Assembly (NCBI RefSeq): GCF_025263685.1
Contig: NZ_CP092109.1
Coordinates: 1,799,001-1,863,000 of the forward strand
Direction of reading: 5' to 3'
DNA length: 64,000 nucleotides
Source: Geoalkalibacter halelectricus
GTDB lineage: Bacteria > Desulfobacterota > Desulfuromonadia > Desulfuromonadales > Geoalkalibacteraceae
Shown: one piece after another, positions 1 to 64,000 of the stretch
Layout of the letters: each line of letters begins with the position of its first letter
How positions within the stretch are numbered: the first letter of the stretch is position 1
The notes under the pieces: model-generated
Databases searched by the model: none
Seen by the model: the letters and a program-made list of their open reading frames with translations, nothing else
Told to the model about the DNA's origin: nothing
Position numbers and translations under genes: made by a program

Positions 1-573
1 GTAGCGGCACGCGATATCGATAAGGAGTTCATCGCCTACTTCATTGCCAACGCTGATCTCAATCTGGAACCGATCGACAATCTCGCCGAACTGGCACAAC
101 TGGCGCAAGGCCAGGGCTGGACCTTCACCTTCGGCAGCAAAAGCAGCACCTCCAGCCATCTGATGCCGCGCAGCTTCTTTGCCGAGCAGAGCGGGAAGGC
201 ACCGGAAGCGGTGTTCCGTACCGTCGCTTTCAGCGGCAGTCACGACGTGGTGCTGCAAAAAGTCGCCAACGGAGAATTTCACCTAGGCGCCTTGGGCCAG
301 CCGCCCTATGATCGCGCCGGCGAAGAAATCAGGGCAAGAGCTCCCATCGTCTACACCACTCCCAAGTTCACCAACTACTCTCTTTCCGCCCGTGCCGACC
401 TGGGGGCAGACCTTATAGGCGAGATTCGCTCGGTGCTGCTCAACCTTCATGAAACCCCCGAAGGCCGACAAATTCTCGACTACCTCAAGGCTGGAAAATT
501 CGTCGATGCCGATATGAGCGAATGGCTCGGATACGTGGATCTCATCGAATCCGGTGTGGACATCGGCGGCTGA
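1..573 (+). CDS. PhnD-like periplasmic substrate-binding protein of a phosphonate/phosphate-type ABC importer (5' partial)
   Basis: The frame is open from base 1, so the N-terminus with its signal peptide lies outside the window. The visible part contains FTFGSKSSTSSHLMP, which matches the ligand-loop region of PhnD/PtxB-type binding proteins, followed by a segment reading VANGEFHLGALG that fits the second lobe. The family captures phosphonate, phosphite or phosphate in the periplasm and delivers it to a PhnC/PhnE transporter. Its stop overlaps the next start (TGATG), and the two downstream genes encode exactly that ATPase and permease, which supports the call. The ligand cannot be told from sequence; no phosphonate-degrading (C-P lyase) gene is visible here. 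Confidence 0.8.
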   Translation, partial: VAARDIDKEFIAYFIANADLNLEPIDNLAELAQLAQGQGWTFTFGSKSSTSSHLMPRSFFAEQSGKAPEAVFRTVAFSGSHDVVLQKVANGEFHLGALGQPPYDRAGEEIRARAPIVYTTPKFTNYSLSARADLGADLIGEIRSVLLNLHETPEGRQILDYLKAGKFVDADMSEWLGYVDLIESGVDIGG

Positions 574-1442
574 TGGCTGAAACGACCAGAATCGAGGCGC
601 CGCAAGGCGCCTCGCGCATTTCCGTTAAAGAAAGCCGGGACGTTCTGCTCAAGCCGCAAGCGGTTTTTGCCCTGCAGGGAGTCGGAAAATCCTTCGGGCG
701 CGCACAGGTGCTAACGGATATCGCTTTTTCCGTTCAGCCGGGTGAGCGCATTGCGGTAATCGGCCCGTCGGGCGCCGGAAAAACCACCTTGTTTCGCCTG
801 CTCAGCGCGGTGCTCAAGCCGAGCAGCGGGCGGGTTCTGACCCTTGGCTGCGATACCTGCGCCTTGCGTGGGCGTGCGTTGCGCCGGCTGCGGCGGCAAA
901 TCGGAGTCCTTTACCAAAACGACAACCTCATACCCCACCTGCGCGTGGTGCATAACGTGCTCATGGGGCGCCTGGGCGACTGGGCCCTGGCGCGCGCCTT
1001 GCTGTCGCTGCTGTGGCCCCAGGAACTGGCCAAGGCCAAGGAGGCTCTGGCGCGGGTGGAACTTGCCGACAAGCTCTGGAGCATGCCCGGCGAACTTTCC
1101 GGAGGCCAGCAGCAGCGTGTCGCCATCGCCCGCCTGATGGTGCAGCAGCCGCGCGTCATGCTGGCCGATGAACCGGTCAGTCAGCTCGACATCCGCCTGG
1201 GTCGCGAAATTATCGAACTGCTCTGCACCCTCGCCACATCCCTGGGCACCACCCTGCTGGTAAATCTGCACACCCTGGAATTGCTGCACGGCAATTTCGA
1301 GCGCGTCATCGCCCTCAGGCAGGGTCGTCTTTTCTGGGAAGGCGCCCCCGCCGCCATCAGCCGTGAGCTGCTCCAGGAACTCTACGGGGCGGAATATCGC
1401 GCCCTGCACCTCGACGATGTATCCCTCAACTCAGGCTCATGA
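573..1442 (+). CDS. PhnC-like ABC transporter ATP-binding protein
   Basis: This 289-residue ATPase would power the importer at the inner face of the membrane. Walker A is GPSGAGKTT at residues 64-72, the ABC signature is LSGGQQQR at about 175-182, Walker B is VMLADEP at about 195-201, and an H-loop histidine lies in NLHTLE at about 231-236. The roughly 30-residue N-terminal lead is longer than in typical PhnC. I chose the ATG at 573 because it overlaps the previous stop (TGATG) and matches translational coupling; an upstream in-frame ATG at 522 would overlap the binding-protein gene by about 50 bases. The stop overlaps the permease start (ATGA). Confidence 0.85.
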   Translation: MAETTRIEAPQGASRISVKESRDVLLKPQAVFALQGVGKSFGRAQVLTDIAFSVQPGERIAVIGPSGAGKTTLFRLLSAVLKPSSGRVLTLGCDTCALRGRALRRLRRQIGVLYQNDNLIPHLRVVHNVLMGRLGDWALARALLSLLWPQELAKAKEALARVELADKLWSMPGELSGGQQQRVAIARLMVQQPRVMLADEPVSQLDIRLGREIIELLCTLATSLGTTLLVNLHTLELLHGNFERVIALRQGRLFWEGAPAAISRELLQELYGAEYRALHLDDVSLNSGS

Positions 1443-3334
1443 ATTTGCCGCCGTCCTCTCCCGCAAGCTTTGAGCGTTATTCGACCAGACGTCCCTGGAG
1501 GCATTGGGCGACCCTGGTGATCCTGGTCGCCTTGGCGGCCGGCGCCTTTGTCGCTGCGGAGTGGGATTTTTCCGCCTTGGTCGAACCGGAATTGCGCGCC
1601 GCGGCCCTGGCCCGCATGCTGGCCTGGGCGCAAACTTTCGCGTTTCCTGATCTAAGTGGCGAGTTTCTGCGTCACTGCTGGGCCCTGACCCTGCAAACCC
1701 TCTCCGCGGCTACACTGGGAACCGCCCTGGCGGTGGTGGCCGGCTTCGTTCTGGCCATGGGGTCCTCGCGCGCGGTCTGTGTCGGTGAAGAGGATGCCCG
1801 GGGCTGGCGCCGCAATTTTCCCCTGCGCAGCCCTGCCGCGGCGCTCTGTTCGCTCTGCCGGCTGGTGCAGGATGTCTTGCGCGCCGTGCCTGATTTTGTC
1901 TGGGCGGTGATTCTGGTGGCGATGATCGGTCTGGGTCCCTTGACCGGTGCCCTGGCCTTGGCTCTAAACATCACCGGCATTTTGGCCAAGGTCTACAGTG
2001 AACTGTGGGACAGCGTCGAGGAGCGCGATTACGAACAGGTGCGCGCCCTGGGCGTGGGGCGGCTGAACACCTTTTTCTACGGCATACGTCCTCTGGCGGC
2101 CCGCAGCGTACAGAGCTTTACCCTCATGCGTGCCGAATGCGCCATCCGCAACGCCGCAGTGATCGGCGCCGTCGGTGGCGGTGGCCTGGGCGCCGATATC
2201 TGGTATCAGATTCAATTCGGTGCCTGGGGCAAGGTGACCACGCTGATGATCTTCACCCTGGCTCTGACCCTGACCGCCGACCTGGCGGCCAACTTCATCC
2301 GTCGCCAGTTGCGCAGCGATCCCAACCATCCGTGTGCCGCCAAATTGCGCGGCACCACGGGAAAACTTCTGCCCGCCTACCTCGGTACCGGGTTTGTCCT
2401 GGGAGTGGTGTTCTGGTCGCTGTGGTTCATGGGCTGGGGCGACAACGCGCCGCCGGGGCAGCAAAGCCGTAACTATCTGCAACCGGCGCTCATGCTCGTC
2501 ACCGGCGAATCCTGGCGCAATCTGGCTTTCTTCGAGCGGTTGCTGCAACCCGATTTCGACCTGGCCGCCCTGGGCTGGGGCGGGACGCATAGAAGTGTCG
2601 AGCTTTTCGCCGACTACGGTCCCCTGGAGTTCTGGAAACCGGCAGCCTGGGTGGCCTGGGACGCACAGCTGGACAAGTGGTTTGTCTGGCGGGTGATCAA
2701 ATCGGCATCGGTCCCCTTGGCTCTGGCGATTGTGGGAACCTTGGTGGGCGTCGTCGGAGCCATCATCCTGACGTACGCGCACAGTCTGGCCTTTCAAATT
2801 GAACCCTCGCGTTTCACCGGTGAGACGCCGCATCTGGCGGTGCGTGCAGTGCGCCTGGTTCAGTTGGTTCTGGCGCGGTTCACAGGGCTGGTTTCACGTG
2901 GTGTGCCTGAGGTCATGTGGGCTTTCCTCTTCATCGCTTTCTTCGGTCCGGGGTTGCTGGCCGGCACGATCGCCATCGCCATTCACAGTCTGGGGGTGCT
3001 GGTGCGGGTGTTCAGTGAGACGGTGGACAACATTCCTTATCGGCGTTTTGAACAGTCTTTCGCCGGTTCGCGCCTGAACTGCTTCGGCTATGTCGCCGCC
3101 CCGATCTGCTGGCGGGACTGGATGACCTACAGCTTTTTTCAATTCGAGAGCAACCTGCGTGCCGGAGTAGTGCTTGGGATCGTCGGGGTGGGCGGGCTGG
3201 GCTTTTTCTTTACCTTCAATTTCGAGTGGTTCCGCTTCGAGAAGGCTGGGACTTATCTTCTGATGATCATTGCCTTGACGGTGGTGACTGATCGCATATC
3301 TCGGCTGCTCAAGCTCTCGCGTGTGGGCAGTTGA
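1439..3334 (+). CDS. Fused tandem PhnE-type ABC transporter permease
   Basis: At 631 residues this is about twice the length of a usual PhnE. Two permease halves are visible. The first half carries an EAA-like loop around ERDYEQVRALGVGRLNTFF, followed by a glycine-rich GAVGGGGLG. The second half repeats the pattern with YRRFEQSFAGSRLNCFGY and GIVGVGGLG. Several long hydrophobic segments lie in each half. A single polypeptide would therefore supply both membrane subunits of the importer. The gene starts inside the ATPase stop (ATGA) and ends just before a bidirectional terminator, so it closes the three-gene operon. Substrate class (phosphonate, phosphite or phosphate) is inferred from the family only. 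Confidence 0.85.
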   Translation: MNLPPSSPASFERYSTRRPWRHWATLVILVALAAGAFVAAEWDFSALVEPELRAAALARMLAWAQTFAFPDLSGEFLRHCWALTLQTLSAATLGTALAVVAGFVLAMGSSRAVCVGEEDARGWRRNFPLRSPAAALCSLCRLVQDVLRAVPDFVWAVILVAMIGLGPLTGALALALNITGILAKVYSELWDSVEERDYEQVRALGVGRLNTFFYGIRPLAARSVQSFTLMRAECAIRNAAVIGAVGGGGLGADIWYQIQFGAWGKVTTLMIFTLALTLTADLAANFIRRQLRSDPNHPCAAKLRGTTGKLLPAYLGTGFVLGVVFWSLWFMGWGDNAPPGQQSRNYLQPALMLVTGESWRNLAFFERLLQPDFDLAALGWGGTHRSVELFADYGPLEFWKPAAWVAWDAQLDKWFVWRVIKSASVPLALAIVGTLVGVVGAIILTYAHSLAFQIEPSRFTGETPHLAVRAVRLVQLVLARFTGLVSRGVPEVMWAFLFIAFFGPGLLAGTIAIAIHSLGVLVRVFSETVDNIPYRRFEQSFAGSRLNCFGYVAAPICWRDWMTYSFFQFESNLRAGVVLGIVGVGGLGFFFTFNFEWFRFEKAGTYLLMIIALTVVTDRISRLLKLSRVGS

Positions 3335-3338
3335 AATG

Positions 3339-3366
3339 AAAAAAGGCGCCTCATGGCGCCTTTTTC
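3339..3366. terminator. Bidirectional intrinsic terminator between importer and cytochrome genes
   Basis: AAAAAAGGCGCC, loop TCAT, then GGCGCCTTTTT forms a near-perfect hairpin with A and T tracts on either side. It lies between the convergent permease (+) and decahaem cytochrome (-) genes, so it can serve both. Confidence 0.85.
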
Positions 3367-3382
3367 GTGGACTCTTTCATTC

Positions 3383-4606
3383 TCAACGGGCTTGGTGGCA
3401 CGCTCCACAGTCGGTTCGATCAGTTCCGGGTATTTGGGGAATGGTAAAATCGAACTGGCCGTCAACCAGAACAAGTGTGTGGCATGAACTGCAATCATAA
3501 GTTTGACCAGGCTGGTTCGGCGGGTTGGGCGCCACCGTGTTTATAGGTATGGTGGCGCCAATCAGGAAGTGATGCCGATTGACGATCCGGTTGGGGTCTT
3601 CGACATATTCCTGGAATCCTTCCGGATCCTCAATGGGATCGGGCGGGACAAAGTCCGGATCGTCAAAATGGCATCTCTGGCACTGGGCGTATTCATCTTC
3701 GAATTGGTGCCCAAAGCCCAGATGGTAGCCTTGGTCGATCAGGTCGAAGAAATCTGCTCTGAAGGTGGCGAGGACGCGGCCGGTCTGCGCGATATAATCA
3801 TCGACCTTGGTGCCGGTAAAGGGCATCGGCGGTGGTCCGTGGCAGGAGACGCAGCCATCGGGATGAACAAAAGGGTTGCTGACATGGCACTCCAGGCACG
3901 AGGGGCCGCTGCCGCCCAGGCCGTCAACGCCATGACACAGAGTGCAGGCCTGGAGATTGCCCACGTCCCAATGACCCAGGTTGGCCAGACGGCCATCGGG
4001 GAATTCCAGGCGTTGGCCGAACCACCAGAAATGGTCCGGAGCGCTCGACCCCGGGTGGGCTGCTAACGCCGGATGGGCGACTTCTTTGCGGAGGGGGTCT
4101 CCGGATATGGTGTCGACAAAAGTGTTGACGCGCCCGTTGTCGTGGCACATCAGGCTTTCGCAGCCACCGGGAAGGTCGCGCATGGAGATATCGAAGCGCG
4201 GGTTGCTGCCGGGACCGCCGCTTTCGCCGTGACAACCCTGGCATGAAGCGATGTCGCGCTTGGCAGCGCGGCCGTGGTTGAGGGGGTGCGCCCAGGGTAG
4301 ATCGGGTTCATCCCAGCCGGCTTCGTGATGCAAATCAAAGGGCGGCCCGCCGAGGTGGCAGACAAAGCAACTGGGCACGCCACCGCCGCCGCGAAAATCC
4401 GCGCGGTGGCAGACCTGGCATTCACTGAGGTCGCCGCGGGATTGAGCGAGGAGGGTCGGGGTATCGTGAGTGAATCTCCAACCCGGTTCATGGGCGTTGC
4501 GGGTGGTGGCCGCCCCTTCGTTGCTATCGCCGCTGCCGCAGCCGCCGATCAACAGCAGCAGCGCCAGGAGCAACATTCCCAACAATGTATTTTCTCCCCT
4601 GGGCAT
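3383..4606 (-). CDS. Multihaem c-type cytochrome lipoprotein (nine CxxCH plus one CX4CH site)
   Basis: The 407-residue product begins with a hydrophobic segment and a lipobox ending IGGC, so it is probably a lipoprotein. Nine CxxCH haem-binding motifs are present (CQVCH, CFVCH, CQGCH, CTLCH, CLECH, CVSCH, CQRCH, CSSCH, CGACH). A tenth site has wider spacing, CESLMCH. Such proteins pass electrons across or outside the outer membrane in metal-reducing bacteria. The ATG is preceded by GAGGTC, and the gene follows the pentahaem gene by 18 nt, so the two are co-transcribed with the barrel gene upstream. The haem count is a motif count. Orientation (inner or outer face of the outer membrane) cannot be read from the sequence. 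Confidence 0.88.
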   Translation of the reverse strand: MPRGENTLLGMLLLALLLLIGGCGSGDSNEGAATTRNAHEPGWRFTHDTPTLLAQSRGDLSECQVCHRADFRGGGGVPSCFVCHLGGPPFDLHHEAGWDEPDLPWAHPLNHGRAAKRDIASCQGCHGESGGPGSNPRFDISMRDLPGGCESLMCHDNGRVNTFVDTISGDPLRKEVAHPALAAHPGSSAPDHFWWFGQRLEFPDGRLANLGHWDVGNLQACTLCHGVDGLGGSGPSCLECHVSNPFVHPDGCVSCHGPPPMPFTGTKVDDYIAQTGRVLATFRADFFDLIDQGYHLGFGHQFEDEYAQCQRCHFDDPDFVPPDPIEDPEGFQEYVEDPNRIVNRHHFLIGATIPINTVAPNPPNQPGQTYDCSSCHTLVLVDGQFDFTIPQIPGTDRTDCGACHQAR

Positions 4607-4624
4607 TATTGACCTCGTTCCCGT

Positions 4625-5095
4625 TTAACCATGGCAAGGACGGCAGGTCTGCGATGCTTTCGGATTGCCGTGACAGCGAAAGCACGAAGTCGGGTCGATA
4701 CGACCGTCGATGCGGTGGCGTGAGAGATAATCTCCACGGTGCTGGGTGCGGCGAAAATTTTCCGTTTGGTTGCGCAAGGACGGCTTAAGTTCGACGCGTG
4801 TGGCGTGGCAACTGTTGCAGAAGCTCTGCTCGTGACACATGGCGCAGACGGCTTCGTTTTGATAGGTGACGAGTCGGTGGTTGTCGGTGAAGTAGGGCGT
4901 ATGATTGTAGCGCTCGTAGACCATCTCCTTGTTGTCATAGCCGTGGCAGCGCACGCAATAGACCCGCCTCTCGCCCAATTCATAGATGGGAGGATGAGTT
5001 TTGGGCGGGCGATAGCCGTTGCCGGCGACACAGGAAATCAGCAAGCCGGCCAGGCCGGCGGCGAGAAGTATGGTCAGGATTTTTCTGCTGCTCAT
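4625..5095 (-). CDS. Pentahaem c-type cytochrome lipoprotein
   Basis: The protein has 156 residues. I chose the ATG at 5095 because it has GGAG about 8 nt upstream and starts a clean signal sequence ending in the lipobox LISC; an ATG 13 codons earlier lacks these advantages. Five CxxCH motifs are visible (CVRCH, CAMCH, CNSCH, CFRCH, CRPCH), spaced over the whole mature protein. It lies between the barrel gene (51 nt gap) and the decahaem gene (18 nt gap), which suggests one electron-transfer complex. Small lipoprotein cytochromes of this kind occur beside barrels in Geobacter conduits, but I cannot assign an orthologue. Confidence 0.87.
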   Translation of the reverse strand: MSSRKILTILLAAGLAGLLISCVAGNGYRPPKTHPPIYELGERRVYCVRCHGYDNKEMVYERYNHTPYFTDNHRLVTYQNEAVCAMCHEQSFCNSCHATRVELKPSLRNQTENFRRTQHRGDYLSRHRIDGRIDPTSCFRCHGNPKASQTCRPCHG

Positions 5096-5146
5096 AGAAC
5101 CGACTCCAAGAAAGTGCGCGCGAGCACAACACACATGGGCCTGTGG

Positions 5147-6421
5147 TCAATCATACAGGTAGTGGGCCGCGAGGGTGGTGCGAAAATTGTTGTCGAGGTA
5201 GGGATCGTCGCTGTAATCAAAGGAAAATTTCACCTTGAGCCGGTCCCCCATCAGGCCGCGGCCCAGCCCCAGGGAAGCGAACCAGGCCTGGTCCTTGCCG
5301 AAAATCGGGCGGTCGTAATCGACCAGGATGGCATCGCCGGTGACAAACCAGGGACGCATGTCCCAATAGAAAAATCCGCGCGCCAGGGTGAAGCGGTCGC
5401 GCGCCTGGTCGCCATCCATGCGCCCCAACTCGATGCCGACCTGGCTGAGGATTTTGATTTTCCAGGTGCTGATCAGGGAATAATAATCGGCGCTCCCGAA
5501 GCGCTTGCCGTATTCGTAATGCTTGTACACCCCGGCCAGTTCAAAGCGCTCGTCGACATAGAGAAATGCCTCGGCGCCCATGACTTCCAATGTGTTTCCG
5601 GTGCCGGCGAGAAAGCGGAAAGGAAAGGCGGAGCTGTCGCTTTCGATAAAGAAATCATCGAAGCGATATCTCTGGTAGAAAGGGCGAAACTCAACCGGAC
5701 CCAGGGGCAGGCGAAGTTCATAGAAATGCTCGGCCCAACCGTCGGTTTTGAGGTTATAGACCGAACTACCCTGAAGGGAAATGCGGCCGGGCAAGAAGAA
5801 AAAACTGTCGAACCCGGCGAAATGCTCGTCATTGCCGCCGTCGTTGGCGAGGGCCTTGTAGGACAGGCCCACCTCATAGCGACCGATGCGGTGGTGGGAA
5901 ATGCGCCCGCCGAAGACATAGTCGCCGCTACGCCCATTGGTGGATGAGAGAGCGGCGGGTTGACCGGCGTAGGCGCTCAGGGTCAGCCCATGGGGCAGTT
6001 GCGAGCGGCCGTAGATGCCATCGACGGCGACATTGGCCACCCCCTCGAAGACGTAAAAGCGGCCCAGACGTCCGACGAAGTCCAGGGTGGGGAAGTCATA
6101 TTCAAGGTAGGCATAGAGAAGCTGACCGGTGGTGGTGTCATCAAAATAGTCGTCGCCCAGGTTAATGCGCATCCAGCCATAGCCGTGGAAGCTCAAGGCG
6201 GCCTCTTCGCGATCTCCGTAATCGATTTGCAGGTATTGGTAGGCGGGAAGCGCTTTTTGCCCGCGCGCATCGGGCAGGTCGCGTTCAAAGGATTGCAGAA
6301 TGGTATCCGAAGTCAGGCGCAGTTGGGTGCCGAATACCAAACTCGGCAGGATCAGGACCAAAAAACAGCAGCACAACAAAAGGCAGGCCGCCCGAAAATT
6401 GCGACTCGGAGCCGCGATCAT
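5147..6421 (-). CDS. Outer-membrane beta-barrel protein, candidate porin of an electron conduit
   Basis: The protein has 424 residues with an N-terminal hydrophobic signal (AACLLLCCCFLVLILPSLVFG). The rest is rich in alternating aromatic and polar strands (for example FHGYGWMRINLG, YLEYDFPTLDFVGRLGRFYV) with short turns, typical of a transmembrane barrel. It ends in LAAHYLYD rather than a classic terminal Phe. The start at 6421 has a strong GAAGGGGG site; the open frame extends further upstream but that part looks like leader RNA. It is first in an operon with two haem lipoproteins, so a porin-cytochrome role is likely. I do not recognise it as OmbB or MtrB. Strand number would need a structure prediction. 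Confidence 0.75.
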   Translation of the reverse strand: MIAAPSRNFRAACLLLCCCFLVLILPSLVFGTQLRLTSDTILQSFERDLPDARGQKALPAYQYLQIDYGDREEAALSFHGYGWMRINLGDDYFDDTTTGQLLYAYLEYDFPTLDFVGRLGRFYVFEGVANVAVDGIYGRSQLPHGLTLSAYAGQPAALSSTNGRSGDYVFGGRISHHRIGRYEVGLSYKALANDGGNDEHFAGFDSFFFLPGRISLQGSSVYNLKTDGWAEHFYELRLPLGPVEFRPFYQRYRFDDFFIESDSSAFPFRFLAGTGNTLEVMGAEAFLYVDERFELAGVYKHYEYGKRFGSADYYSLISTWKIKILSQVGIELGRMDGDQARDRFTLARGFFYWDMRPWFVTGDAILVDYDRPIFGKDQAWFASLGLGRGLMGDRLKVKFSFDYSDDPYLDNNFRTTLAAHYLYD

Positions 6422-6441
6422 GATACCCCCTTCTTCGACTG

Positions 6442-6459
6442 AAAAGCCGTCTTGACGGC
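6442..6459 (-). promoter_or_regulatory. Terminator-like hairpin in the leader of the electron-conduit operon
   Basis: Read on the minus strand, GCCGT-CAAG-ACGGC is followed directly by TTTT, about 20 nt before the barrel ATG. Upstream in the same leader lie other pairings (CCCGGTT with AACCGGG, and TCCGG with CCGGA, between about 6495 and 6555). This looks like transcription attenuation, but I could not match the leader to a known riboswitch class. Confidence 0.4.
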
Positions 6460-6617
6460 AGTAGCAGCACTCCTGGTCTCGGGCCTGGCAATCTCTCCGG
6501 AATTTGCCGGATGTCCCCGGTTCTAGCGAGCGGGCAGGAAGGCAACCGGGAGGAGAGAGGCGGTGGCAGGTCGGCCCCCAGGAAAAATCGAAAAACCGCA
6601 ATTAATCCAGCGGGCTA

Positions 6618-6646
6618 ATTATGCCATAAAAGCTGAGGTCTTGAAA
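6618..6646 (-). promoter_or_regulatory. Candidate promoter of the electron-conduit operon
   Basis: On the minus strand TTTCAA, 17 nt, CATAAT. The -10 box is good and the -35 box is weak. Use of this site would give a leader of about 190 nt before the barrel ATG at 6421. The remaining bases to the cupin gene at 6762 hold only the terminator at 6683-6713. Confidence 0.35.
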
Positions 6647-6682
6647 TGGGGATAATTGTTTAAAATCAATAATTTTTTTTCC

Positions 6683-6713
6683 CAAAGAAAGCCCCCGCCG
6701 TGGGGCGGGGGCT
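6683..6713 (-). terminator. Intrinsic terminator after the cupin gene
   Basis: Minus strand: a perfect 10-bp GC-rich stem (AGCCCCCGCC with GGCGGGGGCT, four-base loop) followed by TTTCTTT. It lies about 50 nt after the cupin stop and insulates the conduit operon from it. Confidence 0.8.
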
Positions 6714-6761
6714 GGGGATGTAAAGGTTGAACTTTGGCAGGAATAGGGCTTGTGCGGGACG

Positions 6762-7121
6762 TTATTTGGCAGAGGCCTGGGCGGCTTTGAACAGGGTCAA
6801 AAGCATTTTAAATTTTTTTACCGCCCGTACCCGATGGGAAACATGTCCGGGCATCAGGATGATTTGCCCTGCCTTGACGGTGGAGGGGTTCTGGCCCACG
6901 GTGATTTCCGCCTCCCCGTCCAGAACCTGAACGAATGCGTGGTAAGGCACGGTGTGTTCGGAAAGAGCTTGCCCTTCATCAAAACTGAAAACCGTCAGGG
7001 TGCCGGTTTCGTCCTGAAGCAAGGTCCGGCTGACCACGGCCCCGTCCTGATAATCCACCAATTCGGCCAGATGAGTGGGAACACCGCCTTCAAGCTTTAC
7101 GGAATGGTTGTCACTGGTCAT
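6762..7121 (-). CDS. Small cupin-domain protein
   Basis: The 119-residue protein is a single conserved cupin barrel. Motif 1 is seen as EGQALSEHTVPYHAFVQVLDG and motif 2 as VKAGQIILMPGHVSHRVRA. Metal-ligand candidates are the His in SEHTVPYH and the His of GHVSHRV. Proteins of this type bind a metal and often a small ligand; the substrate is unknown. GGAG lies upstream of the ATG, a TATAAT box lies at 7167-7172 and a palindrome at 7204-7221, so it appears to be a monocistronic, regulated gene with its own terminator. Confidence 0.8.
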   Translation of the reverse strand: MTSDNHSVKLEGGVPTHLAELVDYQDGAVVSRTLLQDETGTLTVFSFDEGQALSEHTVPYHAFVQVLDGEAEITVGQNPSTVKAGQIILMPGHVSHRVRAVKKFKMLLTLFKAAQASAK

Positions 7122-7166
7122 GGCGACTCTCCTTTTGGCGTCTGATCGCGCTTTTGCTTAGATTAA

Positions 7167-7172
7167 ATTATA
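7167..7172 (-). promoter_or_regulatory. -10 box of the cupin promoter
   Basis: Minus strand TATAAT, a perfect -10 hexamer about 46 nt before the cupin ATG. The -35 region (TTCTGG) is poor, which fits a promoter that needs an activator. Confidence 0.45.
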
Positions 7173-7203
7173 TCGAAAAAATAACATACCAGAACCATCC
7201 AGG

Positions 7204-7221
7204 CCTTGACCGGGGTCAAGG
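7204..7221. promoter_or_regulatory. FNR/CRP-like palindromic operator upstream of the cupin gene
   Basis: CCTTGACC-GG-GGTCAAGG is a perfect 8-bp inverted repeat. The core TTGAC-N4-GTCAA resembles Crp/Fnr-family half-sites. It lies about 52 bp before the predicted cupin transcription start and overlaps the stop codon of the upstream lipoprotein gene. Confidence 0.4.
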
Positions 7222-7905
7222 AGTGCTGACCAGTTCCCACAAACGCTCGATATCTCGGATGAGAGCGGCATTTTCCGCGAGGTTGATGGCGTAATACAGG
7301 GCCACCGAGGTACTTTTTTCGTCGTTGAGTAAATGATAGGCGAGGGCTACATGATAAAGGGCCAGGGCTTGCTCGTCGTTGTCGCGGCCGAGGTGTTGGG
7401 CCAGGGTGAAACGATCCAGGGCCAGGGCGATTTGCCCACGCGCCAGGGCCAGGGCACCGGAAGCATCGACATAGAGGAAAGCGCCCTCGGGCAGGTGGGG
7501 GAGCAGGGCGGCGGCTTCCTGAGGCTCGGCGAGCTTTAGGGTTAGAAGCAGGATCAAGCGATGGTGAAGGAGATCGCTTTGATTCTGGTTGGGCGCGCTG
7601 TCGAGCAAGGCATCAGTGTAGGTCTTGCGCGCCTCGAGATCGCGGCCGAGAATTTCCAGGATTTCGGCGCGACGCAGATAATAGGCAGTTTCAAGGGGGT
7701 CGGCGAGGATGGCGAGTTGGTATTCCGTTGCCGCTTGTTCCAGATCGCGATGGAAAACGAAATTTTCGGCGTGTTGGGCGTGTTCTTCAGCTGAAAGGGT
7801 CGGGCTGGGTTGGGGCGAGGACGGAGAAGGAGGGGTGCAGGACGCAAGAAGTCCAAGGCAACTCAGCATCGCGACGAGGAGGAATAAACGCAGGCGAGAA
7901 ATCAT
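7216..7905 (-). CDS. TPR-like lipoprotein of unknown function
   Basis: The protein has 229 residues. It starts with a signal peptide ending in the lipobox LLASC, then a Pro/Ser-rich linker, then helical repeats of the tetratricopeptide kind (for example QAATEYQLAILADPLETAYYLRRAEILEILG). Such repeats usually act as protein-binding scaffolds at the envelope. It is separated from purC upstream by a strong terminator, so it probably has its own promoter. No enzymatic motif is visible, and neighbours give no clear functional hint. Confidence 0.75.
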   Translation of the reverse strand: MISRLRLFLLVAMLSCLGLLASCTPPSPSSPQPSPTLSAEEHAQHAENFVFHRDLEQAATEYQLAILADPLETAYYLRRAEILEILGRDLEARKTYTDALLDSAPNQNQSDLLHHRLILLLTLKLAEPQEAAALLPHLPEGAFLYVDASGALALARGQIALALDRFTLAQHLGRDNDEQALALYHVALAYHLLNDEKSTSVALYYAINLAENAALIRDIERLWELVSTP

Positions 7906-7930
7906 GGTGCAGACCTGATGGGCAGCCGGT

Positions 7931-7964
7931 CAAAAAACGGCCGCGGAGAAAATCTCCGCGGCCG
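7931..7964 (-). terminator. Intrinsic terminator after purC
   Basis: Minus strand: CGGCCGCGGAGA pairs perfectly (12 bp) with TCTCCGCGGCCG over a three-base loop and is followed by TTTTTT. Confidence 0.9.
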
Positions 7965-7975
7965 CGGGGCGTTGG

Positions 7976-8872
7976 TTAACGGGGTGTTTCCATACCGGTC
8001 AGGCGCTTGAGCGCTTCGAGGTACTTTTCGCTGGTTTTGTTGACGATATCCGCCGGCAGAGGCGGAGGTGGAGCCTGCTTTTTCCAGTCGAGGGTTTCCA
8101 GATAATCGCGCAGGAACTGTTTGTCAAAGCTCGGCTGCGGGCCGCCGGGCCGGTACTGGTCTTGGGGCCAGAAGCGCGAGGAATCGGGGGTGAGTGCCTC
8201 GTCGATCCAGATCAGCTGATCCTTGAACAGACCGAATTCGAATTTGGTGTCGGCAATGATGATGCCCTTGGTCGCGGCGATTTCGCGGGCACGCTGGTAG
8301 ATGGCGATGGTGGTGTCGCGAATCTGGGCGGCCAGATCGGCGCCGACCAACTCAACTGTTTTCTCAAAGGAGATATTTTCATCGTGGGCGCCCAATTCCG
8401 CCTTGGTGGAAGGCGTGAAGATGGGAGCGGGCAACTGCTGACTTTCCACCAGCCCGGCCGGCAGGGTGATGCCGCAGATGGCGCCGGTTTTTTGGTAGTC
8501 CTTCCATCCGGATCCGGAGACATAGCCGCGCACGATGCACTCGACGGGCAGCGGCTGGGCTTTTTTCACCAGCATCGAGCGCCCCTCGAGAACCTCCCGG
8601 TATGGGAGGGTTTCCCGCGGGAAGTCAGACACCTCCATCGCCACGATGTGGTTGGGAACGATATCGGTCATCTGGTCGAACCAGAAGCGCGAAATCTGCG
8701 TGAGGACAAAGCCCTTGTAGGGAATGGGTTCGTCCATGACGACGTCGAAAGCCGAAATGCGATCCGTGGTCACGATCAGCAAGTGTTCGCCGAGGTCGTA
8801 GATGTCGCGAACCTTGCCCCGGTTGACCAGCTTGAGTTCGGGAAAATCCGTGGTGAGCAGGGTTTTGCTCAT
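7976..8872 (-). CDS. purC: Phosphoribosylaminoimidazole-succinocarboxamide synthase
   Basis: The cytosolic enzyme (298 residues) joins CAIR and aspartate using ATP in purine synthesis. SAICAR synthetase signatures include [10 protein letters not shown] near the N-terminus, [36 protein letters not shown] and ADTKFEFG. The length matches the longer form of the family. I chose the ATG at 8872 (MSKTLL...) because GGAAAGG lies before it and the upstream extension overlaps the ppiD-like coding end. It follows the ppiD-like gene by 7 nt and ends at a strong terminator, so the two are probably one transcript. Confidence 0.95.
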
Positions 8873-8879
8873 GGTCGCT

Positions 8880-10820
8880 TTACCTTTCCAGGAAATTGGC
8901 GAGAATCGGGGTGATGCGAATTTCAGCGGTGCGCCGCAGGGCTTCAACCTCGGCCTCCAGGGCTTCATCCTGCTTGCGCTCCTTCAGGGATGCGCGCAGG
9001 GTGGCTTTGAGGTTGTCGTCGAGCAGGCTCGGGTCTGCGGGCTTGAATTCCTTGAGGGCCGCGACGATGAACCGCTGGTCGACCTCAAAGACTTCCGGAA
9101 TAACGCTGCCCGGGGTTTCGAGGGCAAAGGCTGCCGTAGCCAGGGCGGCATTCTCGCCAATGCGCGGGATGAAGGATTCATAGGCCTTGGGAAAGCGCCC
9201 GGTTTCCTGAACGGGAAGGTTTTTCTGGCGCGCTAATTGCTCCAGATCACCGTTATCCTGGCGCAGTTGAGCAAGAAAATCCGTTGCGGCCTGCCGGGCG
9301 AACTCGGCGGCTTTTTCCTGGCGATAGGCTTCCTCGACCTGCGCGCGAACCTCATCGAGGTCGGGCAGGCGGCTTTCACGGCGCTCCTTGATTTTAAAGA
9401 GGTAGACGCTGTCGGGCAAAATCGCCGGGCGCGCCAGCTGTCCTCCGGTCAGGGAGAAGGCCGCGACCGCGATCTGGGGCGCACGACCGATGCCATCGAT
9501 AATGCCGTCGCGGGTGAACAGGCCGGTCTCCTGGATTTCCAGGTTGTTGACCCGGGCGGCGGTCTCCAGGTCGCCCGTGTGGCGGTGCTGGTTGAAGGCA
9601 TCCATGGCTCTCTGGATCGCCAGCTGTCGAGCTTCTTCCTGGCGCAGGTCGGTCTGGACCTGGTCGAGGACTTCCGTGAGGGGCCGGATTCCCGCTTCGA
9701 TATGATCGGTAACCTTGATGATATGGAACCCGAAGGGCGTGCGCACCGGCTCGCTGATCTGCCCAGGTTCCAACGAAAAGGCGACCTGCTCGAAGGCCGG
9801 GACCATGACGCCGCGCGGGAAATAGCCCAGATCGCCGCCCTGCGCTGCGCTGCCGTCATCCTCGGAGAAGGTTCTGGCGGCTTCGGCGAAATCCATTCCT
9901 GCACGGATTTCCCGCAGGGCCTGCTCGGCGCGCTGCCGTGCCTGGTCAACACTGGCTTCATCGGCATCCTCACTGACGCGAATCAGGACGTGCGCGGCGC
10001 TGATTTGCTCGCGCACCTCGAACTGGTCGAGGTTGCGCCGATAATGCCGCTCCAGCGCCGCATCGTCGAGAGTGACCTCGTCGAAGTAGAGTTGCGGATT
10101 GAATTCGATGTAGCGCAGGGAGACGGCCTCGGGCAGCCGGAAATTTTCGCGCTGCGCGGAAAACCAGGCCTGAAGCTCGGATTCGTCAATGGCGACGCGA
10201 TTTTCAAAGGCGGCGGGGGCGAAGTTGACGAAGGAGAGGTTGATCTCCTCGTTGCGTTTGCGAAATTCGGCGACAATGTCGCTTTCGCTGACGCTGACGT
10301 CCTTCTGAATGGCGTCGATGATCTTGCCGATCAGCAATTGACGCGTCTGGCTGCGCTCGAATTCCTCGGGGGTGATGCGCTGATAGGCGAGAACTTCAAG
10401 GTAGCGCTGGCGGCTGAACACGCCGTTTTCGTGAAAAGCGGTGATTTCGGCGATGGAAGCGATCAGTTCATCGCGGGACACCGTGATGCCGCGGCGCTGG
10501 GCCTCCTGGACGAGGAGCGTCTGTTCGATGAGGCGATCGGCGGCCATCTGGCGCAGGCCGAGAGTACGCTCCATCTCGGGGGTGAATTGATCGCGGTAAA
10601 GGCTCTGGTAGAGGTTGTAGAGGTTGTTGTAGGATCTTTGCACCTCATCGAGGGAGATTTTGTCCTTATTGATGGTCATGGCGGTGGCGGCGGGATCCTG
10701 GGGGCTGTCCCCACCACGTCCCCAGACGAGAAAAATGGTCCCGATGAAGGCGGCAATGATCACCCAGAAGACGATTTTGACGAGAAGGGTCTTCTGTTTT
10801 CTGCGGATAAGATCAAGCAT
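8880..10820 (-). CDS. PpiD/SurA-type peptidyl-prolyl isomerase, membrane anchored
   Basis: The protein has 646 residues. One transmembrane helix (about residues 14-35, [21 protein letters not shown]) anchors a large periplasmic part. An N-terminal SurA-like chaperone region is followed by a parvulin domain at about 265-370 ([14 protein letters not shown] ... [17 protein letters not shown] ... GFHIIKV) and a C-terminal helical region that partly repeats the chaperone fold. PpiD proteins help newly secreted proteins fold near the Sec translocon. Length and topology match E. coli PpiD. The ATG has AAGGAG 10 nt upstream. The gene is divergent from mreB and reads through into purC. Confidence 0.88.
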
Positions 10821-10917
10821 GAGGCACGTTCTCCTTGGCCGAATTTAAGGCAAGACAAAGGATGCATAATAAGGCATGAAATCACTGTCTGGCAATAATT
10901 TTTTCAATTAAATTGCC

Positions 10918-12062
<1,145 letters not shown>

Positions 12063-12116
12063 TTTGTTCTCGGTGGATTTTTCACCGGCGTTTAGATGTT
12101 TTCCGACTTTTCAATG

Positions 12117-12145
12117 GAGGGCCCCGTGGGCCCTCTTCGTGTTTC
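12117..12145 (+). terminator. Possible partial terminator between mreB and mreC
   Basis: GAGGGCCC-CGT-GGGCCCTC forms a perfect 8-bp hairpin followed by TTCGTGTTT. The T tract is broken, so it may terminate only part of the transcripts. Confidence 0.5.
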
Positions 12146-12158
12146 TCCGAGGTGAGGG

Positions 12159-12977
12159 TTGCGCGAGCTGCTGAGAAAATATCGCCCCTTGCTGCTGGGC
12201 ACCTGCCTGGTTCTTGCCGCGTTGCTCCTTTACAGCAACAATCTACGCCGTAAGGATCATACCAGCGTCTTCGAGCAAATGGCGCTGATCGTCACGGCTC
12301 CGCTTCTCAAGGGCATTGACCAACTGGTTGCCCAGACCCAGGCCCTATGGGGCAATTATGTGTGGCTGGTCGAGGCGGCCCAGGAAAACGCCCAATTGCG
12401 CGAGGAGAATTTTCTCCTGAAGGCCGAACTGGAAAATCTGCGGGAAATCCGCTTGGCCAACGAGCGGTTGCGGCAATTGCTCGAATTCAAGGATGAGCTG
12501 GTCCTGTCGGCGGTTCCCGCCCGCGTCATCGCGGTCGACGCGTCGAGTTGGTCGCGCACGGTATTGCTGGATAAGGGCACGCGTTCCGGGGTTCGGGAAG
12601 GAATGGCCGTGGTGACCGCTGCCGGCGTGGTGGGGCGCGTGATCAAAGCCGCTCCGGGTGAGTCGCGGGTTCTGCTGATTACCGATGCCGCCTCCGCCGT
12701 GGCGACCCTGGTGCAGCGCACCCGCACGCGCGGCGTGTGCCGCGGACGCGGCGATATGCTGACTCTTGATTTTGCCCTGCGTCAGGAAGACATCCAGGTG
12801 GGGGATCGCCTGGTGACCTCGGGGACCGGCGGTGTTTTCCCCAAGGGGCTGCTGGTGGGAGAGGTGGTTCGGGTGACGCGGGGGGATTACGGTTTGTTTC
12901 AAACCGTGGAAGTAGCGCCGGCGGCTGATTTCTCCCGGTTGGAAGAGGTGCTTGTCCTGGTGGAGGAGCAGCCGTGA
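12159..12977 (+). CDS. mreC: Cell shape-determining protein MreC
   Basis: The protein has 272 residues, with one N-terminal membrane helix (LLLGTCLVLAALLLYS) and a coiled coil at about 65-110 (ENAQLREENFLLKAELENLREI). The periplasmic beta domain has the MreC-type VIAVDASSWSRTVLLDKG and GVREGMAVV. MreC links the MreB filament to PBP2 and RodA. The start is TTG at 12159, supported by GAGGTGA just upstream; no ATG exists between it and the membrane helix. Its stop overlaps the mreD start (GTGA). Confidence 0.93.
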   Translation: MRELLRKYRPLLLGTCLVLAALLLYSNNLRRKDHTSVFEQMALIVTAPLLKGIDQLVAQTQALWGNYVWLVEAAQENAQLREENFLLKAELENLREIRLANERLRQLLEFKDELVLSAVPARVIAVDASSWSRTVLLDKGTRSGVREGMAVVTAAGVVGRVIKAAPGESRVLLITDAASAVATLVQRTRTRGVCRGRGDMLTLDFALRQEDIQVGDRLVTSGTGGVFPKGLLVGEVVRVTRGDYGLFQTVEVAPAADFSRLEEVLVLVEEQP

Positions 12978-13486
12978 GGCCGGCATTGGGGTTTTTCCTG
13001 GCGGGGCTTGTCTGTGCCATTCTTCAGGCCGGAATTTTCCCGCGTTTTCTGCCGGTTTTCGCGCGGCCCGATCTTTTCATCCTGCTCCTGGTCTGCCTCA
13101 GCCTCAGTCAGGATACCCTGCGCGGGGCCTTTATCGCCTGGGGCCTGGGTGCGATCAAGGATGTCTTTAGTGGTCAGACCCTGGGGCTGTACGGATTTGT
13201 TTTTCTGATCACCTTCTTTTTCATCAAGGGTACCGAACGGCGTCTGAACACCGAGAGTTCCCTGCTGCTGGTCTTTTTGGTTTTTGCCGGCGTCCTGATC
13301 GAGGGGGGACTGGCCGCGGCGACCCTGCTCATTCTGGATGACGTCGGTCGCGGCTGGCAGATCATTTTGCGCCACATTCCCGCGCAAGCTCTGGTGAGCT
13401 CAGGCGTCGCCTGGGTTTTGCTGCTGCTGGCCTTTTGGCTGCAGCGGCGTACCGGGCTGCGCCAGATCATTCCCGGTTTGCGGTGA
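12974..13486 (+). CDS. mreD: Rod shape-determining membrane protein MreD
   Basis: The small polytopic protein (170 residues) has about five hydrophobic helices and the family patterns RPDLFILLLVCLSLSQ, GAIKDVFSGQTLGLYGF and GWVLLLL-like C-terminal helices. MreD works with MreC and MreB in side-wall growth. Start GTG at 12974 overlaps the mreC stop. Identification relies mainly on position and topology because the family is poorly conserved. Confidence 0.9.
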   Translation: MRPALGFFLAGLVCAILQAGIFPRFLPVFARPDLFILLLVCLSLSQDTLRGAFIAWGLGAIKDVFSGQTLGLYGFVFLITFFFIKGTERRLNTESSLLLVFLVFAGVLIEGGLAAATLLILDDVGRGWQIILRHIPAQALVSSGVAWVLLLLAFWLQRRTGLRQIIPGLR

Positions 13487-13502
13487 ATTTTCCAAGAGTC
13501 CT

Positions 13503-15365
13503 ATGAATCCCAATTCCGCCTGGTCCGACAAGCCCGATTTGACCAAACGCTTTCTGGCCCTGCTGCTGGTGGCGGTGGCGGTCTTTTTGCTGCTGTTGCT
13601 GCGCCTGTGGAATCTCCAGGTCATCAATGCCGAGCGGTATCAGGCGCTTTCCGAGCGTAACCGCATCCGCTACATGCCCATCGCCGCTCCGCGCGGCCCC
13701 ATCTATGATCGCGACGGACACCTGCTGGTCGATAACCGGCCGGCTTTCGGTGTATCGGTTATGCGCCAGGACGTGGATGACCGGGACCGGCTGCTGGAAC
13801 GGCTGTCGGTGTATCTGGAGGCCGATCGGGAGCAGCTTGAGGGCCGCTTGACCGCCGGCAGAAGGTTTCCCTTCTACCGCCCCGTCCCCCTGGCCGACGA
13901 CGTCAGCCGTGATCTGCTGGAACGGGTCCAGGAGAACTCTCTTGACCTGCACGGTGTGCTGATTGAAGTCCAGCCCCTGCGATCTTATCCCTACGAGGAG
14001 GCCGCCGCGCATATCTTCGGCTACCTGGGTGAGATCACGGACCGTGAGCTGGCACGATTTCAGGGCCGAGGATATCGGCCCGGCGATTTTGTCGGCAAAA
14101 CCGGCATGGAGCAGACCCTGGAGAGCTATCTTCGCGGCACCGCAGGGCAGCGCCTGGTCGAGGTCGATGTGTTGGGCAAGGAACTGCGGGTCTTGCAGGT
14201 CCAGGATCCTGTTCCCGGCAACAAGGTCTATTTGACTTTGCGGCGCGATGTGCAACTTGCCGCGGAGCGCGCCCTGCGTGGCCACGCCGGCTCGGCGGTG
14301 GCACTTGACGTACGTACCGGCGAGGTGTTGGCCCTGGCCAGCCTGCCGTCCTTCAACCCCGCTTTGTTTGCCCGCGGCATCTCGGGCTCCGAGTGGCTCG
14401 AACTGCTGCAAAATCCCCGCCATCCCCTGCAGAATAAGGCCATCAAAGGGCAGTACCCGCCCGCTTCGACCTTTAAGATCGTAACCGCCTTGGCCGCCTT
14501 GCGCGCCGGCGTTGCGACCCCCAATACCCGTGTTGAGTGTACCGGCCGCTTCACTTTGGGCAACCATGAATTTCGCTGCTGGAAGAGAACCGGCCATGGG
14601 GTGACCGACTTGCGCAAGGCCATGCGTGAGAGCTGCGACGTTTGGTTTTACAAGGTCGGCTTGGATCTCGGCATCGATCGCCTGGCCGAAATGGGTCAGG
14701 AGTTCGGCTTGGGGCAATCCCTTGGCATCGAATTGGCCGGCGAGAAAGAGGGCCTTATGCCGACGCGCGCCTGGAAACGTCAGCGCATGGGCGCGCCCTG
14801 GTACGATGGGGAAACTGTGATTGCCGCCATAGGGCAGGGCTTTGTGCTCACGACGCCCTTGCAACTGGCGGTATTGACGGCGGCCGTAGCCAATGGTGGC
14901 GAGTTGCTGCAACCGCAGTTGGTCAAGCGCGTCGAAGGTTGGGACGGACAGGTTTTTCGCGAAGCCCGGCCCGAGATCATTCGCAAGATTGATTTCGGTG
15001 ACGGGAACCTGGCGGCGGTGCGCCGCAGCCTGGAGGCCGCGGTCAATGAGCCTCAGGCCACCGGGCGCGCCAGTCGTCTTGAATCGGTGCGTGTGGCGGG
15101 CAAGACCGGGACTGCGCAGGTGGTGAGGCTGCGCGATGAGCACCGCGACAGGACGGTCAAGGAGACGCCCTATCGTTTTCGTGACCACGCCCTGTTTGTC
15201 GCTTATGCGCCGGCCGACGACCCGGAAATCGCCGTGGCGGTCGTGGTTGAACACGGCCAGTCCGGGGGAGGGACCGCGGCACCCATCGCTCGCGCCATGC
15301 TTGAGGCGTATTTCGGCCTGCCGGTGACCGAACCCGCGGCTCCGGCCGGTTTCTACGGGGATTGA
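13503..15365 (+). CDS. mrdA: Penicillin-binding protein 2, peptidoglycan transpeptidase
   Basis: The 620-residue enzyme cross-links new peptidoglycan during elongation. One N-terminal transmembrane helix is followed by a dimerisation region (MPIAAPRGPIYDRDG) and a transpeptidase domain. The active-site serine motif STFK lies at residues 322-325, the second motif SCD at 377-379, and KTG at 534-536. These are the class B PBP hallmarks. The gene ends one base before the rodA start, as expected because PBP2 and RodA form one glycosyltransferase-transpeptidase pair. Confidence 0.95.
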   Translation: MNPNSAWSDKPDLTKRFLALLLVAVAVFLLLLLRLWNLQVINAERYQALSERNRIRYMPIAAPRGPIYDRDGHLLVDNRPAFGVSVMRQDVDDRDRLLERLSVYLEADREQLEGRLTAGRRFPFYRPVPLADDVSRDLLERVQENSLDLHGVLIEVQPLRSYPYEEAAAHIFGYLGEITDRELARFQGRGYRPGDFVGKTGMEQTLESYLRGTAGQRLVEVDVLGKELRVLQVQDPVPGNKVYLTLRRDVQLAAERALRGHAGSAVALDVRTGEVLALASLPSFNPALFARGISGSEWLELLQNPRHPLQNKAIKGQYPPASTFKIVTALAALRAGVATPNTRVECTGRFTLGNHEFRCWKRTGHGVTDLRKAMRESCDVWFYKVGLDLGIDRLAEMGQEFGLGQSLGIELAGEKEGLMPTRAWKRQRMGAPWYDGETVIAAIGQGFVLTTPLQLAVLTAAVANGGELLQPQLVKRVEGWDGQVFREARPEIIRKIDFGDGNLAAVRRSLEAAVNEPQATGRASRLESVRVAGKTGTAQVVRLRDEHRDRTVKETPYRFRDHALFVAYAPADDPEIAVAVVVEHGQSGGGTAAPIARAMLEAYFGLPVTEPAAPAGFYGD

Positions 15366-15366
15366 G

Positions 15367-16464
15367 ATGTTTGATCGACGCTTGCTGCTTAATTTTGACT
15401 GGACCCTGCTTCTGACGGTCTGCGCCCTGGCTCTGATCGGCACCGCGAGCCTGCACAGCGCCACCTCGGGATGGAGCGGCGGGGGCACGCCCCTGTACCT
15501 CAAGCAATTGTCCTGGTTCGGGATCGGGCTGGTGCTGGCCTTGCTGATCTGCTGCTTTGACTACCGCCATCTCGAGCACCTGGGATTTCACTTTTTTGCC
15601 ATCAATCTGGCGCTGCTCGTTGCGGTGCTGCTGTTCGGCAAGACCACCATGGGGGCGACCCGCTGGTTGGATCTCGGGTTTTTCAACCTGCAGCCAAGCG
15701 AGATCATGAAGGTGGTGATTATCATCACCTTCGCCCGCTATTTCAGCCGCAATGGGCACTTTCGCGGCCACACCCTGCGCGAGTTGCTGGTGCCCTTCGC
15801 GCTGCTGGTCGTGCCGGTGGTTCTGGTCCTGAAGCAACCCGATCTGGGGACCGCGCTGCTCATTCTGTTCATCGCCGTGGTCATGGTCCTGTTCGCCGGC
15901 ATCAGCCGCGGCGTTCTGGTGCTGCTGATCCTGTTGGCGATGCTGGGCGCCGGCAGCGGCTGGTTCATGCTCCACGATTACCAGAAGGAGCGGATCTACA
16001 CCTTTCTCAACCCCGAACGCGATCCCCTTGGGTCGGGATACCACATCATCCAATCAAAGATCGCCATCGGTTCGGGCGGCACTCTCGGCAAGGGCTTCAT
16101 GCAGGGAACCCAATCCCAGCTCTCCTTTCTTCCCGAGCGGCACACCGATTTTGCCTTCTCGGTGTTCGCCGAGGAATGGGGTTTTGCCGGCTGTCTGCTG
16201 CTGTTGCTGCTCTACCTTTTTTTGATTGTCTGGGGGATTTCCATCGCGCGGCGCGCGGCGGATCGCTTCGGAATGTTTCTCGCCGTTGGGGTGACCGCCA
16301 TGCTGTTCTGGCATATCGTGGTCAACCTCGGCATGGTGATCGGACTGCTGCCGGTGGTCGGGGTGCCCCTGCCGCTATTTTCCTACGGGGGCACCAGCAT
16401 GGTGACGACCATGATCGGCGCGGGCTTGCTGCTCAACGTCAGTATGCGCCGCTTTATGTTTTAG
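15367..16464 (+). CDS. rodA: SEDS-family peptidoglycan glycosyltransferase RodA
   Basis: The protein has 365 residues and about ten membrane helices. SEDS signatures include LNPERDPLGSGYHIIQSKIAIGSGG, FLPERHTDFAFSVFAEEWGF and PLPLFSYGGTSM. RodA polymerises glycan strands from lipid II and pairs with PBP2, encoded immediately upstream. It is the last gene of the shape operon; 120 nt separate it from the AmrS-type gene. Confidence 0.95.
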   Translation: MFDRRLLLNFDWTLLLTVCALALIGTASLHSATSGWSGGGTPLYLKQLSWFGIGLVLALLICCFDYRHLEHLGFHFFAINLALLVAVLLFGKTTMGATRWLDLGFFNLQPSEIMKVVIIITFARYFSRNGHFRGHTLRELLVPFALLVVPVVLVLKQPDLGTALLILFIAVVMVLFAGISRGVLVLLILLAMLGAGSGWFMLHDYQKERIYTFLNPERDPLGSGYHIIQSKIAIGSGGTLGKGFMQGTQSQLSFLPERHTDFAFSVFAEEWGFAGCLLLLLLYLFLIVWGISIARRAADRFGMFLAVGVTAMLFWHIVVNLGMVIGLLPVVGVPLPLFSYGGTSMVTTMIGAGLLLNVSMRRFMF

Positions 16465-16584
16465 CGGCTCGGAACCGATCGCTTTCTGAAAACGCACCTG
16501 GTTTTTCCCACCCGGCGACCACCCGCCCTGCACCCTGCTGCTATACTTATTGGCAAAAATTCGCTGGACAGGGGAGGGTGCGTC

Positions 16585-17610
16585 ATGAAGGAGGCTATGT
16601 TCTGGGAAAAGGCCGGCGACCACCAGGTGCGCTGCGGCCTGTGTCGCTTTCGCTGCTTGATTGCCGAGGGCCGGCGCGGCGTGTGCGGGGTGCGCGAAAA
16701 CCGCGCGGGGATACTCTACACCCTGGTCTATGGCCGCAGCGTCGCCGAAAATGTCGATCCCATCGAGAAAAAGCCCCTGTTTCATTTCCATCCTGGCTCC
16801 CTGAGCTATTCGGTGGCCACCGTCGGCTGCAATTTCCGCTGTCTGCATTGCCAGAACCATCAGATCTCCCAGGTTGCGCATGATTCCGGCGTCGAACTCA
16901 CGGGTCATCCCCTGCCGCCGGCGGAGATCGTGCGCCGCGCCAAGCAAAGCGGCTGTCGCAGCATCGCCTATACCTACACCGAGCCCACCATATTCTTCGA
17001 ATATGCCTATGACACCGCGGTTCTGGCCCGGCGCGAGGGCATCAAGAACGTCTTCGTCACCAACGGCTACACCACTGCGCAGGCCCTGGCCGCCATCGCC
17101 CCCTACCTCGATGGTGCCAACGTCGATCTAAAGGGCTTTTCCGAGAACTTTTATCGTGAGGTGGTGGGGGCGACCCTGGCCGGCGTCCTCGACACGCTCA
17201 AGGAATACCGGCGCCTGGGCATCTGGATCGAGGTGACGACGCTGCTCATCCCGGGTCGCAACGATCAGCCCGGTGAGTTGCGCAAGCTGGCCAACTTCAT
17301 CGCCAAGGAATTGGGGGTGGACACTCCCTGGCACGTGACCGCCTTTTATCCCACCTATAAACTCACCGACGCGCCGCCGACCCCCGCGCAAACCCTGCGC
17401 CTGGCGCGAAAAATCGGTCTGGAGGCGGGATTGCGTTATGTCTATACGGGGAATATTCCGGGCGAGCAGGGCGAGAGCACCTTCTGCTCGGGGTGCGGTG
17501 AACTGCTTTTCGAGCGGCGCGGTTTTCGTCTGGGACGGATGAATCTGAACGAAGGGCGTTGCAGGAGTTGCGCAACCCCCGTGGCCGGCGTTGGGTTGTC
17601 GTCTTCATGA
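16585..17610 (+). CDS. amrS: AmrS-type radical SAM protein (AmmeMemoRadiSam family)
   Basis: The 341-residue protein has the radical SAM cluster motif CNFRCLHC (Cys 82, 86, 89), preceded by an N-terminal cysteine group CGLCRFRC...GVCGVR (residues 17-34) and followed by the family motif AYTYTEPTIFFEYAYDTA. A C-terminal CSGCG...CRSC pair looks like an extra zinc ribbon. AmrS-like proteins resemble pyruvate formate-lyase activators, and their substrate is unsettled; the usual partners AmmeMemo (Memo/AMMECR1) are not in this window. The start ATG has GGAGGG upstream. It is convergent with rarA. Confidence 0.88.
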   Translation: MKEAMFWEKAGDHQVRCGLCRFRCLIAEGRRGVCGVRENRAGILYTLVYGRSVAENVDPIEKKPLFHFHPGSLSYSVATVGCNFRCLHCQNHQISQVAHDSGVELTGHPLPPAEIVRRAKQSGCRSIAYTYTEPTIFFEYAYDTAVLARREGIKNVFVTNGYTTAQALAAIAPYLDGANVDLKGFSENFYREVVGATLAGVLDTLKEYRRLGIWIEVTTLLIPGRNDQPGELRKLANFIAKELGVDTPWHVTAFYPTYKLTDAPPTPAQTLRLARKIGLEAGLRYVYTGNIPGEQGESTFCSGCGELLFERRGFRLGRMNLNEGRCRSCATPVAGVGLSSS

Positions 17611-17646
17611 ACAATTTGGGGTAGGCGCAGTTTACGCGGTCGAGCT

Positions 17647-18954
17647 CTATTTGGAGCGGCGCAGGGTTTCCCAATAACGCAGGCGCTCGGCGATGGTTTT
17701 TTCGTAGCCGTGGTCGGTGGGCCGATAGAAGCGCTTCTCGGCGATTTCCTCGGGCAGGTGGGTTTGCTCCACGATGGCCTCGGCCGCATCGTGGGCGTAG
17801 CGATAGCCGCGCCCGTATCCGAGATCCTTCATGAGCCGGGTGGGGGCGTTGCGAACATGCAGTGGTACCGGCAGGGCGCCGCTTTTTCGCACCTCGGCGA
17901 GAGCGGCATCGACCCCCACATAGGATGCGTTGCTTTTGGGAGCGCCGGCCAGATAGGTTACCGCCTGCGCCAGATTGATGCGCCCTTCGGGCAGACCGAC
18001 GAAGTGCACCGCCTGCATGGCCGCCACGGCGATTTGCAGGCCGCGCGGGTCGGCGTTGCCCACATCCTCGGAGGCGAAGATCACCAGGCGGCGGGCGATG
18101 AAGAGAGGATCCTCGCCCGCTTCCAGCATGCGCGCCAGCCAATAGAGGGCCGCATCGGGATCGGACCCGCGCAGGCTTTTGATAAAGGCGGAGATGACAT
18201 TGTAGTGCTCCTCGCCGCCCTTGTCGTAAAGCAGGGGCTTTTTCTGCAGGCTCTCCGCCAGGGCCTGCTTGGTCAGGCAGCCGGTGCGCAGGCTCAGGGC
18301 AGCGACTTCCAGGGTGTTGAGGGCAATGCGCGCATCGCCGTCGGCCATCTCGGCGAGAAAGTCCAGGGCTTCGTCCGTGGCGCTCAGGCCCCGGCCGCCC
18401 AGGCCGCGGGGGTCGCTCAGGGCTCGCTCGAGCAATTGCCGGATGTCGGCGGGCTGCAGGGGTTCGAGGACAAAGACGCGCGAGCGCGACAAGAGTGCCG
18501 CGTTTACCTCAAAGGAGGGGTTTTCGGTGGTGGCGCCGATGAGAATAATGTCGCCGCGTTCCACATGGGGCAGAAAGGCATCTTGCTGGGCTTTGTTAAA
18601 TCGATGGATTTCATCGACGAACAACAGGGTCTGAAGGCCGTGGAAGGCTTTTTCCTCCCGTGCCCGGGCGACGATTTCGCGCACCTCCTTAACGCCCTGT
18701 AGCACCGCCGAGAAGGACACGAAGCGGCTGCGCGTCGAGTTGGCGATGACCTGGGCCAAGGTGGTCTTGCCGGTGCCAGGCGGGCCCCAGAAGATCACCG
18801 AGGCAATCTGGTCGGTCTCAATCAGGCGGCGGAGCAGCTTGCCTTCGGCGAGCAGATGCTGTTGGCCGACCACCTCCGTAAGGTTACGCGGGCGCATGCG
18901 CTCGGCCAAGGGAGCGTCGGCGGCATTGCGGGCGCCGTGTTCAAAGAGTTCCAT
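17647..18954 (-). CDS. rarA: Replication-associated recombination protein RarA (MgsA) AAA+ ATPase
   Basis: The protein has 435 residues. AAA+ motifs: Walker [10 protein letters not shown], Walker [17 protein letters not shown], sensor 1 [11 protein letters not shown]. The C-terminal MgsA region includes [28 protein letters not shown] and [15 protein letters not shown]. RarA acts at stalled replication forks and associates with SSB. The ATG at 18954 is chosen over the one six bases upstream because GGAGG would touch the upstream ATG; spacing to the chosen one is about 6 nt. Confidence 0.95.
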
Positions 18955-19073
18955 GGGCATCCTCCGGCTGAATTTATAGCACAAGCCCTCGCGCCGCAAC
19001 AACCAATGGCGGGGATGGACTCAGGTTCCGAGGTGTGGTAATTTCCCCTGACGATTTTGGGAAGGAGCCGGGC

Positions 19074-19928
19074 ATGAAAAGTGTGGGTATTTACGCCAAG
19101 AAGCATCACCCCGATGCCGTGGGCTTCGGCCGTGAGGTCATGAACTGGCTTCAGGAGCGCGGCCTGGAAGTTTATCTGGAAGAAGACCTGGCCCGTTGGC
19201 TCGGTCAGCCGCGCGACTATGTCGACAGCGAAATCCCCGATCGTGCCGACCTGATCGTCGTGCTCGGCGGCGACGGTACCCTGATCTCCGTGGCCCGCCA
19301 TGTCGGCGCGCGCATGAAACCGATTCTCGGCGTCAACCTGGGCAGCCTCGGCTTTCTGACCGAGATCACCCAGGATGAAACCTTCGCCACCCTCGAGCGG
19401 GTGCTGTCCGGCGACTTCAAGGTGTCGAGTCGCATGATGCTCGATGCCGTCGTGATGCGCGGGGGGCGTGAAATCGCGCGCTACGTGGTGCTCAACGATG
19501 CGGTCATCAACAAGGGCGCGCTGGCCCGGATCATCGATATGGAAACCTCCGTGGACGGGGTGTTCCTGACCAATTTCAAGGCCGACGGCCTGATTGTGGC
19601 GACACCGACCGGCTCGACCGCCTACAACCTGGCGGCGGGCGGACCGATCATCTACCCCGGGCTCAGTTGCCTGGTCATCTCGCCCATCTGCCCGCACATG
19701 CTCACCAATCGTCCCCTTATCGTGTCCGACCGCAGCGTGATTCGGATCGAGGTCAAATTTCAGGATCAGCACGTGGTGCTGACCGCCGACGGACAGGTTG
19801 GTATGCCCCTCAAGGGCGGCGATGTGGTGGAACTGCGTCGCTCCGAGGTCCGCACCCTGCTGATCGAGAGTCCCACCAAGGATTACTTCGCCGTCTTGCG
19901 CGCCAAGTTGCGCTGGGGCGAACGTTGA
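19074..19928 (+). CDS. nadK: NAD kinase
   Basis: This 284-residue enzyme phosphorylates NAD to NADP. Catalytic GGDGT lies at residues 65-69, followed by NLGSLGFLTEI, VLNDAVINKG and TPTGSTAYNLAAGGPII, all diagnostic. I chose the ATG at 19074 (MKSVGIYAKK) because AAGGAG is 8 nt upstream and the N-terminus matches the family; a longer in-frame start lacks a binding site. It is followed by recN, an arrangement common in many bacteria. Confidence 0.95.
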   Translation: MKSVGIYAKKHHPDAVGFGREVMNWLQERGLEVYLEEDLARWLGQPRDYVDSEIPDRADLIVVLGGDGTLISVARHVGARMKPILGVNLGSLGFLTEITQDETFATLERVLSGDFKVSSRMMLDAVVMRGGREIARYVVLNDAVINKGALARIIDMETSVDGVFLTNFKADGLIVATPTGSTAYNLAAGGPIIYPGLSCLVISPICPHMLTNRPLIVSDRSVIRIEVKFQDQHVVLTADGQVGMPLKGGDVVELRRSEVRTLLIESPTKDYFAVLRAKLRWGER

Positions 19929-19983
19929 TGCCGCACGCCAAACCCTGCGATCCCCCTGCACCCTTGATGAAATCCGCTGCGCT

Positions 19984-21654
19984 ATGCTGACTGATCTCAA
20001 CATCCGCAATTTTGCCATCATCGATCAACTGCATGTCAGTTTCGGTCCGGGGTTCAACGTTCTCACCGGCGAAACCGGCGCCGGCAAGTCGATCCTGCTC
20101 GGAGCGGTCGGTTTGCTGCTGGGAGAGCGCGCCCGCAGCGATGTGGTTCGCAGCGGCGAGGAAGAGGCGAGCGTCGAGGCGGTTTTCGAGTTGCACGACG
20201 CGGCCCGTGAGGACGTCGGGGCTCTTCTGGCCGAGGCTGGCATCGAGGATGCCCAGGACGAGATTCTCATTCGGCGCCTGTTCAGCCGCTCGGGAAAAAA
20301 CCGCATTTTCATCAACGGTTGCCTGGTGACCCTGGCGCAATTGCAGCCGATTGCCGAAAAATTGGTGACCATTTACGGCCAGCACGAGCACCAAAGCCTG
20401 TTGCGTGCCGAGACGCATCTGGCCGCCCTAGATACCTTTGCCGACAACGCCGCGCTGCGCGACGAATACCAGCAGACCTTTCGCCGCTTGCAACAGTGCC
20501 GGGAGCGGCTGCGCGCCCTGCAGGTCGACGAGCGGGACCGGCAGAGTCGCCTGGATCTGCTCAGGTACCAGAGCCAGGAGATCACCGCGGCCAATCTGGA
20601 GTTGGGCGAGGATGAACAATTGGAGACCGAGCGCCGTCTGCTTCAGCATGCCGAGCGCCTGGCCGCGGCCACCGGCGGCGGCTTCGAGCGCCTCTATGGC
20701 CAGGAGGGCGCGGCCTGCGAGCTGGTTGAACAGACCGCCGCCGAGCTTGAGGCCCTAACGGCTGTCGATGAGCGTCTCAGCGCTCCTGCGGGTATGCTGC
20801 GCGAGGCTCTGTATACCTTGGAGGACGCGGCCGCGCAGTTGCGCAACTATTCCACGGCGCTGAGCTTTGATTCCGAACGGCAAAACGAGGTGGAGAGCCG
20901 TCTGGCCGCCCTGGCGGCTCTCAAACGCAAGTACGGCGCCTCCCTCTCCGAAATCCTCAAGCTTCGCGACCAACTCCTCGCCGAGTTGGAGCAGATAGAC
21001 AATCTCGATGGGGCCCGCGAGGATCTCGGCGCCGAAATCACCCACCTTGAAGAGGCCTTGCGCCGGGTGGGCGAAAAGCTCTCGGAACGGCGCCGCGAGG
21101 CGGGGCGGCTTCTGGAACAGCGGGTCGAGGCGCAATTGGCGGATCTGTCCATGGCGCAGGCACGATTCCTGGTGGTTTTTCAGCCGTCGGTCGAGCCCTT
21201 AGGAAGCGGTTTGGAAAAGTGCGAGTTCCACCTGGCCCCCAATCCAGGTGAAGAGCCACGCCCCTTGGGGCGCATCGCTTCCGGCGGTGAACTCTCGCGC
21301 ATCATGCTCGCCCTGCGGCGTGCCGCGCCCCAGCAGGAGGCGGTCGCGACCCTGATCTTCGATGAAGTCGATGCCGGAATCGGTGGAGCCACGGCAACCC
21401 GCGTCGGCGAGAAATTGCGCGCCCTGGCGCGTGATCGTCAGGTGCTGTGTGTTACCCATCTGCCCCAGGTCGCTGCTTTTGGTGATCGGCAGTACCACAT
21501 CGAAAAGTGCGAACGCGACGGGCGCACCCGCACCGCCGTCGCCTTGCTTGAAGGCGAGGAACGCATTCGCGAAATGGCGCGCATGCTCGGCGGCGCCCGT
21601 ATTACCGAGCGCACCCTTGAGCACGCGCGCGAGTTGATCGCCCAATCCGCCTAA
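19984..21654 (+). CDS. recN: DNA repair protein RecN
   Basis: The SMC-like ATPase (556 residues) is involved in double-strand break repair. Walker A is GETGAGKS at residues 29-36, then come two coiled-coil arms rich in Leu, Glu and Arg, and the C-terminal ABC-type signature ASGGELSRIMLALR with Walker B ATLIFDEVDAGIGG. The length is typical. Binding site before the ATG is weak, suggesting coupling or low expression. Confidence 0.95.
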   Translation: MLTDLNIRNFAIIDQLHVSFGPGFNVLTGETGAGKSILLGAVGLLLGERARSDVVRSGEEEASVEAVFELHDAAREDVGALLAEAGIEDAQDEILIRRLFSRSGKNRIFINGCLVTLAQLQPIAEKLVTIYGQHEHQSLLRAETHLAALDTFADNAALRDEYQQTFRRLQQCRERLRALQVDERDRQSRLDLLRYQSQEITAANLELGEDEQLETERRLLQHAERLAAATGGGFERLYGQEGAACELVEQTAAELEALTAVDERLSAPAGMLREALYTLEDAAAQLRNYSTALSFDSERQNEVESRLAALAALKRKYGASLSEILKLRDQLLAELEQIDNLDGAREDLGAEITHLEEALRRVGEKLSERRREAGRLLEQRVEAQLADLSMAQARFLVVFQPSVEPLGSGLEKCEFHLAPNPGEEPRPLGRIASGGELSRIMLALRRAAPQQEAVATLIFDEVDAGIGGATATRVGEKLRALARDRQVLCVTHLPQVAAFGDRQYHIEKCERDGRTRTAVALLEGEERIREMARMLGGARITERTLEHARELIAQSA

Positions 21655-21681
21655 AAAAAACCGGGAAAGGAACCCACGCCC

Positions 21682-22131
21682 ATGATCCGCAAGGCCCTGA
21701 TTGCTGACGCCAAGGCCATCCATAAGCTGCTGATGAAATATGCCAAGGATGGCTTGATGTTGCCGCGCTCCCTGGCGGAGATCTATGAAAACATCCGCGA
21801 TATTTATGTCTTTGAGGACCAGGGGCAGGTGGTGGGCACGGTTTCCCTCAATATCTGCTGGGAAGACCTTGCCGAGGTGCGTTCCCTGGCCGTGGCCGAG
21901 GAATATTCCGGTCGGGGAATCGGCCGCAAACTCGTAGAAGCCTGCCTCGACGAAGCACACAGCTTTGGCCTGCGCCGGGTGTTTGCCCTGACCTACCAGT
22001 TGGAATTTTTCACCCGCCTCGGTTTCCATGAAATCGAAAAAAGCGAATTGCCCCACAAAATCTGGAGTGACTGCCTCAAGTGCGCAAAATTCCCCGATTG
22101 TGACGAGATCGCGGTCAGCATCGAGCTCTAA
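21682..22131 (+). CDS. GNAT N-acetyltransferase, probably short ArgA-like N-acetylglutamate synthase
   Basis: The protein has 149 residues. The GNAT acetyl-CoA loop is visible as VRSLAVAEEYSGRGIGRKLVEACLDEA (Q/RxxGxG/A-like RGIGRK), and the C-terminus has YQLEFFTRLGFHEIEKSELPHKIWSDCLKC. This matches my memory of the single-domain ArgA-like family found in some bacteria, including the mycobacterial Rv2747 type. Such enzymes make N-acetylglutamate for arginine synthesis; argJ at 27853 is consistent with that pathway. GGAAAGGAA precedes the ATG. The exact substrate needs testing. Confidence 0.75.
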   Translation: MIRKALIADAKAIHKLLMKYAKDGLMLPRSLAEIYENIRDIYVFEDQGQVVGTVSLNICWEDLAEVRSLAVAEEYSGRGIGRKLVEACLDEAHSFGLRRVFALTYQLEFFTRLGFHEIEKSELPHKIWSDCLKCAKFPDCDEIAVSIEL

Positions 22132-22159
22132 AGCAGGGGCGTTGCGACCGATAAAGACC

Positions 22160-22189
22160 TTGACAGACACGGGACTTTTCTTTTAGTAA
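22160..22189 (+). promoter_or_regulatory. Candidate sigma70-type promoter before the M23 peptidase gene
   Basis: A consensus TTGACA is followed after 18 nt by TAGTAA, about 45 nt before the TTG start. Confidence 0.55.
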
Positions 22190-22234
22190 AAAGAGTGACC
22201 TTCTAGACTTTAAGTATGTTTTAAGGAGAAGCGT

Positions 22235-23101
22235 TTGGCTGCCAGGAAATTCACCGTTCTGGTTATACCCGAGGGCTCCCATCAGGTGCGCCGGTTGGTG
22301 TTGCGCCTGTGGACCCTGCGCTTGGTCGCGGCGGTGCTCGTGGTGCTGTGCGGAGCTTTGGGGTACCTGAGCTGGGAGTTGATGCGCACCCGGGTTGATT
22401 ACGCCGAGTTGGCTCAGTTGCGCCAGGCGAACTTCGCCCAGGACAGGGAACTGCAGGTTCTTGCCCAGCGCCTGCACGATCTGCGTCAGGAATTGGTGGT
22501 GCTTGCCCAGAACGATGCCAAGGTGCGCGTCATGGCCAAGCTGACCAAACCCAGGAATGACTCGCCCGGGGTCGGCGGACCCTTGGAGTCGCCGGGTTGG
22601 GGTGAGGTATCCGACCTGCAGCGCCAGATCGATCAGGTGCGTGCCGCTATCGAGGCGCGGCGCCTGAGCCAGGAGGAAATTCAGGGCTTCCTTAACGATC
22701 AGCGCTCTTTTTCCGCCGCCAAGCCCAGCGGTTGGCCGGCGCGTGGCTGGGTCTCCTCGGGGTTTGGCATGCGCAATTCGCCTTTCAGCGGGCGCCGCAA
22801 AATGCATGAGGGTATGGATATCGCGGCCCGCACCGGGACTCCCATTCATGCCACCGCCGACGGCATCGTGAGTCGGTCCGAAACCGTGGCGGGCTACGGA
22901 AAGCTGGTCGTTATCGACCACGGGTACGGTTATCAAACCTACTACGCCCATAACTCCCGCAATCTGGTCAGGGTCGGTGAGCGGGTGCAGCGCGGGCAAA
23001 AGATCGCCGAAGTCGGCAGCACGGGCAGTTCTACCGGGCCTCATGTGCACTACGAGGTGCGGCTCAACAATGTCCCCCTCAATCCCCGGAATTTTCTCTA
23101 G
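22235..23101 (+). CDS. M23-family metallopeptidase, membrane anchored
   Basis: The protein has 288 residues. A membrane helix at about 25-48 is followed by a coiled coil (about 55-100), a linker and a C-terminal LytM/M23 domain. Zinc ligands expected in the family are present: H191 and D195 in HEGMD, H270 and H272 in HVHYEV, with H239 in YYAH as the catalytic His. It is therefore probably an active cell-wall endopeptidase facing the periplasm. The start is TTG at 22235 with AAGGAG 6 nt upstream. A terminator follows, separating it from secA. Confidence 0.88.
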   Translation: MAARKFTVLVIPEGSHQVRRLVLRLWTLRLVAAVLVVLCGALGYLSWELMRTRVDYAELAQLRQANFAQDRELQVLAQRLHDLRQELVVLAQNDAKVRVMAKLTKPRNDSPGVGGPLESPGWGEVSDLQRQIDQVRAAIEARRLSQEEIQGFLNDQRSFSAAKPSGWPARGWVSSGFGMRNSPFSGRRKMHEGMDIAARTGTPIHATADGIVSRSETVAGYGKLVVIDHGYGYQTYYAHNSRNLVRVGERVQRGQKIAEVGSTGSSTGPHVHYEVRLNNVPLNPRNFL

Positions 23102-23146
23102 CCGTCCAGGTGGCTCTTTCCGCACCTGCTCTCGCCGTTCTTTTTC

Positions 23147-23170
23147 AAGCCCTCCAGGGGGCTTTTTTTA
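23147..23170 (+). terminator. Intrinsic terminator after the M23 peptidase gene
   Basis: AAGCCC-TCCAGG-GGGCTT hairpin followed by a seven-base T tract. Confidence 0.75.
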
Positions 23171-23204
23171 TTAGAAATCCAAGTTGCTTTCGCGGTATAT
23201 GTTC

Positions 23205-23233
23205 TTGTGGGCGTCTTGGGGTTGTGGTAAAAT
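23205..23233 (+). promoter_or_regulatory. Candidate secA promoter
   Basis: TTGTGG, 17 nt, TAAAAT. It would start a leader of about 160 nt before the secA ATG. Confidence 0.5.
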
Positions 23234-23400
23234 CCTTCGCCCGGATAAGGACAGACAGGCACCGGTGTCACACGCGTGAGCGGTTTGGCCGCCGCACTGC
23301 CGCGACGATCCGAAAGTGCTCTACTTTCCTAGAATTTTTCAATCCTTAATCAATTTGCCCGCGTTTGAATTGGTCTTCGCGTTGGGCTGGGAGTGTTTGG
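23234..23400 (+). other. Untranslated leader of secA
   Basis: This segment holds no convincing reading frame. It has small inverted repeats (for example GGCACCGGTGTC, and GAAAGT-GCTCT-ACTTTC at 23312-23328 followed by CTAGAATTTTTC). A secM-like peptide is not evident. I see no known riboswitch. Confidence 0.35.
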
Positions 23401-26091
<2,691 letters not shown>

Positions 26092-26128
26092 CCCTCGTGC
26101 AGTGACTTTGGATCCAAAGGGAGCCGGC

Positions 26129-27808
26129 ATGGACCTGCCTGACAGGAATGGGGCCGCTCCGGGCATCCTGGTGGTGGACGATACACCTTTTTTCCGCCAG
26201 CAGGCCCGGGATATGCTCGAAGAGCGCGGTTATCGCGTCGTTGTGACCGGCAACGGCGGCGAGGTACCCGCGCTGCTTGATGCCGACGACATCTGCGTGG
26301 TTCTCACCGATCTGCACATGCCGGATATGAGCGGCATCGACGTGCTGCAAACGGTCAAGGAGTTGCGGCCCGAGCTTCCGGTTCTCATCATCTCTTCCCA
26401 TCAGGATTTTTCCGCTGCCCGCAAGGTTTTGCGTCACGGGGCCCTGGATTATCTGGTCAAACCAGTCGACAACGAGGAATTGGCCGAATCGGTTAATCGC
26501 GCTTTGAACTCCTATCATGCCTCGGTGCGTGAAGCACTCGCCCAGCGCGAGGCGCAGCGGCGCTTGTCCGATCTGATCCTGCTCAAGCAGATCGGAGAAA
26601 CGGCCAGCAACGGCACCGATCTGCAGATTCTTTTTGACAAGATCGTCGATTCGATCACTCTGTCGGCTGATGTGGAGATGGTGTCCCTGATGTTGCGCGA
26701 CGATGCGGGCAACCTCTCCATCGCCGCCGCGCGCGGCCTCTCCTCGGATATCATGACCCATGCCCGGGTGGCGCCGGGCGAAGGTATCTCCGGGCATGTC
26801 CTGGCGACTGGGAGACCGGTTCTGATTACCGATCTTTCCCGCGACCAGCGCTTTCATTCGGCAGGCGACGGCGACCGCTACAAGAACCAGTCGCTGCTCT
26901 CGGTGCCGATTCGCATCAAGGACCGGGTGCTCGGCGTCATCAACGTCAACAACAAGCGCACCGGCAACACCTTCAAGGCCGAGGACCAGAACCTGCTCAC
27001 CACCATCGCCCATCAGGTCGCGTTGGCCATCGAGAATTTCAAGCTGGTCTCCAACCTGCGGCAGCAGGCGCGCGAGCTCGAAGAGGCCAACCGCCACCTG
27101 GTCAAATTCAACAAAGCGCGCTCGCAACTGGTGTGCAACCTCTCCCACGAGTTGAAAACTCCCCTGACCTCCATCCTCGGCTTTGTCGACCTCATCATCA
27201 ATTTCTTCGATCACATCGAAAAGGACGAGTTGCGCGACTACCTCGGCAAGGTACACGCCGAGAGCCTGCACATGGAAAAGCTCATCACCGGGATGCTGCG
27301 GCTGTTCTCTATCGATTCGGGCGGTGAGCGCTGGGACTGGCGTACTTTTTCCGTCGAGGGCCTGCTCAGCGAAGCCTTGACGCGGCGTGGCGCGGACATC
27401 GCGGAAAAGGATCTGCAGCCCACCATTGAGGTTGCCGAGGATCTGCACGACGTATTGGGCGACCCCGAAAAAACCGGGATTCTCATCAATGCCCTGGTCG
27501 ACAACGCCGTCAAATTCAACCGCGCCGGCGGGCGCATCCAGATTCTTCTGGAAAACAACGAAATCGACGGCAAGCCCTATGTCTATCTGAGGATTCACAA
27601 TGACGGGCTGGCCGTGCCCATCGAGGCCGGCGAGGATATTTTCAACGAGTACACGCAACTTGGCGATATCAACACGGAGAAACCCACCGGGGTGGGCATC
27701 GGCCTGGCTATCTGCAAGGCCATCGTGGGGCGCATGGGCGGGCGTATCGCCCTGGAGAAAACCCTCGGCGAAGGGACGACCTTCGGCGTCCATCTGCCCA
27801 CCGGCTGA
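26129..27808 (+). CDS. Sensor kinase with N-terminal receiver, GAF domain and histidine kinase core
   Basis: The protein has 559 residues and no membrane helix, so it is probably cytosolic. It begins with a receiver domain (residues 12-125; D17/D18, phosphoacceptor D61 in VLTDLHMPDMSG, K111), then a GAF domain (about 163-305), a HisKA helix with H340 in NLSHELKTPLTS, and an HATPase with N-box at about 450-463 and GVGIGLAI at 521-528. The receiver comes first, so the kinase is probably controlled by an upstream phosphorelay. The GAF ligand is unknown. No dedicated response regulator is adjacent. It starts 37 nt after secA, with GGGAG before the ATG. Confidence 0.88.
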   Translation: MDLPDRNGAAPGILVVDDTPFFRQQARDMLEERGYRVVVTGNGGEVPALLDADDICVVLTDLHMPDMSGIDVLQTVKELRPELPVLIISSHQDFSAARKVLRHGALDYLVKPVDNEELAESVNRALNSYHASVREALAQREAQRRLSDLILLKQIGETASNGTDLQILFDKIVDSITLSADVEMVSLMLRDDAGNLSIAAARGLSSDIMTHARVAPGEGISGHVLATGRPVLITDLSRDQRFHSAGDGDRYKNQSLLSVPIRIKDRVLGVINVNNKRTGNTFKAEDQNLLTTIAHQVALAIENFKLVSNLRQQARELEEANRHLVKFNKARSQLVCNLSHELKTPLTSILGFVDLIINFFDHIEKDELRDYLGKVHAESLHMEKLITGMLRLFSIDSGGERWDWRTFSVEGLLSEALTRRGADIAEKDLQPTIEVAEDLHDVLGDPEKTGILINALVDNAVKFNRAGGRIQILLENNEIDGKPYVYLRIHNDGLAVPIEAGEDIFNEYTQLGDINTEKPTGVGIGLAICKAIVGRMGGRIALEKTLGEGTTFGVHLPTG

Positions 27809-27852
27809 GTCCTCTCAGCCGCACCTTCACCTCATTTCGGAGCCTGATTGTC

Positions 27853-29052
27853 ATGAACGGCCATGATCTGCCCCGGGTGCGGGGATTTAAATTTTCCGCG
27901 CGCAGCGCCGGCATCAAGAAGTCGGGTCGTCTTGACCTGGCTCTTATTTTTTCCGAGGTGCCGGCGACCTGCGCCGGCGTATTCACGACCAACAAAGTCA
28001 TGGCCGCTCCGCTGGTGGTCAGTGCGCCGCGGATTCGTCAGGGCCGCTGCCAGGCGGTTCTGATCAACAGCGGCAACGCCAATGCCTGCACCGGCGAGCA
28101 GGGCTTGCGCGATGCTCTGCGCTGCGGCGCGTTGACCGCGCAGGCTCTCGGCATCGCCGAGGACCTGGTGGCCGTGGCCTCGACGGGCGTGATCGGTGTG
28201 CCGCTGCCGATGGTGAAGTTCGAGCAGCATATTCCGCTGCTGCCCGCGCAACTCGAAGGCAATGCCGCAGGCCAGGTGGCCGAGGCCATCCGCACGACGG
28301 ATGCCTTTAGCAAAACTTCCTGGTGCCAGGGCCAGGTTCAGGGGCAGCCATATCAGGTTTTAGGCATCGCCAAGGGTGCCGGGATGATCCACCCCAACAT
28401 GGCGACCATGCTCGCCTACGTGGTGACCGATGCGCGTGTCGATCCCGTCTATCTTGACCGATGCCTGCGCCGCGCCGTGGACTGCTCGTTCAACGCCATT
28501 ACCGTGGATGGTGACACGTCCACCAACGACATGGTCCTGGCCCTTGCCAACGGGCAGGCCGGTACGGTTGAAATCAACGAGAATTCCGCCGCGGGCGATG
28601 AATTCGCCGCTTTGCTCAAAGAGATTTTGGTGGATTTGGCCAAGATGATCGTGCGTGACGGCGAGGGCGCCACCAAGGTTGTGCAAATCCTGGTGCGCGG
28701 TGCGGTGCAAACCGCGGATGCCGTGCAGGTCGCCCGCAGCGTGGCGACCTCGAATCTGGTCAAAACGGCCTTCTTTGGTGAGGATGCCAATTGGGGCCGC
28801 ATCATCGCCGCGGTCGGCTATTCCGGCGTTGAGGTCGATCCGGCCCGCATCGATATTTCCTTCGACGAAGTTCCCGTGGTGCGCAACGGAATCGGCACCG
28901 GCAAGGATCTTGAGACCCAGGCCGGCGAGGTCCTGAAAAAAGCGGAATTTCAGGTTTGCATCGATCTTCACCTGGGCAGTGCCGAGGGCGTCTACTACAC
29001 CTCCGACCTGAATTACGACTACATTAAAATCAATGCCGACTACCGCACCTGA
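27853..29052 (+). CDS. argJ: Glutamate N-acetyltransferase / amino-acid acetyltransferase ArgJ
   Basis: The enzyme (399 residues) of arginine synthesis transfers acetyl from N-acetylornithine to glutamate; some members also use acetyl-CoA. The autoprocessing site is visible in KGAGMIHPNMATMLA, with predicted cleavage before T185, producing alpha and beta chains. Other signatures: VLINSGNANACTG and DGDTSTNDMVLALANG. Whether it is mono- or bifunctional cannot be decided here; the ArgA-like GNAT at 21682 suggests acetylglutamate can be made separately. Confidence 0.95.
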   Translation: MNGHDLPRVRGFKFSARSAGIKKSGRLDLALIFSEVPATCAGVFTTNKVMAAPLVVSAPRIRQGRCQAVLINSGNANACTGEQGLRDALRCGALTAQALGIAEDLVAVASTGVIGVPLPMVKFEQHIPLLPAQLEGNAAGQVAEAIRTTDAFSKTSWCQGQVQGQPYQVLGIAKGAGMIHPNMATMLAYVVTDARVDPVYLDRCLRRAVDCSFNAITVDGDTSTNDMVLALANGQAGTVEINENSAAGDEFAALLKEILVDLAKMIVRDGEGATKVVQILVRGAVQTADAVQVARSVATSNLVKTAFFGEDANWGRIIAAVGYSGVEVDPARIDISFDEVPVVRNGIGTGKDLETQAGEVLKKAEFQVCIDLHLGSAEGVYYTSDLNYDYIKINADYRT

Positions 29053-29074
29053 GCCAACCGTGCAGACCCCGCCC

Positions 29075-29737
29075 ATGAATCCTGCCGCCTATATCGACCA
29101 TACCTTGCTCAAGCCCGACGCCGTCAGCGACGAGGTGCGAGCGTTGTGCGAAGAGGCCGTGGAATACCAGTTTGCGGCCGTCTGCGTCGCGCCGGTATTT
29201 GTCCCTTTGGCTGCGGATCTGGTCTATGGCTCGGACGTCTGCGTCGCCACCGTGGTTGGTTTTCCCCTGGGTTACCAGACCCCTGAAGCCAAAGCCTACG
29301 AAACCGCTCAGGCCGTTCGGCATGGGGCCCGCGAAATCGATATGGTCATCCAACTCGGTGCCGCGCGCGAGGGCGATTTCAAGCGGGTGGAAGCCGATAT
29401 CGCGCAGGTGGTGCGCGCCGCCGAGGGTGCTTGCGTCAAGGCCATCCTGGAATGCTGCTATTTCTCCCCCGACCTCAAGCGCCGTCTGGCTGAAGTCGCG
29501 TTGCGGGCCGGGGCGCGCTGGCTAAAAACTTCGACGGGATTCGGTCCCGCCGGGGCCACCTACGAGGATGTGCAACTGCTGGTTGAGGTGGCCGGCGGCG
29601 CGGCGGGGGTCAAGGCGGCCGGCGGCATTCGTGATTGGGCCCGCTGTCGGGAATTTCTGCGCCTGGGAGCAGGGCGCATCGGCACCAGCGCTGGCGTTGC
29701 GATCATGAATCAATGGCGACTGGAGCAGCAATCCTGA
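29075..29737 (+). CDS. deoC: Deoxyribose-phosphate aldolase
   Basis: The 220-residue protein cleaves 2-deoxyribose 5-phosphate to acetaldehyde and glyceraldehyde 3-phosphate. The Schiff-base lysine is in LKTSTGF, the second active-site lysine in GVKAAGGIRD, and the acidic residue in EIDMVIQLG. I favour the ATG at 29075 because MNPAAYIDHTLLKP aligns with the usual start of the short DeoC form; an in-frame ATG at 29033 would overlap argJ by 20 nt. Neither has a clear binding site, so coupling to argJ is likely. deoB follows at once, giving a nucleoside-salvage pair. Confidence 0.92.
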   Translation: MNPAAYIDHTLLKPDAVSDEVRALCEEAVEYQFAAVCVAPVFVPLAADLVYGSDVCVATVVGFPLGYQTPEAKAYETAQAVRHGAREIDMVIQLGAAREGDFKRVEADIAQVVRAAEGACVKAILECCYFSPDLKRRLAEVALRAGARWLKTSTGFGPAGATYEDVQLLVEVAGGAAGVKAAGGIRDWARCREFLRLGAGRIGTSAGVAIMNQWRLEQQS

Positions 29738-29748
29738 GGGGCGTGGTG

Positions 29749-30939
29749 GTGAACCGCGTGGTTCTGGTGACCCTCGATGGTCTAGGGGTGGGCGCTCTGC
29801 CCGATGCCGATCGCTACGGAGATGCGGGCGCCGACACCCTGGGGCATCTGCTGAGCGCCTGCCCGCAAATACGCCTGCCCAATTTGCAGCGCATGGGATT
29901 GGGAAACCTTCATCCCGCCGGCAAGTTGGCACCTTGCCCGCAGCCGCAGGCCTGCTTCGGGCGCATGGCCGAGCGCTCGGCGGGCAAGGACACGACCACC
30001 GGCCACTGGGAGTTGGCCGGTCTGATACAGAACCGTCCCCTGCCGACCTTTCCCCACGGATTTCCACCAGAGATCATAGCGGCCTTTCGTCGCGAAACCG
30101 GCCTTGTACCTCTCGGCAACGTCGCCGCCAGCGGCACGGAGATTCTGGTTCGCCTCGGCGAGGAACACCTGCGCAGCGGGCGTCCCATCGTCTATACCAG
30201 CGTCGATTCGGTCTTCCAGATCGCCGCCCATGAGGACGTCATCCCGCCCGAGCGGCTTTATGAGATCTGTCGCATCGCGCGGCGCATCCTTGACCCCTAC
30301 CGGGTCGGGCGGGTCATAGCGCGGCCCTTTGTCGGCGAGAGTGCCGACAACTTTCGCCGCACCTCGCGACGTCATGACTTTTCCCTGCCGCCTTTGGCGC
30401 CCACGCTCCTTGACCACCTGGTCGACCAGGGGCTTGATGTTGTCGGGGTAGGTAAGATCGGCGATATTTTTTCCGGACGCGGACTGACCATCTCGCTTGC
30501 GAGTCGCGACAATCGTGATGGGATGGAAAAGATTCTGGACGCCTTCAGCTCTATGCGCCAGGGGCTGGTGTTCGCCAACTTGGTCGATTTTGACATGCTG
30601 TACGGGCATCGGCGCGATCCTGTGGGATTTGCCCGGGCACTGGAAGAATTCGATGGGTGGTTGCCGCGCATTAAGGCGGTCATGGGAGAGAGAGATCTGC
30701 TCATGCTTACGGCGGATCACGGCTGTGACCCGACCGCGCCGGGCAGCGATCATACGCGCGAGTATGTGCCGCTGTTGGTTTGGAGCCCGTCGATGGCTTC
30801 AGGGAGGGATCTGGGTGAGCGCGCCAGCTTTGCCGACGTGGCGGCAACCCTGGGTGAGATCTTTGGTTGCCAAGGCCCTGGTGCCGGCGCAAGCTTTCTG
30901 CGCCAGCTCGCCCTGGGTAGTCAAGGCGGCAGCAATTAG
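29749..30939 (+). CDS. deoB: Phosphopentomutase
   Basis: The protein (396 residues) interconverts (deoxy)ribose 1- and 5-phosphate; its product feeds DeoC. Alkaline-phosphatase-superfamily metal motifs: VTLDGLGVGALPDA at the N-terminus, SAGKDTTTGHWEL with the active-site Thr, and LTADHGCDPTAPGSDHTREYVPLLV near the C-terminus. Three GTG codons in a row could start it; 29749 is best spaced from GAGGGG. Its stop codon overlaps the stop of the convergent PilZ gene. Confidence 0.93.
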   Translation: MNRVVLVTLDGLGVGALPDADRYGDAGADTLGHLLSACPQIRLPNLQRMGLGNLHPAGKLAPCPQPQACFGRMAERSAGKDTTTGHWELAGLIQNRPLPTFPHGFPPEIIAAFRRETGLVPLGNVAASGTEILVRLGEEHLRSGRPIVYTSVDSVFQIAAHEDVIPPERLYEICRIARRILDPYRVGRVIARPFVGESADNFRRTSRRHDFSLPPLAPTLLDHLVDQGLDVVGVGKIGDIFSGRGLTISLASRDNRDGMEKILDAFSSMRQGLVFANLVDFDMLYGHRRDPVGFARALEEFDGWLPRIKAVMGERDLLMLTADHGCDPTAPGSDHTREYVPLLVWSPSMASGRDLGERASFADVAATLGEIFGCQGPGAGASFLRQLALGSQGGSN

Positions 30940-31709
30940 AAGGCCATGCCCGCCAGGGAACAGTCGACCTTTTTCACCATGGAATAGCTGGGAGACGGCG
31001 GTTGGGCGACGGGCTGCGGATGTTCGAGATCCCTGAGGAAGCAGCCTGCCACAAAGCGACTCAGTGACTTCTGGCTTTGCGGCGACAAGCTGGTAAATTC
31101 TATGCCGTAGCCTTGAATGTAGTTGTTCTCCAAAGTGGGATGAATTTCGTAGACCACGCGGCCCACGGCTTCGAGTTCTTCCTTCAGGCCGAACAAGGGC
31201 ACGCACATTTGCAGAGTTTCGCTGCGCTGAAGGCGAAACCCCGAGCGAATGAACATCCCGCCGGTTCCCAGGGTCAGAATCTGAGTCATATCCCAGGGAC
31301 GTCCGTTGCGGCGCAGCATGCCCGGGAGGTGAACGCCGGTGCGCAGGCGACGGCGCGGGTGGTGTTGCAGAACCGCTTGAGTTAACCCGTAAAGGGAAAA
31401 GATGTCGGAGGGAATCTTTTTGTAGGGCAGGCCGTTTGAAAGCAGCGGCACCTTTTCCCGGCAGTCGTCGAGAACGGCAAGGCGCATGTTGAGCCGCTCC
31501 ATTTGCGGCACCAGCGGCAAGAGATCGGCGGCATGTTGGCGCAACCAAGGTGCATCGAAGATGACCAGTTCGGGTTCGCTCGCGTGTAGAAGTCCACAGA
31601 TGTCGTCGCGGTGCGAGGAGCTGAGGGGCCGATATCCCCAATGCTTGAGAACCAGGTCAAGGTTGCTCATGAGGCTTTGCTGTCCGGAGGCGATCAGAAC
31701 ACGCTTCAT
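30936..31709 (-). CDS. PilZ-domain protein with N-terminal receiver-like region
   Basis: The protein has 257 residues. The first part (MKRVLIASGQQSLMSNLDLVLKHWGY) folds like a response-regulator receiver but lacks the phosphorylatable aspartate pattern. The C-terminal half carries the PilZ arginine motif RRRLR, followed by a degenerate second motif (TLGTGG where D/NxSxxG is expected). It may thus bind cyclic di-GMP weakly or act through protein contacts. A good promoter lies upstream at 31739-31767. No flagellar, pilus or polysaccharide genes adjoin it, so the output is unknown. Confidence 0.72.
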   Translation of the reverse strand: MKRVLIASGQQSLMSNLDLVLKHWGYRPLSSSHRDDICGLLHASEPELVIFDAPWLRQHAADLLPLVPQMERLNMRLAVLDDCREKVPLLSNGLPYKKIPSDIFSLYGLTQAVLQHHPRRRLRTGVHLPGMLRRNGRPWDMTQILTLGTGGMFIRSGFRLQRSETLQMCVPLFGLKEELEAVGRVVYEIHPTLENNYIQGYGIEFTSLSPQSQKSLSRFVAGCFLRDLEHPQPVAQPPSPSYSMVKKVDCSLAGMAF

Positions 31710-31738
31710 TTAAGGCGTCCTTTGGGAAGGTTTATTAA

Positions 31739-31767
31739 AGAATAGTTAATTTTTTTGTATTGGTCAA
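31739..31767 (-). promoter_or_regulatory. Promoter of the PilZ gene
   Basis: Minus strand TTGACC, 17 nt of A/T-rich spacer, TATTCT, about 30 nt before the ATG. Confidence 0.6.
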
Positions 31768-31890
31768 GGTGTTTTTCGGGCGGTTGTCATTGTTGTCATT
31801 TTTGAGGGGAGGTGCCCTGTGCTATACGCGAAGGTGGTTGGTAACCAAGGTTGGGTCTCACAGGACCTATTTCACCAAGGGAGTTTGGCT

Positions 31891-32277
31891 ATGCTTAAAA
31901 AGGCGGTATTTATTCTATTGGTCTTGCTGCTCTGGAGTAGCTCGGTGTATGCACAACAATTGGAGGTGGACGAAGGGGTTGTGACAACCGGCATTGTCGA
32001 CCGGGTACCGGTGGATGCCGTGGAGAGTTATTCTGCCGAGGTGGGTCGACTTTACTTTTTCACCCGGATCGTTGGTGCGGCCGAGGAAACGTCCGTTACC
32101 CACGTCTGGTTTTTTGACGACGAGGAGGTCGCACGGGTAACCCTACCAGTCCGTTCATCAAACTGGCGCACCTGGTCATCCAAGAATATTTTGCCGGAAT
32201 GGGTTGGAACTTGGCGCGTCGAAGTGGTCGATGCCGAAGGTTATGTGCTCAAGGATGTCAAATTCTCCTTGTTTTGA
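31891..32277 (+). CDS. Exported DUF2914-domain protein
   Basis: The 128-residue protein starts with a signal peptide (MLKKAVFILLVLLLWSSSVYA). The mature part matches the DUF2914 pattern: YFFTRIVGAAEETSVTHVWFFDDEEVARV and SSKNILPEWVGTWRVEVVDAEG. Its function is not known; the fold is probably a small beta sandwich in the periplasm. I chose the ATG at 31891 for the AAGGGAG site and the signal peptide; an in-frame ATG 24 codons earlier has neither. Directly after its stop lies a repeated hairpin motif (32288-32321), then a strong terminator. Confidence 0.8.
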   Translation: MLKKAVFILLVLLLWSSSVYAQQLEVDEGVVTTGIVDRVPVDAVESYSAEVGRLYFFTRIVGAAEETSVTHVWFFDDEEVARVTLPVRSSNWRTWSSKNILPEWVGTWRVEVVDAEGYVLKDVKFSLF

Positions 32278-32287
32278 AAGTAGACTG

Positions 32288-32321
32288 TTCAGCTTTGGGG
32301 CTGCGATCCCACACCGGATGA
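32288..32321 (+). repeat. Repeated hairpin motif, copy 1
   Basis: TTCAGC, then stem TGGGG, loop CTGCGA, stem TCCCA, then CACCGGATGA. Copies 2 (39914-39947, reverse) and 3 (44127-44161) share the layout. This copy lies 10 nt after the DUF2914 stop. Its tail ACCGGATG can also pair with CATCCGGT just downstream. Confidence 0.6.
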
Positions 32322-32350
32322 AAGTATACTTTTGAGCATCCGGTAAACAC

Positions 32351-32391
32351 CCACAAAAAAAGCGCCCCGCATCGGGACGCTTTTTTTGTGG
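32351..32391. terminator. Bidirectional terminator between DUF2914 and mucR-like genes
   Basis: CCACAAAAAAAGCG(C)CCCG-CAT-CGGG(A)CGCTTTTTTTGTGG is a long hairpin with A and T tracts, placed between convergent genes. Confidence 0.9.
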
Positions 32392-32407
32392 ACTCTGTTG
32401 CGTAGAT

Positions 32408-32839
32408 CTACTTCTTGGACTTGCGCGCCGCCCGGGCTTTGGCCAGATTCTCGCCCAGACCGCGATCCTTGGCCATCTGACGGCGGCTTTCGGAATATGC
32501 CCGTGCCGCCAGGGGTTGAGCGCGCGGAATGTCGAACTGCTTGCGGTATTCAGCAGGTTTGAGATTGTGAGCAGTTTTTAGATGGCGCGACAGGGTTTTC
32601 ATCTCCTTGCCGCAGATCATGCAGGTGATTTTGTCTCGGCCGAAAGCTTTTTTGCGTGAGATGGCGGGTGCCGTCTGCTCCGCTTCGCCGGTTTCAATGA
32701 TGACGGATTCGCCCTTTTCCATGGCCTCAAGGGTTTTGTAGACCTCGGTCAGTTCCGAAAGAAGTTCTTCCTTGGTCATCGACGTCGTCGAAGCGTGGGC
32801 GGCAACAATTTCCGCGGCCATTTCAAGAAGAGTTGGCAT
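32408..32839 (-). CDS. MucR/Ros-family zinc-finger transcriptional regulator
   Basis: The protein has 143 residues. The Ros-type zinc finger is visible as CMICGKEMKTLSRHLKTAH, followed by the family's NLKPAEYRKQFDIP and a basic tail (ARAARKSKK). MucR proteins are H-NS-like regulators that bind AT-rich DNA and commonly repress their own gene. The ATG at 32839 has GGAGG 5 nt upstream; the open frame continues upstream through the AT-rich promoter region, which is not convincing protein. The 137-nt spacer to dgt is the most AT-rich part of this region. Confidence 0.88.
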   Translation of the reverse strand: MPTLLEMAAEIVAAHASTTSMTKEELLSELTEVYKTLEAMEKGESVIIETGEAEQTAPAISRKKAFGRDKITCMICGKEMKTLSRHLKTAHNLKPAEYRKQFDIPRAQPLAARAYSESRRQMAKDRGLGENLAKARAARKSKK

Positions 32840-32882
32840 TTTTTCCTCCATGAGATTAATTTGTCTGGTACGCGAAGTTTTT

Positions 32883-32912
32883 TTGCAATGGAATGTAGTA
32901 ATACAATAAAAT
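32883..32912 (+). promoter_or_regulatory. Candidate dgt promoter
   Basis: TTGCAA, 18 nt, TAAAAT, about 65 nt before the GTG start, within the AT-rich divergent region shared with the mucR-like gene. Confidence 0.4.
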
Positions 32913-32976
32913 AAATCAAAATCAAGAAAAAACTCAATATTCCCGAAGAAACACAGAAGGTTTAACGGGTGCCGGC

Positions 32977-34020
32977 GTGGATAATATAAGATCAGTTCTT
33001 GAAGAGCGAGAGATGAGTGCTCTGTCTTGTCATGCGACCTTGAGTGCTCGCACAAAAGGTCGTGTATACCCTGAGGAACAGTGCCAGGTGCGCACTGTTT
33101 TTCAGCATGATCGTGACAAGATTCTTCACTCGAAATCCTTTCGCCGCCTTAAGCACAAAACCCAGGTGTTTCTTTCTCCGGAAGGCGACCATTATCGTAC
33201 TCGGCTGACTCATACGCTGGAGGTTTCCCAGATTGCCCGCACCGTCGCACGTGCCCTTGGTCTCAATGAAGACCTCACCGAGGCCATCGCCCTGGGACAT
33301 GATCTGGGCCACACCCCCTTTGGCCATGCCGGCGAACGGGTACTCAACGAACTGATGCCCGGGGGTTTTCATCATGTGCGGCAAAGTTTGCGTGTCGTCG
33401 ACATTCTGGAAAAGGGCGGAGCGGGGCTCAACCTCAGTTGGGAGGTGCGCGACGGCATCAGCAAGCACTCCAAGGGCGGCGGGCCTTTGCAAGCCGAGGA
33501 TCCGCACGCCATGCCTGCGACCCTGGAAGGACACCTGGTGCGTCGCTGCGATATGATTGCTTATGTCAATCACGACCTCGACGACGCCCAGCGTGCCGGC
33601 GTGATCAGTCTGGAGCAGGTTCCGCGCGACATTCTGGCGGTGCTGGGACAAACCCACGGCCGCCGCATCGACACCATGGTGCGCGACATGATCGATGTCT
33701 CTCTGTCCGCGGGAGGTGCCTGCGTGCGCCAGAGCGTCGAAGTCGAGGAGGCGATCCTGGCCTTGCGCGACTGGCTCTACAATCACGTCTATCAGGTCAA
33801 GAGTGTTCACGAGGATTTCGATAAGGCTTCGCGTATCCTGCGAGACCTCTACCTGTACTTTCTTGCCGACGAGGACGCTTTGGTTGGCGATGGCGGCAAG
33901 CGCATGCCCGGCGATGCGCTGGAGGTTTCCGTGGGAGATTTTGTCGCCGGCATGACCGATCGTTTCGCCATGAACCTTTACCAGCGGATTTTCTTGCCGC
34001 AACCTTGGAAGATCTTATAA
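32977..34020 (+). CDS. dgt: dGTP triphosphohydrolase-like HD protein
   Basis: The protein has 347 residues. HD-domain metal ligands are seen as H79 (RLTHTLEVSQ), H108/D109 (ALGHDLGHTPFGHAGE) and a later Asp in YVNHDLDDA. The N-terminal FQHDRDKILHSKSFRRLKHKTQVF is diagnostic of the dGTPase family, which hydrolyses dNTPs to nucleoside and triphosphate. It belongs to the shorter type 2-like group. Start GTG at 32977; no strong binding site, and alternative starts exist at the ATG 12 codons in. Confidence 0.92.
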   Translation: MDNIRSVLEEREMSALSCHATLSARTKGRVYPEEQCQVRTVFQHDRDKILHSKSFRRLKHKTQVFLSPEGDHYRTRLTHTLEVSQIARTVARALGLNEDLTEAIALGHDLGHTPFGHAGERVLNELMPGGFHHVRQSLRVVDILEKGGAGLNLSWEVRDGISKHSKGGGPLQAEDPHAMPATLEGHLVRRCDMIAYVNHDLDDAQRAGVISLEQVPRDILAVLGQTHGRRIDTMVRDMIDVSLSAGGACVRQSVEVEEAILALRDWLYNHVYQVKSVHEDFDKASRILRDLYLYFLADEDALVGDGGKRMPGDALEVSVGDFVAGMTDRFAMNLYQRIFLPQPWKIL

Positions 34021-34067
34021 GCCCGCCCGCCGAAACACAGGGCCCACGCCTTTTCCCGTCATGGAAA

Positions 34068-34096
34068 TTGACACTCGGGTGAGGCTGTGATAGCTT
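34068..34096 (+). promoter_or_regulatory. Strong-looking promoter in the intergenic region
   Basis: TTGACA, 17 nt, TAGCTT. It lies about 350 nt before the next gene, so it would drive either a long leader or a separate small RNA. Confidence 0.5.
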
Positions 34097-34140
34097 CAAC
34101 ATTTGAAAGTATTTATTTTATTTTAATGTTGTTCGCTCTG

Positions 34141-34170
34141 CAAAGGTTCGCGAACTCACATGAACCTTTG
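34141..34170 (+). other. Perfect 9-bp hairpin in the predicted transcript
   Basis: CAAAGGTTC pairs with GAACCTTTG over a 12-nt loop. It begins about 40 nt after the predicted transcription start. It has no T tract, so it is not a normal terminator. Confidence 0.4.
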
Positions 34171-34205
34171 GCCGCGGCAAGAAGTTTGCATTTCAATTTG
34201 GCGGT

Positions 34206-34297
34206 TAGGCGGCTGTCGGACTATCCATGAGCCGGCTGCAAGCCCAGGCCAAACATCCAAATTTTCGCTTCGGCCCAGATAGTCCGACAGCCGCCTA
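34206..34297. repeat. 92-bp element with 20-bp perfect inverted ends
   Basis: TAGGCGGCTGTCGGACTATC at 34206-34225 is exactly reverse-complemented at 34278-34297. The 52-bp interior contains GGCC blocks that could pair. The layout resembles small palindromic mobile or REP-like elements; the type is unidentified. Confidence 0.65.
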
Positions 34298-34443
34298 GGC
34301 GATGGTTTTTGTCCATTGCTTCTGTCCTGGTTGTACCGGATGATTTTTCATGACGTGAAAAGACCCGATCCCCTGCGCGATTTTGTCCGCAATGCCCAAC
34401 GTCAGGGTTTGCGCCGATTCACGGGGGCCCCAAGGAGGCATGA

Positions 34444-35598
34444 ATGAGCAAAAAGCTGCTGCTCGCCGACGACAGCATTACCATTCAAAAAGTCATCGGC
34501 ATCACCTTTGCCAACGAAGATGTCACCTTGGCCATCGCCGACAACGGTGATACCGCCCTTGACCTGGCGCGCGCCGAGCCTCCCGACCTGGTTCTGGCCG
34601 ACGTTCTCATGCCCGGCCTCAATGGGTATGAACTCTGCGAGGCGGTTAAATCCGACCCCAAGCTCGCCGGTACGCCCGTGCTGTTGCTGACCGGAACCTT
34701 CGAGCCCTTTGAGGAGGACAAGGCGCGCGCGGCTGGAGCCGACGACTGGATTGCCAAGCCCTTCGAGTCGCAGGCCCTTATCGATCGCGTGCAGAAATTG
34801 CTGCGCCTGTCCCCCGATCAACTCGCCCGACCGGCATCGGGCGCTGCCGGCGCCGCGGCGCCGCAGGCGGATATGTGGCGCGAGAAACCCGCCGAGGAAA
34901 CAGCGCCGGATCAGCCCTTCAACCACGACGTGGAGGACGCGGAGGAAAGCCTCTGGGCCGACTTCACCCTGGATGAGGAAGATATGAGCGGCGACGGCGT
35001 ACCCTCCGCCCCGGCGCCGGCCGCGTCTTCCCCCGTTGATTTACGGTCCGCGGCGGACGAGGATGAGGATACCGAGGACATTCTCGACCTGGATGAAGCC
35101 GACATTCTCGACTTGGATGAATCTGACATTCTCGAGAATGAGGACCAGGAGATTGTTTTTGAGGCTGCTGAGGAGCCGCAGGTCGCTTCCCCGGCCCCGG
35201 TTGTCGAGGAGACCGATCGGGGATCGCAGATGCCCGAGGAGTTGTTCTCCACGGATTTTTCCACTCCGGCGGAAGACGAGTTCGTCACCGAAGGCGTGGA
35301 TGAGGAGCAGGACTGGGCCCCCGGGGCTGCCGAAACCGTCTTTGCCGAGGAGGCCGTTGCCTCAGCGCCGGCGGCGTTTGAGCTGTCGACGGACACTGAG
35401 GAGGCTATCACGCCCGCCGCAGCCGGCGCCGCGCTCAGCGATGCTGCCGTCGAGGCGGTGGTCGAGCGTGTTGCCGCGGAAGTGGTCAATCGCCTCGCAG
35501 GAACCATTTTGGAGAAGATTGCCTGGGAAGTGGTTCCGGATCTGGCCGAAAGCCTTATCAAGGATGAGATTCGCAAGATCAAGGAAGCGCTTAAATAA
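34444..35598 (+). CDS. Response regulator with long acidic linker and conserved C-terminal helix
   Basis: The protein has 384 residues. The receiver domain (about 3-122) has D9/D10, phosphoacceptor D53 in VLADVLMPGLNG and the Lys of IAKPFES. Residues about 130-320 are Ala/Pro/Glu/Asp-rich and probably disordered, including the near-repeat DILDLDEA / DILDLDES / DILENED. The last 50 residues form an amphipathic helix ending LIKDEIRKIKEALK. No DNA-binding or enzyme domain is present, so output is probably by protein contact. Similar architectures occur in deltaproteobacterial regulators; the partner is not known. AAGGAGG precedes the ATG. Confidence 0.8.
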   Translation: MSKKLLLADDSITIQKVIGITFANEDVTLAIADNGDTALDLARAEPPDLVLADVLMPGLNGYELCEAVKSDPKLAGTPVLLLTGTFEPFEEDKARAAGADDWIAKPFESQALIDRVQKLLRLSPDQLARPASGAAGAAAPQADMWREKPAEETAPDQPFNHDVEDAEESLWADFTLDEEDMSGDGVPSAPAPAASSPVDLRSAADEDEDTEDILDLDEADILDLDESDILENEDQEIVFEAAEEPQVASPAPVVEETDRGSQMPEELFSTDFSTPAEDEFVTEGVDEEQDWAPGAAETVFAEEAVASAPAAFELSTDTEEAITPAAAGAALSDAAVEAVVERVAAEVVNRLAGTILEKIAWEVVPDLAESLIKDEIRKIKEALK

Positions 35599-35628
35599 CT
35601 ATTAAAATCAGATTGTTGACGGATGAAG

Positions 35629-35689
35629 CGGGGATTGTTAAAATCCCCGTTTCCTTTTCCGGGGATTTTTATTGGCCCTGTTCAGGGCC
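35629..35689 (+). promoter_or_regulatory. valS leader with mutually exclusive hairpins
   Basis: CGGGGATT (35629-35636) can pair with AATCCCCG (35642-35649). The same AATCCCCG can instead pair with CGGGGATTTTT (35660-35670), giving a hairpin with a T tract. A third hairpin GGCCCT-GTTC-AGGGCC lies at 35674-35689. This suits attenuation, or two stacked terminators of the upstream gene. Confidence 0.5.
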
Positions 35690-35720
35690 ATGCCACTTTT
35701 TGCAAAGGAACCGCGCCTCG

Positions 35721-38378
35721 ATGGAACCCAAGTTGCCCAAAGGATACGAACCGGCCCAGGTGGAAGACAAATGGTACCGCCAGTGGGAAACCGGCGGCTG
35801 CTTTCACGCCGAGGAGAACTCGCCTAAGCCCCATTATTCCATTGTTATCCCGCCGCCCAACGTGACCGGCGTTCTCCACATGGGACACGCGCTCAACAAC
35901 ACCTTGCAGGATATTCTCGTGCGCTGGAAGCGCATGACCGGCCACGAGGTGTTGTGGATGCCGGGTACCGACCATGCCGGCATCGCCACCCAGAACGTGG
36001 TGGAGAAGCAATTGGCCGCCCAGGGGCAGGACCGCCACGCGTTAGGTCGCGAGGAGTTCGTCGCACGCGTCTGGCAATGGCGCGAGGAATCGGGGGGGCA
36101 GATCATCAACCAGCTCAAGCGCCTGGGTGCGTCCTGCGACTGGCAGCGCGAGCGCTTCACCATGGACGAAGGCCTCTCCCATGCGGTGCGTGAAGTGTTC
36201 GTGCGCCTCTACGAGGAAGGGCTGATCTATCGCGACAACCGGCTCATCAACTGGTGTCCGCGCTGCCACACCGCCTTGTCCGATCTGGAAGTCGAGCACG
36301 ACGAAAAAAAAGGCCATCTCTGGCATATGCGCTACCCGGTGCAGGGAACCGAGCGCCACATCGTGGTGGCCACCACCCGCCCGGAAACCATGCTCGGCGA
36401 CACCGCCGTGGCCGTACACCCCGAGGACGAGCGCTACCGCGAGCTGATCGGCAAGAGCGTGCTGCTGCCCCTGGTCAACCGTGAAATCCCCATCATTGCT
36501 GATGAGTACGTCGACCCCCAGTTCGGCAGCGGCGCGGTGAAGATCACTCCCGCCCACGATTTCAACGACTTCGAGATCGGTAAGCGCCATCAGCTTGAAT
36601 TCATCAACATTTTCGACGAATCAGGCCGCATCAACGAAACCGGCGGCCCCTACCAGGGGCAAGAACGCGCCGCGGCCCGCAAGGCGGTGGTCGCGGATCT
36701 CGAAGCCCAGGGAATGCTCGAGCGTATCGAAGATTACAAGCTGGCGGTGGGCGAATGCTATCGCTGCAAGACCGTCATCGAGCCCTACCTGAGCAAGCAG
36801 TGGTACGTCAGGGTCGCACCCCTCGCCGAGCAGGCCATCAAGGCGGTGCAGCAGGGCGATACGCGCATCGTGCCCGCCCAGTGGGAGAAAACCTACTTCG
36901 AGTGGATGTTCAACATTCAGGACTGGTGCATCAGCCGTCAGATCTGGTGGGGACACCGCATCCCCGCCTGGTTCTGCGACGACTGCGACCAGATCAGCGT
37001 GTCCCGCGAGGATCTCAGTGCTTGCGCTCATTGCGGCAGCAGCAACATCCGCCAGGAAAGCGACGTGCTCGACACCTGGTTTTCCTCGGCGCTCTGGCCC
37101 TTTTCCACCATGGGCTGGCCCGAGGATACGGAGACCCTGCGCAAGTTCTACCCCACCTCCTGCCTGGTCACCGGCTTCGACATCCTGTTTTTCTGGGTGG
37201 CGCGCATGCTGATGATGGGCCTCAAGTTCATGGACGAGGTGCCCTTCCGCGAGGTCTACATCCACGCCCTGGTGCGCGACGCCCAGGGCCAGAAGATGAG
37301 CAAGAGCAAGGGCAACGTGATTGATCCCCTCGGGGTGATCGACGAGTATGGCGCCGACGCCTTTCGCTTCACCCTGGCTGCCTTTGCCGCCATGGGTCGC
37401 GACATCAAGCTGGCGCCCGAGCGCATTGCCGGCTACAAGGCCTTCGCCAACAAGCTGTGGAACGCGGCGCGCTTTGCGCTCATGAACCTGGAAGGTTTCG
37501 ACCCCGCCGGGATCGACCTCGAACGGGAGGAGCTGTCCCTGGCCGATCAGTGGATTCTGGTGCGCCTGGCCGACACGGCCCGGGCAACGAACAAGGCCCT
37601 GGCCGAGTACAAGTTCAACGAGGCGGCCAACACCCTCTACGCCTTTACCTGGCACGCCTTCTGTGACTGGTACATCGAACTCGGCAAGGAAGACCTCTAT
37701 GGTGAGGATGCCGGACGCAAGGCGCGGGTGCAGGCCGTTCTGTTTACGGTGCTCGAGCAACTGTTGCGCCTGCTGCATCCGGTGATGCCCTTCATCACCG
37801 AGGAAATCTGGCAGTCGCTGCCGGGCGAGCGGCCCGCGCGCTTTCTCATGGAGGCGACCTACCCCCTGGGCGCGGAGTTGCCGGAAAACCGCGCGGCCGC
37901 CGCGCGGATGGAAACGATCATGGACGCCATCCGCGCCATTCGCAACATCCGCGGCGAGATGGATGTGGCCCCGGGACGCAAAATCAGTGCGGTTCTCGAC
38001 TGCAAGACCGAAGCCGCGGCACGTGTCATCGCCCAGGGCGAATCCGCCATTCGCGCCCTGGCCGGGCTTGAAGCGCTGCAATTCGGCGTCGGCATCGCCC
38101 GGCCGGAGAAGGCGGCCACCCAGGTGGCCGGCGATGTGGAAGTGCTGCTGCCCATGGCCGGCTTGATTGATGTGGATGAGGAGGAAAAACGTCTCGGCAA
38201 GGAGATCGCCAAAGCGCAAAAGGATGTCGATTTCTTTCGCAAGAAATTGTCCAACGAGAAATTCGTGGCCAACGCGCCCCCGGAAATCCTCGAAAAGGAT
38301 CGCGGCAAATTGGCCGAAGCCGAGGAAAAACTCGGGATTCTGCAGCGCAGCCTGAAACGTATTCAGAGTTGGAAGTAA
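35721..38378 (+). CDS. valS: Valyl-tRNA synthetase
   Basis: The class I synthetase (885 residues) charges tRNA-Val. The HIGH motif is seen in PPNVTGVLHMGHAL, KMSKS in GQKMSKSKGNVIDP, the editing domain in TTRPETMLGDTAVAVHPED, and the C-terminal coiled coil in EEKRLGKEIAKAQKDVDFFRKKL. Length matches the bacterial enzyme. The ATG at 35721 has AAGGA upstream; the open frame running back through the leader is not used. It is flanked by structured leader RNA and a strong terminator. Confidence 0.97.
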   Translation: MEPKLPKGYEPAQVEDKWYRQWETGGCFHAEENSPKPHYSIVIPPPNVTGVLHMGHALNNTLQDILVRWKRMTGHEVLWMPGTDHAGIATQNVVEKQLAAQGQDRHALGREEFVARVWQWREESGGQIINQLKRLGASCDWQRERFTMDEGLSHAVREVFVRLYEEGLIYRDNRLINWCPRCHTALSDLEVEHDEKKGHLWHMRYPVQGTERHIVVATTRPETMLGDTAVAVHPEDERYRELIGKSVLLPLVNREIPIIADEYVDPQFGSGAVKITPAHDFNDFEIGKRHQLEFINIFDESGRINETGGPYQGQERAAARKAVVADLEAQGMLERIEDYKLAVGECYRCKTVIEPYLSKQWYVRVAPLAEQAIKAVQQGDTRIVPAQWEKTYFEWMFNIQDWCISRQIWWGHRIPAWFCDDCDQISVSREDLSACAHCGSSNIRQESDVLDTWFSSALWPFSTMGWPEDTETLRKFYPTSCLVTGFDILFFWVARMLMMGLKFMDEVPFREVYIHALVRDAQGQKMSKSKGNVIDPLGVIDEYGADAFRFTLAAFAAMGRDIKLAPERIAGYKAFANKLWNAARFALMNLEGFDPAGIDLEREELSLADQWILVRLADTARATNKALAEYKFNEAANTLYAFTWHAFCDWYIELGKEDLYGEDAGRKARVQAVLFTVLEQLLRLLHPVMPFITEEIWQSLPGERPARFLMEATYPLGAELPENRAAAARMETIMDAIRAIRNIRGEMDVAPGRKISAVLDCKTEAAARVIAQGESAIRALAGLEALQFGVGIARPEKAATQVAGDVEVLLPMAGLIDVDEEEKRLGKEIAKAQKDVDFFRKKLSNEKFVANAPPEILEKDRGKLAEAEEKLGILQRSLKRIQSWK

Positions 38379-38400
38379 GGCGCCGGCCTGAAAGCAGGAT

Positions 38401-38435
38401 AAAAAAGCCTCCCATTTTATAGGGGGGCTTTTTTT
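38401..38435. terminator. Bidirectional terminator between valS and the CDF gene
   Basis: AAAAAAGCCTCCC and GGGGGGCTTTTTTT pair with one imperfect position over an eight-base loop. It lies between convergent genes. Confidence 0.85.
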
Positions 38436-38445
38436 GCTCGGTGGA

Positions 38446-39390
38446 TCATCGTGAAAAATTGTCGATCAGCGGCAAGACTTTTTCCCGGTGGGGACAGGTG
38501 TCGAATTCGTGATCACAATCTTCGATGAGGCAGGGCTCGATGTGAATCGTCACGTCGGCCCCGGGAATTTCTTCCTCGATGCGTTTTTCCAGGTGATCGG
38601 CGATGCGGTGGGCCTCGTGCACCGAAAGATGGCGGCACAGGGTCAGGTGAAAATCCATGATCTTCTGCGACCCGGCGCGCCGTGTGCGCAGGTTGTGAAA
38701 ATCCAGGTGCAGGTCGCCATGGGCACGGATCAGGCGCGTCACCTCGGCGCGAATCGACTCGGGCAACTCCTCGTCGAGAACGTCGCGCAGGCCGTGGCGC
38801 ACCAGGCGCGCGGCCTCGAAGAGAATGTAGCAGGCGATGGCGATGGATAGAACCGGATCGAGCCAGGGCAGGTCGAACAGGCGAATCAGCACCAGGCCGA
38901 GCAACAGCCCGCCGTTGGTGTAGACATCCATGGAGAAGTGCAGTGAGTCGGCCCTGAGGGCCGAGGAGTCGGTTTCCTTGGCCACGCGCAGCAGGTAGCG
39001 GCTGATGAGCCAGGACGCGAGAATGGAAAAGGCCAGGATGAAAATGCCGCCTTCGAGGCCCCGCAGTTCGCTGCCGACGTAGAGGCGGCGCAGCGACTCG
39101 CCGATAATCACCAGACCCGAGATGGCAATGATGGAACTCTGGATCAGGGTGGCCAGGGTTTCGTATTTGCCGTGGCCGAAGGGGTGGGCTTTGTCGGCGG
39201 GCTTTTCGGCCTTGGTGATGGCTAGCAGATTCACCCCGGACATGAAAATGTCAAGCAGCGAGTCGATGGCCGAGGAGAGAATCGCCATGGAGCCCGTGGC
39301 CAGGCCGGTCACCAGCTTGATGGCCGCCAGGCCCGTCGCGGTGGCGACGGAGATGCGCGCGGCCCTGATTTTGCGGTTGGCGCGGGGCAT
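38446..39390 (-). CDS. Cation diffusion facilitator (CDF) metal efflux transporter
   Basis: The protein has 314 residues. Six hydrophobic segments are followed by a cytosolic C-terminal domain. The metal site in helix 2 is D43/D47 (AIDSLLDIF) and in helix 5 H151/D155 (DSLHFSMD), the pattern of Zn/Fe/Cd exporters such as FieF. HPFGHGKYE after helix 2 is a family signature. The tail carries CDHEFDTCPH, a possible extra metal ligand cluster. It follows the unknown gene upstream by 6 nt, so the two are co-transcribed. Confidence 0.9.
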   Translation of the reverse strand: MPRANRKIRAARISVATATGLAAIKLVTGLATGSMAILSSAIDSLLDIFMSGVNLLAITKAEKPADKAHPFGHGKYETLATLIQSSIIAISGLVIIGESLRRLYVGSELRGLEGGIFILAFSILASWLISRYLLRVAKETDSSALRADSLHFSMDVYTNGGLLLGLVLIRLFDLPWLDPVLSIAIACYILFEAARLVRHGLRDVLDEELPESIRAEVTRLIRAHGDLHLDFHNLRTRRAGSQKIMDFHLTLCRHLSVHEAHRIADHLEKRIEEEIPGADVTIHIEPCLIEDCDHEFDTCPHREKVLPLIDNFSR

Positions 39391-39396
39391 GGGGCC

Positions 39397-39897
39397 TCAG
39401 TCCTTGTAGCTGCAAGCCTGATCCCAGCGCTGATAGCCGTCGCCGGTGATGGCCCAGAAGGATTCAATGCGCTCGCGGTAGAAGGGCAGGTCGTCGCATT
39501 CGGCGGCGATCTGCTCCGCCAGGTCGGCGGCGAGGTGGCCCTGGCGGGCGCAAAAGCGGTAAAAGGCGGCGACTCCCTGAAGTTGGGTCGCCAGTTCCTC
39601 CATGTTGGGTTCCAGGTTTTTGATGATGTACCAGTTGCCGCCAAATTGCCGAACGCGATGGGCGGGAATGCGCAGGATATTTTCCAGGCGCTCGGAAATG
39701 ACGAAGTCGCGCAGGAAATAGTCGGCGCCGTAGGTGAGGGCGGCGGCCTGCTCGGCATCCAGCCCCTGGTTGTGGGTCAAATCCTCGTAGAACAGCCGCA
39801 GCAGGCGCCGACACAAGGCGTCGACACGGATTTCGTCGTCCAGATCACTTACGTCGAAAAGGTCTGCGGCGAACTCCTGGGTCTGGCTTTCGGCCAT
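39397..39897 (-). CDS. Conserved-looking protein of unknown function, co-transcribed with the CDF exporter
   Basis: I do not recognise this 166-residue protein. It is acidic and mostly helical, without signal peptide, membrane segment or metal motif. Cysteines are few and scattered. GAGGAG lies 7 nt before the ATG. It stops 6 nt before the CDF start, so the two probably share an operon. Copy 2 of the repeated hairpin motif lies in its 5' leader, 16 nt before the start. Confidence 0.65.
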   Translation of the reverse strand: MAESQTQEFAADLFDVSDLDDEIRVDALCRRLLRLFYEDLTHNQGLDAEQAAALTYGADYFLRDFVISERLENILRIPAHRVRQFGGNWYIIKNLEPNMEELATQLQGVAAFYRFCARQGHLAADLAEQIAAECDDLPFYRERIESFWAITGDGYQRWDQACSYKD

Positions 39898-39913
39898 GGG
39901 TTAACTCCTCAAT

Positions 39914-39947
39914 TGATCCGGTGTGGGGTCGCAGCCCCCATGCTGAA
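39914..39947 (-). repeat. Repeated hairpin motif, copy 2
   Basis: Read on the minus strand: TTCAGC, A, stem TGGGG, loop GCTGCGA, stem CCCCA, CACCGGATCA. The stem is perfect here. It sits in the leader of the gene at 39397-39897, just before the ribosome binding site. Confidence 0.6.
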
Positions 39948-40080
39948 CAGTAGTAAAGATTCTTGGCTATTCAGGTGCAAGCCCGAAACGGCTTTCAGGC
40001 GGTGCGGCTTATTTTGCGCACCCTCCCGCCAGGGGTCAAGTCTTTTACCTGTTTTCAGGCAATTAGGGCGATTTCGGCAG

Positions 40081-40109
40081 TTTACAAGCTCCGCGCAGTT
40101 TGTTAACAT
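40081..40109 (+). promoter_or_regulatory. Candidate mutS promoter
   Basis: TTTACA, 17 nt, TAACAT, about 37 nt before the mutS ATG. The rest of the 248-nt spacer holds motif copy 2 and a small CCTG-TTTT-CAGG hairpin. Confidence 0.55.
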
Positions 40110-40145
40110 AATTCGGTTTAAGAATTTCTTATAGGGTTTTTTTTC

Positions 40146-42758
40146 ATGTCCAACAACACCCCCATGATGCGCCAGTATCTGGAGATCAAATCCCAGCATC
40201 CTGACGCCATCCTCTTTTTTCGACTCGGCGACTTCTATGAGATGTTCATGGAGGACGCCGTCACCGCTTCGCGCGTGCTCGGGCTGACCCTGACCTCGCG
40301 CAACAAGGGGGCTGTCGAACAGGTGCCCCTGTGTGGGATTCCCTACCACAGCAGCCAGGGCTATATCGCGCGTCTCATCGACAACGGTTTCAAGGTGGCG
40401 ATCTGCGAGCAGGTCGAGGACCCGAAGGACGCCAAAGGGATCGTCAAGCGTGAGGTGGTGCAGGTCGTCACCCCCGGCCTGGTGGTCGACAGCGACAATC
40501 TTCAGCCCAAGGAGAACAACTTTCTTCTGGCGTTGGCCGTCGCTGAGGGGGAGCACTTCGGCTTGTCCTGCGTCGATATTACCACCGGCGTCTTTCGCCT
40601 CACCGAATGCCGCGGCATGGAGGAATTGCGCAGCGAAATCAGCAACCTCAATCCGCGCGAAATCCTGGTTGCGGACGAGGAACTTACCGCGACCGCCTGC
40701 GGCAGGCTCAAGCCGCTGTTCGCCGAGCGGTTGATCAATCGGTTGCCCGAGTGGGTTTTCGAACCAGATCGCGCGCGGCGTCTGCTGCTTGATTTTTTTG
40801 GCGTGGCCAATCTGCAAGGCTTTGGCTGCGAACACCTGCATTTGGGCGTACGCGCCGCCGGCGCGGTCCTGCACTATCTGCAGCAGACCCGCCAAGGGGC
40901 CCTCGATCATATTCGCAGCCTCTCACCCTATGCCTGCGCGGATTATCTGATCCTTGATGCCGCCACGCGGCGCAACCTCGAGTTGACCGCCACCCAGGGC
41001 GACGGGCGCAAAAAGGGTTCGCTGCTGGGCGTCATGGACCGCACCCTCACGGCCATGGGCGGGCGTAAACTGCGTCATTGGATCAACTATCCCCTCAACG
41101 ACGCCGGGCAGATTCGCGCGCGGTTGCAGGCGGTGGGGGAGTTGCGCGATAAAAGCATGCTGCGCGGGGATCTGCGTGAGAGCCTCGATGGGGTCTATGA
41201 TCTGGAGCGGCTCGGCGCGCGCATCGCCATGGCCGGGGCCGGTGCCAAGGACCTGGTCGGCCTGCGCACCTCGCTGGAAAAGTTGCCCGCCATCCTCAAT
41301 CTTTTGGGTGAGCTGGAAGCGCCGTTGTTGACCCACCTCGCCGCGGCCATCGATCCCCTGGAGGATGTGCGCGACCTGATCGCCGAAGCGCTGGTTGACG
41401 ATCCGCCCTTCGTGCTGCGTGAAGGCGGTCTGATTCGCGACGGATTCAATGCCGAGTTGGACGAGCTGCGCCTCATCAGCCGCGAAGGCAAGGGCTGGAT
41501 CGCGCGCCTTGAGCAGCAAGAGCGCGAGCGCACCGGCATTGGCTCGCTCAAGGTACGCTACAACAAGGTGTTCGGTTACTACATCGAGATCACCAAAACT
41601 CATCTGGCGCGCGTGCCCGAGGATTACCAGCGCAAGCAGACCCTGGTCAATGCCGAGCGATTTATCACCCCGGCCCTCAAGGAGTACGAGAACAAGGTGC
41701 TGGGCGCCGAGGAGCGGATTCAGGCGCTGGAATACGATCTGTTTCAGGAAGTGCGCGCCCAGGTTGCCGTGCAGGGTGCGCGCTTACAGGCCACGGCCGA
41801 TGCCTTGGCCGAACTCGACGTCCTGCTGGGGCTGGCCGACCTCGCCCATGAGGCCGACTACGTCTGCCCCCGCATTGACGAAAGCACGGTGCTGCACATC
41901 GAGGATGGCCGTCATCCGGTCGTGGAGCGCATGAATCTGGGCGAGCGTTTCGTGCCCAACGATGTACTGCTCGACACCGAAGAGCATCAACTGCTCATCA
42001 TCACCGGTCCCAATATGGCCGGCAAGTCGACCTTCATGCGGCAAGTCGCGCTGATCACCCTGATGGCGCACCTGGGCAGCTTCGTTCCGGCACGCGCGGC
42101 ACGCATCGGCCTGGTGGACCGTATTTTTACCCGTGTCGGCGCCAGCGACAATCTCGCCTCGGGGCAGTCGACCTTCATGGTCGAGATGACCGAGACGGCC
42201 AATATCCTGCACAACGCCACGACCCGCAGCCTCATCATCCTGGACGAGATCGGCCGCGGCACCTCGACCTTCGACGGGGTCAGCATTGCCTGGGCGGTGG
42301 CCGAATATTTGCATGACCATGCCCCCGTGGCCGCCAAAACCCTGTTCGCCACCCATTATCACGAGTTGGCCGACCTCGCCCTGACCTGCAAGCGGGTCAA
42401 AAACTGGAACGTCGCGGTGCGTGAGTGGAACGATCAGGTGATTTTCCTGCGCAAAATCGTCAAGGGCGGCGCCAGCCACAGCTACGGCATTCAGGTCGCG
42501 CGTTTGGCGGGGATTCCACCCGCGGTGGTCGAGCGAGCCAAAGAAGTTCTGCGCAATCTTGAGGCCGGTGAATTCAGCGCCGAAGGCCGGCCGGCCCTGG
42601 CGCGGGGGCGCGGACGCCCCCAGGCGCCGAGTCCGCAGCTCTCGTTGTTTGATCCGGGTAGCGATGCCTTGCGCCGCAAGCTCGAGGACATCGATGTGTC
42701 CGTTTTGACACCCTTGGAGGCGTTAAATGTTCTGGACGGCCTTAAAAAAATGGTGTGA
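40146..42758 (+). CDS. mutS: DNA mismatch repair protein MutS
   Basis: The protein has 870 residues. The mismatch-reading F30-x-E32 lies in GDFYEMF near the N-terminus. Walker A is GPNMAGKS at 621-628, Walker B in [16 protein letters not shown], and the dimer signature in [10 protein letters not shown]. All MutS domains are present at normal length. A clear Shine-Dalgarno site is missing before the ATG. No mutL is in the window. Confidence 0.97.
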
Positions 42759-42849
42759 CCGCGGGTCCTGTGCCGCGGGGCGCACAATCCATCCCCGGCG
42801 CCGGAGGCGAACCCTTTCCCCTGCCGTGGGTCGAAGTCAGGAGGTTGAC

Positions 42850-44106
42850 ATGTCCGGACTGGCAAAATTTGCCCTCGTTGTTTCCCTGCTGGCGGTGCTG
42901 CCCCTGGCTCAGGTGGCCGAGGCCCGCTCCCTGGCCAAGGTGGAGAGCCTGCGCTTCTGGTCCAACCCCGGTTATACCCGGGTGGTGCTCGATCTCTCCC
43001 GCGCGGCGGACTACCGCGCCGCGACCCTGCCCGCCGACCCCAAAAGCAACGTCGGCCCACGTCTTTTTGTCGACATTGCCGCCTCGGAGCGGGGCACCGG
43101 CCTCAGCACCCAGGTGAACGTCGAGGACGGCGTGGTCAAGCAGGTGCGAACCGGCACCCCCCAACCGGGGACGACACGGGTGGTTTTTGACCTGGCTCGC
43201 ACGGGGGACTACAAGGTGTTTCACCTCAGCGATCCGTTTCGCATCGTGGTCGATATCGGCGCGAGCCCCGAAGCCTCTTCTTCCCCCGCACCGGCGCCAC
43301 AAACCCGCGCTCCAGCGGGTTCTGCCGCCGCCAAGGATGACGACATCGCGGCGGTTCTCGGTCGTGCGCCGGAAAGCCAGCCCCTACGGGTGCGCCTGCC
43401 GAGCGGCGATGGTCGCCCGGGTCTGCGGCGCATCGTGGTCGATCCCGGTCATGGCGGCAAGGATCCAGGCGCCGTGGGCCCCAACGGCGTGCTGGAGAAG
43501 GATGTCAACCTGGCCCTGGCCAAGGTGCTTAAGCAACATCTGGAAAAGGAGTTGGGAGTCGAGGTCATTCTCACCCGGGATCGCGATATCTATTTGCCGC
43601 TGCAAGAACGCACCGCCATCGCCAACCGGGCCGAAGCCGATTTGTTCATCTCCCTGCATGCCAATGCCAGCCACGACCGGCGCGCCTACGGCACCGAGAC
43701 TTATTTTCTCAATCTGGCGCGCAGCGAACAGGCCGCGGCGGTGGCGGCGCGCGAGAACGGCATGACTCTCAAGGAACTCGGCGACCTCGAGGCGATTCTG
43801 TTCGATCTCATGGCCAATTCCAAGATCAACGAATCGAGCCGCCTGGCCACGGAAATCCAAAAGGCCCTGGTCACGGATCTGAGCCGCAACTATTCCAACA
43901 TCCGGGATCTGGGTGTGCGGCAAGGCCCCTTTTTCGTGCTGCTCGGCGCCACCATGCCTTCGGTGCTGGTCGAAGTCGCCTTCATCAGCAATCCGCGCGA
44001 GGAAGCCCTGCTGGCCGATCGACAGTTTCAAGAGCGCAGCGCGCGTGCCATCGCCCGGGCGGTGCGCAACTACGGTGTGGCCCTTAACCTGCTGGCACAG
44101 AGATAA
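42850..44106 (+). CDS. N-acetylmuramoyl-L-alanine amidase with AMIN domain
   Basis: The protein has 418 residues. A signal peptide (MSGLAKFALVVSLLAVLPLAQVAEA) is followed by an AMIN domain (about 27-150) that targets septal peptidoglycan, an Ala/Pro linker and an Amidase_3 domain from about 205. Zinc ligands appear in VDPGHGGKDPGA (His), GVLEKD (Glu) and SLHANA (His), with the catalytic Glu in VEVAFISN. It resembles AmiC/AmiB, which split daughter cells. The ATG at 42850 is fixed by AGGAGG and the signal peptide. Confidence 0.92.
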   Translation: MSGLAKFALVVSLLAVLPLAQVAEARSLAKVESLRFWSNPGYTRVVLDLSRAADYRAATLPADPKSNVGPRLFVDIAASERGTGLSTQVNVEDGVVKQVRTGTPQPGTTRVVFDLARTGDYKVFHLSDPFRIVVDIGASPEASSSPAPAPQTRAPAGSAAAKDDDIAAVLGRAPESQPLRVRLPSGDGRPGLRRIVVDPGHGGKDPGAVGPNGVLEKDVNLALAKVLKQHLEKELGVEVILTRDRDIYLPLQERTAIANRAEADLFISLHANASHDRRAYGTETYFLNLARSEQAAAVAARENGMTLKELGDLEAILFDLMANSKINESSRLATEIQKALVTDLSRNYSNIRDLGVRQGPFFVLLGATMPSVLVEVAFISNPREEALLADRQFQERSARAIARAVRNYGVALNLLAQR

Positions 44107-44126
44107 GCCCTGCGATTTTGCGGTTT

Positions 44127-44161
44127 TTCAGCCTGGGGGGCCGCAACTCCACATTGGCTGA
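44127..44161 (+). repeat. Repeated hairpin motif, copy 3
   Basis: TTCAGCC, stem TGGGG, loop, stem CTCCA, then ACATTGGCTGA. The outer TCAGCC also pairs with GGCTGA. It lies in the leader of glnD, about 40 nt before the start. Confidence 0.5.
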
Positions 44162-44200
44162 GTTGATACGCAATTTATTTCTTTTTTCGGATGCTTCGTG

Positions 44201-46903
44201 ATGAATTATCAGGCCACTGCCATCCACGCCGATCCCTTTTTTCCTGCCGACCTGCCGGCCGCGGACAGCACGGACTTCGATCATCTGCGTCCCGGCCTGC
44301 TGCAAGCGTCGCGCGCCTACCTGGATCACTACCAGAAAATCATTCGTGACCTGCATGCCGCCGGAGCCAGCGGGCGCCGGGTAGTGGCGGACACCACCCA
44401 CATGTTCGATGTGCTCATCAGCACCTTGTTTGACCGGGCTGCCGCCGATCTCAATCACGGACGGTTCGGCAAGTGCACCCTCATCGCCCTGGGCGGCTAT
44501 GGGCGCCGCGAGCTCAATCCGCGCTCGGATATCGACATCATGTTCTACTACAGCGGCCGCGATCGCGCCTATGCCGAGAAGGTCTCCGAGCGCATGCTGT
44601 ATCTGCTCTGGGATCTGGGCCTTGATGTAGGTTACAGCGTGCGCACCCAGCAGGACTGCCTCGATATCGTGGAAAAGGATGTGACGGCGCGCACCGCCTT
44701 GCTCGATTCGCGCTTTCTGGCCGGCGATGCCGCGCTTTTCGAGGACTATCGCAAGGATGTCCTCAGTGTCGTATTCGGGCGCAACAGCCAAACCTTCATT
44801 CGCCAGAAAATCGAAGAGAACCAAAAACGCCTGCAAAAATACGGCAGTTCGGTCTATTTGCTGGAACCCAACATCAAGGAGGGAGAAGGCGGACTGCGCG
44901 ATTTGCACTCCGCGCTCTGGGTCGCGCAGGTCAAATACAAGGCCCACACCCTCAAGGAACTCGTGATCAAGGGGGTGATTTCCGAGCGTGAGCGGCAGGA
45001 TTTCGAAGAGGCTCTCGATTATCTGTGGCGCATCCGCAACGAGTTGCACTACCTGACCACCCGCAAGAGCGACCAGATGCAGTTCAATCATCAGGAGAAA
45101 ATCGCTGAATTTCTTGGTTATCAGAACTCGCGCAAGGGCCTGGCGGTTGAGCAGTTCATGCAGGATTACTACTACCACGCGACGCGAGTCGAGCACCTGG
45201 CCTCGTCCTTGATCGCTCGCATCACCCAGCAGGAAAAGCCCTCGAATCACCTGCTGAGCTATCTGACGCGCCGCCAGATCGAACCCGGATTTTATATTTT
45301 GCGCGGGGAGTTGCGGATCAACGGCGCGGAGGTGTTTGAGCGCGAACCCGCCCAGATCATGCGCGCCTTTTTGCTGGCCCAACGCCACCAGGTGCCCTTG
45401 AGTCTTGAGCTTAAGGGCCTGATTCGCGACAACCTGCGGCTTATCAACGACAAGGTGCGGCGCAGTCGGATGATGAACGAGATGTTTTTTGAAATACTGC
45501 GCGCGCCCCGCGATGTCGGCACCATTCTCAGAGCCATGCACCATTTGCAGTTCCTCAACCGCTACATCCCCGAATTCGGTCGAATTTTCTGCAAAGTGCA
45601 GCACGATCTCTATCACACCTATACGGTGGACACCCATTCGATCTTCGCGGTGGAGGAGATTCTTAAGCTGCGCGCGGGCGCCTACCGGGACAAGCACCCC
45701 GTCCTCACCGGTCTGGCCTCGGACATCGAGAAGCCCGAATTGCTGCTGCTCGCGGTGTTGTTTCACGATATCGGCAAGGGCGAAGGCAAGGACCACTCCA
45801 ACAAGGGCGCCGATATGATGCCGACCATCGCCAGGCGTTTCGGCCTCAACCGCGAGGACAGCCAGCGCCTTGAGTTTCTGGTGCGCCACCATTTGGATAT
45901 GGCGCATATCTCCCAACGGCGCGACTTGCACGACGAGCAGTTGATCATGGATTTCGCCCGCGCCATGGGCATGAGCGAAAACCTCAAGATGCTCTATCTG
46001 CTGACCTTTGCCGACCTCAAGGCAGTGGGGCCCGATGTGTGGAACGACTGGAAGGGCATGCTGTTGCAGGAACTCTATGAAAAATCCTACCAGGTGCTCG
46101 AGAAGGGCGATTTCGAGTTGGAGAAGCGCTCGGAGAAGCTGCGCAAGCGCAAACGCAATGTCCTAGATACCCTAAGCGGCGAATTTGATCCGAAAATTCT
46201 TCGCGATCAGTTGCGCGCCATGAGTACACGCTACCTGATGAGCTACCGTTCCGCTGAAATCGTCGACCACCTGCGCCTGTCCCTGGGGCGGGGCGCGCGG
46301 ACCCTGGCCCTGCACGTCGAGCACGAAACCCAGCGGGGCTTTTCCCAGGTCACCATCTCGACTCTGGATATCCCCGGACTTTTTTCCAAAATCACCGGGG
46401 TCATGGCGGCCAACGGCATCAACATTCTCGGCGCCCAGATCCACACCCGCAGCAATGGCGAAGCCCTCGACATCCTGCAGGTGGCTGGCACCGGCGGCTC
46501 TATCGAAAACCCGCAGAAGTGGAAGCGGGTCGAGGACGAATTGACCGCGGTGATCGAAGGTCGGGTGCGGGTTGATGAATTGGTCGCCAAACGCCGTCCG
46601 CCCGCGTTTCTCACCGACCGGCCGCGGCCGCGGTTTCCCAACCGCGTGGATGTGAGCAACGAGATTTCCGCCCAGTACACCGTGGTCGACGTGTTTGCCC
46701 ACGACAAGGTCGGCCTGCTTTACAACATCACCAAGACCCTCAAGGAACTGGGGCTGTATATCGGGGTTTCAAAAATTTCCACCAAGGTCGATCAGGTCGC
46801 CGATGTATTTTACGTTCAGGACATCTTCGGCCAGAAGATTTTGCAGGAAGAAAAAGTGGCCGAGATCAAGCAGCGCCTGCTGGCCTGCCTGGATGAAGCC
46901 TGA
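44201..46903 (+). CDS. glnD: Bifunctional uridylyltransferase / uridylyl-removing enzyme GlnD
   Basis: The 900-residue nitrogen sensor modifies PII proteins. The nucleotidyltransferase motif is GGYGRRELNPRSDIDIMF near residue 95. The central HD domain for deuridylylation has LLAVLFHDIGKG and HHLDMAH. Two C-terminal ACT domains that sense glutamine begin at FSQVTISTLDIPGLF and YTVVDVFAHDKVGLL. All parts are intact. An adjacent GTG three bases upstream could also start it. The leader contains motif copy 3, so post-transcriptional control is possible. Confidence 0.95.
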   Translation: MNYQATAIHADPFFPADLPAADSTDFDHLRPGLLQASRAYLDHYQKIIRDLHAAGASGRRVVADTTHMFDVLISTLFDRAAADLNHGRFGKCTLIALGGYGRRELNPRSDIDIMFYYSGRDRAYAEKVSERMLYLLWDLGLDVGYSVRTQQDCLDIVEKDVTARTALLDSRFLAGDAALFEDYRKDVLSVVFGRNSQTFIRQKIEENQKRLQKYGSSVYLLEPNIKEGEGGLRDLHSALWVAQVKYKAHTLKELVIKGVISERERQDFEEALDYLWRIRNELHYLTTRKSDQMQFNHQEKIAEFLGYQNSRKGLAVEQFMQDYYYHATRVEHLASSLIARITQQEKPSNHLLSYLTRRQIEPGFYILRGELRINGAEVFEREPAQIMRAFLLAQRHQVPLSLELKGLIRDNLRLINDKVRRSRMMNEMFFEILRAPRDVGTILRAMHHLQFLNRYIPEFGRIFCKVQHDLYHTYTVDTHSIFAVEEILKLRAGAYRDKHPVLTGLASDIEKPELLLLAVLFHDIGKGEGKDHSNKGADMMPTIARRFGLNREDSQRLEFLVRHHLDMAHISQRRDLHDEQLIMDFARAMGMSENLKMLYLLTFADLKAVGPDVWNDWKGMLLQELYEKSYQVLEKGDFELEKRSEKLRKRKRNVLDTLSGEFDPKILRDQLRAMSTRYLMSYRSAEIVDHLRLSLGRGARTLALHVEHETQRGFSQVTISTLDIPGLFSKITGVMAANGINILGAQIHTRSNGEALDILQVAGTGGSIENPQKWKRVEDELTAVIEGRVRVDELVAKRRPPAFLTDRPRPRFPNRVDVSNEISAQYTVVDVFAHDKVGLLYNITKTLKELGLYIGVSKISTKVDQVADVFYVQDIFGQKILQEEKVAEIKQRLLACLDEA

Positions 46904-46974
46904 GCAAGCGACCCGGCAGCAAAGCGGCGCATCATTTCTTCCACAGCGGATCACGTCCAACGAAACGCCAAGCC

Positions 46975-47862
46975 ATGGAACAGCATCTCGATCATTTCAT
47001 GAATTTCCTCAGCGTGGAGCGCGGATTGGCGCTCAACACCCTGGAGGCCTATGGGCGCGATCTGGCCCGCTACCTCGATTTTCTCGAGCAGCAGGCGGTT
47101 GCGGCTGTCGACGATATCAGCGCCGCTCACGTGCTGGGGTTTTTGAGCATGCTCAAATCCTCCGGACTCGCGCCGCGCAGTCGGGCGCGCTCCCTGGTGG
47201 CGGTTCGAACTTTTCATAGATTCATGGTGGCCGAGAAGATCGCCGCCGCCAATCCTGCCGATCGCGTTGAATCCATGCGTCTGAAGCAGGCGCTGCCCGA
47301 TGTTCTGTCGCCGCGCGAAGTGGAGCGGCTGCTGGCCGCGCCGAGGGAGGCCACGCCCATCGGACTGCGCGACCGGGCGATGCTCGAGTTGCTCTATGCC
47401 ACGGGACTGCGGGTTTCCGAGTTGGTGGGATTGAAGCTGGGGGATGTCCAGGTGATGCTGGGCTGCCTGCGCACCCTGGGCAAGGGGCGCAAGGAGCGCC
47501 TGGTGCCGGTGGGGGAGGCCGCCCTGGTCGCGCTTCAGGATTATCTGAGCGACGGGCGGGCGTTGCTCGGAAAACAGCAGGCCGGGGGCTATCTGTTTCT
47601 CAATCGCTCAGGCAATGGGTTGACACGCCAGGGCTTCTGGAAGATTATTAAGCGCCGCGCCCTGCAGGCCGGCATCCGCAAAAACATCACCCCGCATACG
47701 CTTCGCCATTCCTTTGCGACCCATTTGTTGGAAAATGGCGCCGATCTCCGGGCGGTGCAGGCCATGCTCGGCCATGCGGATATCTCCACCACGCAGATCT
47801 ACACCCATGTCACCCGCGAACGACTGCGGCGGTTGCACGAGCAGTTTCATCCACGGGGATAA
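46975..47862 (+). CDS. xerD: Site-specific tyrosine recombinase XerD
   Basis: The protein has 295 residues and all six catalytic residues: R146 (TGLRVSEL), K170 (GKGRKER), H241 and R244 (HTLRHSF), H267 (LGHADI), nucleophile Y276 (QIYTHV). Length and N-terminal SAM-like core match XerC/XerD, which resolve chromosome dimers at dif. XerD rather than XerC is a judgement from overall resemblance. No att-like repeats or phage genes adjoin it. Confidence 0.9.
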   Translation: MEQHLDHFMNFLSVERGLALNTLEAYGRDLARYLDFLEQQAVAAVDDISAAHVLGFLSMLKSSGLAPRSRARSLVAVRTFHRFMVAEKIAAANPADRVESMRLKQALPDVLSPREVERLLAAPREATPIGLRDRAMLELLYATGLRVSELVGLKLGDVQVMLGCLRTLGKGRKERLVPVGEAALVALQDYLSDGRALLGKQQAGGYLFLNRSGNGLTRQGFWKIIKRRALQAGIRKNITPHTLRHSFATHLLENGADLRAVQAMLGHADISTTQIYTHVTRERLRRLHEQFHPRG

Positions 47863-47908
47863 GCACCGACGGGATTTTTGAAAGTTTTGATGCTTTGTTG
47901 AGGTTTTC

Positions 47909-49123
47909 ATGAAATACATCATTTTGCTCGGCGACGGCATGTCCGATGAGCCGATTTCCGAATTGGGCGGGCGCACGCCCCTGCAGGCCGCCCAAACCCC
48001 CAACATGGATGCCCTGGCGCGCGACGGCGAACTGGGGTTGGTGCAGACCGTGCCGCCCGGTTATCACCCCGGCAGCGACGTAGCCAACCTGAGCGTTTTC
48101 GGCTATGATCCCAAGACTTGCTACAGCGGCCGCTCGCCCCTGGAAGCGGCGAGCATGGGCATTCACCTGGGTCCGGCCGATGTCGCCTTTCGGTTGAACC
48201 TGGTGTGCCTGACTCCCCATTACGGCAAGCTGTACATGGAGGATTTCTCCGCCGGACATATTTCCACGGGGGAGGCGCGCCAATTGATCGCCATGCTCGA
48301 AGAAGAACTCGGCGGCGGGCCCTTCGAGTTTCACGCCGGCGTCTCCTACCGCCACCTGATGGTGTGGCGCGGTGGCCGTGACCAGATGACCTTCACTCCC
48401 CCGCACGACTTGAGCGGCCAAAGCGTTGAGAATCATCTGCCGCGCGGCGAGGGGGCCGAGGAACTCATTCATTTGATGACCTCGGCGCAGATGCTGCTGA
48501 ATAATCACCCCGTCAATGTGCGCCGTGAAAAAGAGCGCCAATTGCCCGCCAACTCCATCTGGCTCTGGGGGCATGGCAAGGCCCCGCGCATGGCCACCCT
48601 GCAGGAGCGCTACGGACTGAGCGGCGCGGTGGTGGCTGCGGTCGACCTGATCAAAGGCATCGGCGTCTATGCCGGACTGGAGGTGGTCGAGGTGCCCGGG
48701 GCCACAGGTTATCTCGACACCAATTATCGCGGCAAGGCCGACTACGCCCTGGAGGCGCTCAAAACCCGCGACTTCGTCTATCTGCATGTGGAGGCGCCCG
48801 ACGAAGCCGCCCACAGCGGCATGCTCGACGAGAAGATCCGCGCCATCGAGTCCTTTGATCGTGAGGTGGTCGGCCCGGTGCGCGCCGGCCTCAAGGCTCT
48901 CGGACCCCATCGGATTCTGGTGTTGCCCGACCACGCCACGCCCGTGCGCAAGAAAACCCATACCGACCAGCCGGTCCCCTATGCGCTGTTCGATTCCGCC
49001 GCAGCCACCCAGCCCGACTCCGACCGTCGCGAGTACAGCGAGGCGGCCGCCAAGCGCAGCGGTGTCCACGTGGCCGAAGGCTGGCGGCTGTTTGAGCGCC
49101 TGGTGCGCGGCGCCGCGCATTGA
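47909..49123 (+). CDS. apgM: Cofactor-independent phosphoglycerate mutase, archaeal (ApgM) type
   Basis: The 404-residue protein interconverts 3- and 2-phosphoglycerate. Metal motif LLGDGMSDEP starts the protein; GYHPGSDVANLSVFGYDP, PANSIWLWGHGKAP, HVEAPDEAAHSGM and VLPDHATPV follow, typical of the archaeal-like branch of the alkaline phosphatase superfamily. GAGG lies before the ATG. Its last codon overlaps the -35 box of the kor promoter. Confidence 0.92.
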   Translation: MKYIILLGDGMSDEPISELGGRTPLQAAQTPNMDALARDGELGLVQTVPPGYHPGSDVANLSVFGYDPKTCYSGRSPLEAASMGIHLGPADVAFRLNLVCLTPHYGKLYMEDFSAGHISTGEARQLIAMLEEELGGGPFEFHAGVSYRHLMVWRGGRDQMTFTPPHDLSGQSVENHLPRGEGAEELIHLMTSAQMLLNNHPVNVRREKERQLPANSIWLWGHGKAPRMATLQERYGLSGAVVAAVDLIKGIGVYAGLEVVEVPGATGYLDTNYRGKADYALEALKTRDFVYLHVEAPDEAAHSGMLDEKIRAIESFDREVVGPVRAGLKALGPHRILVLPDHATPVRKKTHTDQPVPYALFDSAAATQPDSDRREYSEAAAKRSGVHVAEGWRLFERLVRGAAH

Positions 49124-49148
49124 CGCAGGCCCTGGAGTTCTGTAGACT
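49120..49148 (+). promoter_or_regulatory. Candidate promoter of the kor operon
   Basis: TTGACG, 17 nt, TAGACT. The -35 box overlaps the apgM stop codon; the first kor ATG is about 60 nt downstream. Confidence 0.55.
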
Positions 49149-49207
49149 GCGCTTTTCATCCTCACACGGAAGGTATCGCCGCCCGGTCTGGGGAGCGGGG
49201 GAGAGCC

Positions 49208-49432
49208 ATGGCCAAACTCGTTATTGATGAATCTCGGTGCAAGGGTTGCGCGCTGTGTACCGTCGCATGCCCCCACGGGTTGCTGCAGTTGCGCCGCACC
49301 ATCAGTCGGCAGGGATTTTTTCCCGTCGAGATCATTCCCGAAAAGGCCGATCGGTGCACCTCCTGCGCCCTCTGCGCCCAGATGTGTCCCGATCTGGCCA
49401 TCAGCGTTTTTCGCGAAAAGAAACGCGGATAA
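49208..49432 (+). CDS. korD: 2-oxoacid:ferredoxin oxidoreductase delta subunit (2x[4Fe-4S])
   Basis: This is a 74-residue ferredoxin-like subunit. Two cluster motifs are complete: C11, C14, C17, C21 and C50, C53, C56, C60 (CxxCxxCxxxCP type). It passes electrons from the catalytic subunits to ferredoxin. It is first in korDABC and is followed by korA after 22 nt. Confidence 0.9.
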   Translation: MAKLVIDESRCKGCALCTVACPHGLLQLRRTISRQGFFPVEIIPEKADRCTSCALCAQMCPDLAISVFREKKRG

Positions 49433-49454
49433 CGACCCTCCAGGAGTTTCGCCG

Positions 49455-50525
49455 TTGGATCAGCGTCTGTTCGTCAAAGGCAATGAGGCTGTCGCCATGG
49501 GCGCCTTGGCCGCCGGTTGCCGGTATTATTTCGGCTATCCCATCACCCCCCAGAGTGATATCCCCGAATACATGGCCCGCGAGCTGCCCCCCTTGGGCGG
49601 GACATTCATTCAGGCCGAAAGCGAAATCGGTGCCATCAACATGCTGCTGGGCGCCAGCGCCTGCGGCGTGCGCGCCATGACCTCCTCGTCGAGCCCCGGC
49701 ATCTCCCTCAAGCAGGAGGGGCTTTCCTACATGGCCGGGAGCGAATTGCCCGGATTGGTCGTCAATATTTGCCGCTCCGGACCGGGCCTCGGCGGTATCG
49801 ACGCTTCCCAGGCCGATTATTTTCAGGCGGTCAAGGGTGGCGGGCACGGCGGCTATCACCTCATCGTTCTGGCGCCCCACTCGGTTCAGGAAATGTACGA
49901 CCTGGCCATGCTCGCCTTCGACCTTTCCGATCAGTACCGCATTCCGGCCATGCTGCTCGGGGATTCGGTCATCGGGCAGATGAAGGAGGCCCTGACCCCC
50001 CACGCACGGCCTCAAGTCACGCTGCCGGCCAAGGACTGGGCGGTGGAGGGCAAGGGCACGCGTAGCGCGCAGCGCATCGTAAAATCCTTGTATCTGGGTG
50101 ATGGAGAACTCGAGGCGCACAATTGGAAGCTGCACCGTCGCTATGAACTGCTGCGCGAACACGAAGCCCGCTGGGAGGCTCTGGATGTGGAGGACGCCGA
50201 GTTGATCGTCACCGCCTTCGGGGTGACCGCCCGCATCGCCAAAAGCGCGGTGCGCATGGCACGTGCCGCCGGTCTCAAGGTCGGCATGATTCGGCCCATC
50301 ACCCTGTTTCCCTTCCCGGGAGCGGCATTCGCCGAGGCGACGCGCAACGCCAAGAAGGTGCTGTGTTTTGAACTCAACACCGGGCAGATGGTCGAGGATG
50401 TGCGGCTGAGCGTGGCGCGCGACGCTGATGTGTATTTTTACGGCCGCCCGCCGGGGGCCGGTTCCTTGCCGACGCCAGAAGAGCTCTACGCACAGATTGC
50501 GGCCTATTGCCGGAGAAGCGCATGA
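49455..50525 (+). CDS. korA: 2-oxoacid:ferredoxin oxidoreductase alpha subunit, probably 2-oxoglutarate
   Basis: The protein has 356 residues. Signatures: FVKGNEAVAMGALAAGCRYYFGYPITPQSDI and SEIGAINMLLGASACGVRAMTSSSSPGISL. With KorB it decarboxylates 2-oxoglutarate to succinyl-CoA, reversibly, in an anaerobic TCA cycle. The start is TTG at 49455 with CAGGAG 8 nt before; the longer open frame upstream overlaps korD out of frame. Substrate (2-oxoglutarate or another 2-oxoacid) is inferred from the four-subunit order. Confidence 0.88.
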   Translation: MDQRLFVKGNEAVAMGALAAGCRYYFGYPITPQSDIPEYMARELPPLGGTFIQAESEIGAINMLLGASACGVRAMTSSSSPGISLKQEGLSYMAGSELPGLVVNICRSGPGLGGIDASQADYFQAVKGGGHGGYHLIVLAPHSVQEMYDLAMLAFDLSDQYRIPAMLLGDSVIGQMKEALTPHARPQVTLPAKDWAVEGKGTRSAQRIVKSLYLGDGELEAHNWKLHRRYELLREHEARWEALDVEDAELIVTAFGVTARIAKSAVRMARAAGLKVGMIRPITLFPFPGAAFAEATRNAKKVLCFELNTGQMVEDVRLSVARDADVYFYGRPPGAGSLPTPEELYAQIAAYCRRSA

Positions 50526-51307
50526 ACGACATGGAAACGCCGGTGTTTCTTGCGCCGCGCTCCCTGAAAAAGGTCATTACCCATTTTTGTCCCGGCTGCC
50601 AGCACGGCAGCGTGCATCGCCTGGTGGCCGAGGCCCTGGACCATTTTTCGGTGCAGGAGCGCACCATCGGAGTGGCCTCCGTCGGCTGCAGCGTGTTTTT
50701 GTATGAGTATTTCGACATCGACGTGGTCGAGTCTCCTCACGGGCGGGCTCCGGCGGTGGCGACGGGTGTCAAGCGCGCCCGGCCCGACCGCATCGTCTTT
50801 ACCTATCAGGGCGACGGAGATCTGGCCGCCATCGGCACCAGCGAGATTATTCACGCCGCCAATCGCGGTGAAGACCTGACGGTGGTGTTCGTCAACAACA
50901 CCACCTACGGCATGACCGGTGGGCAGATGGCGCCAACCACCCTGGCGGGGCAGAAAACCTCGACCTCACCCTACGGGCGCGACATCGCCAACGACGGTCG
51001 GCCGATGCGCATGGCCGAGTTGTTGACGCAGCTCGACGGCACGGCGTTCAGCGCGCGGGTGGCGGTCAATACGCCGCGCAACGTGCTGGCCGCCGCCAAG
51101 GTGATGCGCAAGGCGTTTCAAACCCAGGTCGAGGGGCGCGGCTTTGCCTTCGTGGAAATCCTCGCGACCTGTCCCACCAATTGGGGCCTAAGCCCCCTAC
51201 AAGCCAACGAGCGGATTGCCGCGGAAATGATTCCCTGCTTTCCCCTGGGCACCTTCAAGGATTGGGCGGGGGCAGACGGCGCCGCTTCAGCAGGGGCGGG
51301 GCAATGA
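50522..51307 (+). CDS. korB: 2-oxoacid:ferredoxin oxidoreductase beta subunit (TPP-binding)
   Basis: The protein has 261 residues. CPGCQHG near the N-terminus, GCSVFLYEYFDID, and the thiamine pyrophosphate motif GDGDLAAIG...NNTTYGMTGGQ identify it. The ATG overlaps the korA stop (ATGA), with GGAG upstream. Confidence 0.9.
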   Translation: MNDMETPVFLAPRSLKKVITHFCPGCQHGSVHRLVAEALDHFSVQERTIGVASVGCSVFLYEYFDIDVVESPHGRAPAVATGVKRARPDRIVFTYQGDGDLAAIGTSEIIHAANRGEDLTVVFVNNTTYGMTGGQMAPTTLAGQKTSTSPYGRDIANDGRPMRMAELLTQLDGTAFSARVAVNTPRNVLAAAKVMRKAFQTQVEGRGFAFVEILATCPTNWGLSPLQANERIAAEMIPCFPLGTFKDWAGADGAASAGAGQ

Positions 51308-51846
51308 ATCTGGATGTGTTCATCGCCGGATACGGCGGCCAGGGCGTGTTGCTGCTGGGCAATTTGCTGGCCTGCGCCTCCATTCGCGAGGGGCGCAACG
51401 TCTCCTACTTTCCTGCCTATGGGGTCGAGAAACGCGGCGGCGCGGCCACTTGCACCGTGGTGATCAGCGATGCGGAGGTCGGTTCGCCGGTGGTGGGCCG
51501 TCCCCAGGCCGCCATCCTGCTCAATCAGGCCTCCGTTGAAAAATATTTCGAGCGGATTCGCCCGGGCGGTTTCGCCCTGATCAACTCCTCGCTCATGGAG
51601 GCGCCCGCGCCGGCTTGCGCGCAGGTCGAGGTGCTGGCCATCGCCATGAACGAGGTGGCCTTGGAGGTCGGCGACGCGCGCCTGGTGAACATGGTTGCCG
51701 CCGGTGCCTGGGCGAAAAAAACCGGCGCGGTACAACTTAGCTCCTTGGAGCAGGCCCTGCGCGAGGTCTTGCCTGAACGTAATCACCGCTTTATCCCCCT
51801 CAATGTCGAAGCCATGAAACGCGGCGCGGCTTTTGTCACTTCTTGA
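51304..51846 (+). CDS. korC: 2-oxoacid:ferredoxin oxidoreductase gamma subunit
   Basis: The protein has 180 residues. The family start pattern IAGYGGQGVLLLGNLLA is followed by SYFPAYGVEKRGGAATCTVVISD. It completes the KorDABC complex. The ATG overlaps the korB stop (ATGA). holC follows 14 nt after its stop. Confidence 0.9.
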   Translation: MNLDVFIAGYGGQGVLLLGNLLACASIREGRNVSYFPAYGVEKRGGAATCTVVISDAEVGSPVVGRPQAAILLNQASVEKYFERIRPGGFALINSSLMEAPAPACAQVEVLAIAMNEVALEVGDARLVNMVAAGAWAKKTGAVQLSSLEQALREVLPERNHRFIPLNVEAMKRGAAFVTS

Positions 51847-51860
51847 GAACCGTCTCGTCC

Positions 51861-52283
51861 ATGCAGCGGCCTCTCGTCGAATTCATCAAGCTGAAAAAAC
51901 CCGAAAAGGCGCGCTTTCTGTGCGAACTCGCGGAAGAGTTCTTCAATCGGGGGCAGCGGGTGCTGATCACCGTCAACGACGACAACCAGGGCGTGACCCT
52001 GGACCGTTTCATGTGGACCTGGCGCAAGGGGGGATTCGTGCCCCACTGCTTCGACAACGGTGCGGTGGACTGCCTGGACGAGCCGGTGGTCATCACCACC
52101 GAGGAGCGCAACGGCAACGGCGCTCGCATTCTGATCCTGGGAAAACCCGTATCCTTTGACTTCGTGCGCGGTTTCGATCAGGTCATCGACTTTGCCGAAA
52201 GTTACGACGAATCCCTGCTGCAGGAATCTCGGCGGCGCTTCGTCGCTTATCGCGAGGCCGGCCTTGCACCCCGCATGCGTTAA
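51861..52283 (+). CDS. holC: DNA polymerase III chi subunit family protein
   Basis: The protein has 140 residues. VEFIKLKKPEKARFLCELAEEFFNRGQRVLI and LDRFMWTWRKGGFVPH match the HolC fold. Chi links the clamp loader to SSB. I chose the ATG at 51861; an in-frame TTG six codons earlier overlaps korC. Such short HolC proteins diverge greatly, so the call rests on these two patterns. Confidence 0.8.
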   Translation: MQRPLVEFIKLKKPEKARFLCELAEEFFNRGQRVLITVNDDNQGVTLDRFMWTWRKGGFVPHCFDNGAVDCLDEPVVITTEERNGNGARILILGKPVSFDFVRGFDQVIDFAESYDESLLQESRRRFVAYREAGLAPRMR

Positions 52284-53031
52284 CGGCGGCGGCCCGCTCT
52301 CGCGCATCGAACTGGCTGTCCGTGCCCGGCTGCAACACCCCGTGCTGCTGGAAGGTCCGACGCGGCACGCCCTGGAGTCCTGGCAGGCGCGCTGCGGAGA
52401 GGCTCTGACGGTGATCGACGGCGAGGGACGCGGTTTTCGCGCCCGGGTCGTGGAATGCGCCGCGGACAAGGCCGTGCTGCTGCCCTTTGAAGAGTTGACG
52501 CGGATTCCCGAAAGCCCGGTGCGAATCGAGGTCTATCAGGCGCTGCCGCAGCGTGAACGCTTCGAGCTGATTCTGCAGAAATTGACCGAAATCGGCGTGG
52601 CGCGCATCGTTCCCTTTGAATCCAGCCGCTCCATAACCCGGCAGGAGCGCGATGCCGGGCAGAAAAAATCGCACCGCTGGCCTCAAGTGGTTCTCAAGGC
52701 GGCCAAGCAGTGTCGCCGGGCGATAATCCCCGAACTCTTGGGGGTGCAATCCTTCGCCGCGGCCCTTTATGAAGCGCACCACGCCGACCTGCGCTTCTTT
52801 TTTTATGAGGGATCGGGTACTTGGTCACTGCGTGAGGCTCTGGCCGGAGGGCAGCCCCGCCGGTTGGCCCTGGTGGTCGGTCCCGAGGGCGGATTCAGCG
52901 CGCAGGAGTACGATGAGATGCGCGCCCTGGATCTGCTGCCCGTCTCCCTGGGCCCGCGCATTCTGCGCACCGAAACCGCCGCCATGGTGGGTGCCGCGGT
53001 GGTGCAGCATGTGCTCGGGGATTTGTATTAG
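52264..53031 (+). CDS. rsmE: 16S rRNA (uracil1498-N3)-methyltransferase RsmE
   Basis: The SPOUT methyltransferase (about 255 residues) is recognised by LALVVGPEGGFSAQEYDEM and SLGPRILRTETAAMVGAAVVQH at the C-terminus and LILQKLTEIGVARIVPFESSRS in the middle. The usual MRRFFV start is not present. The best start is TTG at 52264, with GAGG 6 nt upstream, overlapping holC by 20 nt. The N-terminal PUA-like region is therefore slightly unusual. Confidence 0.88.
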   Translation: MHPACVNGGGPLSRIELAVRARLQHPVLLEGPTRHALESWQARCGEALTVIDGEGRGFRARVVECAADKAVLLPFEELTRIPESPVRIEVYQALPQRERFELILQKLTEIGVARIVPFESSRSITRQERDAGQKKSHRWPQVVLKAAKQCRRAIIPELLGVQSFAAALYEAHHADLRFFFYEGSGTWSLREALAGGQPRRLALVVGPEGGFSAQEYDEMRALDLLPVSLGPRILRTETAAMVGAAVVQHVLGDLY

Positions 53032-53108
53032 GATTGACGCGGGAATTTTAAACCTGATTCTGAAAATCTTCGTTCGATTCATTTTTCCAGGGAAGTGTAC
53101 AACTGTTT

Positions 53109-53888
53109 ATGGATCCCAGCTTGCAAAATGTCTCAGTCGTCCTGGTCGAACCCCAGGGAGATCGCAATATCGGTTCGGTGTGCCGCGCCATGATGAATTT
53201 CGGCTTTACCGATTTGCGCCTGGTGCGGCCACAAACTGATCATCTCACTCACGAGGCCCGCCAGATGGCGGTCAAGGCCGCCGGGGTGCTGGAGCAGGCG
53301 CGCATTCACGACAGTCTCGAGGAGGCTCTCGCCGATTGTCGCCTTGCCTTGGGCACCACGCGGCGCTTCGGCAAGTATCGCGAGGATTTTCTTCACCCCG
53401 ACGAGGCCGCTGAGCTTTTTTTGCCCCTGACCCCCGAGGGGCGGGTGGCCCTGGTGTTCGGGCGCGAGGATCGCGGCCTGCTCACCGCGGAACTCGATCT
53501 CTGCCAGCGGTTCATCACCATTCCGACCAACGACGAACTGCCGTCCATGAACCTGGCCCAGGCCGTAGCCCTGTGCCTCTATGATACGGCCCGGGTGCTG
53601 CGTAGCCGGCAGGCGCATGGGCGCGTGGCGGGGCGAAAAAAACTTGCCTCCAGCCAGGCCGTCGAAAGCATGTTCGGCCACATGCGCCAAACCCTGTTGG
53701 ATATCGATTTTCTTAATCCCGACAACCCCGATCACATCCTGCGCAGTTTTCGGCGCATTTTCGGCCGCGCCGGCCTCAATGACCGCGAGGTGCGGATTTT
53801 GCGCGGGCTGTGGAATCGCATCGACTGGATCGAAGGCCAGCGGCGCAGTCTCTCCGATCCGCACCCTAAGACGGAAAAAACCTCATGA
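53109..53888 (+). CDS. trmJ: TrmJ-like tRNA/rRNA 2'-O-methyltransferase (SPOUT)
   Basis: The protein has 259 residues. SPOUT signatures: VVLVEPQGDRNIGSVCRAMMNFGF, VALVFGREDRGL and IPTNDELPSMNLAQAVALCLYD. These match TrmJ, which methylates position 32 of some tRNAs. A C-terminal helical extension of about 90 residues also fits TrmJ. Its stop overlaps the next ATG. Confidence 0.88.
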   Translation: MDPSLQNVSVVLVEPQGDRNIGSVCRAMMNFGFTDLRLVRPQTDHLTHEARQMAVKAAGVLEQARIHDSLEEALADCRLALGTTRRFGKYREDFLHPDEAAELFLPLTPEGRVALVFGREDRGLLTAELDLCQRFITIPTNDELPSMNLAQAVALCLYDTARVLRSRQAHGRVAGRKKLASSQAVESMFGHMRQTLLDIDFLNPDNPDHILRSFRRIFGRAGLNDREVRILRGLWNRIDWIEGQRRSLSDPHPKTEKTS

Positions 53889-54286
53889 CCCCGGATGCTT
53901 GTTTTTTTCATAGTACCCTGGCAAACGGCTTGACGATCGAGGTGCGCGACCTCAGTCGGCGCTATTTCGGCGACTATCACAAGGTGGTGCTGGAAGTCAC
54001 TTGCCGCCTGCCTCTGCGATCCGCCTTGTTTGCCGGCGATGGCGATCCCGAGCAGGCGCTGCGCGCCGCCCGCGCGGCTTTGGGCGACGAGGCGCGCACC
54101 CAGATGCGCCTGGAGCGCATGGGCGTGCCCGGGGCGAGTCTGGAAGCCGTGCGCTCGGCTTTGTGGGATTCCTTCACCCGAACCACCCTGAGGTATATGC
54201 AGCGCGATGACTATCCCTTGCGCCTGGTGCGCAGCCTGGTGGCGAAGCGACGGCAGACGCGCCCGCCCCTAAGACCCGTGCCCTGA
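53885..54286 (+). CDS. Protein of unknown function between two RNA methyltransferase genes
   Basis: The 133-residue protein is not recognised. It begins FFHSTLANGLTIEVRDLSRRYFGDYHKVVLEVTCRLPL and ends in an Arg-rich tail (AKRRQTRPPLRP). No known motif is seen. It overlaps the trmJ stop and the rlmD-like start (TGATG), so it is translationally coupled to both, which suggests a link to RNA modification or ribosome assembly. Confidence 0.65.
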   Translation: MTPDACFFHSTLANGLTIEVRDLSRRYFGDYHKVVLEVTCRLPLRSALFAGDGDPEQALRAARAALGDEARTQMRLERMGVPGASLEAVRSALWDSFTRTTLRYMQRDDYPLRLVRSLVAKRRQTRPPLRPVP

Positions 54287-55572
54287 TGGAGGCCTGCATC
54301 CGGATCGAGTCCCTGGCCTTCGGCGGCAGTGGGGTAGGGCGCCTGGGGGGCAAGGTGGTCTTTGTCGCGGGCGCGGTTCCCGGCGATGAGGTGCGCATCC
54401 GCCCGGTGCGGGAAAAAAAGCACTTCATGGAGGCCGAGATCCTGGAGGTGCTGGTTCCTTCTCCCGATCGCCGGGTGCCTCCCTGTCCGGTTTTCGGCCA
54501 ATGCGGCGGTTGTCAGTGGCAATCATTGCCCTATGCGCGCCAGGTCTTCTGGAAGGAGCGCATTTTCGCGGATTTTCTCCTGCGCCAGGTCGGTGTCGAG
54601 AGCCAGGTCATGGGCAGCCTGCTCGCGGCGCCGAATGAATGGGCCTACCGCAGCCGGGTCCAATTCAAGTGCTACCAGAGCCCTGCTGGGTTTGTCATGG
54701 GCTTCTACCGGCGTGGCAGCCATTTTGTCATCGATGTCGATCACTGCCCGATTGCCGCTGCGGCCATCAACCAGGCCCTGGGCCTGTTTCGCGACTGGCT
54801 GTCGCAATCTCCCTGCCCCGAAGCGATCCCCCAAGTCGATTTGGCCGTTGACGACGAAGGGCAGGTTGCGGCCATCGTTCACTGCCTCGCCGCCGATCCG
54901 CGGCCGCTGGCTGCCTATCTCGCCCCCCGGGTGGGCGAACAGGGTCTGGCCTTGTATGTGCAAACAGGGCGCAAGCACACCCTGACCCAGGTTCAGGGGC
55001 CGGGTCGGCTGTGCATTCACCCACTGGATGCGAGTCCCTTGCGTCTGGGCTATCCCGTGGGCGGCTTTGCGCAGGTGAACCTCGCCCAAAACCGCCGACT
55101 GGTTGCCGAGCTGCTGCAGGCCGTGGGTTCCCCAACCGGCCTGCGGGTACTCGATCTGTTCTGCGGCATGGGCAATTTCTCCCTGCCCTTGGCCGCGGCG
55201 GGGGCCGCCGTGGTCGGCGTCGAGGATTTTGCCCCGGCCATTGTCCAGGCCGAGGACAATAGCCTCGCCAACGGCCTGACGGCGCGTTTTTTGTGCCGTC
55301 CGGCACGGCAGGCTCTGACCCAGGATCTCCTTCGGGAGCGGTTCGATCTGGTCGTCCTCGACCCGCCCCGCTCCGGAGCCCGCGAAGTCATACCCGAGCT
55401 GCTGCGCATGCGTCCGGAGCGCATCGTTTACATTTCATGTGATCCCGCCACCCTCGCCCGCGATCTCAAACCCTTGGTACACAATGGCTACCAGGTGCGC
55501 GGCGCGCGCGGCATCGATCTTTTTCCGCAAACCTATCACCTGGAAAGCCTGACCTGTTTGCACGCCTGCTGA
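54286..55572 (+). CDS. rlmD: 23S rRNA (uracil-C5)-methyltransferase, RlmD/TrmA family
   Basis: The protein has 428 residues. A TRAM domain starts it (IESLAFGGSGVGRLGGKVVFV). A [4Fe-4S] cluster is predicted from C67, C73, C76 and C154. The SAM motif is VLDLFCGMGNFSLPLA, DPPR lies at VVLDPPRSGA, and the catalytic Cys is C385 in ISCDPATLARDL. The family includes RlmD (U1939), RlmC and others; the exact position is not certain. The start overlaps the previous stop. Confidence 0.85.
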   Translation: MEACIRIESLAFGGSGVGRLGGKVVFVAGAVPGDEVRIRPVREKKHFMEAEILEVLVPSPDRRVPPCPVFGQCGGCQWQSLPYARQVFWKERIFADFLLRQVGVESQVMGSLLAAPNEWAYRSRVQFKCYQSPAGFVMGFYRRGSHFVIDVDHCPIAAAAINQALGLFRDWLSQSPCPEAIPQVDLAVDDEGQVAAIVHCLAADPRPLAAYLAPRVGEQGLALYVQTGRKHTLTQVQGPGRLCIHPLDASPLRLGYPVGGFAQVNLAQNRRLVAELLQAVGSPTGLRVLDLFCGMGNFSLPLAAAGAAVVGVEDFAPAIVQAEDNSLANGLTARFLCRPARQALTQDLLRERFDLVVLDPPRSGAREVIPELLRMRPERIVYISCDPATLARDLKPLVHNGYQVRGARGIDLFPQTYHLESLTCLHAC

Positions 55573-55688
55573 AGGTGGCCGAAGGCCTTGCGCGAACGCG
55601 CGGCGCGGCGGCGAAACACATTAATTTTTCGCTTGCATTTGCCTGGCCATCATGTTAGTAAACCTATTCAGTTTAATTCGTTCACTAC

Positions 55689-55717
55689 AAAGTGGGCTTT
55701 CAGCTCACTTTTTTTTG
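55689..55717 (+). promoter_or_regulatory. Attenuator hairpin in the rimP leader
   Basis: AAAGTGGGC-TTTCA-GCTCACTT followed by a run of eight T residues, about 20 nt before the rimP start. Terminators in front of rimP-nusA operons are known in several bacteria and fit autocontrol by NusA. A possible promoter lies upstream (TTGCAT, 16 nt, TTAGTA near 55633). Confidence 0.6.
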
Positions 55718-55736
55718 TTTGATCGGAGATGATTGC

Positions 55737-56231
55737 GTGAACGACGCTTCCGTTGTCGACCAGGTCAAAGAACTCGCGCTTCCCGTTCTGCGGGATCTGG
55801 GGTTCGAACTGGTTGATCTGGAATTTAAACGCGAAGGCCAGGGCTGGGTGCTGCGCTTTTTCATCGACAAGCCGCAAGGGCTGACCCTCGATGACTGTGC
55901 CGCCTTCAGCCGCGAGATCAGCCTGGTGTTGGATGTCGAGGATTTCATTCACCGCGCCTATCATCTCGAGGTCAGCTCGCCGGGGCTTGATCGGCCGTTA
56001 AAGAGCCCCGAGGATTTTGACCGCTTTCGCGGAGAACGCATCAAGGTCAAAACCTTCGAGAAGCTCGATCCCGATGAGCGCAATCATCCGCGCAAAACCT
56101 TCACCGGCGAACTGCTTGGACTCGAAGAGGGCCGCATCAGGATCAAGCAGCTCGACAAGAAGGGCGGGGTCGTCGCGATCCCGCTTGAAGCGGTTGCCAA
56201 AGCCAATCTGGATCCGGAATTCGAATTTTGA
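55737..56231 (+). CDS. rimP: Ribosome maturation factor RimP
   Basis: The protein has 164 residues. LGFELVDLEFKREGQGWVLRFFIDKPQGLTLDDC and YHLEVSSPGLDRPL are diagnostic. RimP helps 30S assembly. The GTG at 55737 is chosen for GGAG 8 nt upstream; an upstream in-frame codon lies inside the attenuator. It starts the rimP-nusA-infB operon. Confidence 0.95.
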   Translation: MNDASVVDQVKELALPVLRDLGFELVDLEFKREGQGWVLRFFIDKPQGLTLDDCAAFSREISLVLDVEDFIHRAYHLEVSSPGLDRPLKSPEDFDRFRGERIKVKTFEKLDPDERNHPRKTFTGELLGLEEGRIRIKQLDKKGGVVAIPLEAVAKANLDPEFEF

Positions 56232-56267
56232 CCTCGTGGATCTTCCACACTAAAGAACGACAGCCAG

Positions 56268-56286
56268 TGGGCGGCACCGCCGCCCA
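56268..56286 (+). other. Hairpin in the rimP-nusA spacer
   Basis: TGGGCGGC-ACC-GCCGCCCA, 8 bp perfect, no T tract. It may protect RNA or mark a processing point. Confidence 0.4.
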
Positions 56287-56313
56287 TCTCAAAACGCAAG
56301 ACAGGGGGATGAG

Positions 56314-57513
56314 TTGACCAATCTCAACCACATCATCGATCAGGTCGTCAAGGACAAGGGGATCGACCGAGCCATTTTGGTGGAAGCCCTGGAGTCGGCC
56401 GTATTGTCCGCCGCCAACAAAAAGTACCGCAATACGCGCGATCTTGAGGCCCATTACAACGATGAGATCGGCGAGGTCGAATTGTTCGAGTTCGTGACCG
56501 TCGTCGAAGAAGTTCAGGATTCCTACAAGGAGATCGACCTGGAAGAGGCACGTGAGGTCGACCCCGACGTCGAAGTCGGCGACTCCCTCGGCATGAAACT
56601 CGATTCGGGAACCTTCAGCCGCATCGCCGCCCAGACCGCCAAGCAGGTCATTATTCAAAAGGTCCGCGAAGCCGAGCGCGAGTGGGTCTATAATGAATTC
56701 AAGGATCGCGTCGGTGAACTGGTCAATGGCATCGTGCGGCGCTACGAGCGCGGCGATCTGATTGTCGATTTGGGCCGTGCCGAGGCGCTGCTGCCCCATC
56801 GCGAGCAGGTGCCCCGCGAGAGCTATCGCCAGGGCGACCGGGTGCGCGCCTATATTGCCGACGTCAAGCTCTCGCCCAAGGGTCCGCAGGTCATCCTGTC
56901 GCGCACCCATCCGGGGCTGGTGGTTGAACTGTTCAAGGTCGAAGTCCCCGAGATCAGCGAGGGCCTGGTGGAGATCAAGGCGTGTTCCCGTGAGCCGGGC
57001 AGCCGGGCCAAGATCGCCGTGGTATCCCATGATCCCGATATCGATCCGGTCGGCGCCTGCGTCGGAATGCGCGGCTCGCGCGTGCAAAATGTCGTTTCGG
57101 AACTGCGCGGGGAAAAAATCGACATCATTCCCTGGAGCATGGATATCGGGCGTTTTGCCTGTTCCGCCATCGCACCCGCCGAGGTGACCCGGGTCTATGT
57201 CGACAGCGATGAGAAGGCTCTTGAAATCATCGTGCCCGACGATCAGCTCTCCCTGGCCATCGGCAAGAAGGGTCAGAACGTGCGTCTGGCTGCGCGCTTG
57301 ACGGGCTGGAAAATCGACATCAAGAGCGAATCCCGGGCCGAGGAAGCCGCCGCCCAGGAAGCCGCCGAGGCGGAAGCGGATAATGAGGATCTCGAACTGG
57401 CCGGGGAAGAACAATCCGCCCTTGCCGAGCAGGACTTAGCGGCGGAAGAAGCTCAGGCGGAAAGCCCTGAAGCCGATGCCGATCTTGAGGCGCAGAGCAG
57501 AGACAAGGAGTGA
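56314..57513 (+). CDS. nusA: Transcription termination/antitermination factor NusA
   Basis: The protein has 399 residues. It has the N-terminal domain, an S1 domain ([22 protein letters not shown]) and KH domains ([47 protein letters not shown]). After residue about 345 it ends in an acidic Glu/Ala-rich tail in place of the C-terminal repeats found in E. coli. Start TTG at 56314 with GGGGGA upstream. Confidence 0.95.
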
Positions 57514-58106
57514 TGTCCGGGCACCATGGAGCACAGCGCAGTTGCCTGGGGTGTCGCAAGGTTCTGGACAAAAGTTCCCTGGTTCGCTATGTTCTTGCAG
57601 CCGACGGGCGCGTGCTGGTGGATTTTCGGCAGAAATTGCCGGGTCGCGGCGCCTACACCTGTCTGAGCCGCGGCTGCCAGCGTGAAGCTGTGCGGCGCAA
57701 CCAATTCCAACGCGCTTTTCGCGGCCGCAATCAGGCCGTCGCGGAAGGCGAACTCGCCGCGGAACTGACGCGGCAGCTCGCCGATAAGGTTGATGGTCTG
57801 CTCGGAATGGTGCGCAAGGCCGGCCTGGCGGTCGGTGGAAGTAATCTGGTACTGTCGAGCTTGGATAAAAAAGACGAGCTTGCGCTGGTCATAGTCGCCC
57901 AGGATATTTCCGAGGGTGTTCTGGAAAAGGTTCGACGCAAAGCGGACGCTGCCGCGGTACCTCTGTTCACCTGGGGGCATAAGGAAATCCTCGGGCGCTG
58001 CATGGGGAAAGAGGAGCGCAGCGTCATCGGAGTTAAAAAAGCAAGTCTGGCAACGGCCCTGCAGGAGGGGCTTGCACGATACGAGCGATTCGTAGGGGAG
58101 ATTTAA
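57513..58106 (+). CDS. Fusion of YlxR (DUF448) and L7Ae-like RNA-binding domains
   Basis: The protein has 197 residues. The N-terminal YlxR domain has [19 protein letters not shown] and [12 protein letters not shown]. The C-terminal half (about 95-190) looks like an L7Ae/YlxQ fold: [40 protein letters not shown]. In Bacillus, ylxR and ylxQ are separate adjacent genes at this same place between nusA and infB. The start overlaps the nusA stop (TGATG), and the stop overlaps infB (TAATG). Confidence 0.88.
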
Positions 58107-60913
58107 TGGGAAAGACACGGGTATTTGAGCTGGCCAAGCAAATGGGTCTAGAGAGCAAGGAACTTCTGGAGAAGCTCGAAGCGGCGGGGATTTCCGTAGC
58201 CAATCACATGAGCGTTCTGGAAGAGGGCGACCTGAAGAAATTCGAGGCGGCCAATGCTCCTGTGGTCGCCCAGATTGAGGAAGAGCGGGTTAAGCCCGGC
58301 ATCATTCGCCGTCGCCGCCGTGAAGTTCCCGTCGAGTCCGTGGAAGAGACGGAAGCCGTTGCTGAAAGCGGCGCGGTCGCTCAGCCCAAGAGCGAGACTC
58401 CCGCGGCCCCCGCCGAGCCCCAGGAAACCCCTGCATCGCAGCCCTCCGAGAAGGCGCCCGAGGAGACCCCCTCCGCTGCCAAGATTGCCGCGCCGGAAGC
58501 AGCGCCGCCGGCCGAGCCCGAGCCGGTCCCTGTTACGCCCCCCGCCGAGGAAAAGGAAGCTCCCGCGGAAAAGATTGTCGCAGAGGACAAGGAAGTTTCC
58601 GCGCCGCCGGTTGCCGCCAAGCCGGCCGCGCGTCCCGAGCGTCGCGAGGAGAAGCCCACCCCGGGCCGGGCCAAGGTTCTTGGACGCGTGGATCTTTCAC
58701 GGCTTTCCTCCGGCCCTCCGGCACGCAGTGAAGAACCGCAGCGCCGTGAGCGTCCCGCCGCGCGTCGCGAGGCCCCTCCTGGTCGTCCCGCAGGAGCCGG
58801 CCGTCCGGCCCCCACGGGTCGTCCGGCACCCAATGGTCGACCGGCGCCGGAAGGTCGTCCCGCACCGGCCGGACGCCCGGCTACCGCGGGCAGGGGACGG
58901 CCGTCCTTTACCCCCGCTCCGGCTCCCGATGAGGTATTTACGCCCAAGGAAGTTCGCGGCGGCAAGAAAAACAAAAAGGGCCGCGGCGGCTACGACGCCC
59001 CCGGGGGCGAAGTTGCCGACGGGCGCCCGGGCCGTAAGGGACGCAATCTCGAGGTGTTCGAGCCCGATCGCAGCGGACGTATGCGCCGGCCCAAGAAAGG
59101 TGCCAAGCAGGCCAAGAAAACCGAGGTCACCATTTCCAAGGCGATCAAGCGCGTCATCCGCATCACCGACTCCATTACCGTCGGTGAATTGGCCAAGCGC
59201 ATGGGAATCAAGGCCAACGAGTTGATTCGTGAGCTGATGCAGCAAGGCAGCATGGTCACCATCAACCATCCATTGGACTTCGACACCGCGGCTCTGTTGG
59301 CCTCCGAATACAATTACGAGGTCGAGAACGTTGCGTTCGACGAGGCAACGATTCTTGAGGAGGTTCCCGTTATCAAGGAGGGTGAGGAAGCGCCGGAGGA
59401 TCTCCGCCCGCGTCCCCCCGTGGTAACGGTCATGGGCCATGTCGACCACGGCAAAACCAGCCTGCTCGATGCCATTCGCGCCGCCAACGTGACGGCCGGC
59501 GAGGCCGGCGGCATCACCCAACACATCGGTGCCTACTATGTCGAGCTTGAGGGGCGCAAGATCACCTTTCTCGACACCCCCGGCCATGAGGCTTTCACCG
59601 CCATGCGTGCCCGTGGTGCCAAGGCCACCGATATCGTCATTCTGGTAGTGGCCGCCGATGACGGCGTCATGCCCCAGACCAGGGAGGCGATCAACCACGC
59701 CAAGGCAGCAGATGTACCCATCGTGGTCGCCATCAACAAGATCGACAAGCCCGATTCCAACCCCGAGCGGGTCAAGCAGGAACTGACCGAGTTCGGGCTG
59801 GTGCCCGAGGACTGGGGGGGCGAGACCATCTTTGCCGAGGTTTCCGCCAAGCAGCACATAAATATCGACCAGCTTCTTGAAATGGTCCTGTTGCAGGCCG
59901 AAGTTCTCGAACTCAAGGCCAACCCAGGCAAGCGCGGTCGCGGCATTATCGTCGAGGCCCGTCTCGACAAAGGGCGCGGGCCGGTGGCGACCGTTCTGGT
60001 TCAGGAGGGCACTCTGCACATCGGCGATCCCATCGTCAGTGGGGTCCACTTCGGGCGTGTCCGCAGCATGGTGGATGATCGCGGCAACCGGGTCGATGAA
60101 GCCGGTCCTTCCATGCCCGTCGAGGTCACCGGATTGAGTGGGGTGCCCGATGCGGGTGATCTGCTCTATGCCGTCGAGGATGAGAAAAAAGCCAAGGACG
60201 TGGCGCAGCATCGGCAGCAAAAACTGCGTGAAGCCGAACTCGCCAAGACCAGCAAGATCTCCCTGGATCAACTGTTCGCCAAGATTCAGGAAGGCGACGT
60301 CAAGGAACTCAAGGTCGTTATCAAGGGCGATGTTCAGGGCTCGGTCGAGGCCGTCAAGGATGCCCTGGTCAAACTCTCCACGGATGCCTGTCGGTTGGTG
60401 GTCATTCACACCGGTGTCGGTGGGATCATCGAGAGCGATATCAACCTGGCATCCGCCTCGGATGCGGTGGTACTCGGCTTCAACGTCCGCCCCGAACCCA
60501 AGGCGGCGCAACTGGCCGAAAGCGAAGGGGTGGACATTCGCCTCTACAACATCATCTACGACGCGGTTGCCGACATCAAAAACGCCATGGAGGGTCTGCT
60601 GGCTCCGACTCTCAAGGAGAAGGATCTGGGCCGTGCCGAGGTGCGCGAAACCTTCTCCGTGCCCAAGGTCGGTATCATCGCCGGTTGCTATGTGCTCGAC
60701 GGCAAGATCCTGCGCAATGCCAAGGCTCGTCTGGTGCGTGACAGTGTCGTGGTCTGGGAGGGCAAGCTCTCCTCGCTGCGGCGCTTCAAGGACGATGTTC
60801 GCGAGGTCGCCGCCGGCTACGAGTGCGGGATCAGTCTTGAGAACTTCAACGATCTCAAGGTCGGCGACATTATCGAAGCCTACGAGATGGAAGCCTTTAA
60901 AACCCTGCTCTAG
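58106..60913 (+). CDS. infB: Translation initiation factor IF-2
   Basis: The protein has 935 residues. A short N-terminal domain is followed by a long Pro/Ala/Glu-rich linker with GRPAP-type repeats (about residues 225-270), the IF2_N domain, then the G domain: GHVDHGKT 444-451, [12 protein letters not shown] and SAK. Domains II-IV run to the C-terminus. IF-2 places initiator tRNA on the 30S subunit. The ATG overlaps the preceding stop (TAATG). DUF503 follows after 11 nt. Confidence 0.97.
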
Positions 60914-60924
60914 GCGGACGCTGC

Positions 60925-61212
60925 ATGGTGGTGGGCATCGCCAGATTTGATCTGATTCTGCATGCGCCGCAGAATCTCAAGGAAAAGCGCGGCATCGTGC
61001 GCAAGATTCTTGGTCGCTGCCGGGAGCGCTTTCCCATTTCCGCCGCGGAAGTCGGGCATCATGATCTCTGGCAGCGCTCCCAAATCGGAGTGGCGGTGGT
61101 GGCCCGCGATGCCGATGCCGTCGAATCGGTTTTGAGTCGCATGGAAGAAGAAATCGAGCGGATCGGCCTGGCCGAGGTTTGCGACCGGGAAAGCGAAATC
61201 GTTCATTTCTAG
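60925..61212 (+). CDS. DUF503 family protein
   Basis: The protein has 95 residues. VVGIARFDLILHAPQNLKEKRGIVRKILGRCRERFPISAAEVG and RSQIGVAVVARDADAVESVL match DUF503 (YlxP-like), a small ferredoxin-like fold commonly encoded between infB and rbfA. Its role is unknown. The stop codon TAG lies inside the left arm of the palindromic element that follows, so the element may define the present C-terminus. Confidence 0.88.
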   Translation: MVVGIARFDLILHAPQNLKEKRGIVRKILGRCRERFPISAAEVGHHDLWQRSQIGVAVVARDADAVESVLSRMEEEIERIGLAEVCDRESEIVHF

Positions 61213-61391
61213 CCTGGATTATTCATGAGGCTTAGTCGCGAAACCGACCAGTGCTCGTCAGATCGAGCCAAGCGCAGGGAGTTGCCCTACAGACGTACTT
61301 GCAGTACGTCGAAGCGCAAGGAGCGAGCACGGCTTGAGATGGCGCGCAATGGACGGTTGCAGCAGAAGTCTTCATGAATAATTCAGGCTAG
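61209..61391. repeat. Nested palindromic element in the infB operon
   Basis: Outer arms of 20 bp (61209-61228 and 61372-61391, 19 of 20 pairing) enclose imperfect continuation, a 7-bp GTGCTCG/CGAGCAC pair (61251-61257, 61324-61330), direct repeats AGCGCAGGGAG and AGCGCAAGGAG (61271-61281, 61313-61323) and a central hairpin GACGTACT-TGC-AGTACGTC (61292-61310). No protein is encoded. Confidence 0.8.
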
Positions 61392-61404
61392 GAGTTAACG
61401 CGTT

Positions 61405-61782
61405 TTGGAATTTCAACGTTCACACCGGGTCGGGGACCAGATTCACAAGGAAATTTCGGCTCTTCTGGTGAAGGGGCTGAAGGACCCCCGCATCGGCTTC
61501 GTCACTATCACCAGCGTCGAGGTGACGCCGGATCTCCATCTGGCGCGGGTTTTCTTCACGGTCATGGGAGATGAGAAAGCGCGCCGCGAGTCGGAAGCCG
61601 GCCTCAAGAACTCCACCCCCTACATCCGTCGCGAACTCGGCAAGCGCCTACGCATGCGCTATACCCCCGATTTGCTCTTCAGTTACGACACCTCCGTCGA
61701 TTACGGCAGCCGCATCGACAAACTGTTGCAGGACATAAACGATGAACAACGGCACGATCAGGGCGATTCTGGAAAGGATTGA
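61405..61782 (+). CDS. rbfA: Ribosome-binding factor A
   Basis: The protein has 125 residues. EFQRSHRVGDQIHKEISALLVKGLKDPRIGFVTITSVEVTPDL is diagnostic. RbfA assists 16S rRNA maturation. Start TTG at 61405; the GGAG site at 61391-61394 begins at the last base of the palindromic element. The gene overlaps nrnA by 41 nt. Confidence 0.93.
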   Translation: MEFQRSHRVGDQIHKEISALLVKGLKDPRIGFVTITSVEVTPDLHLARVFFTVMGDEKARRESEAGLKNSTPYIRRELGKRLRMRYTPDLLFSYDTSVDYGSRIDKLLQDINDEQRHDQGDSGKD

Positions 61783-62713
61783 GTCGGCGCGACGCATCCT
61801 TGTCGCATCGCATTCCAGTCCCGACGGAGACGCCATCGCCTCGACCCTGGCTCTGGCTAACGCCTTGAGGGAAATGGGGCGCGAGGTGGTGGCCTTCAAT
61901 GCCGATCCGGTACCTCAGACCTTGCAGTTTCTCCCCGGTGCGGCGAGCCTGGTGCATGATCTGCGCGATGTCGCGCCCTTCGATCTCGGCTTTCTCCTCG
62001 ATGCTGGCGAACTGCGGCGGGCCGAAGCCCCCCTGAAGGAACTTTGCGCCACATTGATCAACATCGATCATCATCCCTACTCAGAGCCGTTCGGCGAAAT
62101 CAATTATGTGGATGAGAAGGCCAGCGCCACCGGCGCCCTGATCTACCGGGTGCTCAAGGAAGGCGGTCATCCCATCTCGCCCGACGTCGCCTTGTGCGTC
62201 TATACCGCCATTCTTTCCGACACCGGCTCCTTTCGCTACTCCAATGCCGATTCCGAGGCCTTTCGCATTGCCGCGGACATGGTTGAGCAGGGTGGAATCA
62301 ATCCCTGGGACGTGGCCGGCGGGCTTTACGAGAGTCAGGATGAAAAGCGCCTGCGTCTGCTTGCCCTGGCCCTTGCGACGCTGCAGGTTTCGGCCTGCGG
62401 AAAGTTCGCCAGCCTGACCCTGACCGATGAAATGATGCGCCGCACTGGAGCCAGTCACGAACACACCGACGGTTTCGTTAACTATCCTCGCTCCATTCGC
62501 GGCGTCGAGGTGGCGATTTTGTTTCGCCAGATCGGTCCCGATGCCTACAAGGTCGGATTTCGCAGCAAGGGCCGCGTCGATGTCGGTGCCCTGGCCCGCC
62601 AATTGGGTGGCGGCGGCCACCATAACGCCGCCGGAGCCGAGGTTCAGGGCGCCCTGGAAGAGGTGCGCGCCTCGGTTTTTTCTCGCCTCCAGATCGGGTC
62701 CGCGACCGATTAA
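61742..62713 (+). CDS. nrnA: DHH-family bifunctional oligoribonuclease / pAp phosphatase NrnA
   Basis: The protein has 323 residues. DHH metal motifs: SHSSPDGDAIAS near residue 25, DAGE, NIDHHPYSE, and SDTGSFRYSN; the DHHA1 domain ends with LGGGGHHNAAGAEV. NrnA degrades very short RNAs and pAp. It overlaps rbfA and is followed by truB after 3 nt, the usual order in this operon. Confidence 0.92.
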   Translation: MNNGTIRAILERIESARRILVASHSSPDGDAIASTLALANALREMGREVVAFNADPVPQTLQFLPGAASLVHDLRDVAPFDLGFLLDAGELRRAEAPLKELCATLINIDHHPYSEPFGEINYVDEKASATGALIYRVLKEGGHPISPDVALCVYTAILSDTGSFRYSNADSEAFRIAADMVEQGGINPWDVAGGLYESQDEKRLRLLALALATLQVSACGKFASLTLTDEMMRRTGASHEHTDGFVNYPRSIRGVEVAILFRQIGPDAYKVGFRSKGRVDVGALARQLGGGGHHNAAGAEVQGALEEVRASVFSRLQIGSATD

Positions 62714-62716
62714 GGC

Positions 62717-63634
62717 ATGGATGGACTGCTGTTGATCGATAAGCCGCGGGGGATCACCTCCCACGACGTGGTGGCGCGGGTTCGCCGCATTCTGCGCACC
62801 CGCCGTGTCGGCCACACTGGAACTCTTGATCCCATGGCGACCGGGGTGCTTCCCGTCGCCGTCGGGCGCGCAACCCGCCTGGTCGAATTTCTCATGGCCG
62901 ACAGCAAGACCTACCGGGCCACCCTCAAACTTGGTGAAATTACCGACACCCAGGATGCCGACGGGCAGATCGTCGAGCGACGCCAGGTCAGCGACATCAC
63001 CCAAGAGCGGGTCGTTGCCGCCTGTCGCGCGTTCCTCGGTGACATTGCCCAGACGCCTCCCATGTATTCGGCCCTGAAAAAAGACGGGGTACCCCTGTAC
63101 CGCCTGGCACGCCAGGGCATCGAGGTTGAGCGTGCCGCCCGCCGGGTGCGCATCGAGCGCATCGATCTGCTCTCCTGGGAACTTCCTTTTCTGGAGATCG
63201 AGGTGGACTGCTCCAAGGGCACCTATATCCGCACCCTGGCGCACGACCTCGGGGCTTTTCTTGGCCCCGGCGCGCATCTGGTGCAATTGTGCCGTACCCG
63301 TTCGGGCGCCTTTTCCCTGGAGGAATGTCTGGATCTGGAAAACTTGTCCGCGGACGCCTGTCCGGGGGCTACCCCGGGATTTTTGGAGTTGAGCGAAATC
63401 CTCAGAGGGGTTAGCCGCTTGGCGGTCGACGAGGCGGGCGCCGCGCGCCTGGCTCAGGGAATTCCACCGACGGCGCTACAGGTCGAGGCGACACCCGGCG
63501 AGGATGGTGACCTGGTCGTCCTGATGCGCGGGCGGCGCTTGTTGGCCGTGGCCCGTTACGCACCCGCACGTTTACTGGAAAAACGCGGAGATTTTGAATT
63601 GTTAAGGGTTTTTCCCGAGGCCGCGGCCGCGTGA
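62717..63634 (+). CDS. truB: tRNA pseudouridine55 synthase
   Basis: The protein has 305 residues. Catalytic D38 is in GHTGTLDPMATG; LLIDKPRGITSHDVV and CSKGTYIRTLAHDLG are diagnostic. TruB makes the T-loop pseudouridine. The C-terminal PUA-like region is present. Confidence 0.95.
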   Translation: MDGLLLIDKPRGITSHDVVARVRRILRTRRVGHTGTLDPMATGVLPVAVGRATRLVEFLMADSKTYRATLKLGEITDTQDADGQIVERRQVSDITQERVVAACRAFLGDIAQTPPMYSALKKDGVPLYRLARQGIEVERAARRVRIERIDLLSWELPFLEIEVDCSKGTYIRTLAHDLGAFLGPGAHLVQLCRTRSGAFSLEECLDLENLSADACPGATPGFLELSEILRGVSRLAVDEAGAARLAQGIPPTALQVEATPGEDGDLVVLMRGRRLLAVARYAPARLLEKRGDFELLRVFPEAAAA

Positions 63635-63641
63635 TTAGCGC

Positions 63642-63671
63642 TTTACAGGTCTGGGGCAGTTGTGGTAGAAA
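63642..63671 (+). promoter_or_regulatory. Possible rpsO promoter
   Basis: TTTACA, 18 nt, TAGAAA in the truB-rpsO spacer. Weak -10 box. Confidence 0.3.
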
Positions 63672-63695
63672 ACCTTCACGCTTTTTACGCAATCA

Positions 63696-63709
63696 CCTGA
63701 GTCATCAGG
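63696..63709 (+). promoter_or_regulatory. Small hairpin in the rpsO leader
   Basis: CCTGA-GTCA-TCAGG, followed by ATTTTACTT, 31 nt before the rpsO start. Leaders of rpsO often bind S15 for feedback control; whether this one does is unknown. Confidence 0.35.
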
Positions 63710-63740
63710 ATTTTACTTCACATTGAAAGGAGGTGGCACA

Positions 63741-64000
63741 GTGCTGGCCACGGAACGCAAACAGGAAATCATCGAACAGTTCAAGACCCATGAGAAGGAC
63801 ACCGGCTCACCCGAAGTCCAGATCGCCCTGCTTTCGCAGCGCATTACCTATCTGACCGAACACTTCAAGACCCACAAGAAGGATCACCATTCCCGTCGGG
63901 GGCTGTTGAAGATCGTTGGGCAGAGACGGCGCCTGCTCGATTACTTGAAGAGCAAGGACGTCGAACGGTACCGCAAGATTATCTCGGAACTCGGTATCCG
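63741..64000 (+). CDS. rpsO: 30S ribosomal protein S15 (3' partial)
   Basis: It begins at GTG 63741, after a strong AAGGAGG with 7-nt spacing. The 86 visible residues include [38 protein letters not shown] and RRRLLDYLK, which are unmistakable for S15. Only the last few codons and the stop lie beyond the window. Confidence 0.96.

Follow-up and report, generated by a model that had tools for sequence, protein, structure and literature searches.

The locus lies in a stretch of 64,000 nucleotides, called the window here, of contig NZ_CP092109.1 from Geoalkalibacter halelectricus, whose genome is a single contig of 4.13 Mb. Reading of the open reading frames across the 64 kb window places an extBCD-like trio on the minus strand, in the order barrel, 5-haem protein and larger cytochrome. 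The intergenic gaps are 51 nt between the barrel and the 5-haem gene and 18 nt between the 5-haem gene and that of the larger cytochrome. The original prediction, made from the sequence alone, had described this arrangement as a barrel with five-haem and nine- or ten-haem lipoproteins on one strand, and it is confirmed in all these respects, the larger cytochrome having nine CXXCH motifs and one CX4CH motif. The features of the locus are:

5147..6421, minus strand: extB-like gene, encoding an outer-membrane barrel of 424 aa with an ATG start, a signal-like N-terminus and 22 predicted strands
4625..5095, minus strand: extC-like gene, encoding a pentahaem lipoprotein of 156 aa with 5 CXXCH and the lipobox LLIS-C, ending in CHG
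3383..4606, minus strand: extD-like gene, encoding a lipoprotein cytochrome of 407 aa with 9 CXXCH, one CX4CH and the lipobox LIGG-C
6690..6713, minus strand: terminator-like hairpin between the cupin gene and extB, a consensus match only

For the extC-like gene, the ATG at 5095 is preferred as the start over an upstream GTG at 5134. The CX4CH motif of the extD-like protein reads CESLMCH, and a Cytochrome_C7 stretch at residues 368-406 of this protein is the sole Pfam match above the cut-off in the trio. The barrel itself has no match in Pfam or NCBIfam. Across the six reading frames of the window, only the two cytochromes of the locus give stop-to-stop frames with at least two CXXCH, so their motifs are not a product of chance. 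The position of the hairpin, between the cupin gene and extB, suggests that extBCD forms a transcription unit of its own. On the other side of the trio, a convergent gene ends at 3334.

The neighbouring genes have their own distinctive features. Positions 1-3334 of the window encode a phosphonate-type ABC transporter, convergent with extBCD, which consists of a binding protein, an ATPase and a permease; the permease, of 631 aa, has two permease domains fused (PhnE-PhnE). The cupin and TPR-protein genes upstream of extBCD (6762-7121 and 7216-7905) are kept in L039-L042, which belong to the same genus and family, and were not found next to extBCD in the more distant relatives. Their conservation is probably plain synteny. 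No RNA family reaches the Rfam gathering score in the window, which thus has no known riboswitch.

Homologues of the barrel occur throughout the order, and the window's barrel is 35-87% identical to those of many genomes. A Geoalkalibacter sp. contig carries the same locus, with a barrel 75% identical and with purC, TPR and cupin genes likewise as neighbours. Fifty-four related loci were drawn from named genome contigs. Among the distinct related barrels of L039-L074 and L079-L132, which were taken without prior selection for the 5-haem gene, 66 of 68 have this gene directly downstream on the same strand. The first exception is L123, where the contig ends inside the barrel. The second is one locus present as both L072 and L127 (L072:9351-10520 = L127:7923-9092), where the barrel belongs to the family, is 44% identical to the window's and has no CXXCH-containing frame within 20 kb; it is an orphan or a barrel with a different partner. 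Relatives devoid of neighbouring cytochromes, which according to the original prediction would speak against a conduit, are therefore not the rule, a 5-haem gene standing beside 66 of the 68 distinct barrels.

The three products differ in how well they are conserved. In loci selected for having both the barrel and the pentahaem gene, some of them present twice, five CXXCH motifs are present in the pentahaem protein of 83 of 85 loci, and 83 of its 86 sequences carry a lipobox. In the same selected loci, the pentahaem protein has a median identity of 56% to its counterpart in the window, the barrel 41% and the third protein 33%. The number of CXXCH motifs in the third protein ranges from 3 to 30 among relatives, some of these frames being cut at contig ends. 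As judged from these sequences, conservation among the three products is highest for the small cytochrome, while the putative surface cytochrome is freely replaced.

In the published description, ExtABCD consists of a periplasmic dodecahaem cytochrome, ExtA, a barrel, ExtB, and two lipoproteins, ExtC with 5 haems and ExtD (PMC6148476). ExtA is a 32 kDa protein with 12 haems (PMC12977616). In ten genomes outside the window's order but within the same class (L172-L181), an ExtA is found directly upstream of a barrel of the same clade as the window's. These linked ExtAs are 290-330 aa in length and have 11 CXXCH and one CX3CH motif, and are thus dodecahaem proteins. In a maximum-likelihood tree, the window's barrel groups with the ExtA-linked barrels at 97/98, a sister clade is set apart at 99/94, and the Omb-type barrels are set apart at 100/100. 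Between the extD-like protein and the third product of L117, an ExtA-linked cluster, the identity is 44%.

The 277 genomes searched within the class do not include G. sulfurreducens, the best match to OmcS being 72% (query checked against PDB 6EF8), and ExtA-D of this species were compared as peptides and protein ends read from the primer table of PMC8357294. The ExtA peptide FTCQGCH and the ExtA C-terminus PVRQR are both close to the ExtA family described here. The ExtB peptides DYLNDRS, GISMFAHS and LTYDSRF fit the window's barrel clade, lying as far from the C-terminus as expected, with an equally good fit in 4, 24 and 4 of 2000 shuffles, respectively. The three GSU2644 primer peptides do not fit the sister barrel clade. 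The ExtD peptide is LNQCKVC in G. sulfurreducens and LSECQVC in the window, and ExtC of G. sulfurreducens ends in glycine, as do the proteins of the window's clade (CHG).

The locus thus has a barrel of the ExtB clade, a pentahaem lipoprotein directly after it and a second haem lipoprotein, together with a dodecahaem homologue that is unlinked. With these features, it is very probably the extBCD part of the ExtABCD porin-cytochrome family, with an apparently unplugged 22-strand ExtB, an ExtC that is the likely wire, a surface ExtD and an unlinked ExtA as donor. The original prediction had called the layout closest to Ext-type clusters and a candidate outer-membrane electron conduit, and both statements are borne out, the trio belonging to the ExtB, ExtC and ExtD families. 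Its remark that none of the proteins could be matched is not supported. The cluster also has the make-up of the Pcc clusters, defined by an adjacent barrel of 18-22 predicted strands, a small cytochrome with 5-14 haems and an outer-membrane cytochrome (PMC4245776); here these are the 22-strand barrel, the 5-haem small cytochrome and the adjoining lipoprotein cytochrome. The present analysis shows the gene content, the homology, the linkage, the presence of an unlinked ExtA homologue and the predicted barrel, while a role in current production would be carried over, by analogy, from the published genetics of G. sulfurreducens.

A barrel with a pentahaem lipoprotein is also part of ExtEFG (PMC6148476), and the first two genes of the sister clade (L182-L191, L201) are the same as here. 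However, the tree sets the sister clade apart at 99/94, the GSU2644 primer peptides fit the window's clade only, and linkage to ExtA is found only in the window's clade, which makes it highly improbable that the locus is a member of the sister clade or of ExtEFG. In the sister clade, the barrel is followed by the pentahaem gene, no ExtA is linked, and other large cytochromes are located nearby. In ExtEFG, compared here by layout, the first two genes are followed by one for a periplasmic dodecahaem cytochrome and by hydrogenase genes, whereas the window has a 9+1-haem lipoprotein in third place and a phosphonate-type transporter as convergent neighbour. ExtHIJKL membership is likewise rejected: there is no rhodanese-like lipoprotein in the locus, and the ExtS model scores 13.8 bits against a cut-off of 100, with the third protein only.

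Relative to ExtABCD of G. sulfurreducens (GSU2645-GSU2642), the barrel, the pentahaem lipoprotein, the further haem lipoprotein and their order are alike, whereas the extA of the window's genome is about 0.57 Mb away and its product may be lipid-anchored. In the third protein, 9+1 haem motifs are present, compared with 6 or 12 reported for ExtD; this third gene is variable within the ExtABCD family. Relatives with a contiguous extBCD, and with extA elsewhere in some genomes, were already published in 2018 (PMC6148476, Fig. 9 footnote b). The window has the same arrangement as these extBCD loci of Desulfuromonadales without an adjacent extA, and no difference was found at the level of the arrangement. 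The finding adds one further extBCD locus to an already described family.

The ExtA homologue of the window's genome was found in a search with a linked ExtA:

C1:1233379-1234305, same genome: ExtA homologue of 308 aa with 12 CXXCH, 49% identical over the matched part

This protein, encoded about 0.57 Mb from extBCD, aligns with the linked ExtAs over the whole haem region at 41-50% identity. In a tree it groups with the linked ExtAs at 100/100, apart from its paralogue; three genomes of the same genus are represented in this tree by the neighbouring paralogue, and their rows are uninformative on ExtA. In the class-wide search it is the top match outside the extA-linked genomes, a rank that is biased by its inclusion in the profile. 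Because of a lipobox-like site, VVAA-C, at its N-terminus, the homologue may be lipid-anchored, so that the label 'soluble' is uncertain even for it. The original statement that no periplasmic cytochrome is encoded is thus correct for the locus and incorrect for the genome. The homologue is one of two adjacent 12-haem genes at C1:1232555-1234305, the other encoding the paralogue of 265 aa, and each of the three genomes of the same genus also yields two such 12-haem matches.

The presence of ExtA does not strictly track that of extBCD in the class-wide search, and no extA is found in the locus or beside most related barrels of the order. In G051, a single-contig genome with two extBCD loci, no ExtA match is obtained at 1e-20, a result that covers only the 8 of 24 candidates that were scored. 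These observations would suit a new conduit that is independent of ExtA, in which electrons cross the outer membrane by means of only the barrel and two lipoproteins. Such a conduit is nevertheless improbable, given that the window's genome has an ExtA homologue, that the barrel clade includes ExtA-linked members, that the G051 negative covers 8 of 24 candidates and that extBCD without an adjacent extA is already published (PMC6148476). For the last reason, and with an unlinked extA in the genome, the suggestion that the locus could be a new conduit type gives way to membership of the ExtABCD family.

The AlphaFold2 model of ExtB, built with 40 sequences, is a beta barrel of 22 long strands preceded by a signal helix, with a mean pLDDT of 89.1. 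Its secondary structure has no plug-like element, and haems are absent from the model. ExtB is thus apparently a wide barrel without a plug, and the closed or too narrow pore that the original prediction named as evidence against a conduit is not seen in the model of the barrel alone. From sequence, 18 strands were predicted for ExtB in PMC6148476. The backbone radius of a 22-strand barrel is about 20 Å, as calculated by hand from the standard barrel formula and not from coordinates, and a radius of this size suggests that the predicted lumen has room for a slim haem chain. Among solved folds, the FimD usher and porins, OccAB4 for example, come nearest to the model, with no conduit barrel among its 50 best structural matches. 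The barrel profile finds no PDB chain at E<=1, MtrB included, and PDB sequence searches with the window's cytochromes give nothing useful, other haem profiles giving weak background or nothing.

With ushers and porins as its nearest folds, and with neither MtrB nor another PDB chain matched in sequence, the barrel could be taken for an ordinary solute porin that merely sits beside two cytochrome genes. The linkage of 66 of 68 distinct barrels to the 5-haem gene, and the homology of the barrel and the small cytochrome, each to its counterpart in Omb-type clusters, make this extremely improbable. With MtrCAB of Shewanella, the window's cluster has in common the general logic of a barrel, a haem wire and a surface cytochrome, but MtrB is larger, with 28 predicted strands (PMC4245776) versus 22. 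MtrCAB membership is rejected, as neither the barrel profile nor the pentahaem profile matches an Mtr chain in the PDB.

The window's genome has two further barrel clusters, at C1:217967-219313 (L199) and C1:481034-482356 (L200). Their barrels are near-identical and their 10-haem partners similar, while their third genes are unlike, with 13 CXXCH in 850 aa in L199 versus 6 CXXCH in 577 aa in L200. This pattern resembles a recent duplication accompanied by an exchange of the surface cytochrome. Barrels of this group also occur in G155 and G144, which are more distant genomes, in clusters with an 8-haem protein of 230 aa and a long haem lipoprotein; the L202 cluster is in tandem, and the L203 cluster has a 12-haem protein of 757 aa. 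These clusters match the published ombB-omaB-omcB layout, with 8 and 12 haems (PMC4245776) and an OmaB of 25 kDa with 8 haems (PMC12977616), and the name Omb is used here on the basis of layout and haem counts, not of a GSU comparison.

A profile of the ExtB clade only finds the Omb-type barrels at E=1e-13 to 1e-24, the next match having E=3.9. In hhalign, ExtB and the Omb-type barrel align over 399 columns at E=7.6e-26, with an identity of about 18%. The model of one Omb-type barrel also has 22 strands, its alignment having included ExtB-like rows. When 382 multihaem ORFs are scored with the ExtC profile, every 8/10-haem partner places higher than any other protein outside the ExtC-like ones. 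Most of these partners keep the lead when the cysteines and the histidine of each CXXCH are masked, the best E then being 1.7e-7. In hhalign, ExtC aligns with the N-terminal half of an 8/10-haem partner over 111 columns (E=2e-21), versus only 22 columns with ExtA. Based on these comparisons of sequence, ExtB is judged to be homologous to the barrel, and ExtC to the 8/10-haem cytochrome, of conduits of the Omb-Oma-Omc type (PMC4245776), both barrels having 22 predicted strands. The Oma-type proteins have 8-10 haems and, in those read, no lipobox, whereas the ExtC-like proteins have 5 haems and a lipobox. The locus is not itself a member of the Omb-Oma-Omc group, its barrel being in a separate clade (100/100) and its small cytochrome having 5 haems, not 8.

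A published statement holds that Ext and OmcB components share no homology. In PMC4245776, clusters were found by similarity to OmbB and OmaB, with GSU2645 (ExtA) listed merely as an associated gene, a treatment of ExtA that is closer to the present picture. The homology of ExtB and ExtC to Omb and Oma was not found stated in the papers covered and is possibly new, even though PMC4245776 used such similarity.

In the proposed mechanism, ExtB would form a 22-strand, apparently unplugged pore in the outer membrane. ExtC, a small lipid-anchored pentahaem protein, would most likely be located inside the barrel or at its mouth and conduct electrons through it. ExtD would be an exchangeable surface lipoprotein that passes electrons to acceptors, conductive cytochromes or electrodes, and the unlinked 12-haem ExtA homologue, probably along with further periplasmic cytochromes, would supply the electrons on the periplasmic side. 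We infer the position of ExtC in the barrel, which way the electrons flow and what accepts them in this organism; a place for ExtC within the barrel is suggested by the homology of ExtB and ExtC with the Omb-type barrel and the 8/10-haem cytochrome. Tentatively, and at a little under an even chance, the electron wire within the barrel is the lipid-anchored ExtC instead of ExtA, ExtBC and the barrel-cytochrome pair of Omb-Oma-Omc form one ancient module, the surface cytochromes are exchangeable, and ExtA is optional. Against this placement, ExtC is drawn on the outer cell surface in the published schemes of 2018 and 2021. In G. sulfurreducens, deletion of extB, extC or extD alone harms electrode current as much as does removal of the entire cluster, while deletion of extA has a much smaller effect on current (PMC8357294). 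By analogy, a model with ExtC as the conductor would fit these single deletions, including the mild extA phenotype. The contrast between the small and the surface cytochrome yields a testable model of the through-membrane conductor in the conduit on which Geobacter depends for passing electrons to electrodes.

Elsewhere in the window's genome, around C1:157859-159727, C1:166608-168143 and C1:195623-197155, there are open frames of 2764, 2731 and 2621 aa. All three are very long, each has several Cytochrome_C7 stretches, and they are possible giant multihaem cytochromes.
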